Source: Flavisphingopyxis soli (GTDB lineage: Bacteria > Pseudomonadota > Alphaproteobacteria > Sphingomonadales > Sphingomonadaceae). Taken from it: a stretch of DNA of 64,000 nt. The stretch covers positions 1-64,000 of the forward strand of contig NZ_VOPY01000003.1 in assembly GCF_007995095.1 (NCBI RefSeq). The letters run 5' to 3'. The notes beneath the pieces were generated by a model. The model ran no database searches, was not told the origin of the DNA, and was given only the letters and a program-made list of their open reading frames with translations. A program made the position numbers and the translations under genes. Positions 1-64,000 of this stretch are shown piece after piece; positions within the stretch are counted from its first letter, which is position 1, and each line of letters begins with the position of its first letter.

Positions 1-286
1 TTCAAGTTTGAAGCTCCCTTTGCAGCGTTGCCTCTCATGATGGCCCAACCCCTCTAATGTCAGCAAGTGGGTCGTTAACAGTCGCGCCGACGACGCACTT
101 ACCGTGCCCTATGCTCCGTCCCCTCACCAGCCGTAATAAATAGCTTCGTCGCCGGGGCGAGCGCCATAGGCTTCGCACCACTCCATCCCATCAGTAAATG
201 CGGGCTGCGGAACGGCGGTCGCGCCGAGGCTGAGATGGCTCGGGGGGGCGTCGACATTGTGCGTCTTGCCCTTTCCCCGTCTCCCT
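1..286. other. Left-edge stretch without a clear gene
   Basis: No convincing gene is seen. Plus frame 1 is open from base 1 to a TAA at 55-57 and could be the last 18 codons of a gene that starts outside the window, but this is too short to identify. A small inverted repeat (TTCAA-GT-TTGAA) sits at 1-12. The rest lies downstream of the minus-strand gene that ends at 287. Confidence 0.4.
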
Positions 287-1168
287 CTAGCGGATCGCGC
301 CGCTGCGAATGAGGCGCGGCAATAGCGTCAGCGCGCCGAGGATCGGGTGGCGGCGCTGCCACGGCTGGATTGCGACCGCCCGACCCGAATGGCGCGATAT
401 TTTCCACGCGAGGTAATCGACGCCGCCGGCATAGGTCGTCGTCGCCTTGGCAAGCCGCGCGAGCGTCAGCAGCTTGCCCTCGCGGCGGCGCCTGGCCCAC
501 TGCCTTTCGGCAGCTTGTTTCGGTTGAATAGGCTTTTCCATCGCGGCGAGCGCAGGCTCGGTGAAAGCGCGGTAGCGTTCCGCATCGGCATCGACGACCG
601 ACCCGCTCCGGTCGTTGCGCTCGGCGCGCAGTTCGGCGCCATAGGTCAATGCGAACGCGGCGCGCCACAGTGCGAGCGGGTCGGAGTCGGCACCGCACAA
701 GGGCTGGGCCGCCCACAGCAGCGTCGGCGCCGCGCGCGCGACAGCGGCGATCGCCCGATCGTGGGCGTCGTCGCTTGCGCGCCAGACGAGCCGCGACGGC
801 TGCGCGAAACGCGCCCAGACCGATACGTTGCGTGTCTCGGGCCCGTTGAGGCGATGAAAATCGGCCTCGCTCAGCACAGCGATCTTGGCTGCCAGCCCGC
901 CGTATTCGAACGGGAAGACGTTGGGCGGCAGGACGCGGTTGGCGAAGCTCTTCCACCCCCTGCCATAGGCGGCGGGATAGTCGGAGACGATCAAATAGAA
1001 ATCGAGCATCAGCCCGTCGAGATTGGCCTCGCGCAGGCACGATCCGTAAAACAGGACGGCGCGCGATGCCGGACCGAAACGGGCCGCGATCGCCTCTGCC
1101 ATCGCTGTAACACGCGGATCGACCGGAATGCCGAGCTCGTCGGCGACGAGCCGCGCCAGCGCGCTCAC
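287..1168 (-). CDS. Nucleotidyltransferase-like protein, possible Tam41-type phosphatidate cytidylyltransferase
   Basis: This 293-residue protein has a nucleotidyltransferase-like N-terminal half: FYGSC at 40-44, an acidic LDFYLIV segment at 55-61, and AKIAVLS around Lys95, followed by a segment ending ARFAQPSRLVW. The order of these blocks recalls Tam41/Mmp37, the mitochondrial enzyme that makes CDP-diacylglycerol from phosphatidate and CTP (YGSG, LDF, IKYGVVS, AGRxHKPV). That similarity is by eye. The start is a GTG that overlaps the TGA of the upstream lipid kinase gene by 4 bases, so the two are probably translated together. A kinase making phosphatidate followed by an enzyme using it would make sense. 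Function is inferred; it could also be an unrelated nucleotidyltransferase-fold protein. Confidence 0.6.
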   Translation of the reverse strand: MSALARLVADELGIPVDPRVTAMAEAIAARFGPASRAVLFYGSCLREANLDGLMLDFYLIVSDYPAAYGRGWKSFANRVLPPNVFPFEYGGLAAKIAVLSEADFHRLNGPETRNVSVWARFAQPSRLVWRASDDAHDRAIAAVARAAPTLLWAAQPLCGADSDPLALWRAAFALTYGAELRAERNDRSGSVVDADAERYRAFTEPALAAMEKPIQPKQAAERQWARRRREGKLLTLARLAKATTTYAGGVDYLAWKISRHSGRAVAIQPWQRRHPILGALTLLPRLIRSGAIR

Positions 1169-2139
1169 GCGACGAGGCGGAGGAACGGAACGGGGGCGGT
1201 CGAACTCAGCATGATCGGGTCGTTGCCGTGCGCCTGGTAGAGTTCGCCGTCGAGGATGACGCTCGATCCCGCGCCGTCGATCCGGACGGTGTCGCCCTGT
1301 TCGAAATAGACGCCGCTGAACTGGCTACGGCCGAGCTTGCCGGCGACCGAGGCCCACAGGCCGCGCACCAGCGAGCGGGCGTTCTGGTCGATCGCGAACA
1401 TCTTCATCATGCCTTCGCCGCGCCCGTCGCCGCTGCCGATCTGGCTGTTGAGCAGCATTTTTTCGAGCGTCGTAACGATCACCAGAGAGAAGCGGCCGCC
1501 GATCGCCGCGCGGCGGTCGGTGGTGATCTGCACCGGCCGCGCCATCGGCGGCAGGAAGCGCCCGCTGGCCCGGACCAGGGCGGTCAGCAGCGCGGCGAAC
1601 ACCGCGAGGAAATGGCTGATCCCGTTGGGCAGGCCGAGCGGATAGATCCGCTGGCGGCAATAGAGCATCGCATCGACCAGGCCCGCGCCGCCGAGGAACA
1701 TGCCGAGCACCGGTTTCATGCCGTTGCCGTCGGAAAGCGAGATCAGCTTGCGCTGGACGATATGGGCATCAAGGTCGTCGCGCGCGATCCGCAGGACTTC
1801 CTTGAGCGCGACGATCGGATCGCCATGCGCGCCGAGGTCGAGTGCGATGAGGTTGGTCTTGCCATTGGGCAGCACCGCGATCGGCGGCGGCGGGCCATCG
1901 AAATAGGCGCCGGTATAGAGTTCGGTCAGCGCCGACTGGACCGTGCCGTCGCCGCCGTTGATCGCGATCACCTTCGGCTTGACCAGCGCGATCGAGGCGA
2001 GCGCCTTGCCGATCTCGCTGGCGTCCTCGACCTCGTAATGGAAGATGTCGGGATGCGCGGCGCAGAAGTCGCGGACCTCGGGCAGCCGCGCGCGATTACC
2101 CGTCGAGCGTGGATTCGAGAGGAGCGCGACGGTGGTCAT
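1165..2139 (-). CDS. Diacylglycerol kinase family lipid kinase
   Basis: A 324-residue protein of the DAGK/YegS/LCB5 family. The N-terminal catalytic domain carries the nucleotide-binding NGGDGT motif at 61-66 after a Rossmann-like start (VALLSNPRSTGN), and the C-terminal half matches the beta-sandwich lipid-binding domain of YegS-type kinases. Family members phosphorylate diacylglycerol, sphingosine-like or related lipids at the inner membrane face; the substrate cannot be read from sequence. It is the first gene of a two-gene unit, overlapping the nucleotidyltransferase-like gene by 4 bases. Confidence 0.85.
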   Translation of the reverse strand: MTTVALLSNPRSTGNRARLPEVRDFCAAHPDIFHYEVEDASEIGKALASIALVKPKVIAINGGDGTVQSALTELYTGAYFDGPPPPIAVLPNGKTNLIALDLGAHGDPIVALKEVLRIARDDLDAHIVQRKLISLSDGNGMKPVLGMFLGGAGLVDAMLYCRQRIYPLGLPNGISHFLAVFAALLTALVRASGRFLPPMARPVQITTDRRAAIGGRFSLVIVTTLEKMLLNSQIGSGDGRGEGMMKMFAIDQNARSLVRGLWASVAGKLGRSQFSGVYFEQGDTVRIDGAGSSVILDGELYQAHGNDPIMLSSTAPVPFLRLVA

Positions 2140-2151
2140 GGCGGGTCAGCG

Positions 2152-2661
2152 TCAGCCGACCGGTTCGAACGACAGGCCGCGCACATAATTGAGCACGACA
2201 TTGATCTTGGCGGTCGATTCGCCGACGGCGAAGCTCGTCTGCGCCAGGCTCGGCTTGCGCTTGCTGATGAGGTCGCCCAGCTTGACGTCGGGATTGCCCG
2301 AAAAGCCGCCGCCGTCCTTCATGTCGGACTTGCCGTTGCCGTTGAGATCATGACGGACCGAAACGACGTATTTGCCCGCACTCGGGACGGGCACGCAGAT
2401 TGCGGCGGTCCCCGCAGCGGGCACCGCGACATCGACCCGCTCAATCCACGCGCCCTTGTCGAGGAACGACGACTTGGCGGCATACAGCTGCACGCGAACC
2501 TTGCCGCTGCGCTGCTTGAAGCCGGTGACGTTGACGATGACGCCGCGATTGCCATTGGCGCACGTGGCGGCGTCGGGGCCGAGGATGACGGCATCAGCAG
2601 CGGCGGGTACCGCCAGCGCGATGGTCGCCGCAGCGACCGATAGCATTCCAAATTTAGACAT
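2152..2661 (-). CDS. DUF2141 exported protein
   Basis: A 169-residue secreted protein. The start at 2661 is chosen because it gives a clean signal peptide (MSKFGMLSVAAATIALAVPAAADA) with an AAGGT-like ribosome binding site; a longer frame reaches 2772 but adds an arginine-rich stretch. The mature part has the DUF2141 features: GVIVNVTGFKQRSGKVRVQLY, a Ca-binding-looking HDLNGNGKSD stretch, and an FSGNPDVKLG segment. The role of this periplasmic beta-sandwich family is unknown. It lies 12 bases upstream of the lipid kinase on the same strand and may share its transcript. Confidence 0.8.
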   Translation of the reverse strand: MSKFGMLSVAAATIALAVPAAADAVILGPDAATCANGNRGVIVNVTGFKQRSGKVRVQLYAAKSSFLDKGAWIERVDVAVPAAGTAAICVPVPSAGKYVVSVRHDLNGNGKSDMKDGGGFSGNPDVKLGDLISKRKPSLAQTSFAVGESTAKINVVLNYVRGLSFEPVG

Positions 2662-2792
2662 GACCTTGAGTCTCCGTATCGGTATAGGCGGACGCGCGTG
2701 TTCGCGCGGGCGCCGATATGCACTTATGGCCCCTGTTGCTTCCCATATCGGGGAAGTTTGCGGCCAAATCATGGTGAGCGGGCGACCAAAAC

Positions 2793-3998
2793 TTGATATT
2801 CCTTACCGCGACAGACCGTTACATCGCCAAACGGATCGCATTTCCGCTGCTCGCGACGCTGCTTGTCGCGGCGATGTTGCTCGTCCTGGAAAAGATGCTG
2901 CGCCTGTTCGACTTCGTCGCATCCGAAGGCGGCCCGGTCAGCGTCGTGTGGAAAATGCTGGTCAACCTGCTGCCCGAATATCTCTCGCTCGGCATCCCGA
3001 TCGGGCTGCTGCTCGGCATCCTGCTCGCCTTTCGCGGCCTCGCCCTCACCAACGAGGTCGATATCTTCCGCGCGGTCGGGCTGAGCTATACGCGGCTGCT
3101 GCGTGTGCCGATGCTCTATGCCGTCGGGCTCGCTGCGCTCAACCTGGCGATTGTCGGCTATGCCCAGCCGCTCGCCCGCTATGCCTATGAAGGGCTGCAG
3201 TTCGAACTGCGCTCGGGTGCGCTCGGCGCGTCGATCAAGGTCGGCGAATTTACCAAGCTGGGCAAACGCGTGACGCTGCGGATCGAGGAAAGCCACGACG
3301 AGGGGCGCAACCTCAGCGGCATCTTCCTGCGCGCCGAAACCGCCGACGGAACGAGTCTCTCGGCGACCGCACAACGCGGCCAGTTCCTCGCCTCGGCCGA
3401 TCCCGACACGATCATCCTGCGGCTGACCAACGGCTCGCTGGTGCACGATTCGCCCAAGTTCAGCACGCCGCGGACGCTGTCGTTCACCCAGCACGACATT
3501 CCCATCGACCTGCCCAAGATCGAGAGCTTTCGCGGGCGCGGCAACGCCAACCGCGAGCTGACCCTGCCCGAACTCGTGCGCGTCGGACACGACAGTTCGC
3601 AGCCGCTTGCGACGCGGCTCGAATCGCGATCCAATTTCCACTTTCGCGTAGTCGAGGTGGTAACGATGTTCCTGCTGCCGTTCCTCGCGCTGGCGCTGGC
3701 GATTCCGCCCAAGCGATCGACCTCGTCGCTCGGGATATTCCTGTCGATCGTGATCATCGTGACCTATCACAAGGTGAACGAATATGCCGAGAGCCTGGGT
3801 GCTCAGGGCGGCGTCGATCCGCTGATAGCGCTGTGGGTTCCCTTCGCCCTGTTCGCCGGTCTCGTTTTCTGGATGTACCGGACGATCGCCGTGGTGCCCG
3901 GGGGACAGCCGATCGGCGCGCTCGAACGCGTCTTTGCCAAGGCGGGCGTGCGGTTGCGCAAGCTGGTCAGGATGCGGCGCGGGGGACAGGCGGCATGA
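2793..3998 (+). CDS. lptF: LPS export ABC transporter permease LptF
   Basis: LptF of 401 residues, one of the two inner-membrane permeases of the LptB2FG complex that extracts lipopolysaccharide. It has the family layout: TM helices at the N-terminus (about 14-34, 50-80 and 95-125), a long periplasmic beta-jellyroll domain (about 130-270) and three C-terminal helices. The only usable start is a TTG at 2793, because an in-frame TGA lies at 2775-2777 and ATG 2771 is in another frame. The TGA overlaps the lptG ATG by 4 bases. Confidence 0.92.
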   Translation: MIFLTATDRYIAKRIAFPLLATLLVAAMLLVLEKMLRLFDFVASEGGPVSVVWKMLVNLLPEYLSLGIPIGLLLGILLAFRGLALTNEVDIFRAVGLSYTRLLRVPMLYAVGLAALNLAIVGYAQPLARYAYEGLQFELRSGALGASIKVGEFTKLGKRVTLRIEESHDEGRNLSGIFLRAETADGTSLSATAQRGQFLASADPDTIILRLTNGSLVHDSPKFSTPRTLSFTQHDIPIDLPKIESFRGRGNANRELTLPELVRVGHDSSQPLATRLESRSNFHFRVVEVVTMFLLPFLALALAIPPKRSTSSLGIFLSIVIIVTYHKVNEYAESLGAQGGVDPLIALWVPFALFAGLVFWMYRTIAVVPGGQPIGALERVFAKAGVRLRKLVRMRRGGQAA

Positions 3999-5098
3999 GG
4001 ATCGAGCAGCTCCATTTCTTCCCGTCGCGCACGCTCGCGCTCTATGTCGCGCGGATGTTCCTGACGCGCACGCTCGCCGTGCTGGTGATGCTCGTGCTGA
4101 TCCTCCAGGCGCTCGACCTGCTCGGCGAATCGGGCAAGATCCTTGCCGTCGCGGGCAACGGGCAGGAGGAGATCCTGCGTTATCTGGGCTTGCGCGTGCC
4201 GCAGATTGTCGCACGCTTCCTGCCGTTTTCGGTCCTGCTCGGGACGATCGTCACGCTCGCGACGCTGAACCAGAACAGCGAGGTCGTCTCGATGAAGGGC
4301 GGTGGCATGTCGGCACACCAGGTGCTCGCGCCGCTGTTGCTGGCTAGCCTGGTCGTCGCGGGCGTCGCCTTCGGCTTCAACGAACGCGTCGTGACGCGCG
4401 CCAATGCCTCGCTCGACCAGTGGCAAAAGGTCGATTACGGGACGATCCCGCGCGAAACCAACGTGAAGTTCAACGTCTGGGCGCGCGACGGCGACAATCT
4501 CATCCAGGTCGGCGAGGTCCACGTTCACGGCGCGCAGGTAATCCTGCGCCAGGTCCGCATCTTCGAGCGAAAGAACCATGCAATGGTGTCCGAAGTGCGC
4601 GCCGATCGTGCGACGCCGAGCGGCGACGGCTGGCGCATTGAAGAGGCGCGCCGCTACGATCTCGCCTCGGGCAAGGTGACCGATCTCGGCACGTTCTACG
4701 CTGGCAAAGGCGTCGGCCCCGATCGCTTCACCATGGCCAATGTCGATGGCGACGAATTTGCCTTCGGTCCGCTCAGCCGCGCGATCGACCAGCTCGATGC
4801 CGCCGGGCGTCCGACGACCGCGCTCAAGGCCGCTTTATGGCATAAGATCTCGGGGCCATTGTCGTCGATGCTGATGCCGCTGCTCGGCGCGGTCGCCGCC
4901 TTCGGCTTGGCGCGCTCGGGACAGCTGGTCTTGCGCGCGGTGATCGGCATGGCGCTCGGCTTCGCGTATTTCGTCGCCGACAATTTCGGCATCGCGATGG
5001 GCAATCTCGGCGTCTATCCGCCGATCATTGCCGCCTGGGGGCCGTTCCTGCTGTTCTTCCTGATCGGCGAAGCGGTGCTGGTACGGACCGAGGAATAG
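3995..5098 (+). CDS. lptG: LPS export ABC transporter permease LptG
   Basis: LptG of 367 residues, partner of LptF in the LPS exporter. The start at 3995 (ATGA overlap with lptF) is preferred to the longer open frame from 3833. N-terminal helices (about 18-38, 65-85 and 105-125) are followed by a periplasmic domain with the family phrase FNVWARDGDNLIQVG and by C-terminal helices that end at the stop. The window holds no lptA, lptB or lptC, so those genes lie elsewhere. Confidence 0.93.
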   Translation: MRIEQLHFFPSRTLALYVARMFLTRTLAVLVMLVLILQALDLLGESGKILAVAGNGQEEILRYLGLRVPQIVARFLPFSVLLGTIVTLATLNQNSEVVSMKGGGMSAHQVLAPLLLASLVVAGVAFGFNERVVTRANASLDQWQKVDYGTIPRETNVKFNVWARDGDNLIQVGEVHVHGAQVILRQVRIFERKNHAMVSEVRADRATPSGDGWRIEEARRYDLASGKVTDLGTFYAGKGVGPDRFTMANVDGDEFAFGPLSRAIDQLDAAGRPTTALKAALWHKISGPLSSMLMPLLGAVAAFGLARSGQLVLRAVIGMALGFAYFVADNFGIAMGNLGVYPPIIAAWGPFLLFFLIGEAVLVRTEE

Positions 5099-5113
5099 GA
5101 CCCGCGCCTGCGC

Positions 5114-6220
5114 TCAGTTGCGCGTGCTGCGATCGCCGAAGGTGCTGCGCACCAGCCCGTGAACCAGACGCGAGAGCGATTGGTGATTGGCACGATAGAA
5201 GCTCGATTCCTGTGGCAATGCCTCGGACAACAGGCGGTGCGCCTTGCCGAGCGCGTGATAGGGCAGGCCGGGCAGCAGATGGTGGAGCGCATGATAGCGC
5301 AGCCCTACCGGGGCCCACAGCACGGGCAGGGTCGATGGCGGCGGAACGTTGACGCTGTCGAGATACTGCGCGGTCACGCTCATCGGTTCACCCTCGTTTT
5401 CCCACAGGTGCGCAACCAGGGTGCGGACCTGGTTGATGACGACCGAACCCGACAATATGCCGAGGAAGATCAGCACCGCGCGCAGCGGCACGATGCCCGT
5501 CGCGACGAGCGCGATCAGCGCGATCGCCCAGATGCTCGCGGCGATTTCCTGCGCGATCCATTGCGTCTTGAGCGCACCTTCGGCGGGACGGCGGCGGAAA
5601 TCGGGATTGATGACCAGTCCCGAATAGCGTTCGACAACGATCCGGCGCAGCGGCGGGATGACCAGCGACAGCGGCGCCAGCACGGCGAAACGGATGAGCA
5701 GCGCGATCGGCCCCAGCGCCGCGATCAACACGAACAGTGGCACCGTCCACGGCTTCATCAGCGCGAGCGGCAGATATTCGGGATCCTCGCTCGTGCCATA
5801 TCGCGTCTTGGCATGGTGCAGGCTGTGGACACCTTCATACATGAACGACGGCAACAATAGCGGCACCCCGACGAGCGCGTTCCAACCGAAGCGGAAGCCC
5901 GGCACCGCGCTGTGCTTGATGTGGGTGAGCTCGTGGATGAAGCTGCCGGCGCGGTAGAGGCCGAGGACCGAGACGATCATCGCCGCGATCATCCAGCCGG
6001 TCGAGGGCGCGAAGATTGCCGCCGCCAGCGCGCCATAGCCGACCACGACCGAAGCGATCAGGTCGCTCCAGTAGATCGCCGGCCGGGCCGTATTGAATTC
6101 GCGCGTGATCTTCGCCGCGGTGCGGATCAGGTCCTTGTCGTCGACGACGGGCGCACGGACCGGGGCCGCGCCAAGCGCAGTGCCGGTGTCTGCAAGGGGA
6201 AGGCTCGGGTTCATATCCAT
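5114..6220 (-). CDS. Membrane fatty acid desaturase
   Basis: An integral-membrane desaturase of about 368 residues. It has the three histidine boxes of the di-iron desaturase/hydroxylase family: HELTH, HSLHH and HALHH, between hydrophobic spans. It probably introduces a double bond or hydroxyl into an acyl chain or related lipid; the substrate is not evident. The ATG at 6220 (MDMNPSLPLAD) is chosen over the upstream start at 6277, which would add a stretch unlike the family. It converges on lptG with a 15-base gap. Confidence 0.85.
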   Translation of the reverse strand: MDMNPSLPLADTGTALGAAPVRAPVVDDKDLIRTAAKITREFNTARPAIYWSDLIASVVVGYGALAAAIFAPSTGWMIAAMIVSVLGLYRAGSFIHELTHIKHSAVPGFRFGWNALVGVPLLLPSFMYEGVHSLHHAKTRYGTSEDPEYLPLALMKPWTVPLFVLIAALGPIALLIRFAVLAPLSLVIPPLRRIVVERYSGLVINPDFRRRPAEGALKTQWIAQEIAASIWAIALIALVATGIVPLRAVLIFLGILSGSVVINQVRTLVAHLWENEGEPMSVTAQYLDSVNVPPPSTLPVLWAPVGLRYHALHHLLPGLPYHALGKAHRLLSEALPQESSFYRANHQSLSRLVHGLVRSTFGDRSTRN

Positions 6221-6332
6221 CGCTTTGTTTCGCCCAGTGAATTGTAAGGCTAGTCTAAACAAGATGAACGTGGCCATATGATGGCGGCCGCCGGTATCCG
6301 CAAGCGCTGGCCCCTGCGGGACGCCAGTGCTG

Positions 6333-6361
6333 TTGACAAAATCGGCGCTGCCGAGACACTA
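6333..6361 (+). promoter_or_regulatory. Possible sigma70-type promoter before the GNAT-like gene
   Basis: A perfect TTGACA hexamer (6333-6338) is followed 17 bases later by the weak -10 match ACACTA. It lies 47 bases upstream of the ATG at 6408. The -35 box is convincing, the -10 box is not. Confidence 0.35.
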
Positions 6362-6407
6362 GCGGCTCCTTTCCGATCCGTTTTCCAACCCTGGTGGAGT
6401 ACCCCGT

Positions 6408-7571
6408 ATGTCCGATCGTTGGGCCGGCCCCGAAATCCGTGCGGTCAAGGGCAAGGCCGACCGCCGCGAGTTCATCGAGCTGGGCTTTCGCCTCAATCGC
6501 GGCGACCCCAACTGGGTGCCGCCGCTCAGGAGCGAGGTCGCGGCCTTGCTCGACCCCAAGCAGAACCCGTGGTTCGAACACGGTGTCGCGCAACTGTTCC
6601 TCGCCTATCGCGACGGGCGCGCGGTGGGGCGCATTTCGGCGCATATCGACGCGCTCGCGCTCGAACAGCCAGCGGAACAGGGGTTCGGCCCCGGCACCGG
6701 CAACTGGGGGCTGCTCGAAGCCGAGGACGAACAGGCGGCGCACGCCCTGATCGCGCGCGCCGAGAGCTGGCTCGGCGCGCGCGACATGACCCGTGTCGTT
6801 GCGCCGATCAGCCTGTCGGTCTGGGACGAGCCGGGCCTGCTGACCTTCGGTCACGACCATCCGCCCACCGTCATGATGGGTCATGATCGCCCCGAATATC
6901 AGGCGTGGATCGAAAGCGCGGGCTATTCCAGCATCAAGCAGCTCAAGACCTGGGAGCTCGACATCACGCGGCCGTTCCCGCCGCTGATCCGGCGGATCAT
7001 CGAATCGGGCAACCGCAACGACCGCATCTCGATCCGCACCGTCGACAAATCGCGCTTCGCCGAGGAAGCGGCGCTGATCCTCGGCATTCTCAACGATGCC
7101 TGGTCGGACAATTGGGGTTTCGTGCCGCTGACCGATGCCGAGATCGCCTATGCCGGCAAGAAACTGAAGGCGATCGTGTTCGAGGACCTTGTCCGCGTCG
7201 CCGAATATGACGGCGAACCCGTCGCCTTCATGATCACGCTGCCCGATATCAACGAAAAGCTCGCCGACCTCGGCGGCAGCCTGTTGCCGTTCGGCTGGGC
7301 GAAGCTGCTGTGGTGGCTGCGCAAGCCGCAGGTTCGCACGGTGCGTGTGCCGCTGATGGGGGTGGTCAAACGCCTTCAGGCCTCGCGCATGGCGAGCCAG
7401 CTCGCCTTCATGCTGATCGACACCACCAACGAAGTGGCGAACGCGCGGTACGGCGCAACGCGCGGAGAGATCGGCTGGATCCTCGACGACAACCAGGGCA
7501 TGAACGCGATCGCCGAAACGCTCGAATGCACCGTCAACAAGGTCTACGATCTCTACGAAAAGGCGCTTTAG
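6408..7571 (+). CDS. GNAT-fold N-acyltransferase-like protein (YghO type)
   Basis: A soluble 387-residue protein. The N-terminus (REFIELGFRLNRGDPNWVPPL) and the phrase WGFVPLTDAEI match the YghO-like branch of GNAT-fold proteins, which occur widely in alphaproteobacteria and are sometimes mis-annotated. Such proteins are thought to transfer an acyl or acetyl group, but donor and acceptor are unknown. A GGTGGAG ribosome binding site precedes the ATG. The stop overlaps the end of the convergent xth gene by 4 bases. Confidence 0.7.
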   Translation: MSDRWAGPEIRAVKGKADRREFIELGFRLNRGDPNWVPPLRSEVAALLDPKQNPWFEHGVAQLFLAYRDGRAVGRISAHIDALALEQPAEQGFGPGTGNWGLLEAEDEQAAHALIARAESWLGARDMTRVVAPISLSVWDEPGLLTFGHDHPPTVMMGHDRPEYQAWIESAGYSSIKQLKTWELDITRPFPPLIRRIIESGNRNDRISIRTVDKSRFAEEAALILGILNDAWSDNWGFVPLTDAEIAYAGKKLKAIVFEDLVRVAEYDGEPVAFMITLPDINEKLADLGGSLLPFGWAKLLWWLRKPQVRTVRVPLMGVVKRLQASRMASQLAFMLIDTTNEVANARYGATRGEIGWILDDNQGMNAIAETLECTVNKVYDLYEKAL

Positions 7572-8341
7572 CGCAGTTCGACCCAGACCGGTGCGTGGTC
7601 GCTCGCCTTTTCGCGACCGCGATATTCCTTGTCGACGCGCGCGTCGGTCATGCGGTCGGCGGCCTGCGGGCTGAGCAGCATATGGTCGATGCGAAAGCCC
7701 GCGTCGCGCGGCCAGGCGCCGGCCTGGTAATCCCAGTATGTCCACACGCCGCCCGCCGGATTGCGCGTGCGCAGCGCGTCGGTCCAGCCGTCGCCGAGCA
7801 TGCGGTTGTAGGCGGCGCGCGATTCGGGCTGCATCAGCGCGTCGTCGGCCATCGCCGGAATTGAATAGGTGTCGTCGTCGTGCGGGATGACGTTGTAGTC
7901 GCCGATCAGCAGCGCCGGAACCTCCTCGGCAAGGATCGCGCGCGCCCGCGTGCGGAGCCGCTCCATCCAGCGCAATTTGTAATCGAACTTGGGACCCGGC
8001 TGCGGGTTGCCGTTGGGCAGATAGATCGAGGCGACGCGCAGCCCCATGACATCGGCCTCGATATAGCGGCTGTGAACGTCGTCGGGCTCGCCGTCGAGCC
8101 CGCGCTGGACCTCGACCGGTTTGTCGTCGCCGCGCGCCAGGATCGCGACGCCGTTGAAGCCCTTCTGGCCATGCCAGATTGCCTGATAGCCGATGTCGGT
8201 GAAGGCGCTTTCGGGAAAGCCCTCGTCGGCGGTCTTGATCTCCTGCAGGCAGGCGATGTCGGGCCGGGTTTCCTCGAGCCATTCGATCAGCCGCGGCAGG
8301 CGCGCCTTGATCCCGTTGATGTTGAAGCTGGCGATCCGCAT
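7568..8341 (-). CDS. xth: Exodeoxyribonuclease III (AP endonuclease)
   Basis: A 257-residue Xth-family nuclease that cuts DNA 5' of abasic sites in base excision repair and degrades 3' ends. The catalytic blocks are present: NINGIKARLPRL at the N-terminus, LQEIK (metal-binding Glu), GDYNVIP (Asp/Asn) and SDHAPVW (Asp-His) near the C-terminus. The start at 8341 (MRIASFNINGIK) is the standard family start; the longer frame to 8377 is unlikely to be used. Confidence 0.93.
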   Translation of the reverse strand: MRIASFNINGIKARLPRLIEWLEETRPDIACLQEIKTADEGFPESAFTDIGYQAIWHGQKGFNGVAILARGDDKPVEVQRGLDGEPDDVHSRYIEADVMGLRVASIYLPNGNPQPGPKFDYKLRWMERLRTRARAILAEEVPALLIGDYNVIPHDDDTYSIPAMADDALMQPESRAAYNRMLGDGWTDALRTRNPAGGVWTYWDYQAGAWPRDAGFRIDHMLLSPQAADRMTDARVDKEYRGREKASDHAPVWVELR

Positions 8342-8392
8342 GGCCGCAGTCCTAGGCGGCGGCTTCCCGCTAATCAATCGTCGAGCGTCAAC

Positions 8393-8755
8393 TCAGACCG
8401 AGAAGCTCGATCCGCAACCGCAGCCGGCGGCGGCGTTGGGATTGGTCACCTGGAACGATGCGCCGCCCAGGTTCTCGACGAAATCGACGACCGAACCCTT
8501 GAGCAGGTCGAGGCTCATCGCATCGACGATCAGGCCCGTCGCGCCGGTATGCGTGACGCTGTCATCGGCTTCGGGGGTGTCGGCGAGGTCGAACTTGTAG
8601 GTGAAACCCGAACAGCCGCCGCCCTCGACCGAGAGGCGCAGCATCGCGGGGCGACCCTGTTTGGCGGCAATCGCGGCAACGCGCGTGGCCGCAGCCTCGC
8701 TCAGCGTTACGCAGTCGGAAGGCGCAGGGTCGGAAATCTGGGGGGAGGCTGTCAT
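8393..8755 (-). CDS. erpA: Iron-sulfur cluster insertion protein ErpA
   Basis: A 120-residue A-type carrier (HesB/IscA family) that hands Fe-S clusters to target enzymes. The three cluster cysteines are at 48 (GGGCSGF), 112 and 114 (CGCGSSF), with the family phrase VDAMSLDLLKGSVVDFVENL between them. It lies 51 bases upstream of xth on the same strand. Confidence 0.9.
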   Translation of the reverse strand: MTASPQISDPAPSDCVTLSEAAATRVAAIAAKQGRPAMLRLSVEGGGCSGFTYKFDLADTPEADDSVTHTGATGLIVDAMSLDLLKGSVVDFVENLGGASFQVTNPNAAAGCGCGSSFSV

Positions 8756-8835
8756 GCGATCAAGATAGGATCGCAGCGGCGTCGCGGCAAGCTATCGTCG
8801 GAATTGGGAGGCGGGGAGCTGGGGTCCCGGCGCGA

Positions 8836-9540
8836 TCAATCGTCGTCGTGATCGTCGGTGCCCGGGCCGCCGGCGCCGGTGTCGAGCGATGCGAGCATCA
8901 CTTCGCCGGGGGTGACGAACGACATCGGGTTGACCGCGGTGCCGTCGATGCGGACTTCATAGTGCAGGTGGCTGCCGGTCGAATGGCCGGTCGAACCCAT
9001 GAAGCCGATGATCTGGCCCTTGTGGACGCGCTCGCCAGGCTGGACGTTGAGCTTCGACATGTGGCCGTAGCGCGTTTCGATCGAATTGCCGTGAGTCAGC
9101 TTGATGAAGTTGCCGTAGCCGCCGAACCACTGTGCCATCGCAACGATGCCGTCGGCGGTGGCATAGATCGGCGAGCCGATCGCACCGGGAATGTCGATCC
9201 CCTTGTGCGCCTTGGCGCGGCCGTTGAAGGGATCCGAACGCGTTCCGAAATTTGAGCTGAGGCGCATTGCATCGACCGGCTTGCGCGACGGGATGGCGAT
9301 GGCGGCCGAAGCGTTCTGCGGGCCGTCCATCCGCTCCCAGGCGTTGAACAGCTGCGAGAAACGCTGGTCGGGTGCCTGGTCCTTCAACCGCGCGGCGGCG
9401 GCGGTGAACGATGCGGTCATCGCGGTTTCCGATGCTTCGGCAGCATTGGCTGCTTCATCGGCCAGCGCCGGGACGGCGGTCAGGCTCGCTGCGAAAAAAA
9501 GTGCAACGGCGCGGAACATGTTCTTGGTCAAAACGTTCAC
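8836..9540 (-). CDS. M23 family metallopeptidase (peptidoglycan endopeptidase-like)
   Basis: An exported M23/LytM-type protein of about 234 residues. A signal peptide (MFRAVALFFAASLTAVPALA) is followed by a helical linker and the peptidase domain with HKGIDIP, GYGNFIKLTHG, TRYGHMS and the HxH motif in GSHLHYEVR, so the zinc ligands look complete. It probably cleaves peptidoglycan cross-bridges. The start is a GTG at 9540 with GGGG eight bases upstream; ATG at 9519 is an alternative that leaves the signal peptide intact. The C-terminus is acidic (DDHDDD). Confidence 0.82.
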   Translation of the reverse strand: MNVLTKNMFRAVALFFAASLTAVPALADEAANAAEASETAMTASFTAAAARLKDQAPDQRFSQLFNAWERMDGPQNASAAIAIPSRKPVDAMRLSSNFGTRSDPFNGRAKAHKGIDIPGAIGSPIYATADGIVAMAQWFGGYGNFIKLTHGNSIETRYGHMSKLNVQPGERVHKGQIIGFMGSTGHSTGSHLHYEVRIDGTAVNPMSFVTPGEVMLASLDTGAGGPGTDDHDDD

Positions 9541-9790
9541 TCGATAACCCCATGTGTCTGTCGCCAATCGCGGCAGGACACAAAAGGTCCTGCTTGGCAT
9601 CCTCGAAATTCCCATGGGCGAATATTTTCGTCCCCGCTCGCCAATCGTTGTGCGGCGGAGATGTTAATGTGGCAACTGTTCGACCGCGTTCTTGCGTTCA
9701 GTTGCAGGATGATTGCGTTGAACGGTTGAAACGTATGCAGCCTTTGGCTGTAAAATGCCCAAAATCCCCGATTTTCCTAACGAAAGGTAA

Positions 9791-9806
9791 GGGCTGGGCG
9801 AGCCCC
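9791..9806 (-). terminator. Weak hairpin after bcp
   Basis: On the minus strand, downstream of the bcp stop, GGGCT and AGCCC form a 5-bp stem with a 5-base loop, followed by TTACCTTT. It is short, so this is only a possible intrinsic terminator for the glnE-bcp unit. Confidence 0.35.
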
Positions 9807-9829
9807 GGCGAAGCGATTCCCGGCGGCGG

Positions 9830-10288
9830 TCAGAACGTCTTGACGGCCTCGAGCACGGCGGCGGCATGGCCTTTGACACGGACCTTGCGCCAGGCGCGGA
9901 CGAGCACCCCCTTGGCATCGAACAGGAACGTTGCGCGCTCGATTCCCATATAGTTTCGGCCGTAGAGCGATTTCTCGACCCATGTGCCGAACGCTTCGCA
10001 CGCCGCGCCGTCTTCGTCGGACAGCAGGCGCACGCCCAGATCGTGCTTGGCGGTGAACCTGGCGTGTTTGGCGACGCTGTCGCGCGATATTCCGACGACG
10101 CGCGCGCCCGCCGCGGAAAATTCGGGAGCGAGCGCGGTAAAGTCGTTGGCCTCGGTCGTGCAACCGGGCGTGTCGTCCTTGGGATAGAAATAGACCACCA
10201 ATGGTCCTGCACCGATCGCCGCCAGCGCGACCTTTTCGCCTGCCTGGTCTTCGAGTGTGATCTCAGGCAGCCGATCGCCGATATCCAT
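9830..10288 (-). CDS. bcp: Bcp/PrxQ-type thioredoxin-dependent peroxiredoxin
   Basis: A 152-residue peroxiredoxin that reduces peroxides at the expense of thioredoxin. The peroxidatic site is PKDDTPGCTTEA with Cys43. The usual Bcp resolving cysteine five residues later is Asn48 here, so the enzyme is probably of the 1-Cys-like subtype. The start at 10288 has a GGAGA ribosome binding site and lies 2 bases after the glnE stop, so the two genes are co-transcribed. Confidence 0.9.
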   Translation of the reverse strand: MDIGDRLPEITLEDQAGEKVALAAIGAGPLVVYFYPKDDTPGCTTEANDFTALAPEFSAAGARVVGISRDSVAKHARFTAKHDLGVRLLSDEDGAACEAFGTWVEKSLYGRNYMGIERATFLFDAKGVLVRAWRKVRVKGHAAAVLEAVKTF

Positions 10289-10290
10289 AT

Positions 10291-12984
10291 TCAGTCTCCT
10301 TGCGTGATGGCGTCGGCGCCGCCGACTGCCGCCCACCAGTCGCCGACCTTGTGCCGCGCATCGGCATAGGCGGCAAGGAGAGCGGGCCAGTCGGCCTGAC
10401 CGCACGCCCGCGCGATCAACGCGTGGCTGGTCGGGGCAGGCTCGGCGAGCGACGGCGCGACGAGCCTGAGCGTGACCAGCAGCCGGGTGAGCAGGTCGTG
10501 CGCCTCGGCGATGGCGGGCGGTGCTTCGCCTGCGGCGATCAGGCTCGCCAGCGCCCGGCGCAGATCGGGATCGAGGCCGATACCCGTGCGTAGCTGGGTA
10601 CAATGGAGGGCGAATTCGAAATCGATCAGCCCGCCGGCGATCAGCTTGGCATCGAACGGTCCCTTGGGCGGCTTGTTGCGCGCGATATCGCGCCGCATCG
10701 CTACCGCATCTGAGATAAGCTGAGCCGAATCGCGTGGCTCGAGCAGGATGCTGCGCACGCCTTCATTTACCAGGCTTCGCGCTTCGTCCGAGCCGAATAC
10801 TGTGCGCGCGCGGGTGAGGGCCATATGCTCCCAGGTCCATGCCGCCCCGCGCTGATATGCGAGGAAGCTGTCGACCGAAACGCACAGCGGCCCTTGCACC
10901 CCCGACGGTCGCAGGCGGGTGTCGACGTCGTACAGGCCGCCGGTCGCGGTCGGGACCGACAGCGCGCCGATCACGCGCTGGGCGAGGCGGTTATAATAGC
11001 GCGTCGCGCCGAGCGGGCGCCCCCCATCCGATTCGCGGGCGAAGTCGCCAGTGAACAGGAACACGACATCGAGATCGCTGGCGTGCGTCAGCGCGCCGCC
11101 GCCGAAGCGTCCGAGCGCGAGGATGACCAGCTCGCTGCCCGGCACCTGGCCGTGCACCTCGGCAAACTCGGCGACCGCGCGCCGCGCCAGCGCATGCGTC
11201 GCCGCCTCGGCGATCGTGGCGTAATCGCGCATCGCGTCGAGCGGGTCGTTGCCGGCGATGATGCCCGCGCCGGTGGCGAAGCGATATTCGCCGACGATCG
11301 CGCGAACCCGGTCGAGCGCCAGTTCGTAATCGTCGGCGGCGCACGCCTGGTCGAGCCGCCCCGCCAGCTCGTCGCGATCGAGCCGGGGGTTCGCCGTCGC
11401 CGGATCGATCAACCCGTCAAGCAGATCGCTGCGTTCGCCGAGATCCTGCGCCAGCGTCGGCGCGTGCGCCAGGATGGCCGAAAGCAGGTCGAGCAGCCTG
11501 GGGCGCGCTTCGAGCAGGTGGAACAGGTTGAGCGAACTCGGCAGCCGGGCGAGGATCGCGTCGAGCCGCAGCAGTGCGGCATCGGGGTCGCTCGCGGCGG
11601 CGAGCCGGTCGACGATCTCGGCGAGCATGTCCTCGAGCGCCTGCTGCGCCGCCGCGCTCCGCAGCGAGGGATAGCGACGCGCACGCCAGCCCTCGACGAT
11701 GCGGCCGGCGCGTTCGGCATCGCCAAAGCCGGCCTTGGCGAGACGTTCGATCAGCCCGTCGGGTGATCGTGGCAGGCGAGGGCGGTCGTCCGTCTCGATC
11801 AGCGTATCGAACAATCCGCCGATCGCCTCGACCGGGGGGGCGAGCAACGCGAGCAGCGCGGCGCCGTCGTCGAGACCATGCAGCCGGGCGACCGCATCGA
11901 GCCGTTCAGGATCGTCTGGCAGGCTGTGCGTCTGGCGGTCGTCGATCATCTGCAACCGGTGCTCGATCGTCCGCAGCAGCGCATAGCCTTCGCTCAGCGT
12001 GACCGCCGCGTCGGGTGCGATGATCCCCGCCTCGGCCAGCGCAGTGAGCGCGGGACGCGTTGCCGCAAGCCGCAGCGCGGGATCGCGGCCGCCGTGGATC
12101 AACTGGTGCGTCTGCGCGAAAAACTCGGCCTCGCGAATGCCGCCGCGCCCGCGCTTGAGGTCATAGCCCGCGCCGAAGCGGTGGCCGGTATCGTAATGGT
12201 CGCGGATCCGCTCGCTGATCCGGCCGATCTCGCGCACCTGCCCGAAATCGAGCGCGCGCCGCCAGACGAACGGCGACAGCGCGGCCAGGAAGCGCTCGCC
12301 CAGCGCATGGTCGCCCGCCGCGGCGCGCGCGCGGATGAAGGCGGCGCGTTCCCAGGCCAGCGCGTGCGTCTCGTAATGCGACAGCGCGGCATCGAAGCCG
12401 AGCGCGATCGGCGTGACCTCGGGCGTCGGGCGCAGCCTGAGGTCGATGCGAAAGACACGGCCAAGGTCGGTCCGCGCGGCGAGCGTCTCGACCATGTCGC
12501 GCGCGATGCGCAGCGCCGCCTGTGCCGGTTCGTCGCGCGCGCGGCGCGGGACGGTATCGGGGTCGTAGAGCAGGATCAGGTCGATGTCGGACGAATAATT
12601 GAGCTCACGACTGCCCAGCTTGCCGAGCGCGAGGACCGCGAAGCCTTCGACCGGCGCGCCGGGGCACAGCCGCTCGACCGCGGCGGCAATCGCGCGATCG
12701 AGCGCGCTATCGGCGAAATCGCTGAGCGCACGGGTTACTGCGGACAGCGACAGTTCGCCCGCGAGATCGCCGAGTGCGACGACGAGCGCGAGCCGCTGGC
12801 GATGATGGCGCAGTTGGTCGGCAATCGGCCGCTGCGAGTCTGCCAGGTCAAGCGCGGCCAGCGCATCTGTCGCGCCCTTGGTGAGAAAGCGTTCGACGTC
12901 GTCGGGGTGACCGGCAGCAAGCGTATCGAGAAACGGTGCGTGGCGACGCGCGCGGTCGAGGGCATTGAGGCGCGACGAAGTCAT
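10291..12984 (-). CDS. glnE: Glutamine synthetase adenylyltransferase/deadenylase
   Basis: An 897-residue GlnE that adenylylates and de-adenylylates glutamine synthetase according to nitrogen status. Both nucleotidyltransferase domains are visible: the N-terminal one with GKLGSRELNYSSDIDL and the C-terminal one with GRFGGGALTHASDLDVVF. The length is normal for the family. The start at 12984 (MTSSRLNALDRA) is preferred; the frame extends 12 codons further. It forms an operon with bcp, a pairing I cannot explain functionally. Confidence 0.93.
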   Translation of the reverse strand: MTSSRLNALDRARRHAPFLDTLAAGHPDDVERFLTKGATDALAALDLADSQRPIADQLRHHRQRLALVVALGDLAGELSLSAVTRALSDFADSALDRAIAAAVERLCPGAPVEGFAVLALGKLGSRELNYSSDIDLILLYDPDTVPRRARDEPAQAALRIARDMVETLAARTDLGRVFRIDLRLRPTPEVTPIALGFDAALSHYETHALAWERAAFIRARAAAGDHALGERFLAALSPFVWRRALDFGQVREIGRISERIRDHYDTGHRFGAGYDLKRGRGGIREAEFFAQTHQLIHGGRDPALRLAATRPALTALAEAGIIAPDAAVTLSEGYALLRTIEHRLQMIDDRQTHSLPDDPERLDAVARLHGLDDGAALLALLAPPVEAIGGLFDTLIETDDRPRLPRSPDGLIERLAKAGFGDAERAGRIVEGWRARRYPSLRSAAAQQALEDMLAEIVDRLAAASDPDAALLRLDAILARLPSSLNLFHLLEARPRLLDLLSAILAHAPTLAQDLGERSDLLDGLIDPATANPRLDRDELAGRLDQACAADDYELALDRVRAIVGEYRFATGAGIIAGNDPLDAMRDYATIAEAATHALARRAVAEFAEVHGQVPGSELVILALGRFGGGALTHASDLDVVFLFTGDFARESDGGRPLGATRYYNRLAQRVIGALSVPTATGGLYDVDTRLRPSGVQGPLCVSVDSFLAYQRGAAWTWEHMALTRARTVFGSDEARSLVNEGVRSILLEPRDSAQLISDAVAMRRDIARNKPPKGPFDAKLIAGGLIDFEFALHCTQLRTGIGLDPDLRRALASLIAAGEAPPAIAEAHDLLTRLLVTLRLVAPSLAEPAPTSHALIARACGQADWPALLAAYADARHKVGDWWAAVGGADAITQGD

Positions 12985-13124
12985 GCCGCAGATCCTAGGC
13001 CGCGATCGTTCGCGGCACAATTCGTTGATGTGCGAATCGGCAGAATTGCGCCAAACCTATCCAACCCCGACCGGAATTCGGTTAACCTAAGGCAACCAGC
13101 GGGCCGAAAGTGCGTTGTACCGGT

Positions 13125-13310
13125 ATGACAGCCCCGAACCCTTCCAGCGGCGAACGCACCGAGCATCCGATCCGGGTGCCGCGCTACGTGACCTTGCCGT
13201 CGCGTGCCGACGGCATTTCGCGCGCGCTCAAGAAGTCGTTCGGCAGCCTGGGCGACATGCCCAGCGACCTCGGCGATCTGGTCGAGCGGCTCAAGCGTAT
13301 CAACGCTTAG
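13125..13310 (+). CDS. Small hypothetical protein
   Basis: A predicted basic 61-residue protein starting MTAPNPSSGERTEHP, with a helical C-terminal half (SRALKKSFGSLGDMPSDLG, then LVERLKRINA). There is no signal peptide or membrane segment, and I recognise no family. It ends 15 bases before the convergent ecfG gene. No strong ribosome binding site is visible, so it may not be expressed. Confidence 0.45.
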   Translation: MTAPNPSSGERTEHPIRVPRYVTLPSRADGISRALKKSFGSLGDMPSDLGDLVERLKRINA

Positions 13311-13324
13311 GCACCGGCCGGGAC

Positions 13325-13975
13325 CTAATGGCGGCTGAGGCTGTCGACCTCTTCGAGAATCTGGGTAAGTGCGGTTTCGGCGTTGGTCGCGCTCGTCGAA
13401 CGCGCCGGAAGCTTGCCCGACTGCATCAGGTCTTCAAGCGCGGTGCGCCCACGCGCCACGCGGCTCTTGATCGTGCCGACTGCGACGCCGCAGATTTCGG
13501 CGGCTTCTTCATAGGCAAAACCGCCCGCCCCGACGAGGATCAACGCTTCGCGCTGCGCCTGTGGAAGGATTTGCAGTGCCCGATGCATGTCCGACAGATC
13601 GACGTGCCGGTCCTGCGAGGCGGGCGCTGCGAGCGTCTTTTCAGCGACCAGGTCGTCCCATTCGCCCTTGAAGCGCGAGCGGCGCATTTGTGACAGGAAC
13701 AGGTTGCGCAGGATGATGAAGGTCCACGCGCGCATATTGGTGCCCGCGCGAAAGCGTCGCCGCGCCGCCCACGCCTTGAGCAACGTCTCCTGGACGAGGT
13801 CGTCGGCGGTATCGCGATTGCCCGACAGCGAACGGCCGAACGCGCGCAGATGCGGAATGACGCTGCCCAGCTCGACGCGAAAATCGTCGTCGGAGAGCGT
13901 CTCGAAGACGTCCTCGACGGGCTTGGTATCGGTCGTTTCACTGGCGTCGCGGACGCCGGGTTTCTTGTCGCTCAC
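13325..13975 (-). CDS. ecfG: General stress response sigma factor EcfG
   Basis: A 216-residue ECF sigma factor of the EcfG (sigma-T/RpoE4) group. Region 2 reads SGNRDTADDLVQETLLKAW and RAWTFIILRNLFLSQMRRS, and region 4 reads LPQAQREALILVGAGGFAYEEAAEICGVAVGTIKSR. EcfG is held by NepR until phospho-PhyR removes it. The start is a GTG at 13975 with GGGGG upstream; the TTG at 13981 abuts that box. It is the last gene after phyR and a small membrane ORF. The identity rests on the whole locus. Confidence 0.9.
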   Translation of the reverse strand: MSDKKPGVRDASETTDTKPVEDVFETLSDDDFRVELGSVIPHLRAFGRSLSGNRDTADDLVQETLLKAWAARRRFRAGTNMRAWTFIILRNLFLSQMRRSRFKGEWDDLVAEKTLAAPASQDRHVDLSDMHRALQILPQAQREALILVGAGGFAYEEAAEICGVAVGTIKSRVARGRTALEDLMQSGKLPARSTSATNAETALTQILEEVDSLSRH

Positions 13976-14019
13976 CGGCAACCCCCGTTGCGCGCCCTGG
14001 CGAAATCGCCGGGCACGTG

Positions 14020-14036
14020 AAACACATTTAGTGTTT
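14020..14036. repeat. Short inverted repeat between ecfG and the small membrane ORF
   Basis: AAACAC and GTGTTT form a perfect 6-bp inverted repeat around a 5-base spacer, in an AT-rich patch 45 bases upstream of the ecfG start. It could be a protein site or a small RNA hairpin. No function is assigned. Confidence 0.4.
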
Positions 14037-14083
14037 GCGCGATCAAATTGAAGTGCAGCATGAAAATGTCGGTGCCGATCGGA

Positions 14084-14215
14084 TTAGCGCAGCAACACGA
14101 GCGCGCCGAGCACGAGCACCGCCAACAGCATCGAAATGGCCAGGACATAGCGCACGATATGCGGGGTGTTGCCGGCGCGGGCGTCGTTGGTGGTTTTGTT
14201 GACTTCAGGATCCAT
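14084..14215 (-). CDS. Small single-pass membrane protein in the stress-response operon
   Basis: A 43-residue ORF. It begins MDPEVNKTTNDARAGNTPH, a polar N-terminus, followed by one hydrophobic helix of about 21 residues (VLAISMLLAVLVLGALVLL) and a final Arg. A GGAG box lies about 12 bases upstream of the ATG. It sits 45 bases after phyR and about 108 bases before ecfG on the same strand, so it is probably co-transcribed with them. I recognise no family. The codon pattern fits a real gene, but the short length limits confidence. Confidence 0.6.
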   Translation of the reverse strand: MDPEVNKTTNDARAGNTPHIVRYVLAISMLLAVLVLGALVLLR

Positions 14216-14260
14216 GGGGACGGGAGCTCCGAGGGGGATGGGAAGGGGCTGGCGCGACGA

Positions 14261-15061
14261 TCACTCGGGCAGGGTCGAGCGATCGAAGAACAGCGCCTGC
14301 GATATCGCCGCCTTGACCGTCGCGCGCTGGAACGGCTTGGTGATCAGGAAGGTCGGCTCGGGCCGTTGTCCGGTCAGCAGGCGTTCGGGGAACGCGGTGA
14401 TGAAGATCACCGGCACGGTGATTTCCGACAATATGTCGCCAACCGCGTCGATGCCCGAACTGTCGTCGGCCAGCTGGATGTCGGCAAGGACGAGGCCCGG
14501 CGGCATTTCGCGGGCCTGCGCAACCGCTTCGTCGCGCGTCACGGCAATGCCGGTGACGTCGTGGCCAAGATCGCGGACGATCGTTTCGAGGTCCATCGCG
14601 ATCATCGGCTCGTCCTCGATGATGAGGACGGTGGCGCGCGTCTGGCGCTCGATTTCGCTCAGCGCTTCGTCGATCAGCTCGTCGACGCGGGCGGGGCTTT
14701 CGCCGATCAGATAGCCGGCATCTTCGTTCGAAAAGCCTTCCATCGCGGTCAGCAGCAATGCCTGGCGGCTGACCGGGGTCAGGCGCGCCATGCGGCTTTG
14801 CGCGATCGTTTCCGAGCTGCTGCCGACCTCGCCAGCGCTGTCGCCCTCACGATCGTCGCTGGTCGACTGCCAGATGGCCTGGAAGGTCTTGTAGAGGCCG
14901 AGCCGTGGCTCGACATCGCGCGGGAATTCGTCGGGCGCGGCGACCACGGCTTCGAGCGTCGCACGGACGAAATTGTCGCCGTGGCTCTGGCTGCCGGTCA
15001 GGGCACGCGCGTAGCGCCGCAGGAATGGAAGGTGCGGCGCGAGCTGCTGTCCGAGTGACAT
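14261..15061 (-). CDS. phyR: Stress response regulator PhyR
   Basis: A 266-residue anti-anti-sigma response regulator. Residues 1-138 form a sigma-like domain resembling EcfG, which binds NepR once the receiver is phosphorylated. The receiver (about 143-260) has acidic residues E149/D150, phospho-acceptor Asp194 (LADIQL), FITAFPE and Lys242 (ITKPF). Phospho-PhyR pulls NepR off EcfG and switches on the general stress regulon. It is divergent from nepR across a 228-base intergenic region. Confidence 0.94.
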   Translation of the reverse strand: MSLGQQLAPHLPFLRRYARALTGSQSHGDNFVRATLEAVVAAPDEFPRDVEPRLGLYKTFQAIWQSTSDDREGDSAGEVGSSSETIAQSRMARLTPVSRQALLLTAMEGFSNEDAGYLIGESPARVDELIDEALSEIERQTRATVLIIEDEPMIAMDLETIVRDLGHDVTGIAVTRDEAVAQAREMPPGLVLADIQLADDSSGIDAVGDILSEITVPVIFITAFPERLLTGQRPEPTFLITKPFQRATVKAAISQALFFDRSTLPE

Positions 15062-15185
15062 AGTGATCTAATTCTCCCCAATGCAAAACCTGCAAATACT
15101 TCGGTCAACCCTAGTCCCGCAACGCGCCCTTGGATAGCGGTTCGTCGCGATTTCGTAACCCGTTAAGGATCGAGGGCGAATTTAT

Positions 15186-15210
15186 GGAACAAACGACGCG
15201 CCATTTGGTT
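15186..15210 (+). promoter_or_regulatory. EcfG-type promoter upstream of nepR
   Basis: GGAAC at 15186-15190 is followed after 17 bases by GTT at 15208-15210. This matches the alphaproteobacterial EcfG consensus (GGAAC, 16-17 bases, cGTT). The predicted transcript would start about 70 bases upstream of the nepR ATG and would give the autoregulation seen in other PhyR-NepR-EcfG loci. Confidence 0.65.
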
Positions 15211-15289
15211 TCCGACATCTAAGCAAAAATATTGATCTAGATTATTGCCGCGCAATGAGGCTATGTTTTGCAAAGATTCTGGACGCATA

Positions 15290-15496
15290 ATGACATCTGA
15301 AAAGCGCGGGGGAACGCAAAAGTCGGGCATGGGACACGATCGTAAGAAAGATTCACAGGGCGACCGACAACGGAGCAAGGGCGATAGCGGCGGAGCGAAG
15401 GACTCGCTCGCCCATTCGCTGCGCCAGGCCTATCAGCAAACCATCGCCGAAGACGTACCCGACGAGATGCTCGAGCTGCTTAAGAAGCTCGGCTGA
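15290..15496 (+). CDS. nepR: Anti-sigma factor NepR
   Basis: A 68-residue protein with a charged, poorly structured N-terminus and the NepR core SLAHSLRQAYQQTIAEDVP followed by DEMLELLKKLG, the two-helix segment that binds EcfG or PhyR. The start MTSEKRGG at 15290 is chosen because it gives the usual NepR size. A longer TTG-initiated form from 15245 is possible. It is divergent from phyR and 42 bases upstream of the PhyP-like kinase. Confidence 0.88.
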   Translation: MTSEKRGGTQKSGMGHDRKKDSQGDRQRSKGDSGGAKDSLAHSLRQAYQQTIAEDVPDEMLELLKKLG

Positions 15497-15538
15497 ACCA
15501 ATGTCCTTGAGCCGGACGACACGCCGGCGGAGATCGTC

Positions 15539-17164
15539 ATGAACGCCCCGACCAGCGAAGCGCCCGCCGCGTCCCGTTCGGGCTGGGAGCGTTGGAGCAG
15601 CTTTTCGACCGAGATCAAGATTCTCCTCGCGCTGTTGATCGGGCTTGCCCCGCTCGGCATCCTCGGCGTGGCGGCGACGATCAAGGGCACGCACAACGCC
15701 GAGCGTGACCGGACCAGCCTCATTCGCGTCGCCGGTAATGAAATGAGCCGCAATCTCGGCAACGGGCTGGCCGCCGATCGTGCGGTCGTGCGACGCAGCC
15801 TGGTCGGCATTCCGCTTGGCGACCTGTTCCCCGACCAGGCGCGGCGCATCTGCACCGACCTTGGCATTGCGTTGAGCCCGGCCGATATCGCGGCTCCGCG
15901 GATTTACATCGTTGCGCCGTCTTTTTCGCGCGAATTGTGCCCCGTTGGCGCGGTCGCCTACCTCAGCGACGATGCAGTGCCCAAGGTTCCGATCGAGGGA
16001 CTTCTGGGGATCGACAATGCGTCCGGTCGGCTGGTGTCCTCGGTCCGGTTCGACGAACAGGGTACGCCCTATGCGGCGGTCCTGTCGTACAACAGCGACG
16101 CCCTTGCCGCGATTGCCGAAGACGATATCGCCAATCTCCCGGCGCACGATATAGCGATCACCGGGCGCGACGGCAGGCTCGATATCCGCGACGGCCTTGG
16201 TGCCGAACTGCCCGGCATAACGCAGGCGATCGAACGACCGATCGGGCAAACGGGCCATTCGCTCGTCATGACGACCTATCGCGCCGCATTCAGCGGTAAC
16301 GAAGTCGTTTCGTTGCTCTCGCCGATCGCGATCTGGGTCGCTGGAGCGGTACTGAGCTGGGCATTGCTCGGTTTCTTCATCATGCGCCCGCTCAGCCGGC
16401 TGCACCGCAGCGTTGCCGCCTATCGCCCCGGCGCCGTATTCCTGCGGCCACGGCGGCGCCTCGCGATCGCCCGCGAAATCGTCCAGCTCGAGGAAGATTT
16501 CAGCGCGCTGTCGGAAACCGTCGCCGCCGACAAGGCCGAGCTCGCCAAGGGGCTCGAACGTCAGACCGCGCTGACGCGAGAAGTCCACCACCGCGTGAAA
16601 AACAACCTGCAGGTGATCGGCAGCCTGATCAGCCTGCACAGCCGCTCGGCGACGACCGACGAGGCAAAGCGAGCCTATCGGACGATCCAGCGCCGGGTCG
16701 ATGCCATCTCGGTCGTCCACCGCAATCATTTTGCCGGCAGCGAAGGAACCACGGGCCACGCGCTGCGCCCGCTGCTCAGCGAACTGGCGAGCAACCTGCG
16801 CGCCAGCGGGCATGGCGATGAAGGCTTTCCGCAGATTTCGGTCAACGTCGACGAAATCTATGTCAGCCAGGACGTCGCCGTGCCGATTGCCTTCCTGGTG
16901 ACCGAACTGGCTGAACTGTCGTCGCTCTGCGATCCCGATGCACCGATCGCGATCGCGGTCGAACGCGACGCGGGCGAACCGACGCTGGCGCGCCTGACAA
17001 TCGAATCGGTCGGCCTTGCCGGTTGCGAGAAATTCAATTCGCTGATGGTGGCGCGCTACGAACGGATCATGACCGGCCTGTCACGCCAGCTCAGGAAGCC
17101 CTTCACGCACGACGCCGGTAGCGGCCTGTACGCGATCGAGCTGACCGTCCTCGCCGTTCGCTAG
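15539..17164 (+). CDS. phyP: HisKA_2-type sensor kinase, PhyP-like, with degenerate ATPase domain
   Basis: A 541-residue membrane sensor. TM helices at about 27-47 and 263-282 bracket a periplasmic sensing domain and are followed by a HAMP-like linker and a HisKA_2 histidine box EVHHRVKNN (His350 or 351). The N-box is unusual: where active kinases have NELxxNALKH, this protein has TELAELSSL near 455-463, and I see no clear glycine-rich box. This suggests weak or absent kinase activity and action on PhyR mainly as a phosphatase. The Sphingomonas PhyP, encoded in the equivalent locus, is known as a negative regulator of PhyR. The symbol rests on that context. Confidence 0.78.
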
Positions 17165-18294
17165 CCGCCGCGGTAGTCGGCGACGAAGCTACGCGCAAAC
17201 TCGCCGATCCGCGCTTGCGCGATCGCATCGCGCAGCGCCTGCATCAGCGCCTGGTAGAAATGAAGATTGTGCTGCGTCATCAGCATCGCACCGAGCATTT
17301 CGCCGGACTTCACCAGATGGTGGAGATAGGCGCGGCTCCACGTCGTGCAGACCGGGCAGTTGCAGCGCGCGTCGAGCGGCGCCTGGTCCTCGGCATGGCG
17401 CGCGTTGCGGATGTTGACCGGGCCGCCCCAGGTGAACGCCTGTCCGTTGCGCCCCGATCGCGTCGGCAGGACGCAATCGAACATGTCGACGCCGCGCAGC
17501 ACCGCACCGACGATGTCGTCGGGCTTGCCGACCCCCATCAGGTAGCGCGGCGCATCTGCGGGCAGCTGGCCCGGTGCATAATCGAGCACGCCGAACATCG
17601 CTTCCTGCCCTTCGCCGACGGCAAGGCCGCCGATCGCATAGCCGTCAAAGCCGATCGCTGTCAGCGCATCGGCCGAGGCCCTGCGCAGCCCCTCGTCGAG
17701 CGCGCCCTGCTGGATGCCGAAGATCGCCCCGCGCGGTAGCCCGGTGTCGATCGTGTCGAATGCCTCGCGCGATCGCCGCGCCCAGCGCATCGATCGCTCC
17801 ATTGCCGCCGCCTGCGCCTCGCGCGAGCTATCGGTGCGGACGAGCTCGTCGAACGCCATGACGATGTCGGAGCCGAGCAGGCGCTGGATCTCGATCGAGC
17901 GTTCGGGCGTGATCATGTGCCGGGCGCCGTCGAGGTGGCTCTTGAACGAAACCCCGTCCTCGGTGACCTTGGCAAGGTCGGACAGGCTCATCACCTGGTA
18001 TCCGCCGCTGTCGGTCAGGATCGGGCGATCCCACGCCATGAAGGCGTGCAGCCCGCCGAGCCGGGCGATGCGCTCGGCCCCGGGGCGCAGCATCAGGTGA
18101 TAGGTATTGCCGAGGATGATGTCGGCGCCGCTGGCGCGCACTTCGGCGGGGCGCATCGCCTTGACCGTCGCGGCGGTGCCGACGGGCATGAAGGCGGGCG
18201 TGCGGATATCGCCGCGCGCCATGCCAATCGTGCCGGTGCGGGCGGCGCCGTCGGTCGCGGCAATCGAAAAGGCAAAGGGTGGGGAATGGGTCAT
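17161..18294 (-). CDS. tgt: tRNA-guanine transglycosylase
   Basis: Tgt of 377 residues, which swaps guanine-34 of Asp, Asn, His and Tyr tRNAs for preQ1 in queuosine synthesis. Catalytic and binding blocks include [39 protein letters not shown] and the zinc site CNCPVC followed by HxxxxxE-type residues ([11 protein letters not shown]). The queA gene for the next step lies at 23433-24473. The 3' end overlaps the convergent kinase gene by 4 bases. Confidence 0.95.
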
Positions 18295-18356
18295 CGCAGC
18301 GGCGTCCTAGACGAAGCGTGCGCGCATGCAAGCATGGCCGGCACCTCGAGCGATAC

Positions 18357-18391
18357 GAAAACGGGGGCCGGCGCGTGCTGCGCCGACCCCC
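18357..18391 (-). terminator. Intrinsic terminator after the outer-membrane barrel gene
   Basis: On the minus strand a 12-bp GC-rich stem (GGGGGTCGGCGC pairing with GCGCCGGCCCCC, one G-U pair) with a 5-base loop is followed by GTTTTC. It lies about 25 bases downstream of the barrel gene stop and is a good rho-independent terminator. Confidence 0.85.
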
Positions 18392-18415
18392 GCGATCGTT
18401 GGGCTGTCGGTTGGC

Positions 18416-18976
18416 TTAGAACTTGAAGCCGAGGCCGACGGTGCCGCGAACCGTGTCGAACGAGACGCTGTCGACACCCGCGGTCAGGACCGTGCGCGGG
18501 CCGACGTTGAATTCGGCGCCAACGCCGACGAGGTAGTCATCAACGGTATCGCTCTGGCCGAGCGCCTTGAACTGCGCTTCGGTCAGCTGGCCACCGGTCA
18601 GCTGATCGACGTCGAGGTTGATCCACTGATAGCCGCCCTTGACGAACAGCTTGGTGTTGCCGGTGCGGAAGCCCAGCTTGGTGGCGATGCCATAGTCGCT
18701 GTCGATCGCGTCGGTACCGAGGTTGTAGTTGCCCTCGAGGCCGATCGTCACGCCCTGGTCGCCGACGGGAACGTCAACGCCGGCGGTAACGCCGTAGATG
18801 AAGCCGCCATCCTTGGGGTTGGTGATGCCGACGCCGCGAAGATCGTCCTTGATGCCGAGATCGTGGTAACCGGCGGTTGCGCCAATGTACGTGCTGACCT
18901 GCGGGGCATCCTGCGCCATGGCGGGAGCGGCGAATGCGACCGCTGCGGCAGCGGCGATGAATGCGATTTTCTTCAT
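18416..18976 (-). CDS. Outer-membrane beta-barrel protein
   Basis: A 186-residue exported protein with signal peptide MKKIAFIAAAAAVAFAAPAMA and an AGGAAAAAG ribosome binding site. The mature part alternates polar and hydrophobic residues (TYIGATAGYHDLG, KLFVKGGYQWINL, DYLVGVGAEFNVG) and ends in GTVGLGFKF, a C-terminal aromatic signal for BAM-dependent insertion. It resembles small OmpA-like or opacity-type 8-strand barrels. The longer open frame to 19126 is not used. Confidence 0.83.
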   Translation of the reverse strand: MKKIAFIAAAAAVAFAAPAMAQDAPQVSTYIGATAGYHDLGIKDDLRGVGITNPKDGGFIYGVTAGVDVPVGDQGVTIGLEGNYNLGTDAIDSDYGIATKLGFRTGNTKLFVKGGYQWINLDVDQLTGGQLTEAQFKALGQSDTVDDYLVGVGAEFNVGPRTVLTAGVDSVSFDTVRGTVGLGFKF

Positions 18977-19135
18977 GTGTCTTTTTCCTGTGAAACTGGT
19001 CGCAACTGGCGACCGGAGAAATGCCAGATAGGGTGACCGGCTGTCGGCACAATGAACGGGGCGACATTTTTCTCCACCGAGCCGGGAAAATCCTTTAAAC
19101 GGGGGATTGTGTTGCATGAATAACACAGTCCGGCC

Positions 19136-20608
19136 CTATCCGATCTGCGCGGCAACCATCGCCAGATCGTCAACGAATTCCGCATAGGCCGCCGCCCTTT
19201 CATCATCGGGCAGGCGCAGCAGGTAGCTCGGATGGACGGTGATCCACGCCGCGCTTCCGTCGGGCAATGCATGCGGCCGGCCACGCGATTCACCGACCGG
19301 CATCGGGCGCGCAAACAGCGCACGCGCCGCGCTCGCCCCCAGCGCAACGGTGACGTGCGGTGCGATCAGCGCGCGCTCCTCGTCGAGCCACCAGCGACAG
19401 GCATCGATTTCGCCGACCGTGGGCGACTGGTGGATGCGTCGTTTGCCGCGCGCGACGAACTTGAAATGTTTGACCGCGTTGGTGACGTAGGTCGTGGCGC
19501 AGTCGATTCCGGCCTCGGCGAGCGCACGATCGAATAGCTGTCCGGCGGGGCCGACGAACGGGTGTCCTGCCAGATCCTCCTGATCTCCCGGCTGTTCGCC
19601 GACGAAGACCAGCTGCGCATCGACCGGCCCTTCGCCGAACACGGTCTGCGTCGCGCAGGCGTGCAGCGGGCAGCGCGTGCACCGCAACGCTTCGTCGCGC
19701 AACGCAGCCCACGCCGCCGCGCGGTTCGAACCGGGCGCCAGCCGCACTTGTCTTGCGGTCGCGATCATCCCGCTCTCGCGCGCCTGCGCACCCGCGATCA
19801 GCCCGGGGATCAGCGCGGTCTCGGGCATGTTCTGCCAGTATTTGCGCGGCATCTCCTTGGTCATCGCGCCAATCTTGACGCGCGCGGGGTTGAAGATGCT
19901 CTTGTAATAGCTTTTCCAGACGTCCTCGATCGCGTCGTCGGGCGGCGCATCGGCCTTGGCTGCGCCGGGCCCCTCGCTCAGGGTCGACCCGTCCCAGTGA
20001 ATCGACAGTTCGGGCGTCAGGATCGACCAGCGCATATTGGCGAAGCGATCAACGAAGAACTGCGCGTTGGACCGCACGATATGGTGTTCGGGTTCGAACC
20101 AGGCGACAAACCGTTCCTGGCCGTCATCGTCATCGTCCTCGATCTCGCGAAATCGGACGAAGGCGCGCATCTTGTGGCTATCGCGGCGGACCGATTTGGC
20201 GAGTTCGTCGATCTGCTTCATCAACGGGTTGGCGCGGTCGTGCGCAATCCCCGGGTCGCGCTGGATGCGCCACAGGGCGGTATAGAGCAGCGCGAAGCGT
20301 TCGGGATTGCGGTGACAGACCGCGCTGCGGGCAAGGTCGATGAACTGCTGCGGGACGGTCAGTGCGCGGCTGCGCGCGGTCGCGGTCGGCGGCGCCGCAT
20401 CGGCGGCTTGCGCAAACAGGTCCTGTTCCTCGCCCGCCACCTGCCAGGCGACGCGGTCGGGCGGGATGTCGGCGATCGCCAACGCTCGCGCCGCGCTACG
20501 CCAGCCTTCGAAATCGTCGGGCGCAGCGAGCGTCACCGCTCGCAGCGCGCCCGCCGGGCCGGTGCCTAGCGACCCGTCATCACTCCCTGTCGTCGCCGGG
20601 GTCGACAT
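19136..20608 (-). CDS. udgX: DUF4130-UdgX fusion, suicide-type uracil-DNA glycosylase
   Basis: A 490-residue two-domain protein. Residues about 25-275 are DUF4130 (VTLAAPDDFEGWR..., MPRKYWQNMPE). Residues about 295-485 are a family-4-like uracil-DNA glycosylase with CTRC (310-313) for the Fe-S cluster, motif A GEQPGDQED (337-345) and the KRRIH insertion at 389-393. KRRIH is diagnostic of UdgX, whose His forms a covalent bond with the abasic site. The partner radical SAM gene is nearby. The start overlaps the hemerythrin gene by 29 bases; a GTG at 20536 is an alternative start close to the DUF4130 N-terminus. Confidence 0.9.
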   Translation of the reverse strand: MSTPATTGSDDGSLGTGPAGALRAVTLAAPDDFEGWRSAARALAIADIPPDRVAWQVAGEEQDLFAQAADAAPPTATARSRALTVPQQFIDLARSAVCHRNPERFALLYTALWRIQRDPGIAHDRANPLMKQIDELAKSVRRDSHKMRAFVRFREIEDDDDDGQERFVAWFEPEHHIVRSNAQFFVDRFANMRWSILTPELSIHWDGSTLSEGPGAAKADAPPDDAIEDVWKSYYKSIFNPARVKIGAMTKEMPRKYWQNMPETALIPGLIAGAQARESGMIATARQVRLAPGSNRAAAWAALRDEALRCTRCPLHACATQTVFGEGPVDAQLVFVGEQPGDQEDLAGHPFVGPAGQLFDRALAEAGIDCATTYVTNAVKHFKFVARGKRRIHQSPTVGEIDACRWWLDEERALIAPHVTVALGASAARALFARPMPVGESRGRPHALPDGSAAWITVHPSYLLRLPDDERAAAYAEFVDDLAMVAAQIG

Positions 20609-21062
20609 CTTTCGCCTTGGCCTTTTCCTTCGGCTTGCGGTTATCGAAAACCTTGGCGATGCGCGCCTTTTCGGTCTCGCTCAGCCCCTTCGCCGCAGCA
20701 GGGAACATCTCTTCCTCTTCCTCGTCGATATGGTGGAGATAGTCGTGCTTGAGCGTCTTGAAACGCGTCAGCCAGCCGGGCGAGGACATGTCCATCTCGA
20801 ACAATTCGGCGATGATGTCCTCGATTTCCTTGTGCTCGGACACGCTGTGCTTGGCGTCCTGGTTGAGGTCGGGCTTGCCGAGCATCGTCGCATAAAGCGA
20901 TTCCTCCTCGGCGGCAGCGTGCGCGCGCACTTCGACCTGGAAGCGCTCGAACAGCTCGCGCCGCCCCTCGCTGTCGCCGTGCGTTTTTTCGATGAGATCG
21001 AGCAGCGTGCGGTGCGTCTCGTGATCGGCTTTGAGGTCCTTGAAGATTTCGGCTTCGGCCAT
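20580..21062 (-). CDS. Hemerythrin HHE domain protein
   Basis: A 160-residue cytoplasmic protein with a hemerythrin/HHE cation-binding fold. Candidate di-iron ligands are spaced along the helices: DHETH near the N-terminus, HAAAEEE, HKEIED and HHIDEEEEEMFP. The charged C-terminus reads KPKEKAKAKDVDPGDDRE. Such proteins bind O2, NO or iron or sense oxidative stress. It sits between the radical SAM and UdgX genes, with a 29-base overlap into udgX, so expression is probably linked to this repair cluster. Confidence 0.85.
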   Translation of the reverse strand: MAEAEIFKDLKADHETHRTLLDLIEKTHGDSEGRRELFERFQVEVRAHAAAEEESLYATMLGKPDLNQDAKHSVSEHKEIEDIIAELFEMDMSSPGWLTRFKTLKHDYLHHIDEEEEEMFPAAAKGLSETEKARIAKVFDNRKPKEKAKAKDVDPGDDRE

Positions 21063-21129
21063 GTTCGTGCTCCCGGTTTCGTTCCCCAATCCCAACGAGC
21101 GCACCGCGCGATCGTTGCATCGACCGCGA

Positions 21130-22377
21130 TCAGGCGGCGAATAATTCGAACTGCTCGGCTTTCGGCTCGACCAGCCCACGCAGATCGGCGCGATCGGTCA
21201 GCAGCGTCGGGCGCCAGTCGGGGGTGACGATGAACGGGCGGATTTTCGCGATCGAGACGGTCAGGCGAGCGACGTCGGCGAGGCGCAGGCTGCGCCACTT
21301 GCGCGACGCGATGATACCGCTGACCGCGCGGACGCCAAGGCCAGGAATACGCAGCAGCATCGCCTTGGGCGCGCGGTTGATGTCGACCGGGAAGACATCG
21401 CGATGGCCGAGGGCCCAGGCGAGCTTGGGATCGATATCGAGCGGCAGCATACCCGTCACCGGGTCGGTCGCGGAAACGATCTCGCCTGCCTCGAAGCCGT
21501 AATATCGCATCAGCCAGTCGGACTGGTAGAGCCGGTGTTCGCGCATCAGCGGCGGGCGTTTGAGCGGCAGCACGCTGCTCGCATCGGGGATCGGGCTGAA
21601 CGCGCTGTAATAGACGCGCTTCAACGCATGGTCATGATACAGGCCGCGTGCGCGCACGATGATGTCGCTGTCGTTCGCACTGTCGGCACCGACGATCATC
21701 TGCGTCGATTGCCCTCCGGGCGCAAAGCGCGGAGCGTGGCGGTATTTCTTGCGCGCATCCTTGGTGTCGATGATGTCCGATTTCATCTTCGCCATCGCGC
21801 CGTCGATCCGCTCGGCCGATTTTTCGGGAGCGAGCCGGGCAAGTCCGCTCGTCGTCGGCAGTTCGACGTTGATCGAGACGCGGTCGGCGTAAAGGCCCGC
21901 CTGGTGGACCAGATCGGGATCGGCATCGGGGATCGTTTTCAGATGGATATAGCCGCGAAAGTCGTGGACCTCGCGCAGCTGGCGCGCGACCTCGACGAGC
22001 TGCTCCATTGTGTAATTCGACGACTGGATGATCCCCGACGACAGGAACAATCCCTCGATATAGTTACGCTTGTAGAACGCCAGCGTCAGGTCGACGACTT
22101 CGCTCGCGGTAAAGCGCGCGCGGCGTACGTTCGACGATTTGCGGTTGATGCAATAATGGCAATCGAACACGCAGCTGTTGGTCAGCAGGATCTTGAGCAG
22201 GCTGATGCAGCGCCCGTCGGGGGTATAGGCATGGCAGATGCCGGCCCCCGTCGTGGACCCAATTCCCTTGCCGCCCTTGGACGTGCGCTTGGTCGACCCC
22301 GACGACGCGCATGAGGCATCGTATTTCGCCGCATCGGCAAGGATTTCGAGCTTTTGCTGAACGTCGAGACGGGCCAT
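21130..22377 (-). CDS. Radical SAM protein of putative DNA modification or repair
   Basis: A 415-residue radical SAM enzyme. The [4Fe-4S] cysteines are C69, C73 and C76 in CVFDCHYC. The C-terminal part contains a helix-hairpin-helix segment (LLRIPGLGVRAVSGIIASR) consistent with DNA binding. This is the family usually found next to a DUF4130/UdgX gene, and that pairing is present here. The reaction is unknown. Confidence 0.85.
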   Translation of the reverse strand: MARLDVQQKLEILADAAKYDASCASSGSTKRTSKGGKGIGSTTGAGICHAYTPDGRCISLLKILLTNSCVFDCHYCINRKSSNVRRARFTASEVVDLTLAFYKRNYIEGLFLSSGIIQSSNYTMEQLVEVARQLREVHDFRGYIHLKTIPDADPDLVHQAGLYADRVSINVELPTTSGLARLAPEKSAERIDGAMAKMKSDIIDTKDARKKYRHAPRFAPGGQSTQMIVGADSANDSDIIVRARGLYHDHALKRVYYSAFSPIPDASSVLPLKRPPLMREHRLYQSDWLMRYYGFEAGEIVSATDPVTGMLPLDIDPKLAWALGHRDVFPVDINRAPKAMLLRIPGLGVRAVSGIIASRKWRSLRLADVARLTVSIAKIRPFIVTPDWRPTLLTDRADLRGLVEPKAEQFELFAA

Positions 22378-22422
22378 ATGTTCGGCATATGTTCTTTATC
22401 GTCCCGTGTCCACTGACCCAGA

Positions 22423-23379
22423 TCAAGCGGCGGGTTTTTCGTCGCTTTCCAGTATCTCGCTCTTGAACCGGCGCGGCCTGGGCGGCGCGTCGCCCGCCGG
22501 CCAGCCTTCGCGCTGGCGGGCCCGGTCTCCGTCGCTTTCCTCGGTCTGGTCGTGGAACAGCATGACCTGCGTCGGGAAGGGCAGGTCGATGCCATGCGCC
22601 TTTGCCGCTTCATAGATCGCAAGGACGATGCGCGATCGGACCAGGACCTGGTCGGTGCGGTGCGATGACGTCCACCAGCGCGCGCGCAGGTCGACCGTCG
22701 AATCGTTGAGCGCCCATGGCAGCACCTGCGGCGCGGGATCGCTTTCGACCCCCTCGACCGCTGCGATTGCCTCGAGGAAATAGCGCGCCGCCTGCGATGG
22801 AGAATCGGCATAGCCGATGCCGATATCAACCTGGTCGCGGCGGAAATCGAAGGCGGTGTTGACGATCACGGGAGAGGTATAGACGTCGCCATTGGGAATG
22901 ATGACGCGGCGCCCGTCATAGGTCATGATCAGCGTGGCGCGGCTTTCGATGTGCTCGACCGTGCCCTCGAATCCCTTGACGACGATCTGGTCGCCGCGGC
23001 GATAGGGCCGGCGGATAAGCAGCAGCAGGCCGGCGAGCAGGTTCTGCAATATGTCCTTGAAGGCGAACCCGATCGCGACCGATCCGATGCCGAGCGCGGC
23101 GACGATGTCGCCGGGATGGACGGTGGGAAAGACGATCGCCGATGCCGACAGCAGCGCCAGCACCATGATCGCCCCGAAGGTCAGCGAGCCGAGCAACTGG
23201 CCGAGGTCGGGCCGTCCGCGCCGGCTGGCCAGCCTGACGACCCCGCGCCGCACCACCCGTCCGACGACCCAGACGATGACGACCAGGAACACCGCCGCGA
23301 CCAGCGCGGGGATCAGCGCGATGAAGCCGGTATAGGCGTTCTGCATCTGCTGGTTGATGATCGTCGTGGCGTCGAGCAT
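22423..23379 (-). CDS. MscS-type mechanosensitive ion channel
   Basis: A 318-residue small-conductance channel protein. There are three N-terminal TM helices (about 15-38, 65-85 and 90-115), the last continuing into the pore region IGSVAIGFAFKDILQNLLAGLLLL. The MscS beta domain follows (GDQIVVKGFEGTVEHIESRATLI, RRVIIPNGDVYTSPVIVN), then a cytoplasmic alpha/beta domain and a charged tail. It releases solutes during osmotic downshock or acts as a related channel. Confidence 0.9.
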   Translation of the reverse strand: MLDATTIINQQMQNAYTGFIALIPALVAAVFLVVIVWVVGRVVRRGVVRLASRRGRPDLGQLLGSLTFGAIMVLALLSASAIVFPTVHPGDIVAALGIGSVAIGFAFKDILQNLLAGLLLLIRRPYRRGDQIVVKGFEGTVEHIESRATLIMTYDGRRVIIPNGDVYTSPVIVNTAFDFRRDQVDIGIGYADSPSQAARYFLEAIAAVEGVESDPAPQVLPWALNDSTVDLRARWWTSSHRTDQVLVRSRIVLAIYEAAKAHGIDLPFPTQVMLFHDQTEESDGDRARQREGWPAGDAPPRPRRFKSEILESDEKPAA

Positions 23380-23432
23380 GACCCGTCAACCAACCGGCAT
23401 TCGCTACGGTTCCGAAATGGTCGGGTTAAAAG

Positions 23433-24473
23433 CTAGCCCGGCAGCAACAGGCTGGCATCGCCATAGCTGTAGAAGCGGTAGTCGTGGTCGATTGCATAGC
23501 CATAGGCGGCCTGCATCGTCTCACGCCCCATCAACGCCGACACCAGCATGAACAGCGTCGATCGCGGCAGGTGGAAATTGGTCATCAGCCCGTCGATCCC
23601 GCGAAAGGCATAGCCAGGCGTGATGAAGATCGCGGTGTCGCCTTCGAACGCCTCGATCATGCCCGCCGCATTGGCCGCGCTTTCAAGCAATCGCAGCGAG
23701 GTCGTGCCGACCGCGATCACCCGTCCGCCGCGCGCGCGCACCGCGTTGAGCCGGCCGGCGGTCGCCTGGTCGATCAGGCCCCATTCGGCGTGCATCGCGT
23801 GATCATCGGTATCGTCGGCCTTGACCGGCAGGAAGGTGCCCGCCCCGACATGCAGCGTCAGCGTTTCGTGCGCGATGCCCGCATCGGCCAGCGCCGTCAT
23901 CAGGTCAGGCGTGAAGTGCAGCGCGGCGGTCGGCGCGGCGACCGCGCCGTCCTTGTCGGCGAACATCGTCTGGTAATCCTCGGCATCGCGCGCGTCGGTC
24001 GGTCGCTTGCCTGCGATATAGGGGGGCAGGGGCATCGTGCCGGCCCGCGCGAGCAGCGTCTCGACCGGCTCGTCGCCCTCGAAGCTCAGCGTCATGCTGC
24101 CGTCGTCGGCCTTGGCCGAGGCGATCGCGGTGACGCCCTGGCCGAAATCGATGCGCTCGCCGTCGCGAACGCGCTTGGCATTGCGCACGAACGCCTGCCA
24201 TTCGCGCAGAGCCAGCCTTTTGTGCAGCGTCGCGCCGATCTGCGCGGCATTGCCGTCGCGCAGCCTGACGCCTTCGAGCCTGGCCGGGATGACGCGCGTG
24301 TCGTTGAAGACGAGGCAATCGCCCGCGCGCAGCAGCTGGGGCAAATCGGCGACGCGGTGGTCGCTCAGGCTATCGGGGGTGACGCACAGCATGCGCGCCT
24401 GGTCGCGCGGTGCGGCAGGGCGCAGCGCGATCCGCTCGGGCGGCAGGTCGAAATCGAACAGATCAACACGCAT
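23433..24473 (-). CDS. queA: S-adenosylmethionine:tRNA ribosyltransferase-isomerase
   Basis: QueA of 346 residues, which converts preQ1 in tRNA to epoxyqueuosine. Family phrases are [48 protein letters not shown] and [18 protein letters not shown]. It is the last gene of the run xseB-ispA-coaD-cyclophilin-queA on the minus strand and complements tgt about 5 kb away. Confidence 0.95.
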
Positions 24474-24527
24474 GACGCGGTGCCCGTGCCGGATTACCGT
24501 CGCGGCGGCAAGCGCGGCGCGGTGCCT

Positions 24528-25247
24528 TTATTGGCGCGGCGGGATCGGCGCGTTGAGATCGTCGGCGGTGATCGCGGGCGCGGCCGGGGCGGGGGCACGC
24601 TCGGTCAGCATCGCCGGCGGCGGGATCGGCTTGCCGTCGGCAAGGACCGATGCCTGGACGATGCGCGACGGGTTTGCGGGCGGTTCGCCACGGTGGACCG
24701 CGTCGATATACTGCATGCCCGATACAACGCGACCGAAGGTCGTGTACTGCCGGTCGATCTTGAGCTGCGGCTGGAACATGATGAAGAACTGGCTGTTGGC
24801 GCCGTTGAAATCGGCAGGGCGCGCCATCGCGACGGTCCCACGCAAATGCGGATAGACCGACAGTTCGGCATTGAGGTCGGGCATCGAGCTGCCACCCTGG
24901 CCGGTTCCGGTCGGGTCGCCGGTTTGCGCCATGAAGCCGTCGATCACGCGGTGAAAGATGATGCCGTCATAGAAACCCGCGCGCGCCAGCTCCTTGACCC
25001 GGGCAACGTGGTTGGGCGCGACGTCAGGGCGCAGCTGGATGACGACGCGGCCGCCGGTCGACAGGTCGAGCGCGAGCATCCATTCGGGGTTGTTGGCATA
25101 TTCGGCCGGGGTGACCGCTGCGACATCGGTCTTGACCGGCGGCTTGGCCTCGGTCGCCGGTGCGGCCTCCTGCGCCATGACGGGCGCGCACACGCTTGCG
25201 GCGGCGATCAGGGCGGCGGATATCAGGGTGTTGAGGCGCAGCGTCAT
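24528..25247 (-). CDS. Exported cyclophilin-type peptidyl-prolyl isomerase
   Basis: A 239-residue periplasmic cyclophilin. The signal peptide is MTLRLNTLISAALIAAASVC ending near APVMA-QE. The cyclophilin domain has FHRVIDGFMAQTGDPTGTGQGG, GTVAMARP and NGANSQFFIMFQP. A proline-rich C-terminal tail follows. It should speed proline isomerisation during folding of exported proteins. It lies 87 bases after coaD and 54 bases before queA. Confidence 0.9.
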   Translation of the reverse strand: MTLRLNTLISAALIAAASVCAPVMAQEAAPATEAKPPVKTDVAAVTPAEYANNPEWMLALDLSTGGRVVIQLRPDVAPNHVARVKELARAGFYDGIIFHRVIDGFMAQTGDPTGTGQGGSSMPDLNAELSVYPHLRGTVAMARPADFNGANSQFFIMFQPQLKIDRQYTTFGRVVSGMQYIDAVHRGEPPANPSRIVQASVLADGKPIPPPAMLTERAPAPAAPAITADDLNAPIPPRQ

Positions 25248-25334
25248 GGATGGGTCTCTGGTCTGTTGCAGGGCGGCCCGGACGGGACCTGGTGAATAGG
25301 CGCACGAACCTATCGGGCGACGGCGATTAACGGC

Positions 25335-25835
25335 TCATGACCCTTTGCGTCCAATCTTTTCTACCCGCGCGACGACTTCGTCGCGCACCGGCGGCGTGAC
25401 GAACGGCGTGATATCGCCGCCATACATCGCGATTTCCTTGACCAGTTTCGACGCGATCGGCTGCAACGCGGCATCGGCCATCAGGAAGATCGTCTCGATG
25501 TCGTCGTTGAGCTGCTGGTTCATCCCTGCCATCTGGTATTCATATTCGAAATCGGCGACCGCGCGCAGCCCGCGGACGATGACGCGCGCGCCTTCGCGCT
25601 CGGCGAACTTCATCAGCAGCGAATCGAACGCGGTGACGCGGACATGGCTGCCGATCTCGGCAACTTCGCGCGACACCATCGCCATCCGCTCCTCAAGGCT
25701 GAACATCGGCGACTTGCTCGGGTTGGTCGTCACCCCGATGACGAGCTCGTCGACCAGGCTCGCCGCACGCCGGGCGATATCCATATGGCCCAGCGTGATC
25801 GGGTCGAACGTTCCGGGATAGACTCCGATCAGCAT
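25335..25835 (-). CDS. coaD: Phosphopantetheine adenylyltransferase
   Basis: CoaD of 166 residues, transferring AMP to 4'-phosphopantetheine in coenzyme A synthesis. It has the nucleotidyltransferase start YPGTFDPITLGHMDIARRA, the GLRAVADFEYEYQMAGMN segment and FLMADAALQPIASKLVKE. It overlaps ispA by one base (TGATG), so the two genes are translationally coupled. Confidence 0.96.
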   Translation of the reverse strand: MLIGVYPGTFDPITLGHMDIARRAASLVDELVIGVTTNPSKSPMFSLEERMAMVSREVAEIGSHVRVTAFDSLLMKFAEREGARVIVRGLRAVADFEYEYQMAGMNQQLNDDIETIFLMADAALQPIASKLVKEIAMYGGDITPFVTPPVRDEVVARVEKIGRKGS

Positions 25836-26767
25836 CAGCGGTCCCTTTCGATGACGAAGCGTGCGATGGCGCGCAGCAGGTCGGCTTCGCGGCCAAAACC
25901 GGCGAGATGGCCGATCGCCTGATCGACCAGCGCGTGGGCCTGTTCGCGCGCCCGGGCCAGGCCCATGACCGAAACGAAGGTCTCCTTGCCCGCCGCGGCG
26001 TCCTTGTGCAGCGCCTTGCCCGCGCGCGCCTCGTCGCCTTCGACGTCGAGGATGTCGTCGGCGATCTGGAAGGCGAGGCCGATGTCGCGGGCATAGCCGC
26101 GCAGTGGCGCGCGCCCCTCGGGCGACAATTTGCCCATGATCGCGCCCGCTTCGACGCAGAATGCGATCAGCGCGCCGGTCTTCATCTGCTGCAACCGGGT
26201 AACGGTGGCAAGGTCGAAGCTCGCGCTCTCGGCGGCAAGATCCATCATCTGGCCACCCGCCATGCCCGATTGCCCGCTTGCCCGGGCGAGCTCGGCGACC
26301 AGCTCGCAGCGGACGAACGGATCGTGATGCGTGCGTTCGTCGGCGAGGATTTCGAACGCCAGCGCGTGGAGCGCGTCGCCCGCCAGCACCGCGGTCGCTT
26401 CGTCGAACGCCTTGTGAACCGTCGGCTTGCCGCGCCGCATGTCGTCATCGTCCATGCACGGCAGGTCGTCGTGGACCAGGCTGTAGACGTGGATCGCCTC
26501 GATCGCGGTGCCGATCCTCAGCGCGCTTTGCCGGTCGACATGGAACAGGTCGCACGATGCGACGACGAGCAGCGGGCGCAATCTTTTGCCGCCGCCGATC
26601 GCGGCATGGCGCATTGCTTCGACGAGCCGGGCGCGCGCGTCGTCGGGAACCGTCAGGACTGCGTCGAAATGCGCGTCGATCGAATCGGATACCTGCGCCA
26701 TCGCGGAGGCGAGGATCGTCTTGGCGCTGGCGTCGTTGGCGGCGTCGGGATTTTCCTGGTCGGCCAT
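25835..26767 (-). CDS. ispA: Polyprenyl (farnesyl/geranylgeranyl) diphosphate synthase
   Basis: A 310-residue prenyltransferase. The first aspartate-rich motif is in HDDLPCMDDDDMRRGKPTVH and the second is DDILD, and GGKRLRPLL binds IPP. It condenses isopentenyl diphosphate with allylic substrates to make the C15 or C20 precursor. The start at 26767 is chosen because the frame continues 36 codons upstream into xseB. It lies 8 bases after xseB and overlaps coaD. Confidence 0.93.
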   Translation of the reverse strand: MADQENPDAANDASAKTILASAMAQVSDSIDAHFDAVLTVPDDARARLVEAMRHAAIGGGKRLRPLLVVASCDLFHVDRQSALRIGTAIEAIHVYSLVHDDLPCMDDDDMRRGKPTVHKAFDEATAVLAGDALHALAFEILADERTHHDPFVRCELVAELARASGQSGMAGGQMMDLAAESASFDLATVTRLQQMKTGALIAFCVEAGAIMGKLSPEGRAPLRGYARDIGLAFQIADDILDVEGDEARAGKALHKDAAAGKETFVSVMGLARAREQAHALVDQAIGHLAGFGREADLLRAIARFVIERDR

Positions 26768-26775
26768 CGGTCCGC

Positions 26776-27021
26776 TCAATCGGCGTCGAACGGCTGGGTG
26801 CCGGTCGCCTGGCCGCCCGCGCCAGTGGTGATCATTTCGATCCGCACCTGCGCCGCTGCGAGTCGTGCCTCGCAATGTTTCTTGAGCGCTTCGCCGCGCG
26901 AATAGAGATCGACCGAGGCGTCGAGCGGCGCGTCCCCGGCTTCAAGCTGGCGGACGATCGTTTCGAGTTCGGCCATGGCCGCTTCGAACGACAGGGTTTC
27001 GACGGGAACGGGTTCGGACAT
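26776..27021 (-). CDS. xseB: Exodeoxyribonuclease VII small subunit
   Basis: An 81-residue XseB with the family block LSFEAAMAELETIVRQLEAGD and LDASVDLYSRGEALKKHCEARL. It forms the ExoVII complex with XseA, which is not in the window. It is the first gene of the xseB-ispA-coaD run; xseB-ispA adjacency is a common bacterial arrangement. Confidence 0.93.
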   Translation of the reverse strand: MSEPVPVETLSFEAAMAELETIVRQLEAGDAPLDASVDLYSRGEALKKHCEARLAAAQVRIEMITTGAGGQATGTQPFDAD

Positions 27022-27140
27022 GGTCGCCAGCAATGACGCTGCGGCGCATGGCGGTCAAGGCGGCTGTCGCACGCCTCGTGGTGCGCTGCACCACGATCAT
27101 GCTTGACGGCGCCATGCTCAGACGCGAAAGACGCGCGGTC

Positions 27141-27539
27141 ATGAAAACACCCCTCGCAATCCTCACCCTCGCCGCCAGCGCGCTCGCGCTCGCCGCTTGT
27201 AACAACTCCAAGACCGACGACGCAGCTGCTGCTGCTGCGGCGGCCAACGAGGCGACTACCGCCGCGCCCGTGACGCTGCCGCCCGCAGTCGTCGCGTCGA
27301 AAATCTACCGCTGCCGCGATGCCAGCGTCGTCTATGTCGACTTCCTGTCGAACTCGGGCGATCTCGCGGGCAGCATGAACGCCAACATCCGCACCGACAA
27401 TGTCGCGGGCACCGCCACGCAGCTGACGCGCCCCGATGCCGAAACACCTTATACCGCCGAAGGTTATTCGCTTTCGGGTACGGGCGACAGCGTCACGATC
27501 GAAGTTCCGGGCAAGAACGCGCAGCTCTGCAAGGCCTGA
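27141..27539 (+). CDS. Small lipoprotein, possibly MliC-like
   Basis: A 132-residue lipoprotein with signal MKTPLAILTLAASALALAAC, lipobox LAAC. An alanine-rich linker (AAAAAAAANEATTAA) leads to a beta-rich domain starting IYRCRDASVVYVDFLSN and ending GKNAQLC. The two cysteines and layout recall the MliC/PliC C-type lysozyme inhibitor fold, but this is a weak resemblance. The start at 27141 is taken because the upstream frame gives no signal peptide. It is divergent from xseB and followed by a strong terminator. Confidence 0.72.
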   Translation: MKTPLAILTLAASALALAACNNSKTDDAAAAAAAANEATTAAPVTLPPAVVASKIYRCRDASVVYVDFLSNSGDLAGSMNANIRTDNVAGTATQLTRPDAETPYTAEGYSLSGTGDSVTIEVPGKNAQLCKA

Positions 27540-27569
27540 TCGCCTAAGCGTTCTCTTCCGACGTCTAAC

Positions 27570-27596
27570 AAGGGGCCGGGCGACCGGCCCCTTTTT
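27570..27596 (+). terminator. Intrinsic terminator after the lipoprotein gene
   Basis: A 10-bp stem (AAGGGGCCGG with CCGGCCCCTT) around a GCGA loop, followed by a run of T. It lies about 30 bases after the stop and isolates the lipoprotein gene from purL. Confidence 0.9.
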
Positions 27597-27634
27597 CATT
27601 GGCGTGAAGGCCACCGCGCTTTATGGCGCGGCGC

Positions 27635-29902
27635 ATGACCACAGCAACTCCCGTCCCGCCCGCCAATTCGCCCGCCATCACCCCGCAGATCGTCGCCGAA
27701 CACGGCCTCAACGAAGCGGAATACGCCCGCGTCCTCGCGGCGCTCGGGCGCGAGCCCAATATCGTCGAGCTCGGCATCTTCTCGGTGATGTGGTCCGAAC
27801 ATTGCAGCTACAAGAGCTCGCGCCTCCATCTCAAGAAGCTCCCGACGACGGGCCCGCAGGTCATCTGCGGCCCCGGCGAGAACGCCGGCGTCGTCGATAT
27901 CGGCGCCGGGCCGAACGGCACGAAACTCGCCGCGATCTTCAAGATGGAGAGCCACAACCACCCGAGTTACATCGAACCCTATCAGGGTGCGGCAACCGGC
28001 GTCGGCGGTATCTTGCGCGACGTGTTCACGATGGGCGCGCGTCCCGTCGCCAACATGAACGCGCTGCGCTTCGGCTCGCCCGACCACCCCAAGACGCGCC
28101 ACCTCGTCGCCGGCGTCGTCCACGGCATCGGCGGCTACGGCAATTGCGTCGGCGTGCCGACGGTCGGCGGTGAGGTCAATTTCCACCCCGCCTACGACGG
28201 CAATATCCTCGTCAACGCCATGACCGTCGGCATCGCCGACCAGGACAAGATTTTCTATTCGGCCGCGTCGGGCATCGGCAATTCGATCGTCTATGTCGGC
28301 TCGAAGACCGGCCGCGACGGGATCCATGGCGCGACGATGGCGAGCGCCGATTTCGCCGAGGATGCCGAGGCCAAGCGCCCGACCGTCCAGGTCGGCGATC
28401 CGTTCACCGAAAAACTGCTCATCGAGGCGTGCCTCGAACTGATGGCGACCGACGCGATCGTCGCGATCCAGGACATGGGCGCGGCGGGCCTGACGAGCTC
28501 GAGCGTCGAGATGGCCTCGGCCGGCGGTGTCGGCATCCGGCTCGACATGGACGCGGTGCCGCAGCGCGAAAGCGGCATGACCGCGTACGAAATGATGCTG
28601 TCCGAAAGCCAGGAACGCATGTTGATGGTGCTGAAGCCCGGGCGCGAGGCCGAGGCAGAGGCGATCTTCACCAAATGGGAACTCGATTTCGCGGTCATTG
28701 GCGAGGTCACCGATACCGGGCGCATGGTCTTGGAGCATCACGGCGAGGTGGTCTGCGACATCCCGCTCGCCCCGCTCGCCGACGACGCGCCGCTCTACGA
28801 CCGGCCGAGCATGAGCGCCGAGGATTACAAGGCCTGGGCCAACGTCAAACCGCTCGGCGACATTCCCGAAAGCTCCGACATCGGCGCCGACCTGTTGAAG
28901 CTGATGGCCAGCCCCGACATCGCCAGCCGCCGCTGGATCTGGGAACAATACGATACGCAGGTCGGCGCCGACACGCTCCAGCGCCCCGGCGGCGACGCCG
29001 CGGTGGTGCGCATCCACGGCACCAACCGCGCGCTCGCGATCACCACCGACTGTACCCCGCGCTATTGCTATGCCGACCCTTATGAAGGCGGTAAACAGGC
29101 GATCGCCGAGGCCTATCGCAATTTGAGCGCGGTCGGCGCGAAACCGCTCGCGACGACCAACTGCCTCAACTTCGCCAACCCCGAACGCCCCGAGATCATG
29201 GCGCAGCTGACCGGTTGCCTGAAGGGCATGAGCGAGGCGTGCATTGCGCTCGACATGCCGATCGTGTCGGGGAACGTCAGCCTCTACAACGAAAGCAAGG
29301 CCACCGGCGGTGGCAGCGCAATTTTGCCGACTCCCGCAATCGGCGCGATCGGCGTCCTTGAGGACATCGACACCATGGCGACGATCGCGTTCAAATCGGC
29401 GGGACAGGCTATCATCCTGATCGGCCACAGCGCGGGGCAGGTCGGCCAGTCACTGTGGCTGCGCGAATGCCATGGCCGCGAAGACGGCGCGCCGCCGCCC
29501 GTGGACCTTGCGATCGAGGCACGCCATGGCGACTTCGTCCGCGATCTCGTCACGCGCGGCCTCGTCAACGCGGTGCACGATTGTTCGGATGGCGGCGCGC
29601 TCGTCGCGATCACCGAAATGGCACTGGCCGGTCGCCAGGGTGCCGCGCTCGACTTGCCCGACGTTCCCAATCCTGCCGCAATCCTGTTCGGCGAAGACCA
29701 GGCGCGCTTCGTCGTCGCAACCGACGATGCCGACGCGGTGATGGCTGCTGCAAAGGCTGCGGGCATTTTCGTGGCGCGCATCGGCACCACCGGCGGCGCA
29801 GCGATCACCGTGTCGGGCAGCGAAATCCCTCTCGATGACCTGCGCAAAGCCCACGAATCCTTCTTCCCCGCACTCATGGGCAGCGACGCGGCGCTGGCTT
29901 AG
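27635..29902 (+). CDS. purL: Phosphoribosylformylglycinamidine synthase subunit PurL
   Basis: A PurL of about 755 residues, the small PurLQS type. It makes FGAM in purine synthesis with PurQ and PurS, which are not in the window. Family blocks are [35 protein letters not shown]-like text, [10 protein letters not shown] and the C-terminal [11 protein letters not shown] and HDCSDGG. The start at 27635 (MTTATPV) is chosen; ATG 27623 is also possible. Inverted repeats begin 2 bases after the stop. Confidence 0.95.
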
Positions 29903-29903
29903 T

Positions 29904-29957
29904 CTCCTCCCCATTCATGGGGAGGGGGACCGCCGACGCAGTCGGGGGTGGAGGGGA
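29904..29957 (+). repeat. Palindromic repeat copy 1 (REP-like)
   Basis: Starts 2 bases after the purL stop. It contains a stem CTCCTCCCC...GGGGAGG with a short loop and a second stem CGAC...GTCG, ending in GGTGGAGGGGAG. It is the reverse-complement layout of copies 2 and 3, so copies 1 and 2 form an inverted pair like a BIME. The GC-rich hairpin could also terminate purL transcription. Confidence 0.8.
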
Positions 29958-30008
29958 GGCGTCGCGCGCTGCCGCTGGCTTGTGCGGTACTCCACGAACC
30001 TCAGCGCA

Positions 30009-30059
30009 TTCCCCTCCACCAGCCTGCGGCTGGTCCCCCTCCCCGCAAGCGGGGAGGAG
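30009..30059 (-). repeat. Palindromic repeat copy 2 (REP-like)
   Basis: Begins TTCCCCTCCACC and contains an inner stem (AGCC, TGC, GGCT), then a stem CCTCCCCGC...GCGGGGAGG. It is inverted relative to copy 1 and ends 26 bases before the DUF559 start. Confidence 0.8.
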
Positions 30060-30085
30060 ACTGGACGCGTTTGATATCGAGAGGC

Positions 30086-30520
30086 ATGACAAGTGTCGTG
30101 ATCAAGCCGCCTCGCCAGACCGTCGTTCGCGCCCGCAAACTGCGCCGCGCCTTGAGCATTCCCGAAACGACGCTGTGGGTCCGCTTGCGCGCGCGTCCGG
30201 CAGGTTTCAAATTCCGTCGCCAACATCCTTGCGGACCATATGTGCTCGATTTTTACTGCGCGGCGGCGAAGCTCGGGATCGAGGTCGATGGCGTGGCGCA
30301 TGACATGGGCGATCGCCCAGAACGCGATGCGCGGCGCGAGCTTGTGCTGAATCAACAGGGGATCGAAATCATGCGGATTCGGGCTGGCGATATCGTGCGG
30401 GATGTCGATGCGGCGGTGGAGGCGATCGCTGCTACATGCGAAGCGCGGCGCATTCCCCTCCACCATCCGGCTTTGCCGGACGGTCCTCCTCCCCGTGCCG
30501 GGGAGGAGACAGCACGATGA
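30086..30520 (+). CDS. DUF559 domain protein, Vsr-like endonuclease fold
   Basis: A basic 144-residue protein of the DUF559 family, a PD-(D/E)XK nuclease fold related to Vsr. Motifs include ETTLWVRLRA, FKFRRQHP (43-48), the acidic residues YVLDFYC (Asp55) and EVDG (Glu67, Asp69), and IEIMRIRAGD. A GAGAGG ribosome binding site precedes the ATG. It is bracketed by palindromic repeats: copies 1 and 2 upstream, and copy 3 encoding about residues 123-141. The coding frame runs right through copy 3. The TGA overlaps the next ATG by 4 bases. Activity is unknown. Confidence 0.85.
   Translation: MTSVVIKPPRQTVVRARKLRRALSIPETTLWVRLRARPAGFKFRRQHPCGPYVLDFYCAAAKLGIEVDGVAHDMGDRPERDARRELVLNQQGIEIMRIRAGDIVRDVDAAVEAIAATCEARRIPLHHPALPDGPPPRAGEETAR
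30453..30508 (-). repeat. Palindromic repeat copy 3, inside the DUF559 3' end
   Basis: Same orientation as copy 2, sharing the lead-in GCGCATTCCCCTCCACCA. It has an inner stem (TCCGGC...GCCGGA) and a terminal stem CCTCCCCG...CGGGGAGG. It lies within the coding frame of the DUF559 gene, and its terminal GGGGAGGAG forms the Shine-Dalgarno sequence of the following flavoprotein gene. Confidence 0.8.
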
Positions 30521-31191
30521 AACCGCACGCCACCGTCCCCTATGAAGCGCTGCCAGAGCTGAGTGACGCGGAGCGCATCGCGCGCGCCAGCGCCTTCCGC
30601 GACGCGATCGCCACGCGCCACAGCTGCCGGATGTTCTCCGACGCGCCCGTGCCGCGCGCGGTGATCGAACAGGCGATCCTCGCCGCCGGCACCGCTCCGT
30701 CGGGCGCCAACCACCAGCCGTGGCATTTCGCGGTAATCGAAAGCGCCGCGAAGAAACGCGCGCTGCGCGAGGCGGCCGAGGTCGAGGAGCGCGAATTCTA
30801 TGGCGGCAAGGCGTCGCAGGAGTGGATCGACGCACTCGCGCCCTTGGGCACCGACGAGACCAAGCCCTATCTCGAAACCGCGCCCTATCTGATCTGCATC
30901 TTCGGCCAGCGCCGCGGCGGCATCGATCCGGGCGACGACAAGCAGAATTACTACGTCACCGAAAGCGTCGGCATCGCCACCGGCTACCTGATCGCGGCGC
31001 TCCACGCGGCGGGCCTCGCGACGCTGACGCACACGCCCAACCCGATGAAGTTCCTCAACGCGCTGTGCGACCGCCCGGGATCCGAAAAGCCGATGATGGT
31101 CCTCGTCGTCGGCAAGGTTGCGGACAGTGCGACGATCCCGCTCCATGCGACGCACAAGAAGCCGCTGGACCGCATCGCCTCCTGGCTCTAG
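30517..31191 (+). CDS. Nitroreductase-fold flavoprotein, iodotyrosine-deiodinase-like
   Basis: A 224-residue FMN-binding protein of the nitroreductase superfamily. It starts with RHSCRMFSDAPVP and APSGANHQPWHF. It aligns by eye with mammalian iodotyrosine deiodinase: the key residues match as Glu91, Tyr95 and Lys116 (EREFY, then K 21 residues after Tyr). Later blocks agree too: TAPYLICIF, ESVGIATGYLIAALHAAGLATLT and KKPLDRI at the C-terminus. It may reductively dehalogenate halotyrosines or similar phenols. The ATG at 30517 overlaps the DUF559 stop; an SD (GGGGAGGAG) comes from repeat 3. Confidence 0.82.
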   Translation: MKPHATVPYEALPELSDAERIARASAFRDAIATRHSCRMFSDAPVPRAVIEQAILAAGTAPSGANHQPWHFAVIESAAKKRALREAAEVEEREFYGGKASQEWIDALAPLGTDETKPYLETAPYLICIFGQRRGGIDPGDDKQNYYVTESVGIATGYLIAALHAAGLATLTHTPNPMKFLNALCDRPGSEKPMMVLVVGKVADSATIPLHATHKKPLDRIASWL

Positions 31192-31220
31192 CGCCGGCGC
31201 CGCAGGGGGAGGCGAACATC

Positions 31221-32483
31221 ATGGCGACGACAACACCTGCCGGACTGCAGCGTTTCACCAGTCTCGACGCCATCCGCGGTGTGGCGGTGATGGGCATTCT
31301 GGCGATGAACATCTACGCTTTCGCCACCCCCGACCCCGGCTATACCAACCCCGCCGCGGTGGGCGACGACACGGGCGGCAATGTCCTCGTCTGGTTGCTC
31401 GATTTCCTGTTCTTCGACAGCAAGATGCGCGGCCTGTTCTCGATGATGTTCGGCGCCTCGACGCTGCTCGTGATCGAACGCGCGCTGGCCTATGGCCTCA
31501 GCGGCGCGAAGGTCCATTATTCCCGCATGGTCTGGCTGCTGATCCTCGGCCTCGCCCATTTCTACCTGATCTGGTGGGGCGACATCCTCGTTCTCTATGC
31601 GCTGTGCGGCATGTTGCTGTTCTTCTTTCGCAACCTTTCGATCCAGGCGCTGCGGCGCTGGGCGATCGGCTTGCTGATCGTCTCGGCGCTGTATTTCGGA
31701 TCGTTTTTCGGCAGCGCCGCGCTGATGCGCGCCGGCGTCGTCGAACCGCCCGCCGCCATGGCCCGGGCGATCGTCGAGATGAACGACAAGTTTGGGCCGC
31801 ACAGTCCCGATGTCGCTACCACGCGTACGCTGTATCGTTCGGACTACAGGACGATCGCGGGCAACCGGATCTTCGAAAAGACCGCCGAGCCGTTTGCCGG
31901 CTTCATGGCCTTCGGCTGGGAGACGCTGGGGCTGATGCTGATCGGCATGATCATGTTCAAATCGGGCTTCTTTACCGGCCAGTGGGACAGCGCCCGCTAC
32001 CGCAAGTGGCTTATTGCCTGCTGGGGCGTCGCGATCCCCGCCAACCTGCTCTTGGCCTGGTACCAGCTGTCAGACGGTTACAGCGGCGTATCGACGCTGT
32101 TTGCGACCCTCGTGCTGTCGATGCCGTTCGATGTCATGATGGCGATCGGCTGGGCGGCGCTGGTCATCCTCGTCATCCGGCAAGCGCGCTACGCCCGGCT
32201 CGACGCGCGGCTCGCGGCAACGGGGCGGATGGCGTTTACCAACTATCTGGTGACCAGCCTGGTGATGACGACGATCTTCTACGGCTATGGCCTGTCGCTG
32301 TTCGGCGAATTCCACCGCCTCGCGCTGCAACTCTTCGTCCTCGCGATGTGGGCGGCGATGCTGGCCTGGTCGAAACCCTGGCTCGATCGCTATACCTACG
32401 GCCCGTTCGAATGGTTGTGGCGTAGCCTGTCGCGCTGGCGTTTCCAGCCGATGCTGCGGCGCGCACCGGTCGGCGGCGCCTGA
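31221..32483 (+). CDS. DUF418 family membrane protein
   Basis: A 420-residue integral membrane protein with about 8-10 hydrophobic spans. The family phrases are LDAIRGVAVMGILAMNIYAF, LDFLFFDSKMRGLFSMMFGAS and GRMAFTNYLVTSL. The DUF418 family is of unknown role, possibly linked to transport or acylation. A GGGGGAGG ribosome binding site precedes the ATG, 29 bases after the flavoprotein gene, which suggests co-transcription. Confidence 0.85.
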   Translation: MATTTPAGLQRFTSLDAIRGVAVMGILAMNIYAFATPDPGYTNPAAVGDDTGGNVLVWLLDFLFFDSKMRGLFSMMFGASTLLVIERALAYGLSGAKVHYSRMVWLLILGLAHFYLIWWGDILVLYALCGMLLFFFRNLSIQALRRWAIGLLIVSALYFGSFFGSAALMRAGVVEPPAAMARAIVEMNDKFGPHSPDVATTRTLYRSDYRTIAGNRIFEKTAEPFAGFMAFGWETLGLMLIGMIMFKSGFFTGQWDSARYRKWLIACWGVAIPANLLLAWYQLSDGYSGVSTLFATLVLSMPFDVMMAIGWAALVILVIRQARYARLDARLAATGRMAFTNYLVTSLVMTTIFYGYGLSLFGEFHRLALQLFVLAMWAAMLAWSKPWLDRYTYGPFEWLWRSLSRWRFQPMLRRAPVGGA

Positions 32484-32486
32484 GGC

Positions 32487-32921
32487 TCAGCCGCGGCCGA
32501 GCAGCTGGTCGTTGGTGGCCGACCGGCCAAAGGCGGGGCGCTGGCGCTGGACCAGTGGATTGGCCTCGGTCTCGAGCGCGTCGAGCGTTTCTTCGAACAG
32601 CGGACGCAGCGCGACGACCTTTTGCAGATATTCGTCGGGTGGGCTGCGATCCTCGACGCATTCGCGCGCGAACATCTCGATATCCTCGGCCAGGCTGGCG
32701 AGCCGGTCGGCGCCGAACTGGCGCGATTCGCCCTTGAGCGTGTGCGACGGGAGGACCAGCGCGGCGGCGTTTTTCTCGCGCATCGCCTGTTCGATCGCGG
32801 CGACCGACTTGATGCCGTCCTCGCGAAAATAACCGAGGATGCGGACGAAGCCGCCGCCGAGGCCCGAACGTGCAGCGCGATAGACGGTCCAGTCGACCAG
32901 TTGTTCGGGCTCTGTGCCCAT
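32487..32921 (-). CDS. Histidine phosphotransfer (HPt) domain protein
   Basis: A 144-residue single-domain protein. The phosphotransfer motif is SHTLKGESRQFGA with His60, followed by the helical segment ADRLASLAEDIEMFAREC. It would relay phosphate between a sensor kinase and a response regulator. No kinase or regulator gene is adjacent, so its partners are elsewhere. A GGGGAAG ribosome binding site precedes the ATG. Confidence 0.85.
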   Translation of the reverse strand: MGTEPEQLVDWTVYRAARSGLGGGFVRILGYFREDGIKSVAAIEQAMREKNAAALVLPSHTLKGESRQFGADRLASLAEDIEMFARECVEDRSPPDEYLQKVVALRPLFEETLDALETEANPLVQRQRPAFGRSATNDQLLGRG

Positions 32922-33021
32922 AAAGCTTCCCCGTCTTCGGCGCAGTCGTGCGTCGATCCAGTCATCGCCTTATCGAATCTGGGTTAATGGGGCGTTACGC
33001 GCGCCCCGCGATCGCTCGCGG

Positions 33022-34461
33022 TCAGTCGCCGGATTTCTTGTCGAACGGGTTTTTCGGCGCGCGCAGAGTGAGCCGCACCGGCACCGCGCCCAGCCCCAGT
33101 TCGCGGCGCAATCCGTTGATCAGATAGCGGCGATAGCTTTCGGGCAGCTCGTCGACGCGGGTGCCGAACACGACGAAACTCGGCGGGCGCGTATTGGCCT
33201 GCGTGGCATAGCGCAGCTTGATCCTTTTGCCCTTGGGAGCGGGCGGGGGATTGGCCTCGAGCGCGCGTTCGAGCCAGCGGTTGAGCTGGCCCGTCGTGAT
33301 CCGTTTCGACCACGCGTCGCGCGTCTCGAACGCGGCTGCAAGCAGCGTGTCGATGCCCTTGCCGGTGGCGCCCGACAGCGTCAGCAGCGGCACGCCCTTG
33401 ACCTGTGCCAGGCCTTCCTCGAGCGCCGCGCGGACGCCCTGGTAGAGCTTGCTGCCGTCCTCGGCGACGTCCCATTTGTTGAGCGCGATGACGAGCGCGC
33501 GGCCTTCCTCGAGGACGCGGTCGGCGATCTTGAGATCCTGTAGCTCGAGCCCCTTGGTCGAATCGAGCAGCAGCACGACGACTTCGGCGAAATCGATCGA
33601 GTGGAGCGCGTCGGCAACCGACAGCTTCTCGAGCTTGTCCTGGACGCGCGCGCGCTTGCGCATGCCCGCGGTGTCGATCAGGCGGACCTCGCGGCTTTGC
33701 CCATCATGCTCCCACAGCCAGTCGATGCTGATCGAATCGCGGGTGATTCCTGCCTCGGGGCCGGTGATCAGGCGTTCTTCGCCCAATATACGGTTGATCA
33801 GCGTCGACTTGCCCGCATTGGGACGCCCGACGATGGCCAGCTTGAGCGGGCCCTGTTCGTCGTCGCCGAGCGCTTCGAGTGGCTCGCCGGGATCGAAATT
33901 GTCTTCGAGATGCGGGCGCATCGCGTCGAACAGTTCGACCATGCCCTCGCCGTGCTCGGCGCTCAGCTGGATCGGATCGCCGAGGCCCAGTGCATAGGCT
34001 TCGTTTATCCCGGCGTCGCCCGCCTTGCCCTCGGCCTTGTTGGCGACAAGGATGATCGGCGTGTCGCTGGTGCGCAGCCAGCGGGCGATTTCCTCGTCGA
34101 GCGGATTGAGGCCGGCGCGCGCGTCGAACACGAACAGGGCGGCGTCGGCACCAGCGACTGCGGCCTCGGTCTGCGCGCGCATCCGTCCGGGCAGGCTGGC
34201 CGGATCGTCGTCTTCATAGCCCGCGGTATCCATCACGCGGAACTTCATGCCGATCAGCTCGGCCTCGCCCTCGCGGCGATCGCGGGTGACGCCGGGCCGG
34301 TCATCGACCAGCGCGAGCTTCTTGCCGACCAGCCGGTTGAACAGCGTCGACTTGCCGACATTGGGTCGGCCGATGATGGCGAGCATCGGCAGGCGCGGCG
34401 CGGCGCTGCCGAACGAGGACGGAATCTGCTCCGTGCGGTCATTGTCTTCTCCGCCCGGCAT
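33022..34461 (-). CDS. der: Ribosome biogenesis GTPase Der (EngA)
   Basis: A 479-residue protein with two GTPase domains. The first has GRPNVGKST, DTAGYEDD and NKAEG; the second has GRPNAGKST, DTAGMRKRARV and NKWD. A C-terminal KH-like domain follows. Der acts in 50S assembly. The start at 34461 has a GGAAGG site; the frame extends further upstream. It is the third gene after yfgM and bamB. Confidence 0.95.
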   Translation of the reverse strand: MPGGEDNDRTEQIPSSFGSAAPRLPMLAIIGRPNVGKSTLFNRLVGKKLALVDDRPGVTRDRREGEAELIGMKFRVMDTAGYEDDDPASLPGRMRAQTEAAVAGADAALFVFDARAGLNPLDEEIARWLRTSDTPIILVANKAEGKAGDAGINEAYALGLGDPIQLSAEHGEGMVELFDAMRPHLEDNFDPGEPLEALGDDEQGPLKLAIVGRPNAGKSTLINRILGEERLITGPEAGITRDSISIDWLWEHDGQSREVRLIDTAGMRKRARVQDKLEKLSVADALHSIDFAEVVVLLLDSTKGLELQDLKIADRVLEEGRALVIALNKWDVAEDGSKLYQGVRAALEEGLAQVKGVPLLTLSGATGKGIDTLLAAAFETRDAWSKRITTGQLNRWLERALEANPPPAPKGKRIKLRYATQANTRPPSFVVFGTRVDELPESYRRYLINGLRRELGLGAVPVRLTLRAPKNPFDKKSGD

Positions 34462-34495
34462 GCGAAACGTCCTTCCCGTATTGGTGTTGCTCCGC

Positions 34496-35818
34496 TCACC
34501 GATAGGCGGTGAGGCGGCCTTCGTCGTCGAGCAGGTAGAGCATGTTGTTGGCGGCCACCGGCGACAGGCCGAACGTCTTGCCGGCCTCGGTCTGGCCAAT
34601 GATGCTGCCGTCGGTCGGGTTGACCTGGATCATCTGGCCCAAGGTGCTGACCAGGATCAGGCGGTTGCCCGCAAGGATCGGCCCGGTCCAGCGGATCTTG
34701 CCCTTCTTCGATTCTTCCTTGCGATAGCTCGGCAGCTGGCTGATCCAGCGAACCTTGCCCGTGGTCCGCGCGACCGCCAGCAGGCGATCCTGGTCGGTCA
34801 CGACAAAGACCCATTCGCCCGCGACCCACGGGGTCGATATGCCGGCGATGGGGAGCTCCCAGAGGCGCTGGCCGGTGACCAGCTCATAGGCTGCCATGCG
34901 GCCGCCCTTGCCGAGCGCGTAGACGCGGCCGCGATCGATCACCGGCGAGGCGTCGACGTCGGTCAGCGATTCGACCGAGACCGCGAAGCTGGTCCGCGCC
35001 AGCGCGTCGCCCCACAGGTCGCGACCGTTCTCGTAGCGATAGGCATAAAGTTCGCCCGAAGAATATCCGGCGACCACGGTGCCCTGGCCGGCGGCTGGCG
35101 CACCGACGCCGAACACGCTGCCGGCACCGATCGATGCGGTCGCCTGCCAGACCTGCGTACCGTCGGTCTGGTTGAGCGCGAACAGCTGGTTGTCCTGCGC
35201 CATGACATAGACATGGCCGTTCGACAGCGTCGGCGAACCGCGCAGCGGCCCCGACGGGCGGACCTTCCAGATGATGCCGCCGGTGGTCGCGTCGAGCATT
35301 GCGACATCGCCTGCGCCATTGGTCGCGAAAACGCGGTTTCCGGCAGCGCTGACCCCGCCACCGAACAGCGCGTTGCGCACATCGGGGTCGTCGCCGGCGA
35401 TCGACGAGGTCCACAGGACCGCGCCGCTTGCTGCGTCATAGGCATGGACCGTGGCGTCGACGTCGACGACATAAAGCTTTCCGTCCGACACGACGGGGGC
35501 TGCGGCGAGCTTCACGCGATTGGTGCTGCCGGGAATCTGGACGCTCCACGCGGGCGTCAGGCTGGCGGGCAGGGCGACGTGGCCCATCGCCTTCATTGCG
35601 TTGCCGCCGGGCTGCGCCCAGTCGGCGTTAACCTCGGGCAGCGGCACCGTGACCGCGACATTGGCCAGCGCAGGATCGACCTCGGCCGCGCTTTCGCCCG
35701 ACAGGACGTTGATCCGGTCGCCCAGCGTCGGCGTGTCGATACGGGTCTTCTTGAATACGCTGCAACCGCTCAGCAGGGCGCTGGCCAGCAGGAGGGCGAT
35801 AATGGGACGTGATGTCAT
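34496..35818 (-). CDS. bamB: Outer-membrane assembly lipoprotein BamB
   Basis: A 440-residue PQQ/WD40-like beta-propeller lipoprotein of the BAM complex. The signal peptide ends in the lipobox LLSGC (Cys19). Repeated propeller blades show phrases such as APVVSDGKLYVVDVDATVHAYDA, GRVYALGKGGRMAAY and GSIIGQTEAGKTF. It lies between yfgM (3-base gap) and der, a common arrangement. Confidence 0.93.
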   Translation of the reverse strand: MTSRPIIALLLASALLSGCSVFKKTRIDTPTLGDRINVLSGESAAEVDPALANVAVTVPLPEVNADWAQPGGNAMKAMGHVALPASLTPAWSVQIPGSTNRVKLAAAPVVSDGKLYVVDVDATVHAYDAASGAVLWTSSIAGDDPDVRNALFGGGVSAAGNRVFATNGAGDVAMLDATTGGIIWKVRPSGPLRGSPTLSNGHVYVMAQDNQLFALNQTDGTQVWQATASIGAGSVFGVGAPAAGQGTVVAGYSSGELYAYRYENGRDLWGDALARTSFAVSVESLTDVDASPVIDRGRVYALGKGGRMAAYELVTGQRLWELPIAGISTPWVAGEWVFVVTDQDRLLAVARTTGKVRWISQLPSYRKEESKKGKIRWTGPILAGNRLILVSTLGQMIQVNPTDGSIIGQTEAGKTFGLSPVAANNMLYLLDDEGRLTAYR

Positions 35819-35821
35819 GGA

Positions 35822-36541
35822 TTATCCTGTCGGTTGACCGGCGGGTTGGGGCTTGGAATCGGTTTGGGTCACCGCGTCGATCCCCAGCGTGCCCGCCATT
35901 TGCACGGCGCGCGACTTGAGGCTCGGATCGATACCCTTATGGGCGGCAATATCGGCAAAGATCTGCCCCGCTTTTCCGCGCTCTTTCTTGCGCAGGTGGG
36001 CGATGGCGGTCATTTCGGCGGCGGGACCGAACCACGGCGAATCGGCAACCGCCAGCGGCTTCAGCCGCGCGATGATCGCGTCGGGCTTGAGCGTGTCGAA
36101 CTCGACCGCGGTCTGGCGGACCGTCGCGAGGTCGCGGAAGACCTGGTCGACCGATGCGTCCGCGGCAATTTCGCCGAGCAAGGTCGCGGCGCGTTTCGCG
36201 TCGCCCGCTTCGAGCGCGACATTGGCCTGGGTAAAGCGTGCGACCGCATCATAGGGCGCCTTGCCCGAGGTTTTCAGTTCGGCCAGCGCGTCGGCGGCGA
36301 TCTTGGGGTTGCCGCCCTCGATCCGGTCGAGCGCCTGGACATAGGTTTCCCCGCGTTCGCCGGCTTTGCGTTCGCTGTGCTGGCCGTAATAGAGCCAGCC
36401 GCCGAATGCGGCGAGGAAGACGACGATCCCGACGGCGATAATCGCGCCATAGCTTTTGGCAAAGGTCGCCCACTGGTCCTTGCGGACCGCGTCGTCGACT
36501 TCGCGAAGGAAGACATCGTCCTGTTCGGGCTTGAGCGCCAC
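35822..36541 (-). CDS. YfgM-like ancillary SecYEG/BamB-associated protein
   Basis: A 239-residue single-span membrane protein (helix about 31-50, AIIAVGIVVFLAAFGGWLYYG) with a periplasmic TPR-like domain, as in E. coli YfgM. Its N-terminal cytoplasmic segment is DDVFLREVDDAVRKDQW. YfgM acts with chaperones at SecYEG and near BAM. The start is a GTG with a GGAG site. It begins the yfgM-bamB-der operon. Confidence 0.85.
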   Translation of the reverse strand: MALKPEQDDVFLREVDDAVRKDQWATFAKSYGAIIAVGIVVFLAAFGGWLYYGQHSERKAGERGETYVQALDRIEGGNPKIAADALAELKTSGKAPYDAVARFTQANVALEAGDAKRAATLLGEIAADASVDQVFRDLATVRQTAVEFDTLKPDAIIARLKPLAVADSPWFGPAAEMTAIAHLRKKERGKAGQIFADIAAHKGIDPSLKSRAVQMAGTLGIDAVTQTDSKPQPAGQPTG

Positions 36542-36619
36542 TGGATTCTCCGAAAGGGGGTTGATCGTGCGCCTCCTTAGCGGCGCGGTCGCTAAAGGAA
36601 AAGGCCTAGCCGCTGCGCT

Positions 36620-37492
36620 TCAGGTCTTGGCGCGATAGGTCTGATCGGCGGTCGGGAATGAACGCGACCTGACTTCGTCGGCATAGGTCGCGACCGCTTC
36701 CGAAATGCGCGTCGCAAGATCGTCATAGCGTTTGACGAAGCGCGCGGTGCGTTCGAACATGCCGAGCATGTCTTCGGTCACCAGCACCTGTCCGTCGCAC
36801 TTGGCCGATGCACCGATGCCGATCGTCGGAATATCGAGCGTCTGCGTCAGCGCGACGGCGATCGGCTCAAGCACGCCTTCGATGACAACAGCAAAGGCAC
36901 CCGCGTCGGACACTGCTCTGCCGTCAGCAACGATCTTGGCGTGTTCTTCCTGGCTCTTGCCGCGCGCCGCATAACCGCCGAGCGCATTGACCGCCTGCGG
37001 CGTCAGCCCGACATGCGCCATTACCGGGATGCCGCGCTCGGTCAGGAAGCGGATCGTTTCGGCCATCGCCTCGCCGCCTTCGAGCTTGACCGCTGCGGCG
37101 CCGGTTTCGGCGAGGACGCGGCTAGCCGAGGTGAACGCCTGCTCGGGCGAGGCCTCATAGCTGCCGAACGGCATGTCGATGACGACCAAGGCGTGAAAGC
37201 TGCCGCGCACGACCGCGGCGCCGTGCGCGCACATCATATCGAGGGTGACCGCCAGCGTCGAGGGCAGGCCGTAGATCACCTGGCCGAGCGAATCGCCGAC
37301 CAGCAGGAGGTCGCAATGCGGATCGAGCAATTGCGCCTGGCGCGCCGTATAGGCGGTCAGCATGACAAGCGGCTCGTCGGTCTTGCCTCCAAACTTGCGC
37401 CGCTTGATTGCCGGCACGGTCAGGCGTTTCATCGGTGCGGGAGTCGGCGTGGCACGGCTCGTCGCGGTGTCGATCTGATAGGTTGTGGACAT
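36620..37492 (-). CDS. panB: 3-methyl-2-oxobutanoate hydroxymethyltransferase
   Basis: PanB of 290 residues, the first committed enzyme of pantothenate synthesis. It has [49 protein letters not shown] and the C-terminal [16 protein letters not shown]. The Asp and Glu Mg ligands are in their usual places. Together with coaD it serves coenzyme A synthesis, though the genes are about 11 kb apart. Confidence 0.95.
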
Positions 37493-37543
37493 GGTGCCAA
37501 CTGCTAGCGCCGATGCGCGCCCAACGCTAGCCCAGCCAGAATC

Positions 37544-37825
37544 CTAGCCGACCTCGACGCCCTTCCAGAACGCGATGCGTCCCTTGATTTCGGCAGCGGC
37601 CGCTTTGGGGTCGGGATAATACCAGGCGGCGTCGCGGTTGGTTTCGCCATCGACCTCGAGCGAATGATAATGCGCCTCGCCCTTCCACGGACAGTGCGAG
37701 GTCGTCGTGCTGTCGCGGAGGTATTCCTGCGCGACGCTGTCGCACGGGAAATAATGGTTTCCCTCGACAACCAATGTGTCGTCGCTCTCGGCGATCACCT
37801 TGCCGTTCCATTGCGCCCGGATCAT
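37544..37825 (-). CDS. DUF427 domain protein
   Basis: A 93-residue DUF427 protein with the family phrases AQWNGKVIAESDDTLVVEGNHYFP, TSHCPWKGEAHYHSLEVDG and YPDPKAAAAEIKGRIAFWKGVEV. The start at 37825 has a CAGGAG site. The family fold is a small beta-barrel; its role is unknown. It is divergent from ilvE. Confidence 0.88.
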   Translation of the reverse strand: MIRAQWNGKVIAESDDTLVVEGNHYFPCDSVAQEYLRDSTTTSHCPWKGEAHYHSLEVDGETNRDAAWYYPDPKAAAAEIKGRIAFWKGVEVG

Positions 37826-37916
37826 TGGGTTTCTCCTGCTTGCCCGCCGCACCCAACTTGCGCGGGCCGCCACGCTTTGGCAAGAGGCGCGCACGCCTCT
37901 CTCACGATGGAATCCC

Positions 37917-39020
37917 ATGCCCGACCGCGCTCCCGCTTTGCCTGCCCTTGCCATTGAGCCGCACCCCGCCCGGGTGTCCGACGCCGATCGCGCCGATCGG
38001 ATCGCCGATCCCGGTTTTGGCCGTATCTTCACCGATCACATGGCGTCGGCGGTCTGGAATACCGAGCAGGGCTGGCACGATGCCAGGATCACGCCGCGCG
38101 TCCCGTTGCAGATCGACCCGGCGACGTCGGTGCTGCATTATGCGCAGGAAATCTTCGAAGGCATGAAGGCCTATCGCACCGCCGACGGCGCGATGGCGCT
38201 GTTCCGGCCGCAGGAGAATGCGCGCCGCTTCAACGCCTCGGCGCGGCGCATGGCGATGCCCGAAATTCCCGAGGCGCTGTTCCTCGAAGCGGTCCGGCAG
38301 GTCGTCGCGACCGACGCCGACTGGTTCCCCGGCGTCCCCGGCGGCGCGCTCTATATCCGTCCCTTCATGTTCTCGAGCGACGTCCGACTCGGTGTCCGGC
38401 CGGCTTCCGAATACCGCTTCCTCGTCATCGTCTCGCCGGTCGGCAATTATTTCCGCGGCGATCCCACGGCGATCAAATTGTGGGTCAGCCGCAATTACGT
38501 CCGCGCTGCACCCGGCGGCACCGGCGAGGCGAAATGCGGCGGCAACTACGCCGGCAGCCTCGTCGCCCAGGCCGAGGCGATCGAGCGCGGCTGCGACCAG
38601 GTCGTCTACCTCGACGCGATCGAACGCAAATGGGTCGAGGAATTGGGCGGCATGAACCTGTTCTTCGTCATGGACGACGGCACGCTCGTCACCCCGCCGC
38701 TCGGTGGCACGATCCTGCCCGGCATCACCCGCGACAGCCTGATCACGATCGCGCGCGACGAGGGGCTGACGGTGCGCGAAGAACGCTATGGTATCGATCA
38801 GTGGCGCGCCGATGCGGCGAGTGGCCGGCTCGTCGAAAGTTTCGCCTGCGGGACCGCCGCGGTGGTCACCCCGGTCGGCGAAGTGCGCGACGGCGACAGC
38901 GTCTTCACGATCGGCTCGGGCGGCCCAGGCCAGCTGACCCAGCGGCTGCGCCAGCGGCTCGTCGATATCCAGTACGGCCGCGCGCCCGATCGCCACAACT
39001 GGGTCGAATCGATCGGATGA
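37917..39020 (+). CDS. ilvE: Branched-chain amino acid aminotransferase
   Basis: A 367-residue class IV aminotransferase, the last step in Val, Leu and Ile synthesis. The PLP lysine lies in AKCGGNYAGSL. Other blocks are HYAQEIFEGMKAYR, LYIRPFMFSSD, EELGGMNLFFV and ESFACGTAAVVTPVG. The start at 37917 is preferred to the long frame from 37776. Confidence 0.93.
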   Translation: MPDRAPALPALAIEPHPARVSDADRADRIADPGFGRIFTDHMASAVWNTEQGWHDARITPRVPLQIDPATSVLHYAQEIFEGMKAYRTADGAMALFRPQENARRFNASARRMAMPEIPEALFLEAVRQVVATDADWFPGVPGGALYIRPFMFSSDVRLGVRPASEYRFLVIVSPVGNYFRGDPTAIKLWVSRNYVRAAPGGTGEAKCGGNYAGSLVAQAEAIERGCDQVVYLDAIERKWVEELGGMNLFFVMDDGTLVTPPLGGTILPGITRDSLITIARDEGLTVREERYGIDQWRADAASGRLVESFACGTAAVVTPVGEVRDGDSVFTIGSGGPGQLTQRLRQRLVDIQYGRAPDRHNWVESIG

Positions 39021-39080
39021 ACCCCGGCGCCGCGTGCGCCGACGACGGCGTTGCCATCGCGACGGGGCCGCGATATGGGG

Positions 39081-39108
39081 CGCTTCACCGCGATCGATCG
39101 GTGAAGCG
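39081..39108. repeat. Perfect 10-bp inverted repeat upstream of tRNA-Gln
   Basis: CGCTTCACCG and CGGTGAAGCG flank an 8-base spacer (CGATCGAT). The hairpin ends 3 bases before the tRNA-Gln 5' end and 60 bases after ilvE. It has no U-tract, so it is not a clear terminator. It might be an RNA stop or pause, or mark a tRNA processing end. Confidence 0.5.
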
Positions 39109-39111
39109 TGA

Positions 39112-39186
39112 TGGGGCGTAGCCAAGCGGTAAGGCACCGGTTTTTGGTATCGGCATGCGCAGGTTCGAATCCTGCCGCCCCAGCCA
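39112..39186 (+). tRNA. tRNA-Gln (anticodon TTG)
   Basis: Acceptor stem TGGGGCG/CGCCCCA, D-arm, anticodon stem CCGGT/ATCGG with a 7-base loop holding TTG (Gln codon CAA), T-arm GCAGG-TTCGAAT-CCTGC and encoded CCA. All four arms fit a standard cloverleaf. Confidence 0.95.
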
Positions 39187-39284
39187 CCCTTTAAGGGTCG
39201 CGCAAGCATCTGAGAAATAATCGATTTCTGAGCGACAATCAACGACGCCGAGGAACTCGCGCGCGCCGAAGCGCTCTGGCGCGT

Positions 39285-40472
39285 CTAGAAGCTGACCGCC
39301 TCGACCATCACGCCTGCCTCGATCGCGTCTGTGTCGGCGCGCCGTCGCAGCAGCAGGTCGGCGGCGGCGAGGCTTCGCTGGGCGCCCGAATCCTGATTGT
39401 CGAGCGGCACGGCGCGGCCGTCCTTCCACGCCGCACGGACAAAGGTCTCGCGCGATCCGCACGGTGGCAGGGCGGCGGCGAGCGCGATGGATTTCCAGCG
39501 CAGCGCCTCGCCGGGATCGCGCCCGCATAGCCCCGCGATCAGCGGGGCGAGCAACAGCCGCGCGGTCACCATCGCCGATGTCGGGTTGCCGGGCAGTCCC
39601 ATCACCAGCGCGCCGCCCGCCCGGCCCAACCAGACCGGCTTGCCCGGCTTGATCGCGACCTTGGAGAAAATGAGGTCGAGCCCCTGGCGCTCGAACATCG
39701 CCTTGGCGAAATCCTTTTCGCCGACCGATGCGCCACCGGTGACGATGACGAGGTCGGCCGAGGCGACGGCATCCTCCGCGGCACGTTCCATCGCCGCCAG
39801 CTCGTCGGGCAGGCGGATCGCGCCAAGACTGTGCGCGCCCCATCTGTGCGCCAGCGCGCCGACCCCCAGCGAGACGCTTTCGGGAACCGCTCCCGCACGG
39901 TGCTTTGCCTCGCCCGGCGCGGCCAGTTCGTCGCCGGTGCCGAGCAGCATGATGCGTGGTCGCCGCCAGCAGGCAACCTCGGCAACGTCGCCCCCGGCGA
40001 TCGCGACCAGCTCGCGATAGCCGATCCTGCGGTTCGCCTCGAGCAGCAGCGCGCCGCGTTCGAAATCGCCGCCGCGCGGGCGGATATGACGGACTGGCGA
40101 GAGCGGCCGCGCGAACCCCGCTGTGTCGCCGTCGGTTTCGACATGTTCCTGGATCACGACGCGGTCGGCGCCGAGCGGGACCGGCGCGCCGGTAAAGATG
40201 CGCACGCACGTCCCGGCTGCCAGCGTCCCGCCGCTGCCGCTGCCGGCGAAATTGCGCGTCGCAACCGGTAAGCGCGCGGGCAGGGCGGAAAGGTCGGCGT
40301 CGCGCACCGCATAGCCGTCCATTGCCGACACGTCGCACCACGGCGAATCGACCTCGGCATGGACTGCGGCGGCCAACGTGCGCCCCTCGGCCTCGCCGAT
40401 CGGGATCACCGCACTCCCGGTCGGGCACGCGACCGCGCGTACCGCTGCGAATGCCTCGTCGAAGCTGATCAT
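39285..40472 (-). CDS. moeA: Molybdopterin molybdotransferase MoeA
   Basis: A 395-residue MoeA, which inserts molybdate into adenylated molybdopterin. Family blocks are SAMDGYAVR, RIFTGAPVPLGADRVVIQEHV, LGTGDELAAPGE, VTGGASVGEKDF, KPGKPVWLG and MGLPGNPTSAMV. The ATG at 40472 overlaps the moaB stop by 4 bases. It ends the moaD-moaE-moaB-moeA operon. Confidence 0.94.
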   Translation of the reverse strand: MISFDEAFAAVRAVACPTGSAVIPIGEAEGRTLAAAVHAEVDSPWCDVSAMDGYAVRDADLSALPARLPVATRNFAGSGSGGTLAAGTCVRIFTGAPVPLGADRVVIQEHVETDGDTAGFARPLSPVRHIRPRGGDFERGALLLEANRRIGYRELVAIAGGDVAEVACWRRPRIMLLGTGDELAAPGEAKHRAGAVPESVSLGVGALAHRWGAHSLGAIRLPDELAAMERAAEDAVASADLVIVTGGASVGEKDFAKAMFERQGLDLIFSKVAIKPGKPVWLGRAGGALVMGLPGNPTSAMVTARLLLAPLIAGLCGRDPGEALRWKSIALAAALPPCGSRETFVRAAWKDGRAVPLDNQDSGAQRSLAAADLLLRRRADTDAIEAGVMVEAVSF

Positions 40473-41005
40473 GCGCACACCGCCCGCAGGCGCGGGATCT
40501 GCCCGGCGAGCGAACAGGGGCGATAGCGGCTATCGAGTTCGTCGCGCAGGACCATCGTCCAGCCGTCGCGACAGGCACCGGTCGATCCCGGCAGGCAGAA
40601 CACGAAACTGTCGCCGACCTGCCCGGCACAGGCGCGCGATTGCAACGTCGACAGGCCCACGGTTTCGCGGCTCGCCAGATGGAACAGCACCGAAAACCCG
40701 TCCATCTCGCGCCGGAACAGGGGGCGGATCGCCTCGGGCGTCACGTCGCGCGGTGAAAAGCCGGTGCCGCCGGTTGTCAGGATGACGTCGATCGCCGGAT
40801 CATCGGCCCATTGCGTGACCTGCGCGGCGATCGCTTCGGCTGTGTCGACCACGATTGCCCGCCCGGCCAAGGCATGTCCGGCCGCGACGAGGCTGTCCGC
40901 CAGATATCCGCCCGAACTGTCGTTGCTCGCGTTGCGCGTGTCGGACACGGTCAGCACCGCGATATTGAGTGGATGGAATTCCAGCGTGTCATCGATCCCG
41001 GCCAT
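40469..41005 (-). CDS. moaB: Molybdopterin adenylyltransferase-type protein MoaB
   Basis: A 178-residue protein of the MogA/MoaB family. Family blocks are NIAVLTVSDTRNASND, TTGGTGFSPRDVTPEAIRPLF and CLPGSTGACRDGWTMVL. MoaB-type proteins adenylylate molybdopterin in some bacteria. The TAATG overlap with moaE is visible, with the MoaE stop at 41005. A GGGAG site precedes the ATG. No moaA or moaC is present in the window. Confidence 0.92.
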   Translation of the reverse strand: MAGIDDTLEFHPLNIAVLTVSDTRNASNDSSGGYLADSLVAAGHALAGRAIVVDTAEAIAAQVTQWADDPAIDVILTTGGTGFSPRDVTPEAIRPLFRREMDGFSVLFHLASRETVGLSTLQSRACAGQVGDSFVFCLPGSTGACRDGWTMVLRDELDSRYRPCSLAGQIPRLRAVCA

Positions 41006-41469
41006 TATTGCTCCCATCTTGCGTGTGCTGCGTGATCCTCGGCGCGCGGTTCGATCCAGGCCGAGCCCGAGGGGCGATCCTCGCGTTTCCAGAAGACCGC
41101 ATCGGTCTTCAACCGATCGATCATGTATTCGACCGCCTCGATCGCTGCGCGGCGATGCGCCGAGGCTGCAGCGACCAGAACGATCGGCTCGCCGGGCAAT
41201 ACCACGCCGCAGCGATGGATGACGAGACGGTAATCGCAGCCAAAGCGGGCGGCAGCATCGACAATCTCGCGCATCGAGGACAACGTCATACGCGGATGAT
41301 GGTCGAGGAACATCGCGTCGACCGGCTCGCCGTTGCTGCTCAACGGGCGCGCCGTGCCGGTAAAGCTCGAAATGGCGCCCGCGCCCTGCGCCGCTTGGGC
41401 GAATTGCCTCAGCTCCTCCCAAGGGTCGAATGAGGATTCGGCCAACCGGCATGTCAAAATCACCGTCAT
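41005..41469 (-). CDS. moaE: Molybdopterin synthase catalytic subunit MoaE
   Basis: A 154-residue MoaE, partner of MoaD in forming the dithiolene of molybdopterin. Family blocks are GAISSFTGTAR, FLDHHPRMT, HRCGVVLPGEPIVLVAAASAHR and KTDAVFWKRE, which includes the active-site lysine. It overlaps moaD by 4 bases. Confidence 0.94.
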   Translation of the reverse strand: MTVILTCRLAESSFDPWEELRQFAQAAQGAGAISSFTGTARPLSSNGEPVDAMFLDHHPRMTLSSMREIVDAAARFGCDYRLVIHRCGVVLPGEPIVLVAAASAHRRAAIEAVEYMIDRLKTDAVFWKREDRPSGSAWIEPRAEDHAAHARWEQ

Positions 41470-41711
41470 CCCCCCGACAGCGGCGGAAAAAACTCGACCC
41501 GCTCGACGCCCGCGATCGAATGGCTGTCATTGACCATTGCATCGGCGATGCAGGCGCGCAGCCTGGCCTCGCCCAATGCACCGGCCGCAGCGGGAAAATG
41601 TTCGGCGAGCAGCCGCCGCAGCCCGGCCACCGTGGCGGTCGAAGCGGGGATTTCGATCTCGACCTCTCGGCCAATGACGTCACCCATTTTTCCGAAGAAA
41701 CAAATCCGCAT
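41466..41711 (-). CDS. moaD: Molybdopterin synthase sulfur carrier subunit MoaD
   Basis: An 81-residue ubiquitin-like MoaD ending in GG, the site of thiocarboxylation, preceded by FFPPLS. The start at 41711 has a strong GGAGGTGGG site. It begins the Moco operon. Confidence 0.93.
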   Translation of the reverse strand: MRICFFGKMGDVIGREVEIEIPASTATVAGLRRLLAEHFPAAAGALGEARLRACIADAMVNDSHSIAGVERVEFFPPLSGG

Positions 41712-41912
41712 TGCCCACCTCCAATGGCGCTGTAGTCCCACCGCGCTGTCCCCGAACTGACTGAGATCAATTCATCGCCGTTGCATCGCGCCAGCGCGCT
41801 TTGCACGACATCGTCTTCGGCCTTGTCGCACGGCTTGCGATCGTGCTGATAGCCTTCGAGCAATGCTGACCGGTTTCGGTCATCCTGATAGAGCAGAGGA
41901 GCCGCCGTCACC

Positions 41913-42611
41913 ATGACGCTAACCAGCGACTTACGATCCGAGCGCAACCTGCCGCTCCGCCCGATCCTGCTGATCGGCACGGTGTCGGCGATGGTCCTCA
42001 TGTTCCTGTGGCTTTGGTTCGAGGTCGCCGAGGGCGACCTCAAGGCGATCGACACGTCGCTGTTGCTCGCGTTTCGTACCCCCGGAGACCTTCATACGAT
42101 GGCGGGTCCGGTGTGGCTGCGCCAGACGATGCTCGATCTGACCACGCTCGGCAGCGCGACGATGTTGACCATCGTGATCATCGGCTCGGCCAGTTTCATG
42201 GCGTTGAAAAAGGCCTATCGGACGTCGCTGATCCTGCTCGGCGCGACGATCAGCGGGAGTGTCGCGGTGGCGCTGCTCAAGGGGTTTTTCGTTCGCCCGC
42301 GGCCGATCCTTGTCGACCATCTGGTGATCGAGCATTCGGCCAGCTTCCCCAGCGGCCACGCGGCCAATTCGGCGATCGTCTATCTGACCATCGCGGCGCT
42401 GTTCATGCGGATCGAACCCGATCTGCGGACCCGCCTGTTCGTCCTGATGGCGGCAATCCTCCTCACACTGGCAATCGGGATATCGCGTGTCGCGCTCGGC
42501 GTGCACTGGCCGAGCGACGTCCTCGCGGGCTGGATGTTCGGCGCGGCCTGGGCCAGCCTGTGGGCGCTTGTCGTCAAGCTGCCGCGTGCGGCGGATCCCG
42601 CGGTCGCGTGA
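41913..42611 (+). CDS. PAP2 family membrane phosphatase
   Basis: A 232-residue integral-membrane phosphatase of the PAP2 (type 2 phosphatidic acid phosphatase) family. The three motifs are complete: KGFFVRPRP, PSGH in SFPSGHAANSA, and SRVALGVHWPSD. It has about five or six helices. Possible substrates are lipid phosphates such as undecaprenyl pyrophosphate or phosphatidate. It is divergent from the Moco operon. Confidence 0.9.
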   Translation: MTLTSDLRSERNLPLRPILLIGTVSAMVLMFLWLWFEVAEGDLKAIDTSLLLAFRTPGDLHTMAGPVWLRQTMLDLTTLGSATMLTIVIIGSASFMALKKAYRTSLILLGATISGSVAVALLKGFFVRPRPILVDHLVIEHSASFPSGHAANSAIVYLTIAALFMRIEPDLRTRLFVLMAAILLTLAIGISRVALGVHWPSDVLAGWMFGAAWASLWALVVKLPRAADPAVA

Positions 42612-42732
42612 GTGTATCGCAGGGCAGCCGGCGATACGAGACGTTCAGCAACCGTAGCGCGTTTGAAGGTCCTGCTTTTGATCGTGCCTTATCGAGCTGG
42701 CATTTCCTTGCCACCGCGCTAGGTACGTCGGC

Positions 42733-43314
42733 GTGAGCAGTTTCGCATCCTCGACCGGCGATAGCGACCGTCAGCGCCTCGTCGAGGCGCTCGAGCAGGT
42801 CGCGCGCGGCGACCGGGCGGCGCTGCGATCGGTCTATGACGCGACCTCGGCGAAGCTTTTCGGCATTTGCCTTCGTATCTCCCGTGATCGGGAGTTGGCG
42901 GAGGATGTGTTGCAGGACGTTTACGTAAAGGTCTGGCGCCGCGCCGGGCGGTTCGATCCCGCCAAGGCGAGCCCGATCACGTGGCTCGCGGCCATCGCGC
43001 GCAACACTGCAATCGATGCGATCCGTAAACGCGGTCGCCGCGACGAGGTATCCGATGATGTCCTCGCCGACTTCGAAGACTCCGCGCCGCGTGCCGATGC
43101 ACTGGTCGAACAGGGACAGGACAGCGCGCGCGTCGTCGATTGTCTCGACACGCTCGAAGGCGAACAGAAACGCTCGATCCGCGAGGCCTTTTTCGGCGGC
43201 TTTACCTATTCCGAACTCGCCGACCGGCGCGGCGTGCCGCTGGGAACGATGAAAAGCTGGATCCGCCGCGGTCTGGCGAGAATGAAGGAGTGCCTCGGCG
43301 ATGACCGACCCTGA
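42733..43314 (+). CDS. ECF sigma factor of the RpoE/SigK type
   Basis: A 193-residue ECF sigma factor with region 2 RDRELAEDVLQDVYVKVWRRA and region 4 LEGEQKRSIREAFFGGFTYSELADRRGVPLGTMKSWIRRGLARMKE. The start is a GTG (MSSFASSTGD). It overlaps the anti-sigma gene by 14 bases, the usual sigma/anti-sigma pairing. No promoter is clear. Confidence 0.9.
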   Translation: MSSFASSTGDSDRQRLVEALEQVARGDRAALRSVYDATSAKLFGICLRISRDRELAEDVLQDVYVKVWRRAGRFDPAKASPITWLAAIARNTAIDAIRKRGRRDEVSDDVLADFEDSAPRADALVEQGQDSARVVDCLDTLEGEQKRSIREAFFGGFTYSELADRRGVPLGTMKSWIRRGLARMKECLGDDRP

Positions 43315-44059
43315 CGCTCCCGAAGGTTTCGATCCCGTCGTGCTGGCGGGTGAATATGCGCTCGGCCTGCTCGAGGGCGCCGAGCTTGCCGACGCCAAGC
43401 GTCGCGTGCTCGCCGATCCCGGCTTTGCCGCGCAGGCGGCCTATTGGGATGCCCATTTCGCCGGCTTGCTCGACACGCAGGCGGACGGATCGCTGCAATC
43501 GCCCCCGGCCGAGCTGTGGCGCGCGATCGATCGGCGGCTCGCCGCCGATGCGTCAGGCGGCGAGGTTGCGCGGCTCGCCGAACGACGCCCGGCCACGAGG
43601 CGCTGGAACCTGGCCGCGATGGTCTCGGCAGCAGCGCTGGCAGGCGTTGCACTGCTGCTTTACGTCGGCACGCCCGACCTCATGGGCGGAGATCCCGCGG
43701 CGCCGGCTCAGGCTTCGCCCCAGTTGATTGCCCAGCTCAACGGCGACGAAGGCGGCGCCGCGCTCACTACGCGAATCGATCCGGTGACGAAACGCATGGC
43801 GATGAAAGCCACGAAAATGGGCGTCGAACTCGCCGACAACATGGCTCCCGAGCTGTGGATCATCCCCGCCGGCGGAACGCCGCATTCGCTCGGGATGCTC
43901 CCGGCCAATGGCGCGCAGGAACGAGACCTGACCAGTGCCGAGGCGGCGATGGCAGTCGAGGGTGCGATGCTGGCAATCACCTACGAGCCGCGCCAGGGCG
44001 TACCGCACAGCGCGCCGAGCTCGGCCCCCGTCATGGCGGCGGCACTCGTCGAAATCTGA
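43301..44059 (+). CDS. RskA-type transmembrane anti-sigma factor
   Basis: A 252-residue single-span protein. An N-terminal cytoplasmic sigma-binding helix region (PVVLAGEYALGLLEGAELADAKR) is followed by one TM helix (about 104-121, LAAMVSAAALAGVALLLYVG) and an RskA-like extracytoplasmic domain with ELWIIPAGGTPHSLGML. It probably holds the adjacent ECF sigma factor inactive until regulated proteolysis. Confidence 0.88.
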   Translation: MTDPDAPEGFDPVVLAGEYALGLLEGAELADAKRRVLADPGFAAQAAYWDAHFAGLLDTQADGSLQSPPAELWRAIDRRLAADASGGEVARLAERRPATRRWNLAAMVSAAALAGVALLLYVGTPDLMGGDPAAPAQASPQLIAQLNGDEGGAALTTRIDPVTKRMAMKATKMGVELADNMAPELWIIPAGGTPHSLGMLPANGAQERDLTSAEAAMAVEGAMLAITYEPRQGVPHSAPSSAPVMAAALVEI

Positions 44060-44236
44060 TTGCGGCGCGGCGGTGTCCGAATGCGCGACGCTGCATCCGG
44101 ATCGCGACGGCGGGCGTAGCTTGCCTGTCCCGTCCGTTCTCCATGACTGGAACCTATGTCCCTGTATGGGTTTCGGGTGACGGGCGGGGCGTTCAGCACC
44201 GACAATTTCGACCAGGCACAGCGATCGCGTTTCAGG

Positions 44237-45484
44237 TTATTCGCTGCGGAGCGCCTCGATCGGTGACAGGCGCGACGCGCGGACCGCCGGCCAGCCGCCG
44301 AAAATCAACCCGATCAGCGCCGAAAACAGGATCGCGCCGATGCTCGTCGCGATGCCGATCGGTGCGGGGAAATCGACCGCCTTTTCGAATGCCGCTGCCG
44401 CTGCGATCGCCAGGATCAGGCCGATCACCCCGCCGATCATGCACAATACCGCCGCCTCGACGAGGAACTGGTTGCGGATGTCGCTGCGTTTGGCGCCAAG
44501 CGCCATGCGCAGGCCGATCTCGCGCGTTCGTTCGGTCACGCTGACGAGCATGATGTTCATGATGCCGATGCCGCCGACAAGCAGCGAGATCGATGCGATC
44601 GCGACGAGTACTGCCTGGAAGATCGCGGTCACCTGCGCGGTTTCCTGCATGAATTCCTCGGTCGTGCGGATCGTGAAGGGGCTGATCTCCTTGTCGCGGA
44701 CGCGATAGCGATCGCGCATCAGCCGGGTCATCTCGCGTTTCGCGGTGCGTAACGAGAATCCGTCCTGAAAGCCGACGAACAGCATGTGGAGATCGTCGGG
44801 CCCGGCGAGCGTGTCGGTGGCGAAACGCTGGCGTGCGGTGCTGATCGGGACGATCGCGATGTCGTCATTGTCGTTGCCGAAACTCGATCCCTTCGATTCG
44901 AGTATGCCGATAATCGTGAACGGCACGCGGTTGACGCGTACGCGTTCGCCCACGGGATCGAAATCGCCGTACAGTTTCTTGGCGACCGTCGGGCCAAGCA
45001 CGATGACGCGCGACGCCGAATTGACGTCGGCATCGGTGATGAAGCGGCCCCGTTCGGCGGTAATGTTCGACACGATGCCGTATCCGGGCGTCGCGCCGAT
45101 GGCGGCGGTCGATGCGTTGCGTCCCGTCGCGACGAGCTGGATCGACGATCGCAATTGCGGTGCGATCGCGCTGACGCCGTCGATTTCGCGCTCGATCGCG
45201 CGGGCATCGCGCATCGTCAGCCGTCCGCGATCCTCGGTCCCGCGGCCGCCCTCGGTATCGGGGCGCGGAAACACCAGCGCCATGTTCGAACCGAGCGAAT
45301 TGATCGATTCCATCACCGACACCTTGGCGCCCGACCCGACCGCGACCGCCAGCGTCACCGCGAGCACGCCGATCATCACGCCAAGCGTCGTCAGGATGGA
45401 TCGCATCAGGTTGGTGCGAAGCGCGGTCAGCGCGATCGCGACATTGATGCCGTAACTGCTCAGCCGTGTCGCGATGCTCGTCAT
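44237..45484 (-). CDS. MacB-like ABC transporter permease
   Basis: A 415-residue FtsX-like permease with one N-terminal TM helix (about 28-52), a periplasmic MacB-type domain and three C-terminal TM helices that contain GGIGIMNIMLVSVTERTREIGLRMALGAK. It overlaps the ATPase gene by 4 bases. The system may export a small molecule, peptide or lipoprotein; the cargo is not evident. Confidence 0.9.
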   Translation of the reverse strand: MTSIATRLSSYGINVAIALTALRTNLMRSILTTLGVMIGVLAVTLAVAVGSGAKVSVMESINSLGSNMALVFPRPDTEGGRGTEDRGRLTMRDARAIEREIDGVSAIAPQLRSSIQLVATGRNASTAAIGATPGYGIVSNITAERGRFITDADVNSASRVIVLGPTVAKKLYGDFDPVGERVRVNRVPFTIIGILESKGSSFGNDNDDIAIVPISTARQRFATDTLAGPDDLHMLFVGFQDGFSLRTAKREMTRLMRDRYRVRDKEISPFTIRTTEEFMQETAQVTAIFQAVLVAIASISLLVGGIGIMNIMLVSVTERTREIGLRMALGAKRSDIRNQFLVEAAVLCMIGGVIGLILAIAAAAAFEKAVDFPAPIGIATSIGAILFSALIGLIFGGWPAVRASRLSPIEALRSE

Positions 45485-46194
45485 GCGGCGCGTCCGCGGC
45501 GGCGGTTGGCGACCGGACCGTCCTCGATCACTTCGCCGTCCCTGAACACGATCCGCCGCGCGGCGTAATCGGCGATGTCGGCTTCGTGCGTGACCAGGAC
45601 GACGGTGATGCCTTCATCGTTGAGCGTCTGGAAGACGTGCATGATCTCTTCGGAGGTGTGCGTGTCGAGCGCGCCGGTCGGTTCGTCGGCGAGCAGCATC
45701 AGCGGGTTGGTGACGAGCGCGCGGGCGATCGCGACGCGCTGCTGCTGGCCGCCCGACAGCTTGGCAGGCGAATGGTCGAGCCGGTCGGCGAGCCCCATCT
45801 GCGTCAGCGTCGCGCGGGCGCGTTCGCGCCTCGCCTCGCCGCTGACCCCGGCATAGATCAATGGCACCGCGACATTGTCGAGCGCGCTGGTCCGCGCGAG
45901 CAGGTTGAACTGCTGGAAGACGAAGCCGATCTTGCTATTGCGCAGCTCGGCCATCGCGTCGCTCGTCATCTCGCGCGTCGCGATGCCGTCGATCAGAACC
46001 TCGCCCGAGCTTGGCACGTCGAGGCAGCCGATCATGTTCATGAAGGTCGACTTGCCCGATCCGCTCGCCCCCATGATCGCGACGAACTCGCCGCGTTCGA
46101 TCTTGAGCGACACATGGTTGACCGCGTGGACGGTTTCGCCGCCCAGCACGTATTCCTTGACCAGGTCCTGCGTTTCTACGAGCGGCGGCACCAT
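45481..46194 (-). CDS. MacB/LolD-like ABC transporter ATP-binding protein
   Basis: A 237-residue ATPase with Walker [10 protein letters not shown], signature [15 protein letters not shown] and Walker [12 protein letters not shown], then a D-loop and switch His in LVTHE. The start at 46194 overlaps the stop of the upstream adaptor gene (TGATG). It belongs to the adaptor-ATPase-permease operon. Confidence 0.93.
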
Positions 46195-47498
46195 CAGCTG
46201 ACGTTGACCTCGGTATCGTTTTCGTCGCTGGCGTCGCCACTGTCGTCGCCGCTGTCGTCCTTGAGCGATTTCGACCGGACCAGCACTTTCTCGCCCGGCT
46301 TTATGCCCTTGACGATCTCGACATAATCCTCGCCCTCGAGGCCGATGACGACCGCGCGTCTGGTCGGCTTGTAGGGATCGGCCCCGGCGATCCACAATTC
46401 GGCAGTGCGCGACGGGCGCTTGTCCGATTTGGCGACGGGCTTTTTCGCCGCCGCATCATCGTCCTTGTCCTTGGGCCGGTCGGCCTCGCGAGGTCGGAAG
46501 CGCATCGCGGCTACGGGCACGCGGATGACGTTCGCCTTGCGGCCGGTGACGATATCGACGTTGGCGGTCATGCCGGTGAGCAGCTTGCCGTCCTTGTTGT
46601 CGACGTCGAGGATGACGAGGTAGCTGACCACATTGGCGGTCTCGGTCGCCGACTTGCGGATCTGCTGGACGATCGCCTTGAAGGTGTCCTCGGGATAGCT
46701 GTCGACGGTGAATTGGACCGTCTGCCCGTCGCGGATCTGGCCGATATCGGCCTCGTCGACCGAGGCTTCGACCTGCATCCGCGACGTATCGGCAGCGATT
46801 TCGAACAGGTTTGGCGTCTGGAAACTGGCAGCAACCGTCGTGCCGGGCTCGACCAGCTTGTTGATCACGACGCCGCTGGTCGGTGCGACGATCCGCGTCC
46901 GGCTGAGGTCGAGCCGCGCCGACGACAGTTCGGCGTTGCTTTGCGATATCTGCGCACGGGCGCTTTGCGCCTGCGCCTGCGCGGTGCTCATCGCGGCGCG
47001 CGCGGTCGACAGCGCGTTTTGCGCCTGGTCGAGCGCCGCCTTCGAGACGAAACCCTGCTTCACCAGCTCCTGCGCGCGCGAAAACTGGCGCTGCTGCACC
47101 TCGACATCGGTGCGGGCGCGGATGATCGCGGCATCGGCCTGGGCGAGCGCCGCGCGGGCCAGCGAGACCTGCGCCTGCGCCTGCTGGACACGCGCGCGAA
47201 TTCGCGTCGGGTCGATTTGGGCGAGGACCTGGCCGGCGGTTACCGGCGAATTGAAATCGACATAGACCTGCGTCACCTGGCCCGAGATTTCGGACCCGAC
47301 CTTGATCGTGTTGAGCGCGCGCAGCTTGCCGCTCGCCGAGACTGTCCGGACGACCTCGCCGCGATCGGCGGCCTCGGTGACATATTCGTAATCGGGCGGG
47401 GTGGGGACGACGACCTTGTAGACGATGAAGACCACCACCAGGGCGATGATCGCCGACCATATCTTATGCCGCTTGATCCAGGCGCCGAACTTTTCCAC
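46194..47498 (-). CDS. Periplasmic adaptor subunit (MacA-like)
   Basis: A 434-residue HlyD-family membrane fusion protein. One N-terminal TM helix (about 13-33) is followed by a lipoyl domain, a long alanine- and glutamine-rich coiled-coil hairpin and a beta-barrel domain with APTSGVVINKLVEPGTTV. The start is a GTG at 47498 with a strong GGGGAGA site; the ATG at 47576 is not favoured. The C-terminal part is acidic (DDSGDDSGDASDENDTE). It joins the ATPase and permease to a TolC-type outer-membrane channel encoded elsewhere. Confidence 0.9.
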   Translation of the reverse strand: MEKFGAWIKRHKIWSAIIALVVVFIVYKVVVPTPPDYEYVTEAADRGEVVRTVSASGKLRALNTIKVGSEISGQVTQVYVDFNSPVTAGQVLAQIDPTRIRARVQQAQAQVSLARAALAQADAAIIRARTDVEVQQRQFSRAQELVKQGFVSKAALDQAQNALSTARAAMSTAQAQAQSARAQISQSNAELSSARLDLSRTRIVAPTSGVVINKLVEPGTTVAASFQTPNLFEIAADTSRMQVEASVDEADIGQIRDGQTVQFTVDSYPEDTFKAIVQQIRKSATETANVVSYLVILDVDNKDGKLLTGMTANVDIVTGRKANVIRVPVAAMRFRPREADRPKDKDDDAAAKKPVAKSDKRPSRTAELWIAGADPYKPTRRAVVIGLEGEDYVEIVKGIKPGEKVLVRSKSLKDDSGDDSGDASDENDTEVNVS

Positions 47499-47662
47499 GT
47501 CATTCTCCCCGCTGAAGGAACGACATGGCACAGGTGTATGAGCGAAGCAACACAGGATGAGAAATAGTCTGCTCACAGCCCGCGCTCGCGAATCGAATAG
47601 GGAGCGGGCATACGATACCGCGCGCGCAATGCGAAGATGAGCAGCGGTTCGATGGTTTGAGC

Positions 47663-47737
47663 TGGTGACCCCTACGGGAATCGAACCCGTGTTTCAGCCG
47701 TGAGAGGGCCGCGTCCTAACCGCTAGACGAAGGGGCC
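47663..47737 (-). tRNA. tRNA-Glu (anticodon CTC)
   Basis: A complete cloverleaf with encoded CCA. Acceptor stem GGCCCCT/AGGGGTC, anticodon loop CTCTCAC giving CTC (codon GAG) and T-arm CGGG-TTCGAAT-CCCG. It differs from the neighbouring Glu tRNA by one base, in the anticodon. Confidence 0.95.
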
Positions 47738-47788
47738 GCTGGCGCCGTCCGATGAGGACAGGCCGCCAAGGCCGGTCAAATGCATCGC

Positions 47789-47863
47789 TGGTGACCCCTA
47801 CGGGAATCGAACCCGTGTTTCAGCCGTGAAAGGGCCGCGTCCTAACCGCTAGACGAAGGGGCC
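47789..47863 (-). tRNA. tRNA-Glu (anticodon TTC)
   Basis: Same 75-base structure as the neighbouring Glu tRNA, except for the anticodon loop CTTTCAC giving TTC (codons GAA and GAG). It lies 51 bases upstream of the CTC copy, and the two are probably co-transcribed. Confidence 0.95.
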
Positions 47864-47939
47864 GCGCGCGAAACGCTTGCGGAAGCGCGCTTTAGGGGCG
47901 GGTGCGGATTCGGTCAAGCGCTCTCCCGAAAAGCTTCTC

Positions 47940-49709
47940 TCACTGCGCCCATGCGGCGTCTTCGAGGAGCAGTTCGGCGGCCGGAGTCGGGCCCCAATCG
48001 TCGATCTTGGCGCGCCCCGCGATCCACAATTTGCGGTCGCGCGGCGCGTGAAGCAGCGTCTGGCCAAGCTGGCTTTCGGCCGCGCCAAAGGCGATTCCCT
48101 TGATCCGTCGGCCGTCGTCGCCCGAAAAGATCGCGCGGACATGGCCGTTGCCGACGATGTCGCATTTGACGATGCGCACCGGCCCCGTCGCGATCCGCGG
48201 TGCGGGCCAGCCCATGCCATAGGGTCCGCCCGCTTCGATCGCGGTAATGTAATCGGGATTGACCCCCGCTGGGGCTAGCACCGCGTCGAGGACGAGCGAG
48301 CGCGCTCCAGATGCGGCCGCAACCGCCGCACCGATTCGCTCCTCGAGGAACGTGGCGAGCGCGTCGACCTGGTCGGCGGCGACGGTCAGGCCAGCCGCCA
48401 TCGCGTGACCGCCGCCCGCGACGAGCAAACCGGCCTCCTTCGCCGCAAGGATCGCCGCGCCGAGATCGACGCCGGGAATCGAGCGGCCCGATCCCTTGCC
48501 GACGCCGTGTTCGTCGATCGCAATGACGATCGCCGGGCGGTCGAGCTTCTCCTTCAATCGGCCCGCGACGATACCGATCACCCCGGGATGCCAGCCGCGG
48601 CCTGCCACCAGCACGACCGAGCGGCCACCCATGCCCTCGGTTAGCGCGGTCGCCTCATCCTGGACCTGCGCCTCGATCGCGCGGCGTTCCTCGTTGAGCC
48701 GGTCGAGCTCGGTGGCGATTTCGCGCGCTTCGTCGCCGTCTTCGGTGGTCAGCAAGCGGACGCCGAGATCGGCCTTGCCGACGCGTCCGCCCGCATTGAT
48801 CCGCGGACCCAGCGCAAAGCCGAGGTCGCGACACTCGACCGGGCGCGACAGCCGCGCGGCGTCGATCAGCGCGGCCAGCCCGACATTGCGCCGCTCGCGC
48901 ATCACCTTGATGCCTTGGGCCACGAACGCGCGGTTAAGCCCGACGAGCTTGGCGACGTCGGCGACGGTGCCCAGCGCGACGATATCGAGCAGCTTTATCA
49001 GATCGGGTTCGTGCGACTTGTCGGCGAAGAACGCGCGCTTGCGCAGTTCGCGAACGATCGCGACGCCGAGCAGGAACGCCATGCCGACCGCGGCGAGATG
49101 GCCGTGTGCAGCGCCCTCGGCGCTTTCGTCGAGCCGGTTGGGATTGACCAACGCGAGCGCTTCGGGGAGCTCGGCGAGGCACTGGTGGTGATCGACGACG
49201 ATCACCTCGACTCCCGCCTCTTTCGCCATTGTCAGCGCTTCATAGGCCTGTGCGCCGCAATCGACCGTGATGACCAGGTCGGCACCGCCGGCACCGATCG
49301 CGACCAGCGCCTCGCCGCTTGGCCCATAGCCTTCCATCAGCCGGTCGGGGATATAATGGTCCGGGCTCAGGCCGAGATCGCGCAGCAGCCGGATGAGCAG
49401 CGCCGCCGAGGTCGCGCCGTCGACATCGTAATCGCCGAACACCGTCACCGCATCGCCGCGTTCGACCGCGTCGGCAATCCGCGTCGCCGCCGCGTCCATG
49501 TCGCGAAACACCGACGGGTCGGGCAGGAAGTCGCGCAGCTTGGGATTGCGGTGCGGCTCGAGATCGTCGCGCGGGCAGCCGCGCGCGAGCAGGATCTGCG
49601 TGACGAGATCGTCTGGACGAAAGCCGGCATCGCGGCCGTCGGTCGATCCTTGCCGCCAGGTCCATGGCAGGCCGGAAATGGAGTGTTCGATATCGAGGAC
49701 GAAGGTCAT
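47940..49709 (-). CDS. recJ: Single-stranded-DNA-specific exonuclease RecJ
   Basis: A 589-residue RecJ of the DHH superfamily, a 5'-3' ssDNA exonuclease in recombination and mismatch repair. The DHH motifs include VFGDYDVDGATSA, VDCGAQ and VVDHHQ; DHHA1 follows with VAGGGHAMAAGLT. The start overlaps the stop of the preceding PH-domain gene by 4 bases. It is the last gene of that run. Confidence 0.95.
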   Translation of the reverse strand: MTFVLDIEHSISGLPWTWRQGSTDGRDAGFRPDDLVTQILLARGCPRDDLEPHRNPKLRDFLPDPSVFRDMDAAATRIADAVERGDAVTVFGDYDVDGATSAALLIRLLRDLGLSPDHYIPDRLMEGYGPSGEALVAIGAGGADLVITVDCGAQAYEALTMAKEAGVEVIVVDHHQCLAELPEALALVNPNRLDESAEGAAHGHLAAVGMAFLLGVAIVRELRKRAFFADKSHEPDLIKLLDIVALGTVADVAKLVGLNRAFVAQGIKVMRERRNVGLAALIDAARLSRPVECRDLGFALGPRINAGGRVGKADLGVRLLTTEDGDEAREIATELDRLNEERRAIEAQVQDEATALTEGMGGRSVVLVAGRGWHPGVIGIVAGRLKEKLDRPAIVIAIDEHGVGKGSGRSIPGVDLGAAILAAKEAGLLVAGGGHAMAAGLTVAADQVDALATFLEERIGAAVAAASGARSLVLDAVLAPAGVNPDYITAIEAGGPYGMGWPAPRIATGPVRIVKCDIVGNGHVRAIFSGDDGRRIKGIAFGAAESQLGQTLLHAPRDRKLWIAGRAKIDDWGPTPAAELLLEDAAWAQ

Positions 49710-51211
49710 GCCGCGCGCTGTAGCAGGTCCGATCGCAGGGCATAAGCTGTCGCCAGCGGCAGGGCGGCGATTCGATGGTGAGAAAATCCGCTGCCGCCCG
49801 CCACGCCGAAGGTCAGCGACGCCACGCCGAAGGCACGCGTGACGAAATTGTGCGCGATATCGGCGCTCTGGATATTGGCGATCGGCAGGATGATCGTCCG
49901 CTGCCGCCAGAAGCCGCGCCGGATGAGAATGCGCTCGCCGTCATAACCGTAGCGATAGCGCCGCCAGGCGAGCGCGCGCCCGACGATTGCGATGCCCAGC
50001 GCGGCGCTGCCGAACAACGCGGGCACGATACCGAACGCGGCGACGATCAGCGTGGCGGCGAGGGGCAGCGCGAGCCACAGCGCATATTCGATGGCATAGG
50101 CCGACGCGATCCGCTGCCAGACGGTATTCTTGGGCGGCAAGGTCATGCCGACTTCGGCGAGGATCGGGGCGATCTCGTCGAGCTGCGCAAAGGGGGCAAC
50201 CTCGTGATCGCCCTGCTTGGCCTCGTCGCGCGCCAGGCTCTGCAGCTTGAGCGAGTGCCAGCCCGCGCGGGCGCGGATCGGCCCGGTGCCGACGATCGCC
50301 GCCTGGACGCGGCGAACGGGGATGATGACATCGGTCAGCGTCAACAGTCCGCGCTGGCGCCGCAGGCCCGTCTCGGTGCGCGTCAGGCGGAAATTGTAAT
50401 CGCGCAACAGCGTCCGGATGACGCCGGTCGCGAGCCCGACGACGACCAGCGTCACGATCCCGGCCAGCGCGCTGACCCAGCGATGCGCCAGCAGATAGTC
50501 GGCCAGGGGCGAACCCGAATCGACCAGCGAATTCCAGAAGGCGCGCTTGAACGGGTTGAAACCCAACAGGTCGCCGCCCTGCTGGAGCAGGCCGCCGAGC
50601 ACCGCGAAAATTGCCAGCGAGAAATTGTACAGTCCCGCTTCGACGACGCGCCTTGGGGTCATGGCGAAGATTCTGCGGTCGCTATCCCGGGCAGCCTCGA
50701 CCGGGGTTTGGCCGGGCGGGGCAACGGCGCCCGCGCGGTGGGCGCGAATCAGGTCGCGCAGCGCGGCGGCCCTTTCCATGCTGACCGCTTCGAGCACGCC
50801 GTCCTCGACCGCGCCGGTCGCCGCCGCGCCGGTTTCGAGCTTGAGCCGCGCGATGCCGAGCAGGCGCGCGACGGGCCCCTGTTCGATATTGACGTCCTGG
50901 ATCCGTTCGAACGGGATCGCGCGGTGCTGCGTGCTGATCAGCCCGCTCTCGATGACGATATCCTCGTCGGTCACCCGATAGGAAAAGTGCATCCAGCGCA
51001 GGCCCAGCGACGCCAGCGTGACCACCACATAGAGGATCGCCATCGCGCCGAGCAGCCACCAGCGGCCCGACATGCCGAAATAGGCGCCCGCGGCGATCAG
51101 GCCGAACGACCCCTTTGCCGCCTTGCCGAGGCCGGTGACAAAATAGGCCGGATGCAGTCGCTGCGGTGCCTGCCAGTCGATCGCCGTGTCGGTTGCCCCC
51201 GCTGCGGTCAT
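49706..51211 (-). CDS. bPH2 (YdbT-like) membrane protein
   Basis: A 501-residue membrane protein with several hydrophobic spans and repeated bacterial PH (DUF304) domains. Typical phrases are RVTDEDIVIESGLISTQHRAIPFERIQDV and RRGFWRQRTIILPIANIQS. Family members like YdbT are of unclear function, sometimes linked to membrane stress. Its ends overlap ydbS-like and recJ genes by 4 bases, so all three are coupled. Confidence 0.83.
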   Translation of the reverse strand: MTAAGATDTAIDWQAPQRLHPAYFVTGLGKAAKGSFGLIAAGAYFGMSGRWWLLGAMAILYVVVTLASLGLRWMHFSYRVTDEDIVIESGLISTQHRAIPFERIQDVNIEQGPVARLLGIARLKLETGAAATGAVEDGVLEAVSMERAAALRDLIRAHRAGAVAPPGQTPVEAARDSDRRIFAMTPRRVVEAGLYNFSLAIFAVLGGLLQQGGDLLGFNPFKRAFWNSLVDSGSPLADYLLAHRWVSALAGIVTLVVVGLATGVIRTLLRDYNFRLTRTETGLRRQRGLLTLTDVIIPVRRVQAAIVGTGPIRARAGWHSLKLQSLARDEAKQGDHEVAPFAQLDEIAPILAEVGMTLPPKNTVWQRIASAYAIEYALWLALPLAATLIVAAFGIVPALFGSAALGIAIVGRALAWRRYRYGYDGERILIRRGFWRQRTIILPIANIQSADIAHNFVTRAFGVASLTFGVAGGSGFSHHRIAALPLATAYALRSDLLQRAA

Positions 51212-51735
51212 GCGTAATCGGAGCGTATATGACCGCGGATCGTGTCGCGCAGCGCCGCTGCGGTGGCGGGCGCCAGTCCCGGCAGCGTGACGATGCTGTT
51301 ATGCGTGCCCGCGGTGTGGACGACGAGCGAGGCGACCCCGAACACGCGTTCGATCGGTCCGCGCGCGACATCGATATGCTGGACGCGGACGAACGGCACG
51401 ACGGTATCGATATGGAACAGATAGCCGCGCACGATGCGGATCGTGTGGTCGGTCAACGCATAACCGATTCGGCGATATCTGCGCGCCGGGATAACGAGAA
51501 TGAAGACTGCGCCCAGGCCGAGCGCGAGGACGCTCGGCAACCAACGTAGAGGCGTGCCGTCGAGGAAGATCGCGTCGAGGACGATCGCGGCAATCGCTAT
51601 TGGTATCCAGGTCACCGCCTGCTGAACGCGCAAGACGGTGCGATAGCCGGATTCGATGCGGGTAAGCGACGTGTCTGGGTCGGCGGCGGCAAACGCAGCG
51701 GCAGGAGCGGCGGGCAATAGGTTGTCAGCTGTCAT
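51208..51735 (-). CDS. bPH2 (YdbS-like) membrane protein
   Basis: A 175-residue protein with a bacterial PH domain after two TM helices (about 37-75). The phrase YALTDHTIRIVRGYLFHIDTVVPFVRVQHI is typical. It pairs with the larger bPH2 protein downstream, as in ydbS-ydbT. The start at 51735 is chosen from an open frame that extends upstream. The glpX stop lies 47 bases upstream. Confidence 0.83.
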   Translation of the reverse strand: MTADNLLPAAPAAAFAAADPDTSLTRIESGYRTVLRVQQAVTWIPIAIAAIVLDAIFLDGTPLRWLPSVLALGLGAVFILVIPARRYRRIGYALTDHTIRIVRGYLFHIDTVVPFVRVQHIDVARGPIERVFGVASLVVHTAGTHNSIVTLPGLAPATAAALRDTIRGHIRSDYA

Positions 51736-51782
51736 AGGCGATCGATACGGCCAATCGGTACGCGCCGCCAGTGCGCGCGTGA

Positions 51783-52769
<987 letters not shown>

Positions 52770-52783
52770 AGGGTTCCCTTTCG

Positions 52784-52816
52784 TGAGGCGAAACGCCCCG
52801 TCATGAGGCGAAACGC
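52784..52816. repeat. Direct repeat in the glpX leader
   Basis: TGAGGCGAAACGC occurs twice (52784-52796 and 52804-52816), 20 bases apart start to start, just upstream of the glpX ATG. The spacing of about two helical turns would suit a dimeric regulator, but this is only a suggestion. Confidence 0.45.
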
Positions 52817-52900
52817 AATGTGCGTCGCCCGCTTAGGCAAGCACGCCGACGGTGTCGAGAGCAGGGGTGCGCCGCCATGCCCACCAGCCCACTCGCGGGC

Positions 52901-53764
52901 TCACTCGGTCGGACGCGTTCGCCCGCAGGGTCCCAGCGAATCGAGGATAAAGCGATAGTCGCTGCGGGCTGCCTGGGCCTGGGCGGGTTCGAGGCCCTGG
53001 AGGCTGCCGGGGGGCAGGCTCGCCGGCAGCCCGCACGCGAGCCGCTGCCAGCCGAGCGTGCCGGCCACCGGCACGCTCGCCGATTCGTCGAGGATCTCGC
53101 CAAACGCAACCGCCCAGCGGCGCGCCTGTCCGGGCCGCGAAAGGACGTTGAGCGAAGCGGGGTCGCCACTGGCGGTGTTGAGGAAAATCTGCGTTTCGCC
53201 TTCGCCGGGCAAAGATCCGCGAACGAAGAAGGCGCTTGAGATCCCGGTGACGATCGGCGGGGCGTTGGCGGTCACGAGATCGCGCTGGATGGACCGGACC
53301 ATGGCCTCGGTCGCGGGCGACCAGGCGATCTGCGCATCGCGTGCGGCGAGCTGGAGCTGCCCGGTCGGCGCGGTACCGGTGGCGAACAATATCATGCGCT
53401 GTTTCTTGATCTTTGGTGCCTTGCCACGCGAATCGAGCGGTACGTCGGCGAGATAGACGATCCGTTTCGGCAGCCCTGCAGTTCCGCGAATCACGCTGTC
53501 GACATCGGCCTCGATATAGAGTCTGACGGTCCCCGGGCGCAGCCCCGGCGAACGTTCGCGCTCGACCGCGACGGCCGATCGCACCGTCGCCATGGCGACC
53601 AGGCGGGCCGCATCCGACAGGTCGACGAGGTCGGCATAGCTTGGTCCCGACGCAGCGACCGTGCGCGGCTCCAACCCCGCGACAGGCGCCGGCCGGGGCC
53701 CCTGAACGGCCGTCTGTCCGGGCGTGAAAGCAGCCGCGATGAGGAGGGTAAGCGGATAGATCAT
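52901..53764 (-). CDS. Exported protein of unknown function
   Basis: A 287-residue protein with a signal peptide (MIYPLTLLIAAAFTPGQTA). It has beta-rich stretches (VRLYIEADVDSVIRG, RIVYLADVPLD, FFVRGSLPGEGETQIFLN) and two cysteines in the last 50 residues (ACGLPA and GPCGR), which may form a disulfide. I recognise no family. It is separated from glpX by about 130 bases on the same strand. Confidence 0.7.
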   Translation of the reverse strand: MIYPLTLLIAAAFTPGQTAVQGPRPAPVAGLEPRTVAASGPSYADLVDLSDAARLVAMATVRSAVAVERERSPGLRPGTVRLYIEADVDSVIRGTAGLPKRIVYLADVPLDSRGKAPKIKKQRMILFATGTAPTGQLQLAARDAQIAWSPATEAMVRSIQRDLVTANAPPIVTGISSAFFVRGSLPGEGETQIFLNTASGDPASLNVLSRPGQARRWAVAFGEILDESASVPVAGTLGWQRLACGLPASLPPGSLQGLEPAQAQAARSDYRFILDSLGPCGRTRPTE

Positions 53765-54042
53765 GCCGGGCGAGTATCCTTATGGCTGGTAAAATGGCAG
53801 GCTGGCCTGTGCGATGAGCGCTTAATCTATAGCGTCTTTCAACGATTTATAGAGCGGCAAGTCTGAACCTGCGATAAAGCGTTTGCGAACTCGTGACGCT
53901 GGCGATAGGAACCATCGCTCGAACATGCGGTGGGCAAGACCGCTGTTTTTGGCCATCTGGGTCGTTAAACGGAAACTTACCGCGATTCGGGGCGTTGATT
54001 CGCAACGGCCCGTTGGGGACATTTGAGGAGTAGCGTACGCTT

Positions 54043-54708
54043 ATGGCTTATGGAGATCGCGTAGACCCGAAGAGCCGCGCGGCTTCGCTCGTGATGATGG
54101 CCGCTCTGGTTTCCCTCGTTATTTGGGGACTGGCGGTCGGACTTGATGTGAATGTCATCAAGAAAATCTCGGAGAAGCTCGACGTTGTCGACGTCAAGGA
54201 AGAGCCGCCACCACCGCCTGAAGAGCCGCCGCCGCCGCCGCCCGAGCAGCAGCAGCCGCCGCCGCCGCAGGTGGTCATTCCACCGTCGCCGATCGCGCGT
54301 CCGACGCCGAACGTCATTCGCGACACGACGCCGACGCCGCCGCGCATTTTCGTGCCGACGCCCGTTGTCACGCCGCCGGCGCCTCCCGCGCCGCCAGCGC
54401 CGACCGTCGACAAGTCGCGTGCTGCGGCTCCGTCGAACAATGCCGGCAGTTGGGCTACCAATGCCGACTATCCGAGCCGCGCCGAGCGTGAAGAGCGTGA
54501 AGGTACGACCGGGTTTCGGGTTACGATCGGCACGGACGGTCGCGTCAGCGGCTGCACGGTGACATCGTCGAGTGGCCATAGCGATCTCGATGCCGAAACC
54601 TGCAAGCTGGTAACCCGGCGAGCGCGCTTCAAACCGGCACTCGACCGCGATGGCAATCCCACTACCAGTAGCTATTCCAACCGCATAACCTGGCGCATCG
54701 ACGGCTAG
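54043..54708 (+). CDS. tonB: TonB-like energy transducer
   Basis: A 221-residue TonB with an N-terminal TM anchor (about 13-33), a proline-rich periplasmic spacer (PPPPPEEPPPPPPEQQQPPPPQ and further Pro runs) and a C-terminal TonB domain (GFRVTIGTDGRVSGCTVTSSSG, DAETCKLVTRRARFKPA). It couples the proton-motive force to TonB-dependent receptors. exbB and two exbD genes follow. Confidence 0.92.
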   Translation: MAYGDRVDPKSRAASLVMMAALVSLVIWGLAVGLDVNVIKKISEKLDVVDVKEEPPPPPEEPPPPPPEQQQPPPPQVVIPPSPIARPTPNVIRDTTPTPPRIFVPTPVVTPPAPPAPPAPTVDKSRAAAPSNNAGSWATNADYPSRAEREEREGTTGFRVTIGTDGRVSGCTVTSSSGHSDLDAETCKLVTRRARFKPALDRDGNPTTSSYSNRITWRIDG

Positions 54709-54754
54709 TCCGCGCTTTGTTTTCAACTGATTTTGACCTGAGAGGGAATTTCTA

Positions 54755-55567
54755 ATGTTCACCACTATCGTTACCGCAGCCGCAGCCGCGCCCGCCGGGG
54801 CCGCTGGCCCTCAATACGGTTTGATTCCGGCTCTCATCGAAGGTGGCCCGGTTACCTGGATCACCTTTGGCGTGCTCGTCATCATGTTCGCAGGCACGCT
54901 CTACGTCCTGTTCACCAAGCTGTTCGAACAGAACAAGATCCTGAAGCAGGGCCGTTCGGTCCAGCAGAGCTTCTGGCGCGCGCCGTCGCTCAAGGACGGC
55001 TCGAGCAAGCTCGAGAAGGACAGCGCCTATCGCCAGGTCGTCGACGACGGACTGCGCGCCGAGCAGGAGCACACCAAGCTGACCGATCCCGTCGAAGCGC
55101 ATGACTGGATGCACAACAGCCTCGAACGTTCGCAGAACCTGGTGAACTCCAAGCTCAACGGCGGCCTTTCGTTCCTTGCTACGGTTGGTTCGACCGCACC
55201 GTTCGTCGGCCTGTTCGGTACCGTCGTCGGCATCCTGCGCGCCCTCGTGAAGATCGGTGCGAGCGGCCAGGCATCGATCGACACCGTTGCCGGCCCGGTC
55301 GGTGAAGCCTTGATCATGACCGCCGTCGGCCTGATCGTCGCGGTTCCCGCGGTGCTCGCCTACAACTGGCTCCAGGCGCGTAACAAGAAGATCGCACGCG
55401 ATCTGTCGACCTTCGCCAACGACATCCAGGGCAGCATCATGTCGAATGGGCAGGTTCGCCCTGTCGCCGCGAGTGCAGCAGCCCCCGCACGCAGCACCAC
55501 GGCTGCCGCCGCACCGAAGCCGGTCGGCCAGGCAACCACTGGTGGCGTGCCGACCAAAAAGGTCTGA
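54755..55567 (+). CDS. exbB: ExbB-like proton channel protein
   Basis: A 270-residue MotA/TolQ/ExbB-family protein with three TM helices. Family blocks are TVGSTAPFVGLFGTVVGILRAL and GPVGEALIMTAVGLIVAVPAVLAYNW. A GAGAGGG site precedes the ATG. An Ala/Pro-rich tail ends the protein. It works with ExbD and TonB. Confidence 0.93.
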   Translation: MFTTIVTAAAAAPAGAAGPQYGLIPALIEGGPVTWITFGVLVIMFAGTLYVLFTKLFEQNKILKQGRSVQQSFWRAPSLKDGSSKLEKDSAYRQVVDDGLRAEQEHTKLTDPVEAHDWMHNSLERSQNLVNSKLNGGLSFLATVGSTAPFVGLFGTVVGILRALVKIGASGQASIDTVAGPVGEALIMTAVGLIVAVPAVLAYNWLQARNKKIARDLSTFANDIQGSIMSNGQVRPVAASAAAPARSTTAAAAPKPVGQATTGGVPTKKV

Positions 55568-55684
55568 TCGACCGTTATAGCGAGCCGCGAGGTGCCTTTC
55601 AGGCTCTCGCGGCTCCGCTGCTACTAGTACAGCCATTGGCCCGACTGGTGCCGTGGCGGCATGCAAGAATAGGATAGAGCGCTC

Positions 55685-56197
55685 ATGGCAATCAGTATGG
55701 GAGGGGCCGAAGACGGCCCGATGTCCGACATCAACACGACGCCGCTCGTCGACGTCATGTTGGTTCTGCTCATCATCTTCCTCATTACCATTCCGGTCGT
55801 GTTGGAAACGGTCGACCTCAGGCTGCCCGACGTGGCGTTCGAGCCGACGACGACCAAGCCTGACAATGTCCTGCTTTCGGTCCGTACGCCCGATTCGAAC
55901 GGCGACGGCGTGCCCGACGGTTCCGGCGAATGCCAGGTGTTCTGGGGCAACACGCCGATCGATTCGACGCAGCTGCTCGAGAAGGGACAGAAGAAGCTCA
56001 AGGATCTTCTCGAAGCCATCGGCGGTGTCGAAAACATCACCGACGAGAATTTCCCCGAAGTGCATATCCGTGGCGACGTCGCGACGCCGTACAAGTGCAT
56101 CGGCGGCGTGATCTACACCATGCAATATGCCGGCTTCCAGAAGATCGGTTTCATCTCGCAGCCGACCGGCGCGGCCGCCCTGCGCGCCCGCGACTGA
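55685..56197 (+). CDS. exbD: ExbD-like protein with calcium-site-like insert
   Basis: A 170-residue ExbD/TolR-family protein with a short cytoplasmic N-terminus and one TM helix with the functional Asp (NTTPLVDVMLVLLIIFLITIP). The periplasmic part has an unusual insert TPDSNGDGVPDG, resembling a DxNxDG calcium loop, plus two cysteines (GECQVFW and YKCIGG). These are absent from the next two ExbD copies. It lies third in the tonB operon. Confidence 0.9.
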   Translation: MAISMGGAEDGPMSDINTTPLVDVMLVLLIIFLITIPVVLETVDLRLPDVAFEPTTTKPDNVLLSVRTPDSNGDGVPDGSGECQVFWGNTPIDSTQLLEKGQKKLKDLLEAIGGVENITDENFPEVHIRGDVATPYKCIGGVIYTMQYAGFQKIGFISQPTGAAALRARD

Positions 56198-56230
56198 TCG
56201 CATTTGAAGAATTTCAGGAGAGACTGAACC

Positions 56231-56656
56231 ATGGCAATTTCAATGGGCGGCGATCCCGACCAACCGATGATGGAAATGAACACGACGCCGTTGATCGACG
56301 TCATGCTCTGCCTTCTCATCATGTTTATCATCACGATCCCGCCGCAGACGCACGCGGTGAAGATCGATCTGCCGACGCCGGACAATTCGCCCGCGCCCGA
56401 CATCGATCCGATCAAGAACAAGCTGACGATCGACGAGAGCAACCAGCTCGCGTGGAACGGTACGCCGATCAACCTGCAGCAGCTCGGCGAATATCTCGCC
56501 CAGACCAAGCAGTTCCCGGTCGAGCCCGAGCTGCAGTTCCAGCCGCATCCCGAGTCGGATTACCTGATCGTCGATCGCGCGCTCAAGGTGATCAAGGAAC
56601 AGAACGTCACGAAGCTCGGCTTCGTCGGCAATGAACAATACGGTCGCGTCTTCTAG
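56231..56656 (+). CDS. exbD: ExbD-like protein, second copy
   Basis: A 141-residue ExbD with the same TM/Asp block (NTTPLIDVMLCLLIMFIITIP) and a short periplasmic domain without the insert of the first copy. It ends the tonB-exbB-exbD-exbD run; an intrinsic terminator follows. An AGGAGAG site precedes the ATG. Confidence 0.92.
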   Translation: MAISMGGDPDQPMMEMNTTPLIDVMLCLLIMFIITIPPQTHAVKIDLPTPDNSPAPDIDPIKNKLTIDESNQLAWNGTPINLQQLGEYLAQTKQFPVEPELQFQPHPESDYLIVDRALKVIKEQNVTKLGFVGNEQYGRVF

Positions 56657-56682
56657 TTAGACGCAACTGACGACTACTCGAG

Positions 56683-56707
56683 AGGGCCGGGAAACCGGCC
56701 CTTTTTT
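56683..56707 (+). terminator. Intrinsic terminator after the second exbD
   Basis: An 8-bp stem AGGGCCGG/CCGGCCCT around a GAAA loop is followed by TTTTTT. It lies 27 bases after the stop and separates the third exbD from the operon. Confidence 0.92.
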
Positions 56708-56773
56708 GTGCCCGCAGCCGGGGGGCAATGGCGGGCCTGCATTATTGTTATGCAAGCATGTCTAATTGCGATA

Positions 56774-56783
56774 TGTTATAACA
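56774..56783. promoter_or_regulatory. AT-rich palindrome upstream of the third exbD
   Basis: The perfect palindrome TGTTATAACA lies in an AT-rich stretch 26 bases before the exbD ATG, inside a wider dyad (ATGTT-ATAAC-AACAT). The sequence is atypically AT-rich for this genome and could hold a -10 region or a regulator site. Confidence 0.4.
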
Positions 56784-56808
56784 ACATACACTGCAGAGGA
56801 GGTGGAAA

Positions 56809-57228
56809 ATGGCCAGCGCACAACCGCAATCCGATCGCCCCATGTTCGCGATGAACACGACGCCGTTGATCGACGTCATGCTCGTTCTGCTCATCATGTT
56901 CATCATCACGATCCCGCCACAGACGCACGCGGTGAAAATCGATTTGCCAACCGTGCCGATTGATCCCGCGCCAACCCTTCCGTTCAAGAACACGCTGACG
57001 ATCGACCGGACCAACGCGCTTGCGTGGAACGGCGTGCCGATCGCGCTCGATCAGCTTGGCTATTATCTCGATCAGACCAAGAGATTCACGATCCAGCCCG
57101 AACTGCAGGTCCGGCCGCATCCCGATGCCGACTTCATCGTCGTCGACCGCGCGCTGGCGATCATCAAGGGCAAGTCGATCGAGAGCATGGGCTTCATCGG
57201 CAACGAGCAATATGCCCATAGCTTCTAG
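56809..57228 (+). CDS. exbD: ExbD-like protein, third copy
   Basis: A 139-residue ExbD closely related to the second copy: NTTPLIDVMLVLLIMFIITIP and PQTHAVKIDLPTVP are nearly the same, and the last half (GYYLDQTKRF, PHPDADFIVVDRALAIIK) is similar. A GAGGAGGTGG site precedes the ATG. It follows a terminator, so it should be transcribed from its own promoter. Confidence 0.92.
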   Translation: MASAQPQSDRPMFAMNTTPLIDVMLVLLIMFIITIPPQTHAVKIDLPTVPIDPAPTLPFKNTLTIDRTNALAWNGVPIALDQLGYYLDQTKRFTIQPELQVRPHPDADFIVVDRALAIIKGKSIESMGFIGNEQYAHSF

Positions 57229-57288
57229 GCGAGGGACCAACTTCGCGCTTGAGGCGTTGACCGGCTGAACCATGTCAGGAGACTCCCC

Positions 57289-57846
57289 ATGAAGATCCGT
57301 TCCGCTGTCGCATTCGCACCGATTCTCGACATCGTCGCTGGCTGCCAGCCCTCGGCCGAGGACACCGCTGCAAACCCCGGCAATGCGGCGTCGCAGATGG
57401 CGGCGCCGGTCGTCGCGCAGCCTCGGTTGGCTGCTGCCGACGGAACGCCCCGCGGCATGGCTCGCGTGACGCAAAAAACCGGCGGCCTGGTCGTCAACGT
57501 CCAGGCGACGGGAATGATGCCCGGCCAGTATGGGCTGCACGTCCACAGCGTCGGCAAGTGCGATGCGCCCGATTTCAAGACTGCCGAAGGTCACTGGAAC
57601 CCGACCGGGGCGCAGCACGGCTTCGACAATCCCGCCGGCCCGCATCAGGGCGACCTGCCCAATTTGACGATCGGTGCCGACGGCAAGGGTATCGTCGATT
57701 TCGCGATAGCCGGTGCCAGCGCCTCCGGTCTGCTCGACGCCGACGGTTCAGCGATCGTCGTCCATGCCGGTCCCGACGACCTCAAGACCGACCCAAGCGG
57801 CGACATCGGCGCGCGGATTGCCTGCGGAGTCCTCGGCGCGCCCTGA
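57289..57846 (+). CDS. sodC: Copper/zinc superoxide dismutase SodC
   Basis: A 185-residue periplasmic Cu/Zn SOD. Copper and zinc ligands are visible in HVHSVGKCD, HWNPTG, HQGDLPNL and VHAGPDDLKTDPSGDIGARIACG, and the disulfide cysteines are in place. The N-terminus has a lipobox-like VAGC, so it may be a lipoprotein. The signal sequence contains an Asp in the hydrophobic part, which is atypical. Confidence 0.9.
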   Translation: MKIRSAVAFAPILDIVAGCQPSAEDTAANPGNAASQMAAPVVAQPRLAAADGTPRGMARVTQKTGGLVVNVQATGMMPGQYGLHVHSVGKCDAPDFKTAEGHWNPTGAQHGFDNPAGPHQGDLPNLTIGADGKGIVDFAIAGASASGLLDADGSAIVVHAGPDDLKTDPSGDIGARIACGVLGAP

Positions 57847-57864
57847 CGCGGGCGAACCCTTAGG

Positions 57865-59529
57865 CTAGACCGCTTCGCCAGCCTCGCGTGCCCGGGCAAT
57901 CACGCTCGCCTCGACCGCGGGCAGGCGCCTTGCCGAATAGAGCAGCAGTCCGATCGTCACCGGCGCGACGAACAAGACTGACAGCATCGCAAAGCGCAGG
58001 TCACCCGTAACGTCGGCGATCAGCCCGACGGTATAGGGCCCCATGCCCAGGCCGATGATGTTGGTGCCGAGGAAGAACACCGCGGCGGCGGTCCCGCGCA
58101 TCCGCGGCAAGACCATGTCCTGCGTCGTCGCGGCGATCGGCGCGAGCCACATGATCTGGAGGAAGTTGACGATCCACAGCAAGGTCAGGAACAGCTGTCG
58201 CGATTCGGTGGTGAACTGGAAATAGAGCAGGACCGCGCTGATCGAGAGCGCGGCAATGACCATGTAGAGGCGCCCGGCGGGATGCATGCGCCGCGCGCGG
58301 TCCGATGCCCAGCCGCCGACGAACACGCCGAGCATACCCGCGCTGGCAAGGATCCAGCCGAGCGTGCGGCCCTCTTCGGGGCCAACCCCGAACACGTTGA
58401 CCATGTAGACAAAGATGAAGGGCGACAGGCCGTAGCTGGCAAAGCTGGCGAGCCCGCCGACCAGCGCGAGCGCGCCGAATGTGCGGTTGCCGATCAACCG
58501 GTTCGCCACCGGGTCGCGATGCGACAGCGACTGCAGCCAGCTGAAACTGCCATAGACGCCGATCGCGATCGCGCCCCACTGGACCATGTTGGTCGTGATG
58601 CCGGCGCCGCCGATGGTCGCGATGACCGCGCGTTTGGCGACCGGCAACATCCCGTCGGTCCAGCCGATCAGGACGACCGCGAGGACGATGATCGCAAAGA
58701 ACGTGGCGATGTTTGCGATCAGCGCGCCGCGCGCATTCTCGCGTCCGCGCGCAATCGCGATCATGCTGAACGGCGGGAACATCGCCGCCATCTCGCGCCC
58801 GACCGCGCGGAACGGTCGCGGTGCAACCGCAGGGGAGGGAATGCCATCCATCGCGCCGCGCACGGGTTCGCGGATCGTCGTCAGGACGAGCAACGCAAGC
58901 AGCAGCCCGGGAATGCCGAATGCGAGGAAGGTCGCCTGCCAGCCGGCAATGCCGAACGGGCGCGTCGCCTCGGTGTACGTGGCGTCCCAGTAGGAGATGA
59001 TTTCGCCGCCAAGCGCGAGACTTGCCCCGACGCCGAGATAGATGCCCGCCGAATAGATTGCGATCGCGGTCGCGCGCCTGGCCTTGGGAAAATAATCCTG
59101 GATCAGCGAATAGGCCGCGGGGCCCGCGCTCGCCTCGCCGATGCCGACGCCGACCCGCGCGCTGCCGAGCTGCGCGAAATTGCCCGCCATGCCGCTGACC
59201 GCGGTCATTGCCGACCAGAAGCCGAGGCCGAGCGAGATCGTCCGGACGCGATGCCAGCCGTCGGCGAGCTTCGCGAGCGGGATGCCGAACAATGCATAGA
59301 ACAGCGCAAAGGCAGTGCCGAACAACAGGCCGAGCTGCGCGTCGCTCAGTCCGAGGTCGGCCTTGAGCGAGGGCGCGAGGATCGTGATCACCTGGCGGTC
59401 GAGGAAGTTGAACGCGTAGATCACCATCAGGACGGTGAGCACGTAATAACTGTAAAGCGGGGTGCGCGCGGGCGCGGTCGTTTCGGCGATCGGGGCCGGG
59501 GCCTCCATTCGGTCGGTCTGGTCGGCCAT
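57865..59529 (-). CDS. Spinster-type MFS transporter
   Basis: A 554-residue major facilitator with about 12 TM helices. The spinster-family start is NFLDRQVITILAPSLKADLGLSDAQLGLLFG, with GIGEASAGPAAYSLIQDYFP in the fourth-fifth helix region. These carriers are numerous in sphingomonads; the substrate is unknown. The start at 59529 has a GGGAGAGG site; the frame continues upstream to 59667. Confidence 0.88.
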   Translation of the reverse strand: MADQTDRMEAPAPIAETTAPARTPLYSYYVLTVLMVIYAFNFLDRQVITILAPSLKADLGLSDAQLGLLFGTAFALFYALFGIPLAKLADGWHRVRTISLGLGFWSAMTAVSGMAGNFAQLGSARVGVGIGEASAGPAAYSLIQDYFPKARRATAIAIYSAGIYLGVGASLALGGEIISYWDATYTEATRPFGIAGWQATFLAFGIPGLLLALLVLTTIREPVRGAMDGIPSPAVAPRPFRAVGREMAAMFPPFSMIAIARGRENARGALIANIATFFAIIVLAVVLIGWTDGMLPVAKRAVIATIGGAGITTNMVQWGAIAIGVYGSFSWLQSLSHRDPVANRLIGNRTFGALALVGGLASFASYGLSPFIFVYMVNVFGVGPEEGRTLGWILASAGMLGVFVGGWASDRARRMHPAGRLYMVIAALSISAVLLYFQFTTESRQLFLTLLWIVNFLQIMWLAPIAATTQDMVLPRMRGTAAAVFFLGTNIIGLGMGPYTVGLIADVTGDLRFAMLSVLFVAPVTIGLLLYSARRLPAVEASVIARAREAGEAV

Positions 59530-59620
59530 GTCCTCTCCCAAGCCCGCATTGCGCGGGTCAAGAGCCGGACATGGCAAATCGCTTCGAGATTGACCAGCGA
59601 TTAGCGCACGGGGTGTCGGC

Positions 59621-59806
59621 TCAGTCGCCCTTCTTGTCGGGCAGGCCCTTGCGCTTGGTCTCGGCAAAATCCTCGAGCTCGTCTTCGCTCATCGATTCAT
59701 ACATCGATTTCGATGCACCTTTCAGCTCCGATGTGTCGGTCTCGCCGCGTTTCGCCGAAAGGGCGGCGCCCGCCGCCTTCTGCTGGGCCTTTGATGTTGC
59801 CGGCAT
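59621..59806 (-). CDS. DUF3008 family small protein
   Basis: A 61-residue, highly charged protein: MPATSKAQQKAAGAALSAKRG with the DUF3008 core KGASKSMYESMSEDELEDFA and a lysine-rich end. An AAAGGAGATGG site precedes the ATG. An EcfG-type promoter match lies about 40-65 bases upstream, so it may be part of the general stress regulon. The biochemical role is unknown. Confidence 0.85.
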   Translation of the reverse strand: MPATSKAQQKAAGAALSAKRGETDTSELKGASKSMYESMSEDELEDFAETKRKGLPDKKGD

Positions 59807-59845
59807 GATCCATCTCCTTTGTCTCGCCATTGGCTACAGAGGAAT

Positions 59846-59870
59846 AACCCGGCAGTCGGGACCGCGTTCC
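59846..59870 (-). promoter_or_regulatory. EcfG-type promoter upstream of the DUF3008 gene
   Basis: On the minus strand, GGAAC (59870-59866) and GTT (59848-59846) are 17 bases apart, the same spacing as the nepR promoter match. The -10 element lies about 40 bases before the ATG. Such a match could occur by chance, but position and strand fit. Confidence 0.55.
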
Positions 59871-59878
59871 CGCGCGGC

Positions 59879-60304
59879 TCAGTCGCGCCCCATGCGCGCG
59901 ACGACGCGGACGAAGAACGCTGTCGACCAGCCGAGCAGGATGACGCCGTTGACGCCTTCGATCGCCGCGATCAGCTTCCAGCCGGGTGCGATGCTGTGGT
60001 CGTCATAGCCGATCGTCGCATAGGTGATGGTCGAGAAATAGACCGCCTCGCGCAGCAGGTCGAGTGCATCGATCGCCAGGTAAAGCAGCGCATAGGCCCA
60101 TATCTCGACGCCATGGAGCGCGATCAGGCCGAACACGAGGAGCAGCGTCATCGCCATCCCGCGCGGCGACATCGGATGGATATGCGCGGCCGCCTCTTCG
60201 CGCGCCTCGAGGCGCAGCACGCGCGACAGGCCGAACAGCCCGGCACCGTGGATCACCACGGTCAGCAAGACCATCACGGTCGCAATCGATAGTTCGGCGA
60301 ACAT
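59879..60304 (-). CDS. Two-TM potassium-channel-like protein
   Basis: A 141-residue protein with hydrophobic segments (about 5-27, 50-80 and 112-132) and a pore loop TITYATIGYDDHS, containing a TIGY filter like that of K+ channels. It belongs to the ion-channel (Ion_trans_2) family. There is no cytoplasmic regulatory domain. It is divergent from parC and adjacent to the DUF3008 gene. Confidence 0.8.
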   Translation of the reverse strand: MFAELSIATVMVLLTVVIHGAGLFGLSRVLRLEAREEAAAHIHPMSPRGMAMTLLLVFGLIALHGVEIWAYALLYLAIDALDLLREAVYFSTITYATIGYDDHSIAPGWKLIAAIEGVNGVILLGWSTAFFVRVVARMGRD

Positions 60305-60391
60305 GGCGACAGTGTCGACCAGCTTGCCACACCGATGTCAATTCGGCGGCTTCCCCTTTGCAGCGCAGCCCGTGCTTGCTAACCGCCGATC

Positions 60392-62659
60392 ATGTCCGAC
60401 ACGATCACCGATACCGCTCCCGACCCGTTCGACGCCATCGTCGACGCCCCGTTCGATAGTGCGCTGTCAGAGCGCTACCTCGTCTACGCGATGTCGACGA
60501 TCACCGCGCGCTCGCTGCCCGACCTGCGCGACGGATTGAAACCGGTCCAGCGGCGGCTGTTATGGGCGATGCGCGGCCTCAAGCTCGACCCCGCGCAGGG
60601 CTACAAGAAATGCGCCCGCGTCGTCGGCGAAGTGATCGGCAAATACCATCCGCACGGCGATCAGTCGGTCTATGACGCGATGGTTCGCCTCGCCCAGTCG
60701 TTCGCGCTGCGCTACCCGCTCGTCGACGGCCAGGGCAATTTCGGCAATATCGACGGCGATGGCGCCGCCGCCTTCCGCTATACCGAGGCGCGGCTGACGC
60801 GCGTCGCGGTCGACCTTATGGCCGGGCTCGACGAAGGCACCGTCGCCTTCAAGCCGACCTATAACGGCGAAGAACACGAACCCGAGATCATGCCCGGGCT
60901 GTTCCCCAATCTGCTCGCCAACGGCGCCAGCGGTATCGCCGTCGGCATGGCGACGAGCATCCCGCCGCACAACGCCGCCGAGCTGATCGACGCGGCGATG
61001 CTGCTGATCGACAACGCCGATGCTTCGACCGCCGAGTTGTTGGAGCATGTCCAGGGCCCCGATTTGCCGACCGGCGGCCTCATCGTCGACGGTCCCGAAA
61101 CGATTGCCGCGGCCTATGAAAGCGGGCGCGGCAGCCTGCGTGTGCGCGCGCGCTTTGGCGAGGTCGAAAAGGGCTCGGGTACGGGCAGCTGGCAGCTCGT
61201 CATCACCGAAATCCCGTACCAGGTGCAGAAGGGCAAGCTGATCGAACAGATCGCCCAGCTGATCGTCGACAAGAAACTGCCGATCCTCGAGGACGTGCGC
61301 GACGAATCGGACGAGGAAATCCGCATCGTCCTCGTGCCGAAAAGCCGTAACGTCGATCAGCAGGTGCTGATGGACAGCCTCTACCGGCTGACCGATCTCG
61401 AAACGCGCATCTCGCTCAACATGAACGTCCTCGACGCGACGCACACGCCGCGCGTGATGGGCCTCAAGGAGGTGCTGGCGAACTGGCTGGCGCACCAGTT
61501 CGAAGTGCTGGTCAATCGTTCGCGCCACCGGCTCGGCAAGATCGACGACCGGATGGAGCTGCTCGGCGGGTACATCATCGCCTTTCTCAACCTCGACCGG
61601 ATCATCGAGATCATCCGCACCGAGGACGAGCCAAAGCCCGTCATGATGGCCGAATTCGAGCTCAACGACCGCCAGGCCGAGGCGATCCTCAACATGCGGC
61701 TGCGCTCGTTGCGTCGGCTCGAGGAAATGGAACTCCGCTCGGAACGCGATGCGCTCGAAAAGGAACGCGAAGAGCTCGTCAAGCTAATCGAAAGCCCCGC
61801 CCGTCAGCGCACCCGGATGAAGCGCGACCTCGCCGCCCTGCACAAGACCTACGGACCCGAAACCGCGCTCGGTGCGCGCCGCACGACGATCAAGCAGGCC
61901 GCGCCGGCACGCGAAATTCCGCTTGAAGCGATGATCGAACGCGAACCGGTGACGGTGATCCTGTCACAGCGCGGCTGGATTCGCGCGATGAAGGGCCATG
62001 CCGACCTCGCCAGCCTCGACGCGGGCAAGTTCAAGGATGGCGACACGCTCGCCTTCGCGGTGCATTCGCAGACCACCGACAAGATCCTGTTCGCGTGCGA
62101 CAATGGCCGCTTCTACACGCTCGGCGCCGACAGGCTGCCCGGTGGCCGGGGGTTCGGCGAACCCTTGCGGTTGCTGGTCGATATCGACAGCGATGCGGCG
62201 ATCGTCGCGATGCTGCCGGTCGCCGCGGCCGAACGGCTGCTAGTCGCATCGAGCGCGGGGCGCGGGTTCGTCCTGCCGGTGTCAGCCGCGGTTTCCGAAA
62301 CGCGCAAGGGTCGCCAGACGGTCAATCTCAAGCCCAAGGTGCGATTGAAATGCGTCCGCCCGATCGGCGCAACCGACGATTACGTCGCGGTCGTCGGCGA
62401 CAATCGCAAGCTGGTCGTCTTCCCGATTGCCGAACTGCCCGAAATGGCGCGCGGCCAGGGGGTCATGCTGCAACGCTATCGCGACGGCGGCCTGTCCGAC
62501 GCGATTACTTTCCGTTTCGAAGACGGGTTGAGCTGGGCGATGGGCGGCGACAGCGGGCGTACGCGGACCGAGGCCGACCTGACCGCGTGGCGGGTTGCAC
62601 GCGGCGCGGGGGGGCGGATGCCGCCCAACGGCTTTCCCCGCGACAATCGCTTTGAATAG
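60392..62659 (+). CDS. parC: DNA topoisomerase IV subunit A
   Basis: A 755-residue ParC. The catalytic Tyr130 is in [11 protein letters not shown]. The 5Y-CAP block reads [19 protein letters not shown]. The C-terminal pinwheel domain follows from about 500. parE is not in the window. The position equivalent to E. coli Ser80 is Gln91, and that of Glu84 is Asp95. The length fits ParC rather than GyrA, which would be longer. Confidence 0.92.
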
Positions 62660-62759
62660 GGCGGTGACAATAACCCACCCCGCGTAACGCTTATTTTACG
62701 GCCTCGCCCTAGGGTCGTCGCTCGGAAGTCACTTTCCGGCGGCAAAACGGGGTTGGTAC

Positions 62760-64000
62760 GTGCCTAAGAAGGCGTCCATAAAGCATCTTTTGCCTGATCC
62801 GGAAGCGGGTTACTCGGCGCGAGAGGAATCATATTCTGATCGCCTGCTCGATGCGCTGCCGATTGCGGCGGCGGTCGTCGAGCTCCATGCCGACGGCCAT
62901 TTCGATGTCGTCTCTCCCAACGATCACTTCCGCGATCTCGATCTCCAGACGACCGGGACGCAGCATTTCGCCGAACTGACGACCCTGCTCAAGATGTTCG
63001 CCTCGGGCGACGTCCCCACCGCCCAGTTTACCTGGCGCGGCGGCGGCGATGTCGCCGGACGCGATTACGATGTCACCGCGGCGCGCCTGCCGCGCGGTGA
63101 AAAGGATCTCGACCTCGTCGTGCTGTCGTTGCTCGACCGCACCAACCAGGTCCGCACAGAACGCAATCTGCGGCGCGAAATGGTCTCCGACGCGTTGACC
63201 GGCCTGCCCAATCGCAGCGGCTTCGAAGACGCGGTCGACAAGATGCTCAAGCGACCGGCGATGCAGAAACAGGAATTCGCGATCCTCGCGATCGACCTTG
63301 CGCGCTTCAGCCGCATCAACGAGGCGATCGGGCCGCTCGCCGGCGACGAACTGCTGATCACCGTCGCGCGCCGGCTCCAGTCGAACCTGCGCGCCGGCGA
63401 TTTCCTCGCGCGGACTGGCGGCGACGAATTCTCGATTTTCGCCAAGGTGGCCAACGGACGCGTCGATGTCCGCGAAATCGCCCGGCGCGTGCGCGGCTGT
63501 TTCGACAATCCGTGCCGCCTGTCCGAACTGCAGATCAGCATCGATTGTGCGATCGGTTGCGCGATCCAGCGCAACGGCGATGTCGATGTCGACAATGTCA
63601 TGCGCCACGCCCAGATCGCGATGAAGCGCGCCAAGCAGACCGACCGGACCGAGATCTACGAACCGCAGGTCGGGACCGTTACCAAGGACCGTTTCAGCCT
63701 CGAAACGCAGCTGCGCGAGGCGATCGAAAACGACGAACTGACACTCGCCTTCCAGCCCCTCGTCGAACTCAAGACCGGTCGCGTTGCCGGTTTCGAGGCC
63801 TTGGCGCGCTGGGACCACAAGGACGGTGCAATCGCGCCCGTCGACTTTATTCCGATCGCCGAGGATTCGGGCCTGATCGTGCCCCTCGGCCGCTGGGCGA
63901 TCGAGACCGCGGCGAAGACGCTCGCCGAATGGGACCGCAAGCTGGGCCATGAAATTCCCGTCTATGTCGGCGTCAACGTCTCGGCGATCCAGCTCGCCCG
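62760..64000 (+). CDS. GGDEF-EAL protein, 3' end beyond the window
   Basis: An open frame of 413 codons that runs off the right edge. A weakly PAS-like N-terminus (about 27-125) is followed by a GGDEF domain with GGDEF at 220-224 and a preceding RxxD I-site (211-214), then the start of an EAL domain (EALAR, 346-350). The intact GGDEF and I-site suggest c-di-GMP synthesis with product inhibition, and EAL may hydrolyse or bind c-di-GMP. The start is a GTG (MPKKASIKHLLP) with a GGGG box upstream. Only the first part of the EAL domain is in view. Confidence 0.88.
   Translation, partial: MPKKASIKHLLPDPEAGYSAREESYSDRLLDALPIAAAVVELHADGHFDVVSPNDHFRDLDLQTTGTQHFAELTTLLKMFASGDVPTAQFTWRGGGDVAGRDYDVTAARLPRGEKDLDLVVLSLLDRTNQVRTERNLRREMVSDALTGLPNRSGFEDAVDKMLKRPAMQKQEFAILAIDLARFSRINEAIGPLAGDELLITVARRLQSNLRAGDFLARTGGDEFSIFAKVANGRVDVREIARRVRGCFDNPCRLSELQISIDCAIGCAIQRNGDVDVDNVMRHAQIAMKRAKQTDRTEIYEPQVGTVTKDRFSLETQLREAIENDELTLAFQPLVELKTGRVAGFEALARWDHKDGAIAPVDFIPIAEDSGLIVPLGRWAIETAAKTLAEWDRKLGHEIPVYVGVNVSAIQLA

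Follow-up and report, generated by a model that had tools for sequence, protein, structure and literature searches.

An iodotyrosine deiodinase-type flavoprotein of Flavisphingopyxis soli and its relatives in the Pseudomonadota

Known deiodinases and the gene in the window

Iodotyrosine deiodinase (IYD) is a homodimer with two FMN molecules, in which a glutamate, a tyrosine, and a lysine (residues 157, 161, and 182 of the human enzyme) hold the zwitterion of the substrate. A threonine or serine at human position 239, equivalent to mouse position 235, sits near the flavin, and this threonine switch is tied to one-electron steps. The described enzymes include that of Haliscomenobacter hydrossis, which we take to belong to the Bacteroidota, a phylum other than that of the source bacterium, and that of PDB entry 6pz0, presumably from Thermotoga neapolitana.

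PDB titles name the H. hydrossis IYD (5ko7, 5ko8, and 5krd) together with FMN and mono-iodotyrosine. PMC5499721 covers the lid, the FMN, and the mechanism of IYD, and further literature on the enzyme appears as entries in the reference lists of PMC7538488, PMC8913905, and PMC6017928, the last of which includes a paper whose title refers to one amino acid that switches between dehalogenase and nitroreductase. Bacterial IYD is already established and common, and the gene described here is an ordinary, well-supported member of the family. Among the titles and opening lines of abstracts listed in searches on bacterial IYD, there was no published work on this lineage or on a deiodinase in the Sphingomonadales, a result that does not imply absence from print.

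The window, which is the whole 64,000-nucleotide stretch of the F. soli genome that was analyzed, contains a gene initially annotated as encoding an IYD-like flavoprotein. It is a real gene, with an open frame of 224 codons (Table 1). An in-frame alternative start at position 30436 gives a longer open reading frame; the start listed in Table 1 is preferred because many homologs align from residue 1 and because the motif GGAGGAG lies 8 nt upstream. The predicted protein starts near the catalytic domain, whereas mammalian IYD has an N-terminal transmembrane segment according to PMC3930498. The source genome (2.59 Mb, 4 contigs) contained a single match to the protein at an E value of <=0.001 and encodes two other PF00881 proteins. 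The closest named relatives are from the Sphingomonadales, the top one being from metagenome bin CG_2015-16_66_10, with 92% identity.

Table 1. Features of the IYD-type locus, in coordinates of the window
Feature	Coordinates	Strand	Remarks
purL-type gene (AIR synthase-related domains, phosphoribosylformylglycinamidine synthase II)	27623..29902	+	Upstream neighbor
GGAGGAG, probable ribosome-binding site	30502..30508	+	8 nt before the ATG, within a repeat copy; inferred from sequence
IYD-type FMN-dependent nitroreductase-superfamily gene	30517..31191	+	224 aa plus stop
Glu91 codon (human Glu157)	30787..30789	+	Alignment, conservation
Tyr95 codon (human Tyr161)	30799..30801	+	Alignment, conservation
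Lys116 codon (human Lys182)	30862..30864	+	Alignment, conservation
Thr173 codon (human Thr239, mouse Thr235)	31033..31035	+	Alignment, conservation
DUF418 gene	31221..32483	+	29 nt downstream of the IYD-type gene

Family placement, fold, and active-site residues

The protein matched the nitroreductase superfamily profile PF00881 with 79 bits (cut-off, 23.5) across profile positions 1 to 167 of 167. In a phmmer search of PDB sequences, the H. hydrossis IYD ranked first (187.6 bits; E = 2.5e-54) and was followed by the human and mouse enzymes (129 to 132 bits; E = 3.6e-37 for human). Lower in the ranking were the IYD of 6pz0, which is shorter and far more distant than the H. hydrossis enzyme (68.4 versus 187.6 bits), and the best nitroreductase not known as an IYD (45.6 bits). 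Judged by these sequence scores, the similarity to IYD is far above chance level.

An AlphaFold2 monomer model built from 25 sequences had a mean pLDDT of 87.9 and a pTM of 0.84, and the first 25 chains returned by Foldseek with this predicted model were all IYD. Alignment of the model with VIA-align gave Z scores of 21.3 to 24.9 for twelve IYD entries and at most 18.5 for BluB, FbiB, and nitroreductases, the next best entry being a BluB (18.5). Among the IYDs, the H. hydrossis enzyme was about 40% identical across almost the full length (chain 5ko8_B aligned with a Z score of 24.8 over 216 residues), the human (4ttb/4ttc) and mouse (3gb5/3gfd) enzymes aligned with Z scores of 22.1 to 24.9 and 38 to 42% identity by structural alignment, and 6pz0 aligned with a Z score of 21.3 over 182 residues and 28% identity. 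BluB, the C-terminal domain of FbiB, and NfnB-type nitroreductases have the common superfamily fold (Z scores of about 16 to 18.5), with 19 to 23% identity in the BluB and FbiB rows. Model confidence was lowest around residues 101 to 120 (block means of 60 and 68, with values below 50 at 109 to 112), which correspond to the IYD lid region; low confidence is no proof of mobility.

Tree sequences were selected by similarity to the query from 158 IYD-type sequences, three known IYDs, and 17 other nitroreductases used as outgroups; the IYD of 6pz0 was left out. In a maximum-likelihood tree of 81 sequences, one branch (bootstrap, 93; SH-aLRT, 96) split off the 17 nitroreductases, and the protein of the window, 60 other homologs, and the three known IYDs lay on its opposite side. 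The separating branch had an SH-aLRT value of 97 in a 52-sequence tree without the six longest-branch outgroup sequences, in which 11 outgroup sequences were kept. Phylogeny had been proposed as a check in the initial annotation, and its outcome is that the IYD-type protein does not group with the sampled ordinary nitroreductases. A topology placing the known IYDs with the nitroreductases and all of the bacterial sequences opposite was not rejected (p-AU, 0.45); it may be that the known IYDs branch beside the bacterial (Pseudomonadota) sequences, as their sister group, instead of being nested inside them.

The three substrate-recognition residues of human IYD had been proposed to have counterparts in Glu91, Tyr95, and Lys116, and this correspondence held in a gapless phmmer alignment, numbered by equating model residue 5 with human residue 71. 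A further residue, Thr173, which was absent from the initial annotation, falls in the alignment at the position of Thr239 in the human enzyme and Thr235 in the mouse enzyme. All four residues were invariant in 158 of 158 distinct IYD-type sequences, the window's own included, which were drawn from 169 sources and picked by similarity alone. The H. hydrossis enzyme likewise has the Glu/Tyr/Lys set and an LTHTP block with the threonine. The comparison nitroreductases comprised two proteins from the source genome and fifteen from genomes of the family, most of them without further typing. In a joint alignment, 8 of these 17 had Glu and Tyr in the aligned columns, inside loops with insertions; Glu, Tyr, and Lys occurred together in 1/17, and the full set with Thr occurred in none (0/17). 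Glu and Tyr on their own are nondiagnostic and, as alignment evidence, weak, whereas the full set with Thr, aligned without gaps, is strong evidence. The agreement claimed for the C-terminal block amounts to similarity and not identity, the motif being KKPLDRI here and RKPLDQI in human IYD.

PMC3930498 lists R96, R97, S98, R100, P123, S124, T235, and R275 as FMN contacts of mouse IYD. Six of the eight are identical here; His35 replaces Arg97, and Lys214 replaces Arg275. At positions 35 and 36 the H. hydrossis enzyme has Arg and Thr, and the protein described here has His and Ser. Among the 158 sequences, position 35 was Arg in 100, His in 56, Cys in 1, and a gap in 1, and position 214 was Lys in 146 and Arg in 12. 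His35 and Lys214 appear to be usual variants within the bacterial branch and not signs of a broken site. Sequence rank, fold rank, the invariant residues together with Thr173, and the trees all support the initial identification of an IYD-like flavoprotein and the placement of the protein in the IYD group.

Gene neighborhood, distribution, and the search for a partner

Neighborhoods were compared across 81 loci, consisting of the 80 best matches and the window; 16 of these loci come, clearly or probably, from other orders. Of the 81 loci, 61 had a purL-type cluster upstream in the same orientation, and a DUF418-type gene downstream was recurrent but not universal (32/81). That the IYD-type and DUF418 genes are cotranscribed is a guess. 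Outside the family, no neighbor cluster occurred in more than 8 of 84 loci once a frame overlapping the IYD gene (52 loci) was set aside; these comprise 68 loci plus the 16 from other orders and include a few duplicates (e.g., L039 and L137). Any one Pfam family matched at most 3 of the 80 adjacent open reading frames on the same strand; these 80 are the same-strand subset of 78 upstream and 84 downstream frames, each the longest within 400 nt, and some of them may be shadow frames. An operon or neighborhood clue to the substrate was rejected, as no halogen- or tyrosine-linked neighbor recurred.

Between the purL-type and IYD-type genes of the window lies a short DUF559 frame (29948 to 30520) whose stop overlaps the start of the IYD-type gene. 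Same-direction repeat copies occur near both ends of this frame (33 nt at 85% identity and then 18 nt at 89%), together with a 31-nt inverted repeat at 84% identity (29901-29931/30032-30062). The repeat core, GCGCATTCCCCTCCACCA, was found as an exact match in the genome only in the two copies near the ends of the DUF559 frame, and one further copy had two mismatches; a long repeat pattern had no matches in the window. The DUF559 frame and its repeats may be a small inserted cassette, the right repeat of which may supply the ribosome-binding site of the IYD-type gene.

Homologs of the protein were present in 72 of 199 genomes of the family (best E values of <=9.7e-24), according to a list compiled by hand that counts a match interrupted by a stop (G027) and a fragmentary match (G082). 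At an E value of <=1e-20, homologs were found in 39/385 genomes of the class and 46/398 genomes of the phylum, draws that share some genomes with the family set. A quick tree of purL was made for 101 genomes hand-picked from the 199 (49 with and 52 without the gene); the presence of IYD required 11 changes on the best tree, compared with 33.9 in shuffles, and 9 of these changes were forced by well-supported branches. The gene is therefore inherited for the most part, although it has been lost or gained repeatedly. Presence also differs within one genus (e.g., G005 and G098), and this mixture, together with cultured relatives that carry the gene, such as Qipengyuania citrea and Sphingorhabdus profundilacus, makes a gene-removal growth comparison feasible.

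Two homologs appear to have decayed. One (G027:C1:2387606-2388049) matched only residues 7 to 149 and has an internal stop, and the other (G913:C12:152868-153526) is in two pieces in different frames.

Flavin-dependent halogenases were considered as a possible partner by using Trp_halogenase (PF04820), from a list compiled by hand (138 matches less 22 weak ones, with at most 7 candidates scored per genome). Among the 199 family genomes, 60 had both IYD and a halogenase, 12 had IYD only (genome G000 among them, without a strong halogenase), 56 had a halogenase only, and 71 had neither. The raw association (60/72 IYD genomes versus 56/127 others) gave a Fisher p of 4e-8. Under phylogenetic control on the 101-genome purL tree, which yielded 9 independent pairs, the halogenase differed in the same direction as IYD in 1.5 pairs, in the opposite direction in 0.8, and not at all in 6.6 (averages), and the median sign-test p was 1, with so few differing pairs that significance was hardly reachable. 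A link between IYD and flavin halogenases was unsupported after this control, a low-power test that does not disprove it. With the same limit of 7 candidates scored per genome, Trp_halogenase had no match in the source genome or in one congener. A search with heme peroxidase (PF03098) also returned no match, an uninformative result because the control genomes were silent as well. The source genome does contain a 4-hydroxyphenylpyruvate dioxygenase (398 bits), by which tyrosine released through dehalogenation could be degraded.

Proposed function

The best reading of the alignments and the predicted model, and one that we consider quite probable, is that the protein uses FMN to remove halogen reductively from tyrosine-like phenols halogenated at the ortho position; the purified protein would probably dehalogenate iodotyrosine. 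The initial annotation is right on the family and the residues and reasonable on this function. By analogy with known IYDs, the gene product would be a soluble flavoprotein in which two subunits bind two FMN molecules and the flavin, once reduced, stacks against the phenol ring of the substrate. Glu91, Tyr95, and Lys116 would hold the charged end of the amino acid and close the mobile lid, and Thr173 would steady the flavin semiquinone so that the halide leaves by stepwise one-electron transfer, yielding tyrosine and halide. In the host, the enzyme would probably act on iodo-, bromo-, or chlorotyrosine (or on similar phenols) that the cell imports from its environment or that arises through oxidative damage, removing the halogen and returning tyrosine to metabolism, where the dioxygenase could take its carbon onward. 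The dehalogenase reading is weakened by the replacements at positions 35 and 214, by the lack of halogen- or tyrosine-linked neighbors and of a halogenase match in the genome, and by the occurrence of Glu and Tyr in 8/17 other nitroreductases.

A less likely explanation is that the IYD fold binds a phenolic amino acid and the main task of the protein is another reduction (of a nitro group, a quinone, or an unsaturated aromatic), with dehalogenation as a side activity. It would fit the absence of a recurrent halogen-related neighbor, the missing halogenase match in the source genome and missing association under the low-power phylogenetic control, and the 11 presence changes on the 101-genome tree, which resemble those of an accessory function; the strict conservation of Glu/Tyr/Lys and Thr173 among homologs of about 50 to 92% identity instead points to selection that maintains one-electron chemistry and the use of a tyrosine-like ligand. 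That the protein is an ordinary FMN nitroreductase or a quinone or flavin reductase of the NfnB, YdjA, or BluB kind, merely resembling IYD, is very improbable: its membership in PF00881, its weak match to the BluB model TIGR02476 (51.5 bits, below the threshold of 150), the aligned Glu and Tyr of 8/17 nitroreductases, and the departure of His35 and Lys214 from mouse IYD would be compatible with such an enzyme, but the protein scored below the cut-off of every one of the 8 listed NCBIfam models, the best non-IYD match in the PDB scored 45.6 against 187.6 bits, the full residue set with Thr173 separates 158/158 IYD-type sequences from 0/17 nitroreductases, and the trees set all 17 apart (93/96; SH-aLRT of 97 with 11 outgroup sequences), including the two paralogs from the same genome.

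We suggest, tentatively and as the less probable case, that the IYD branch of the Pseudomonadota has a natural function unrelated to iodide salvage that is selected in about one-third of the family (72/199) without a dedicated partner. Examples of such a function would be the routine repair of tyrosine that oxidants have chlorinated or brominated or the reduction of a nonhalogenated phenolic amino acid.

With this gene, the bacterial IYDs gain a further well-supported member, and its value lies in the question of what purpose IYD serves in bacteria. The survey, with its adjacency to purL, its changes in presence, its lack of a fixed partner in loci from other families, and no tie to flavin halogenases shown after phylogenetic control, provides a starting point on the role of IYD in bacteria.
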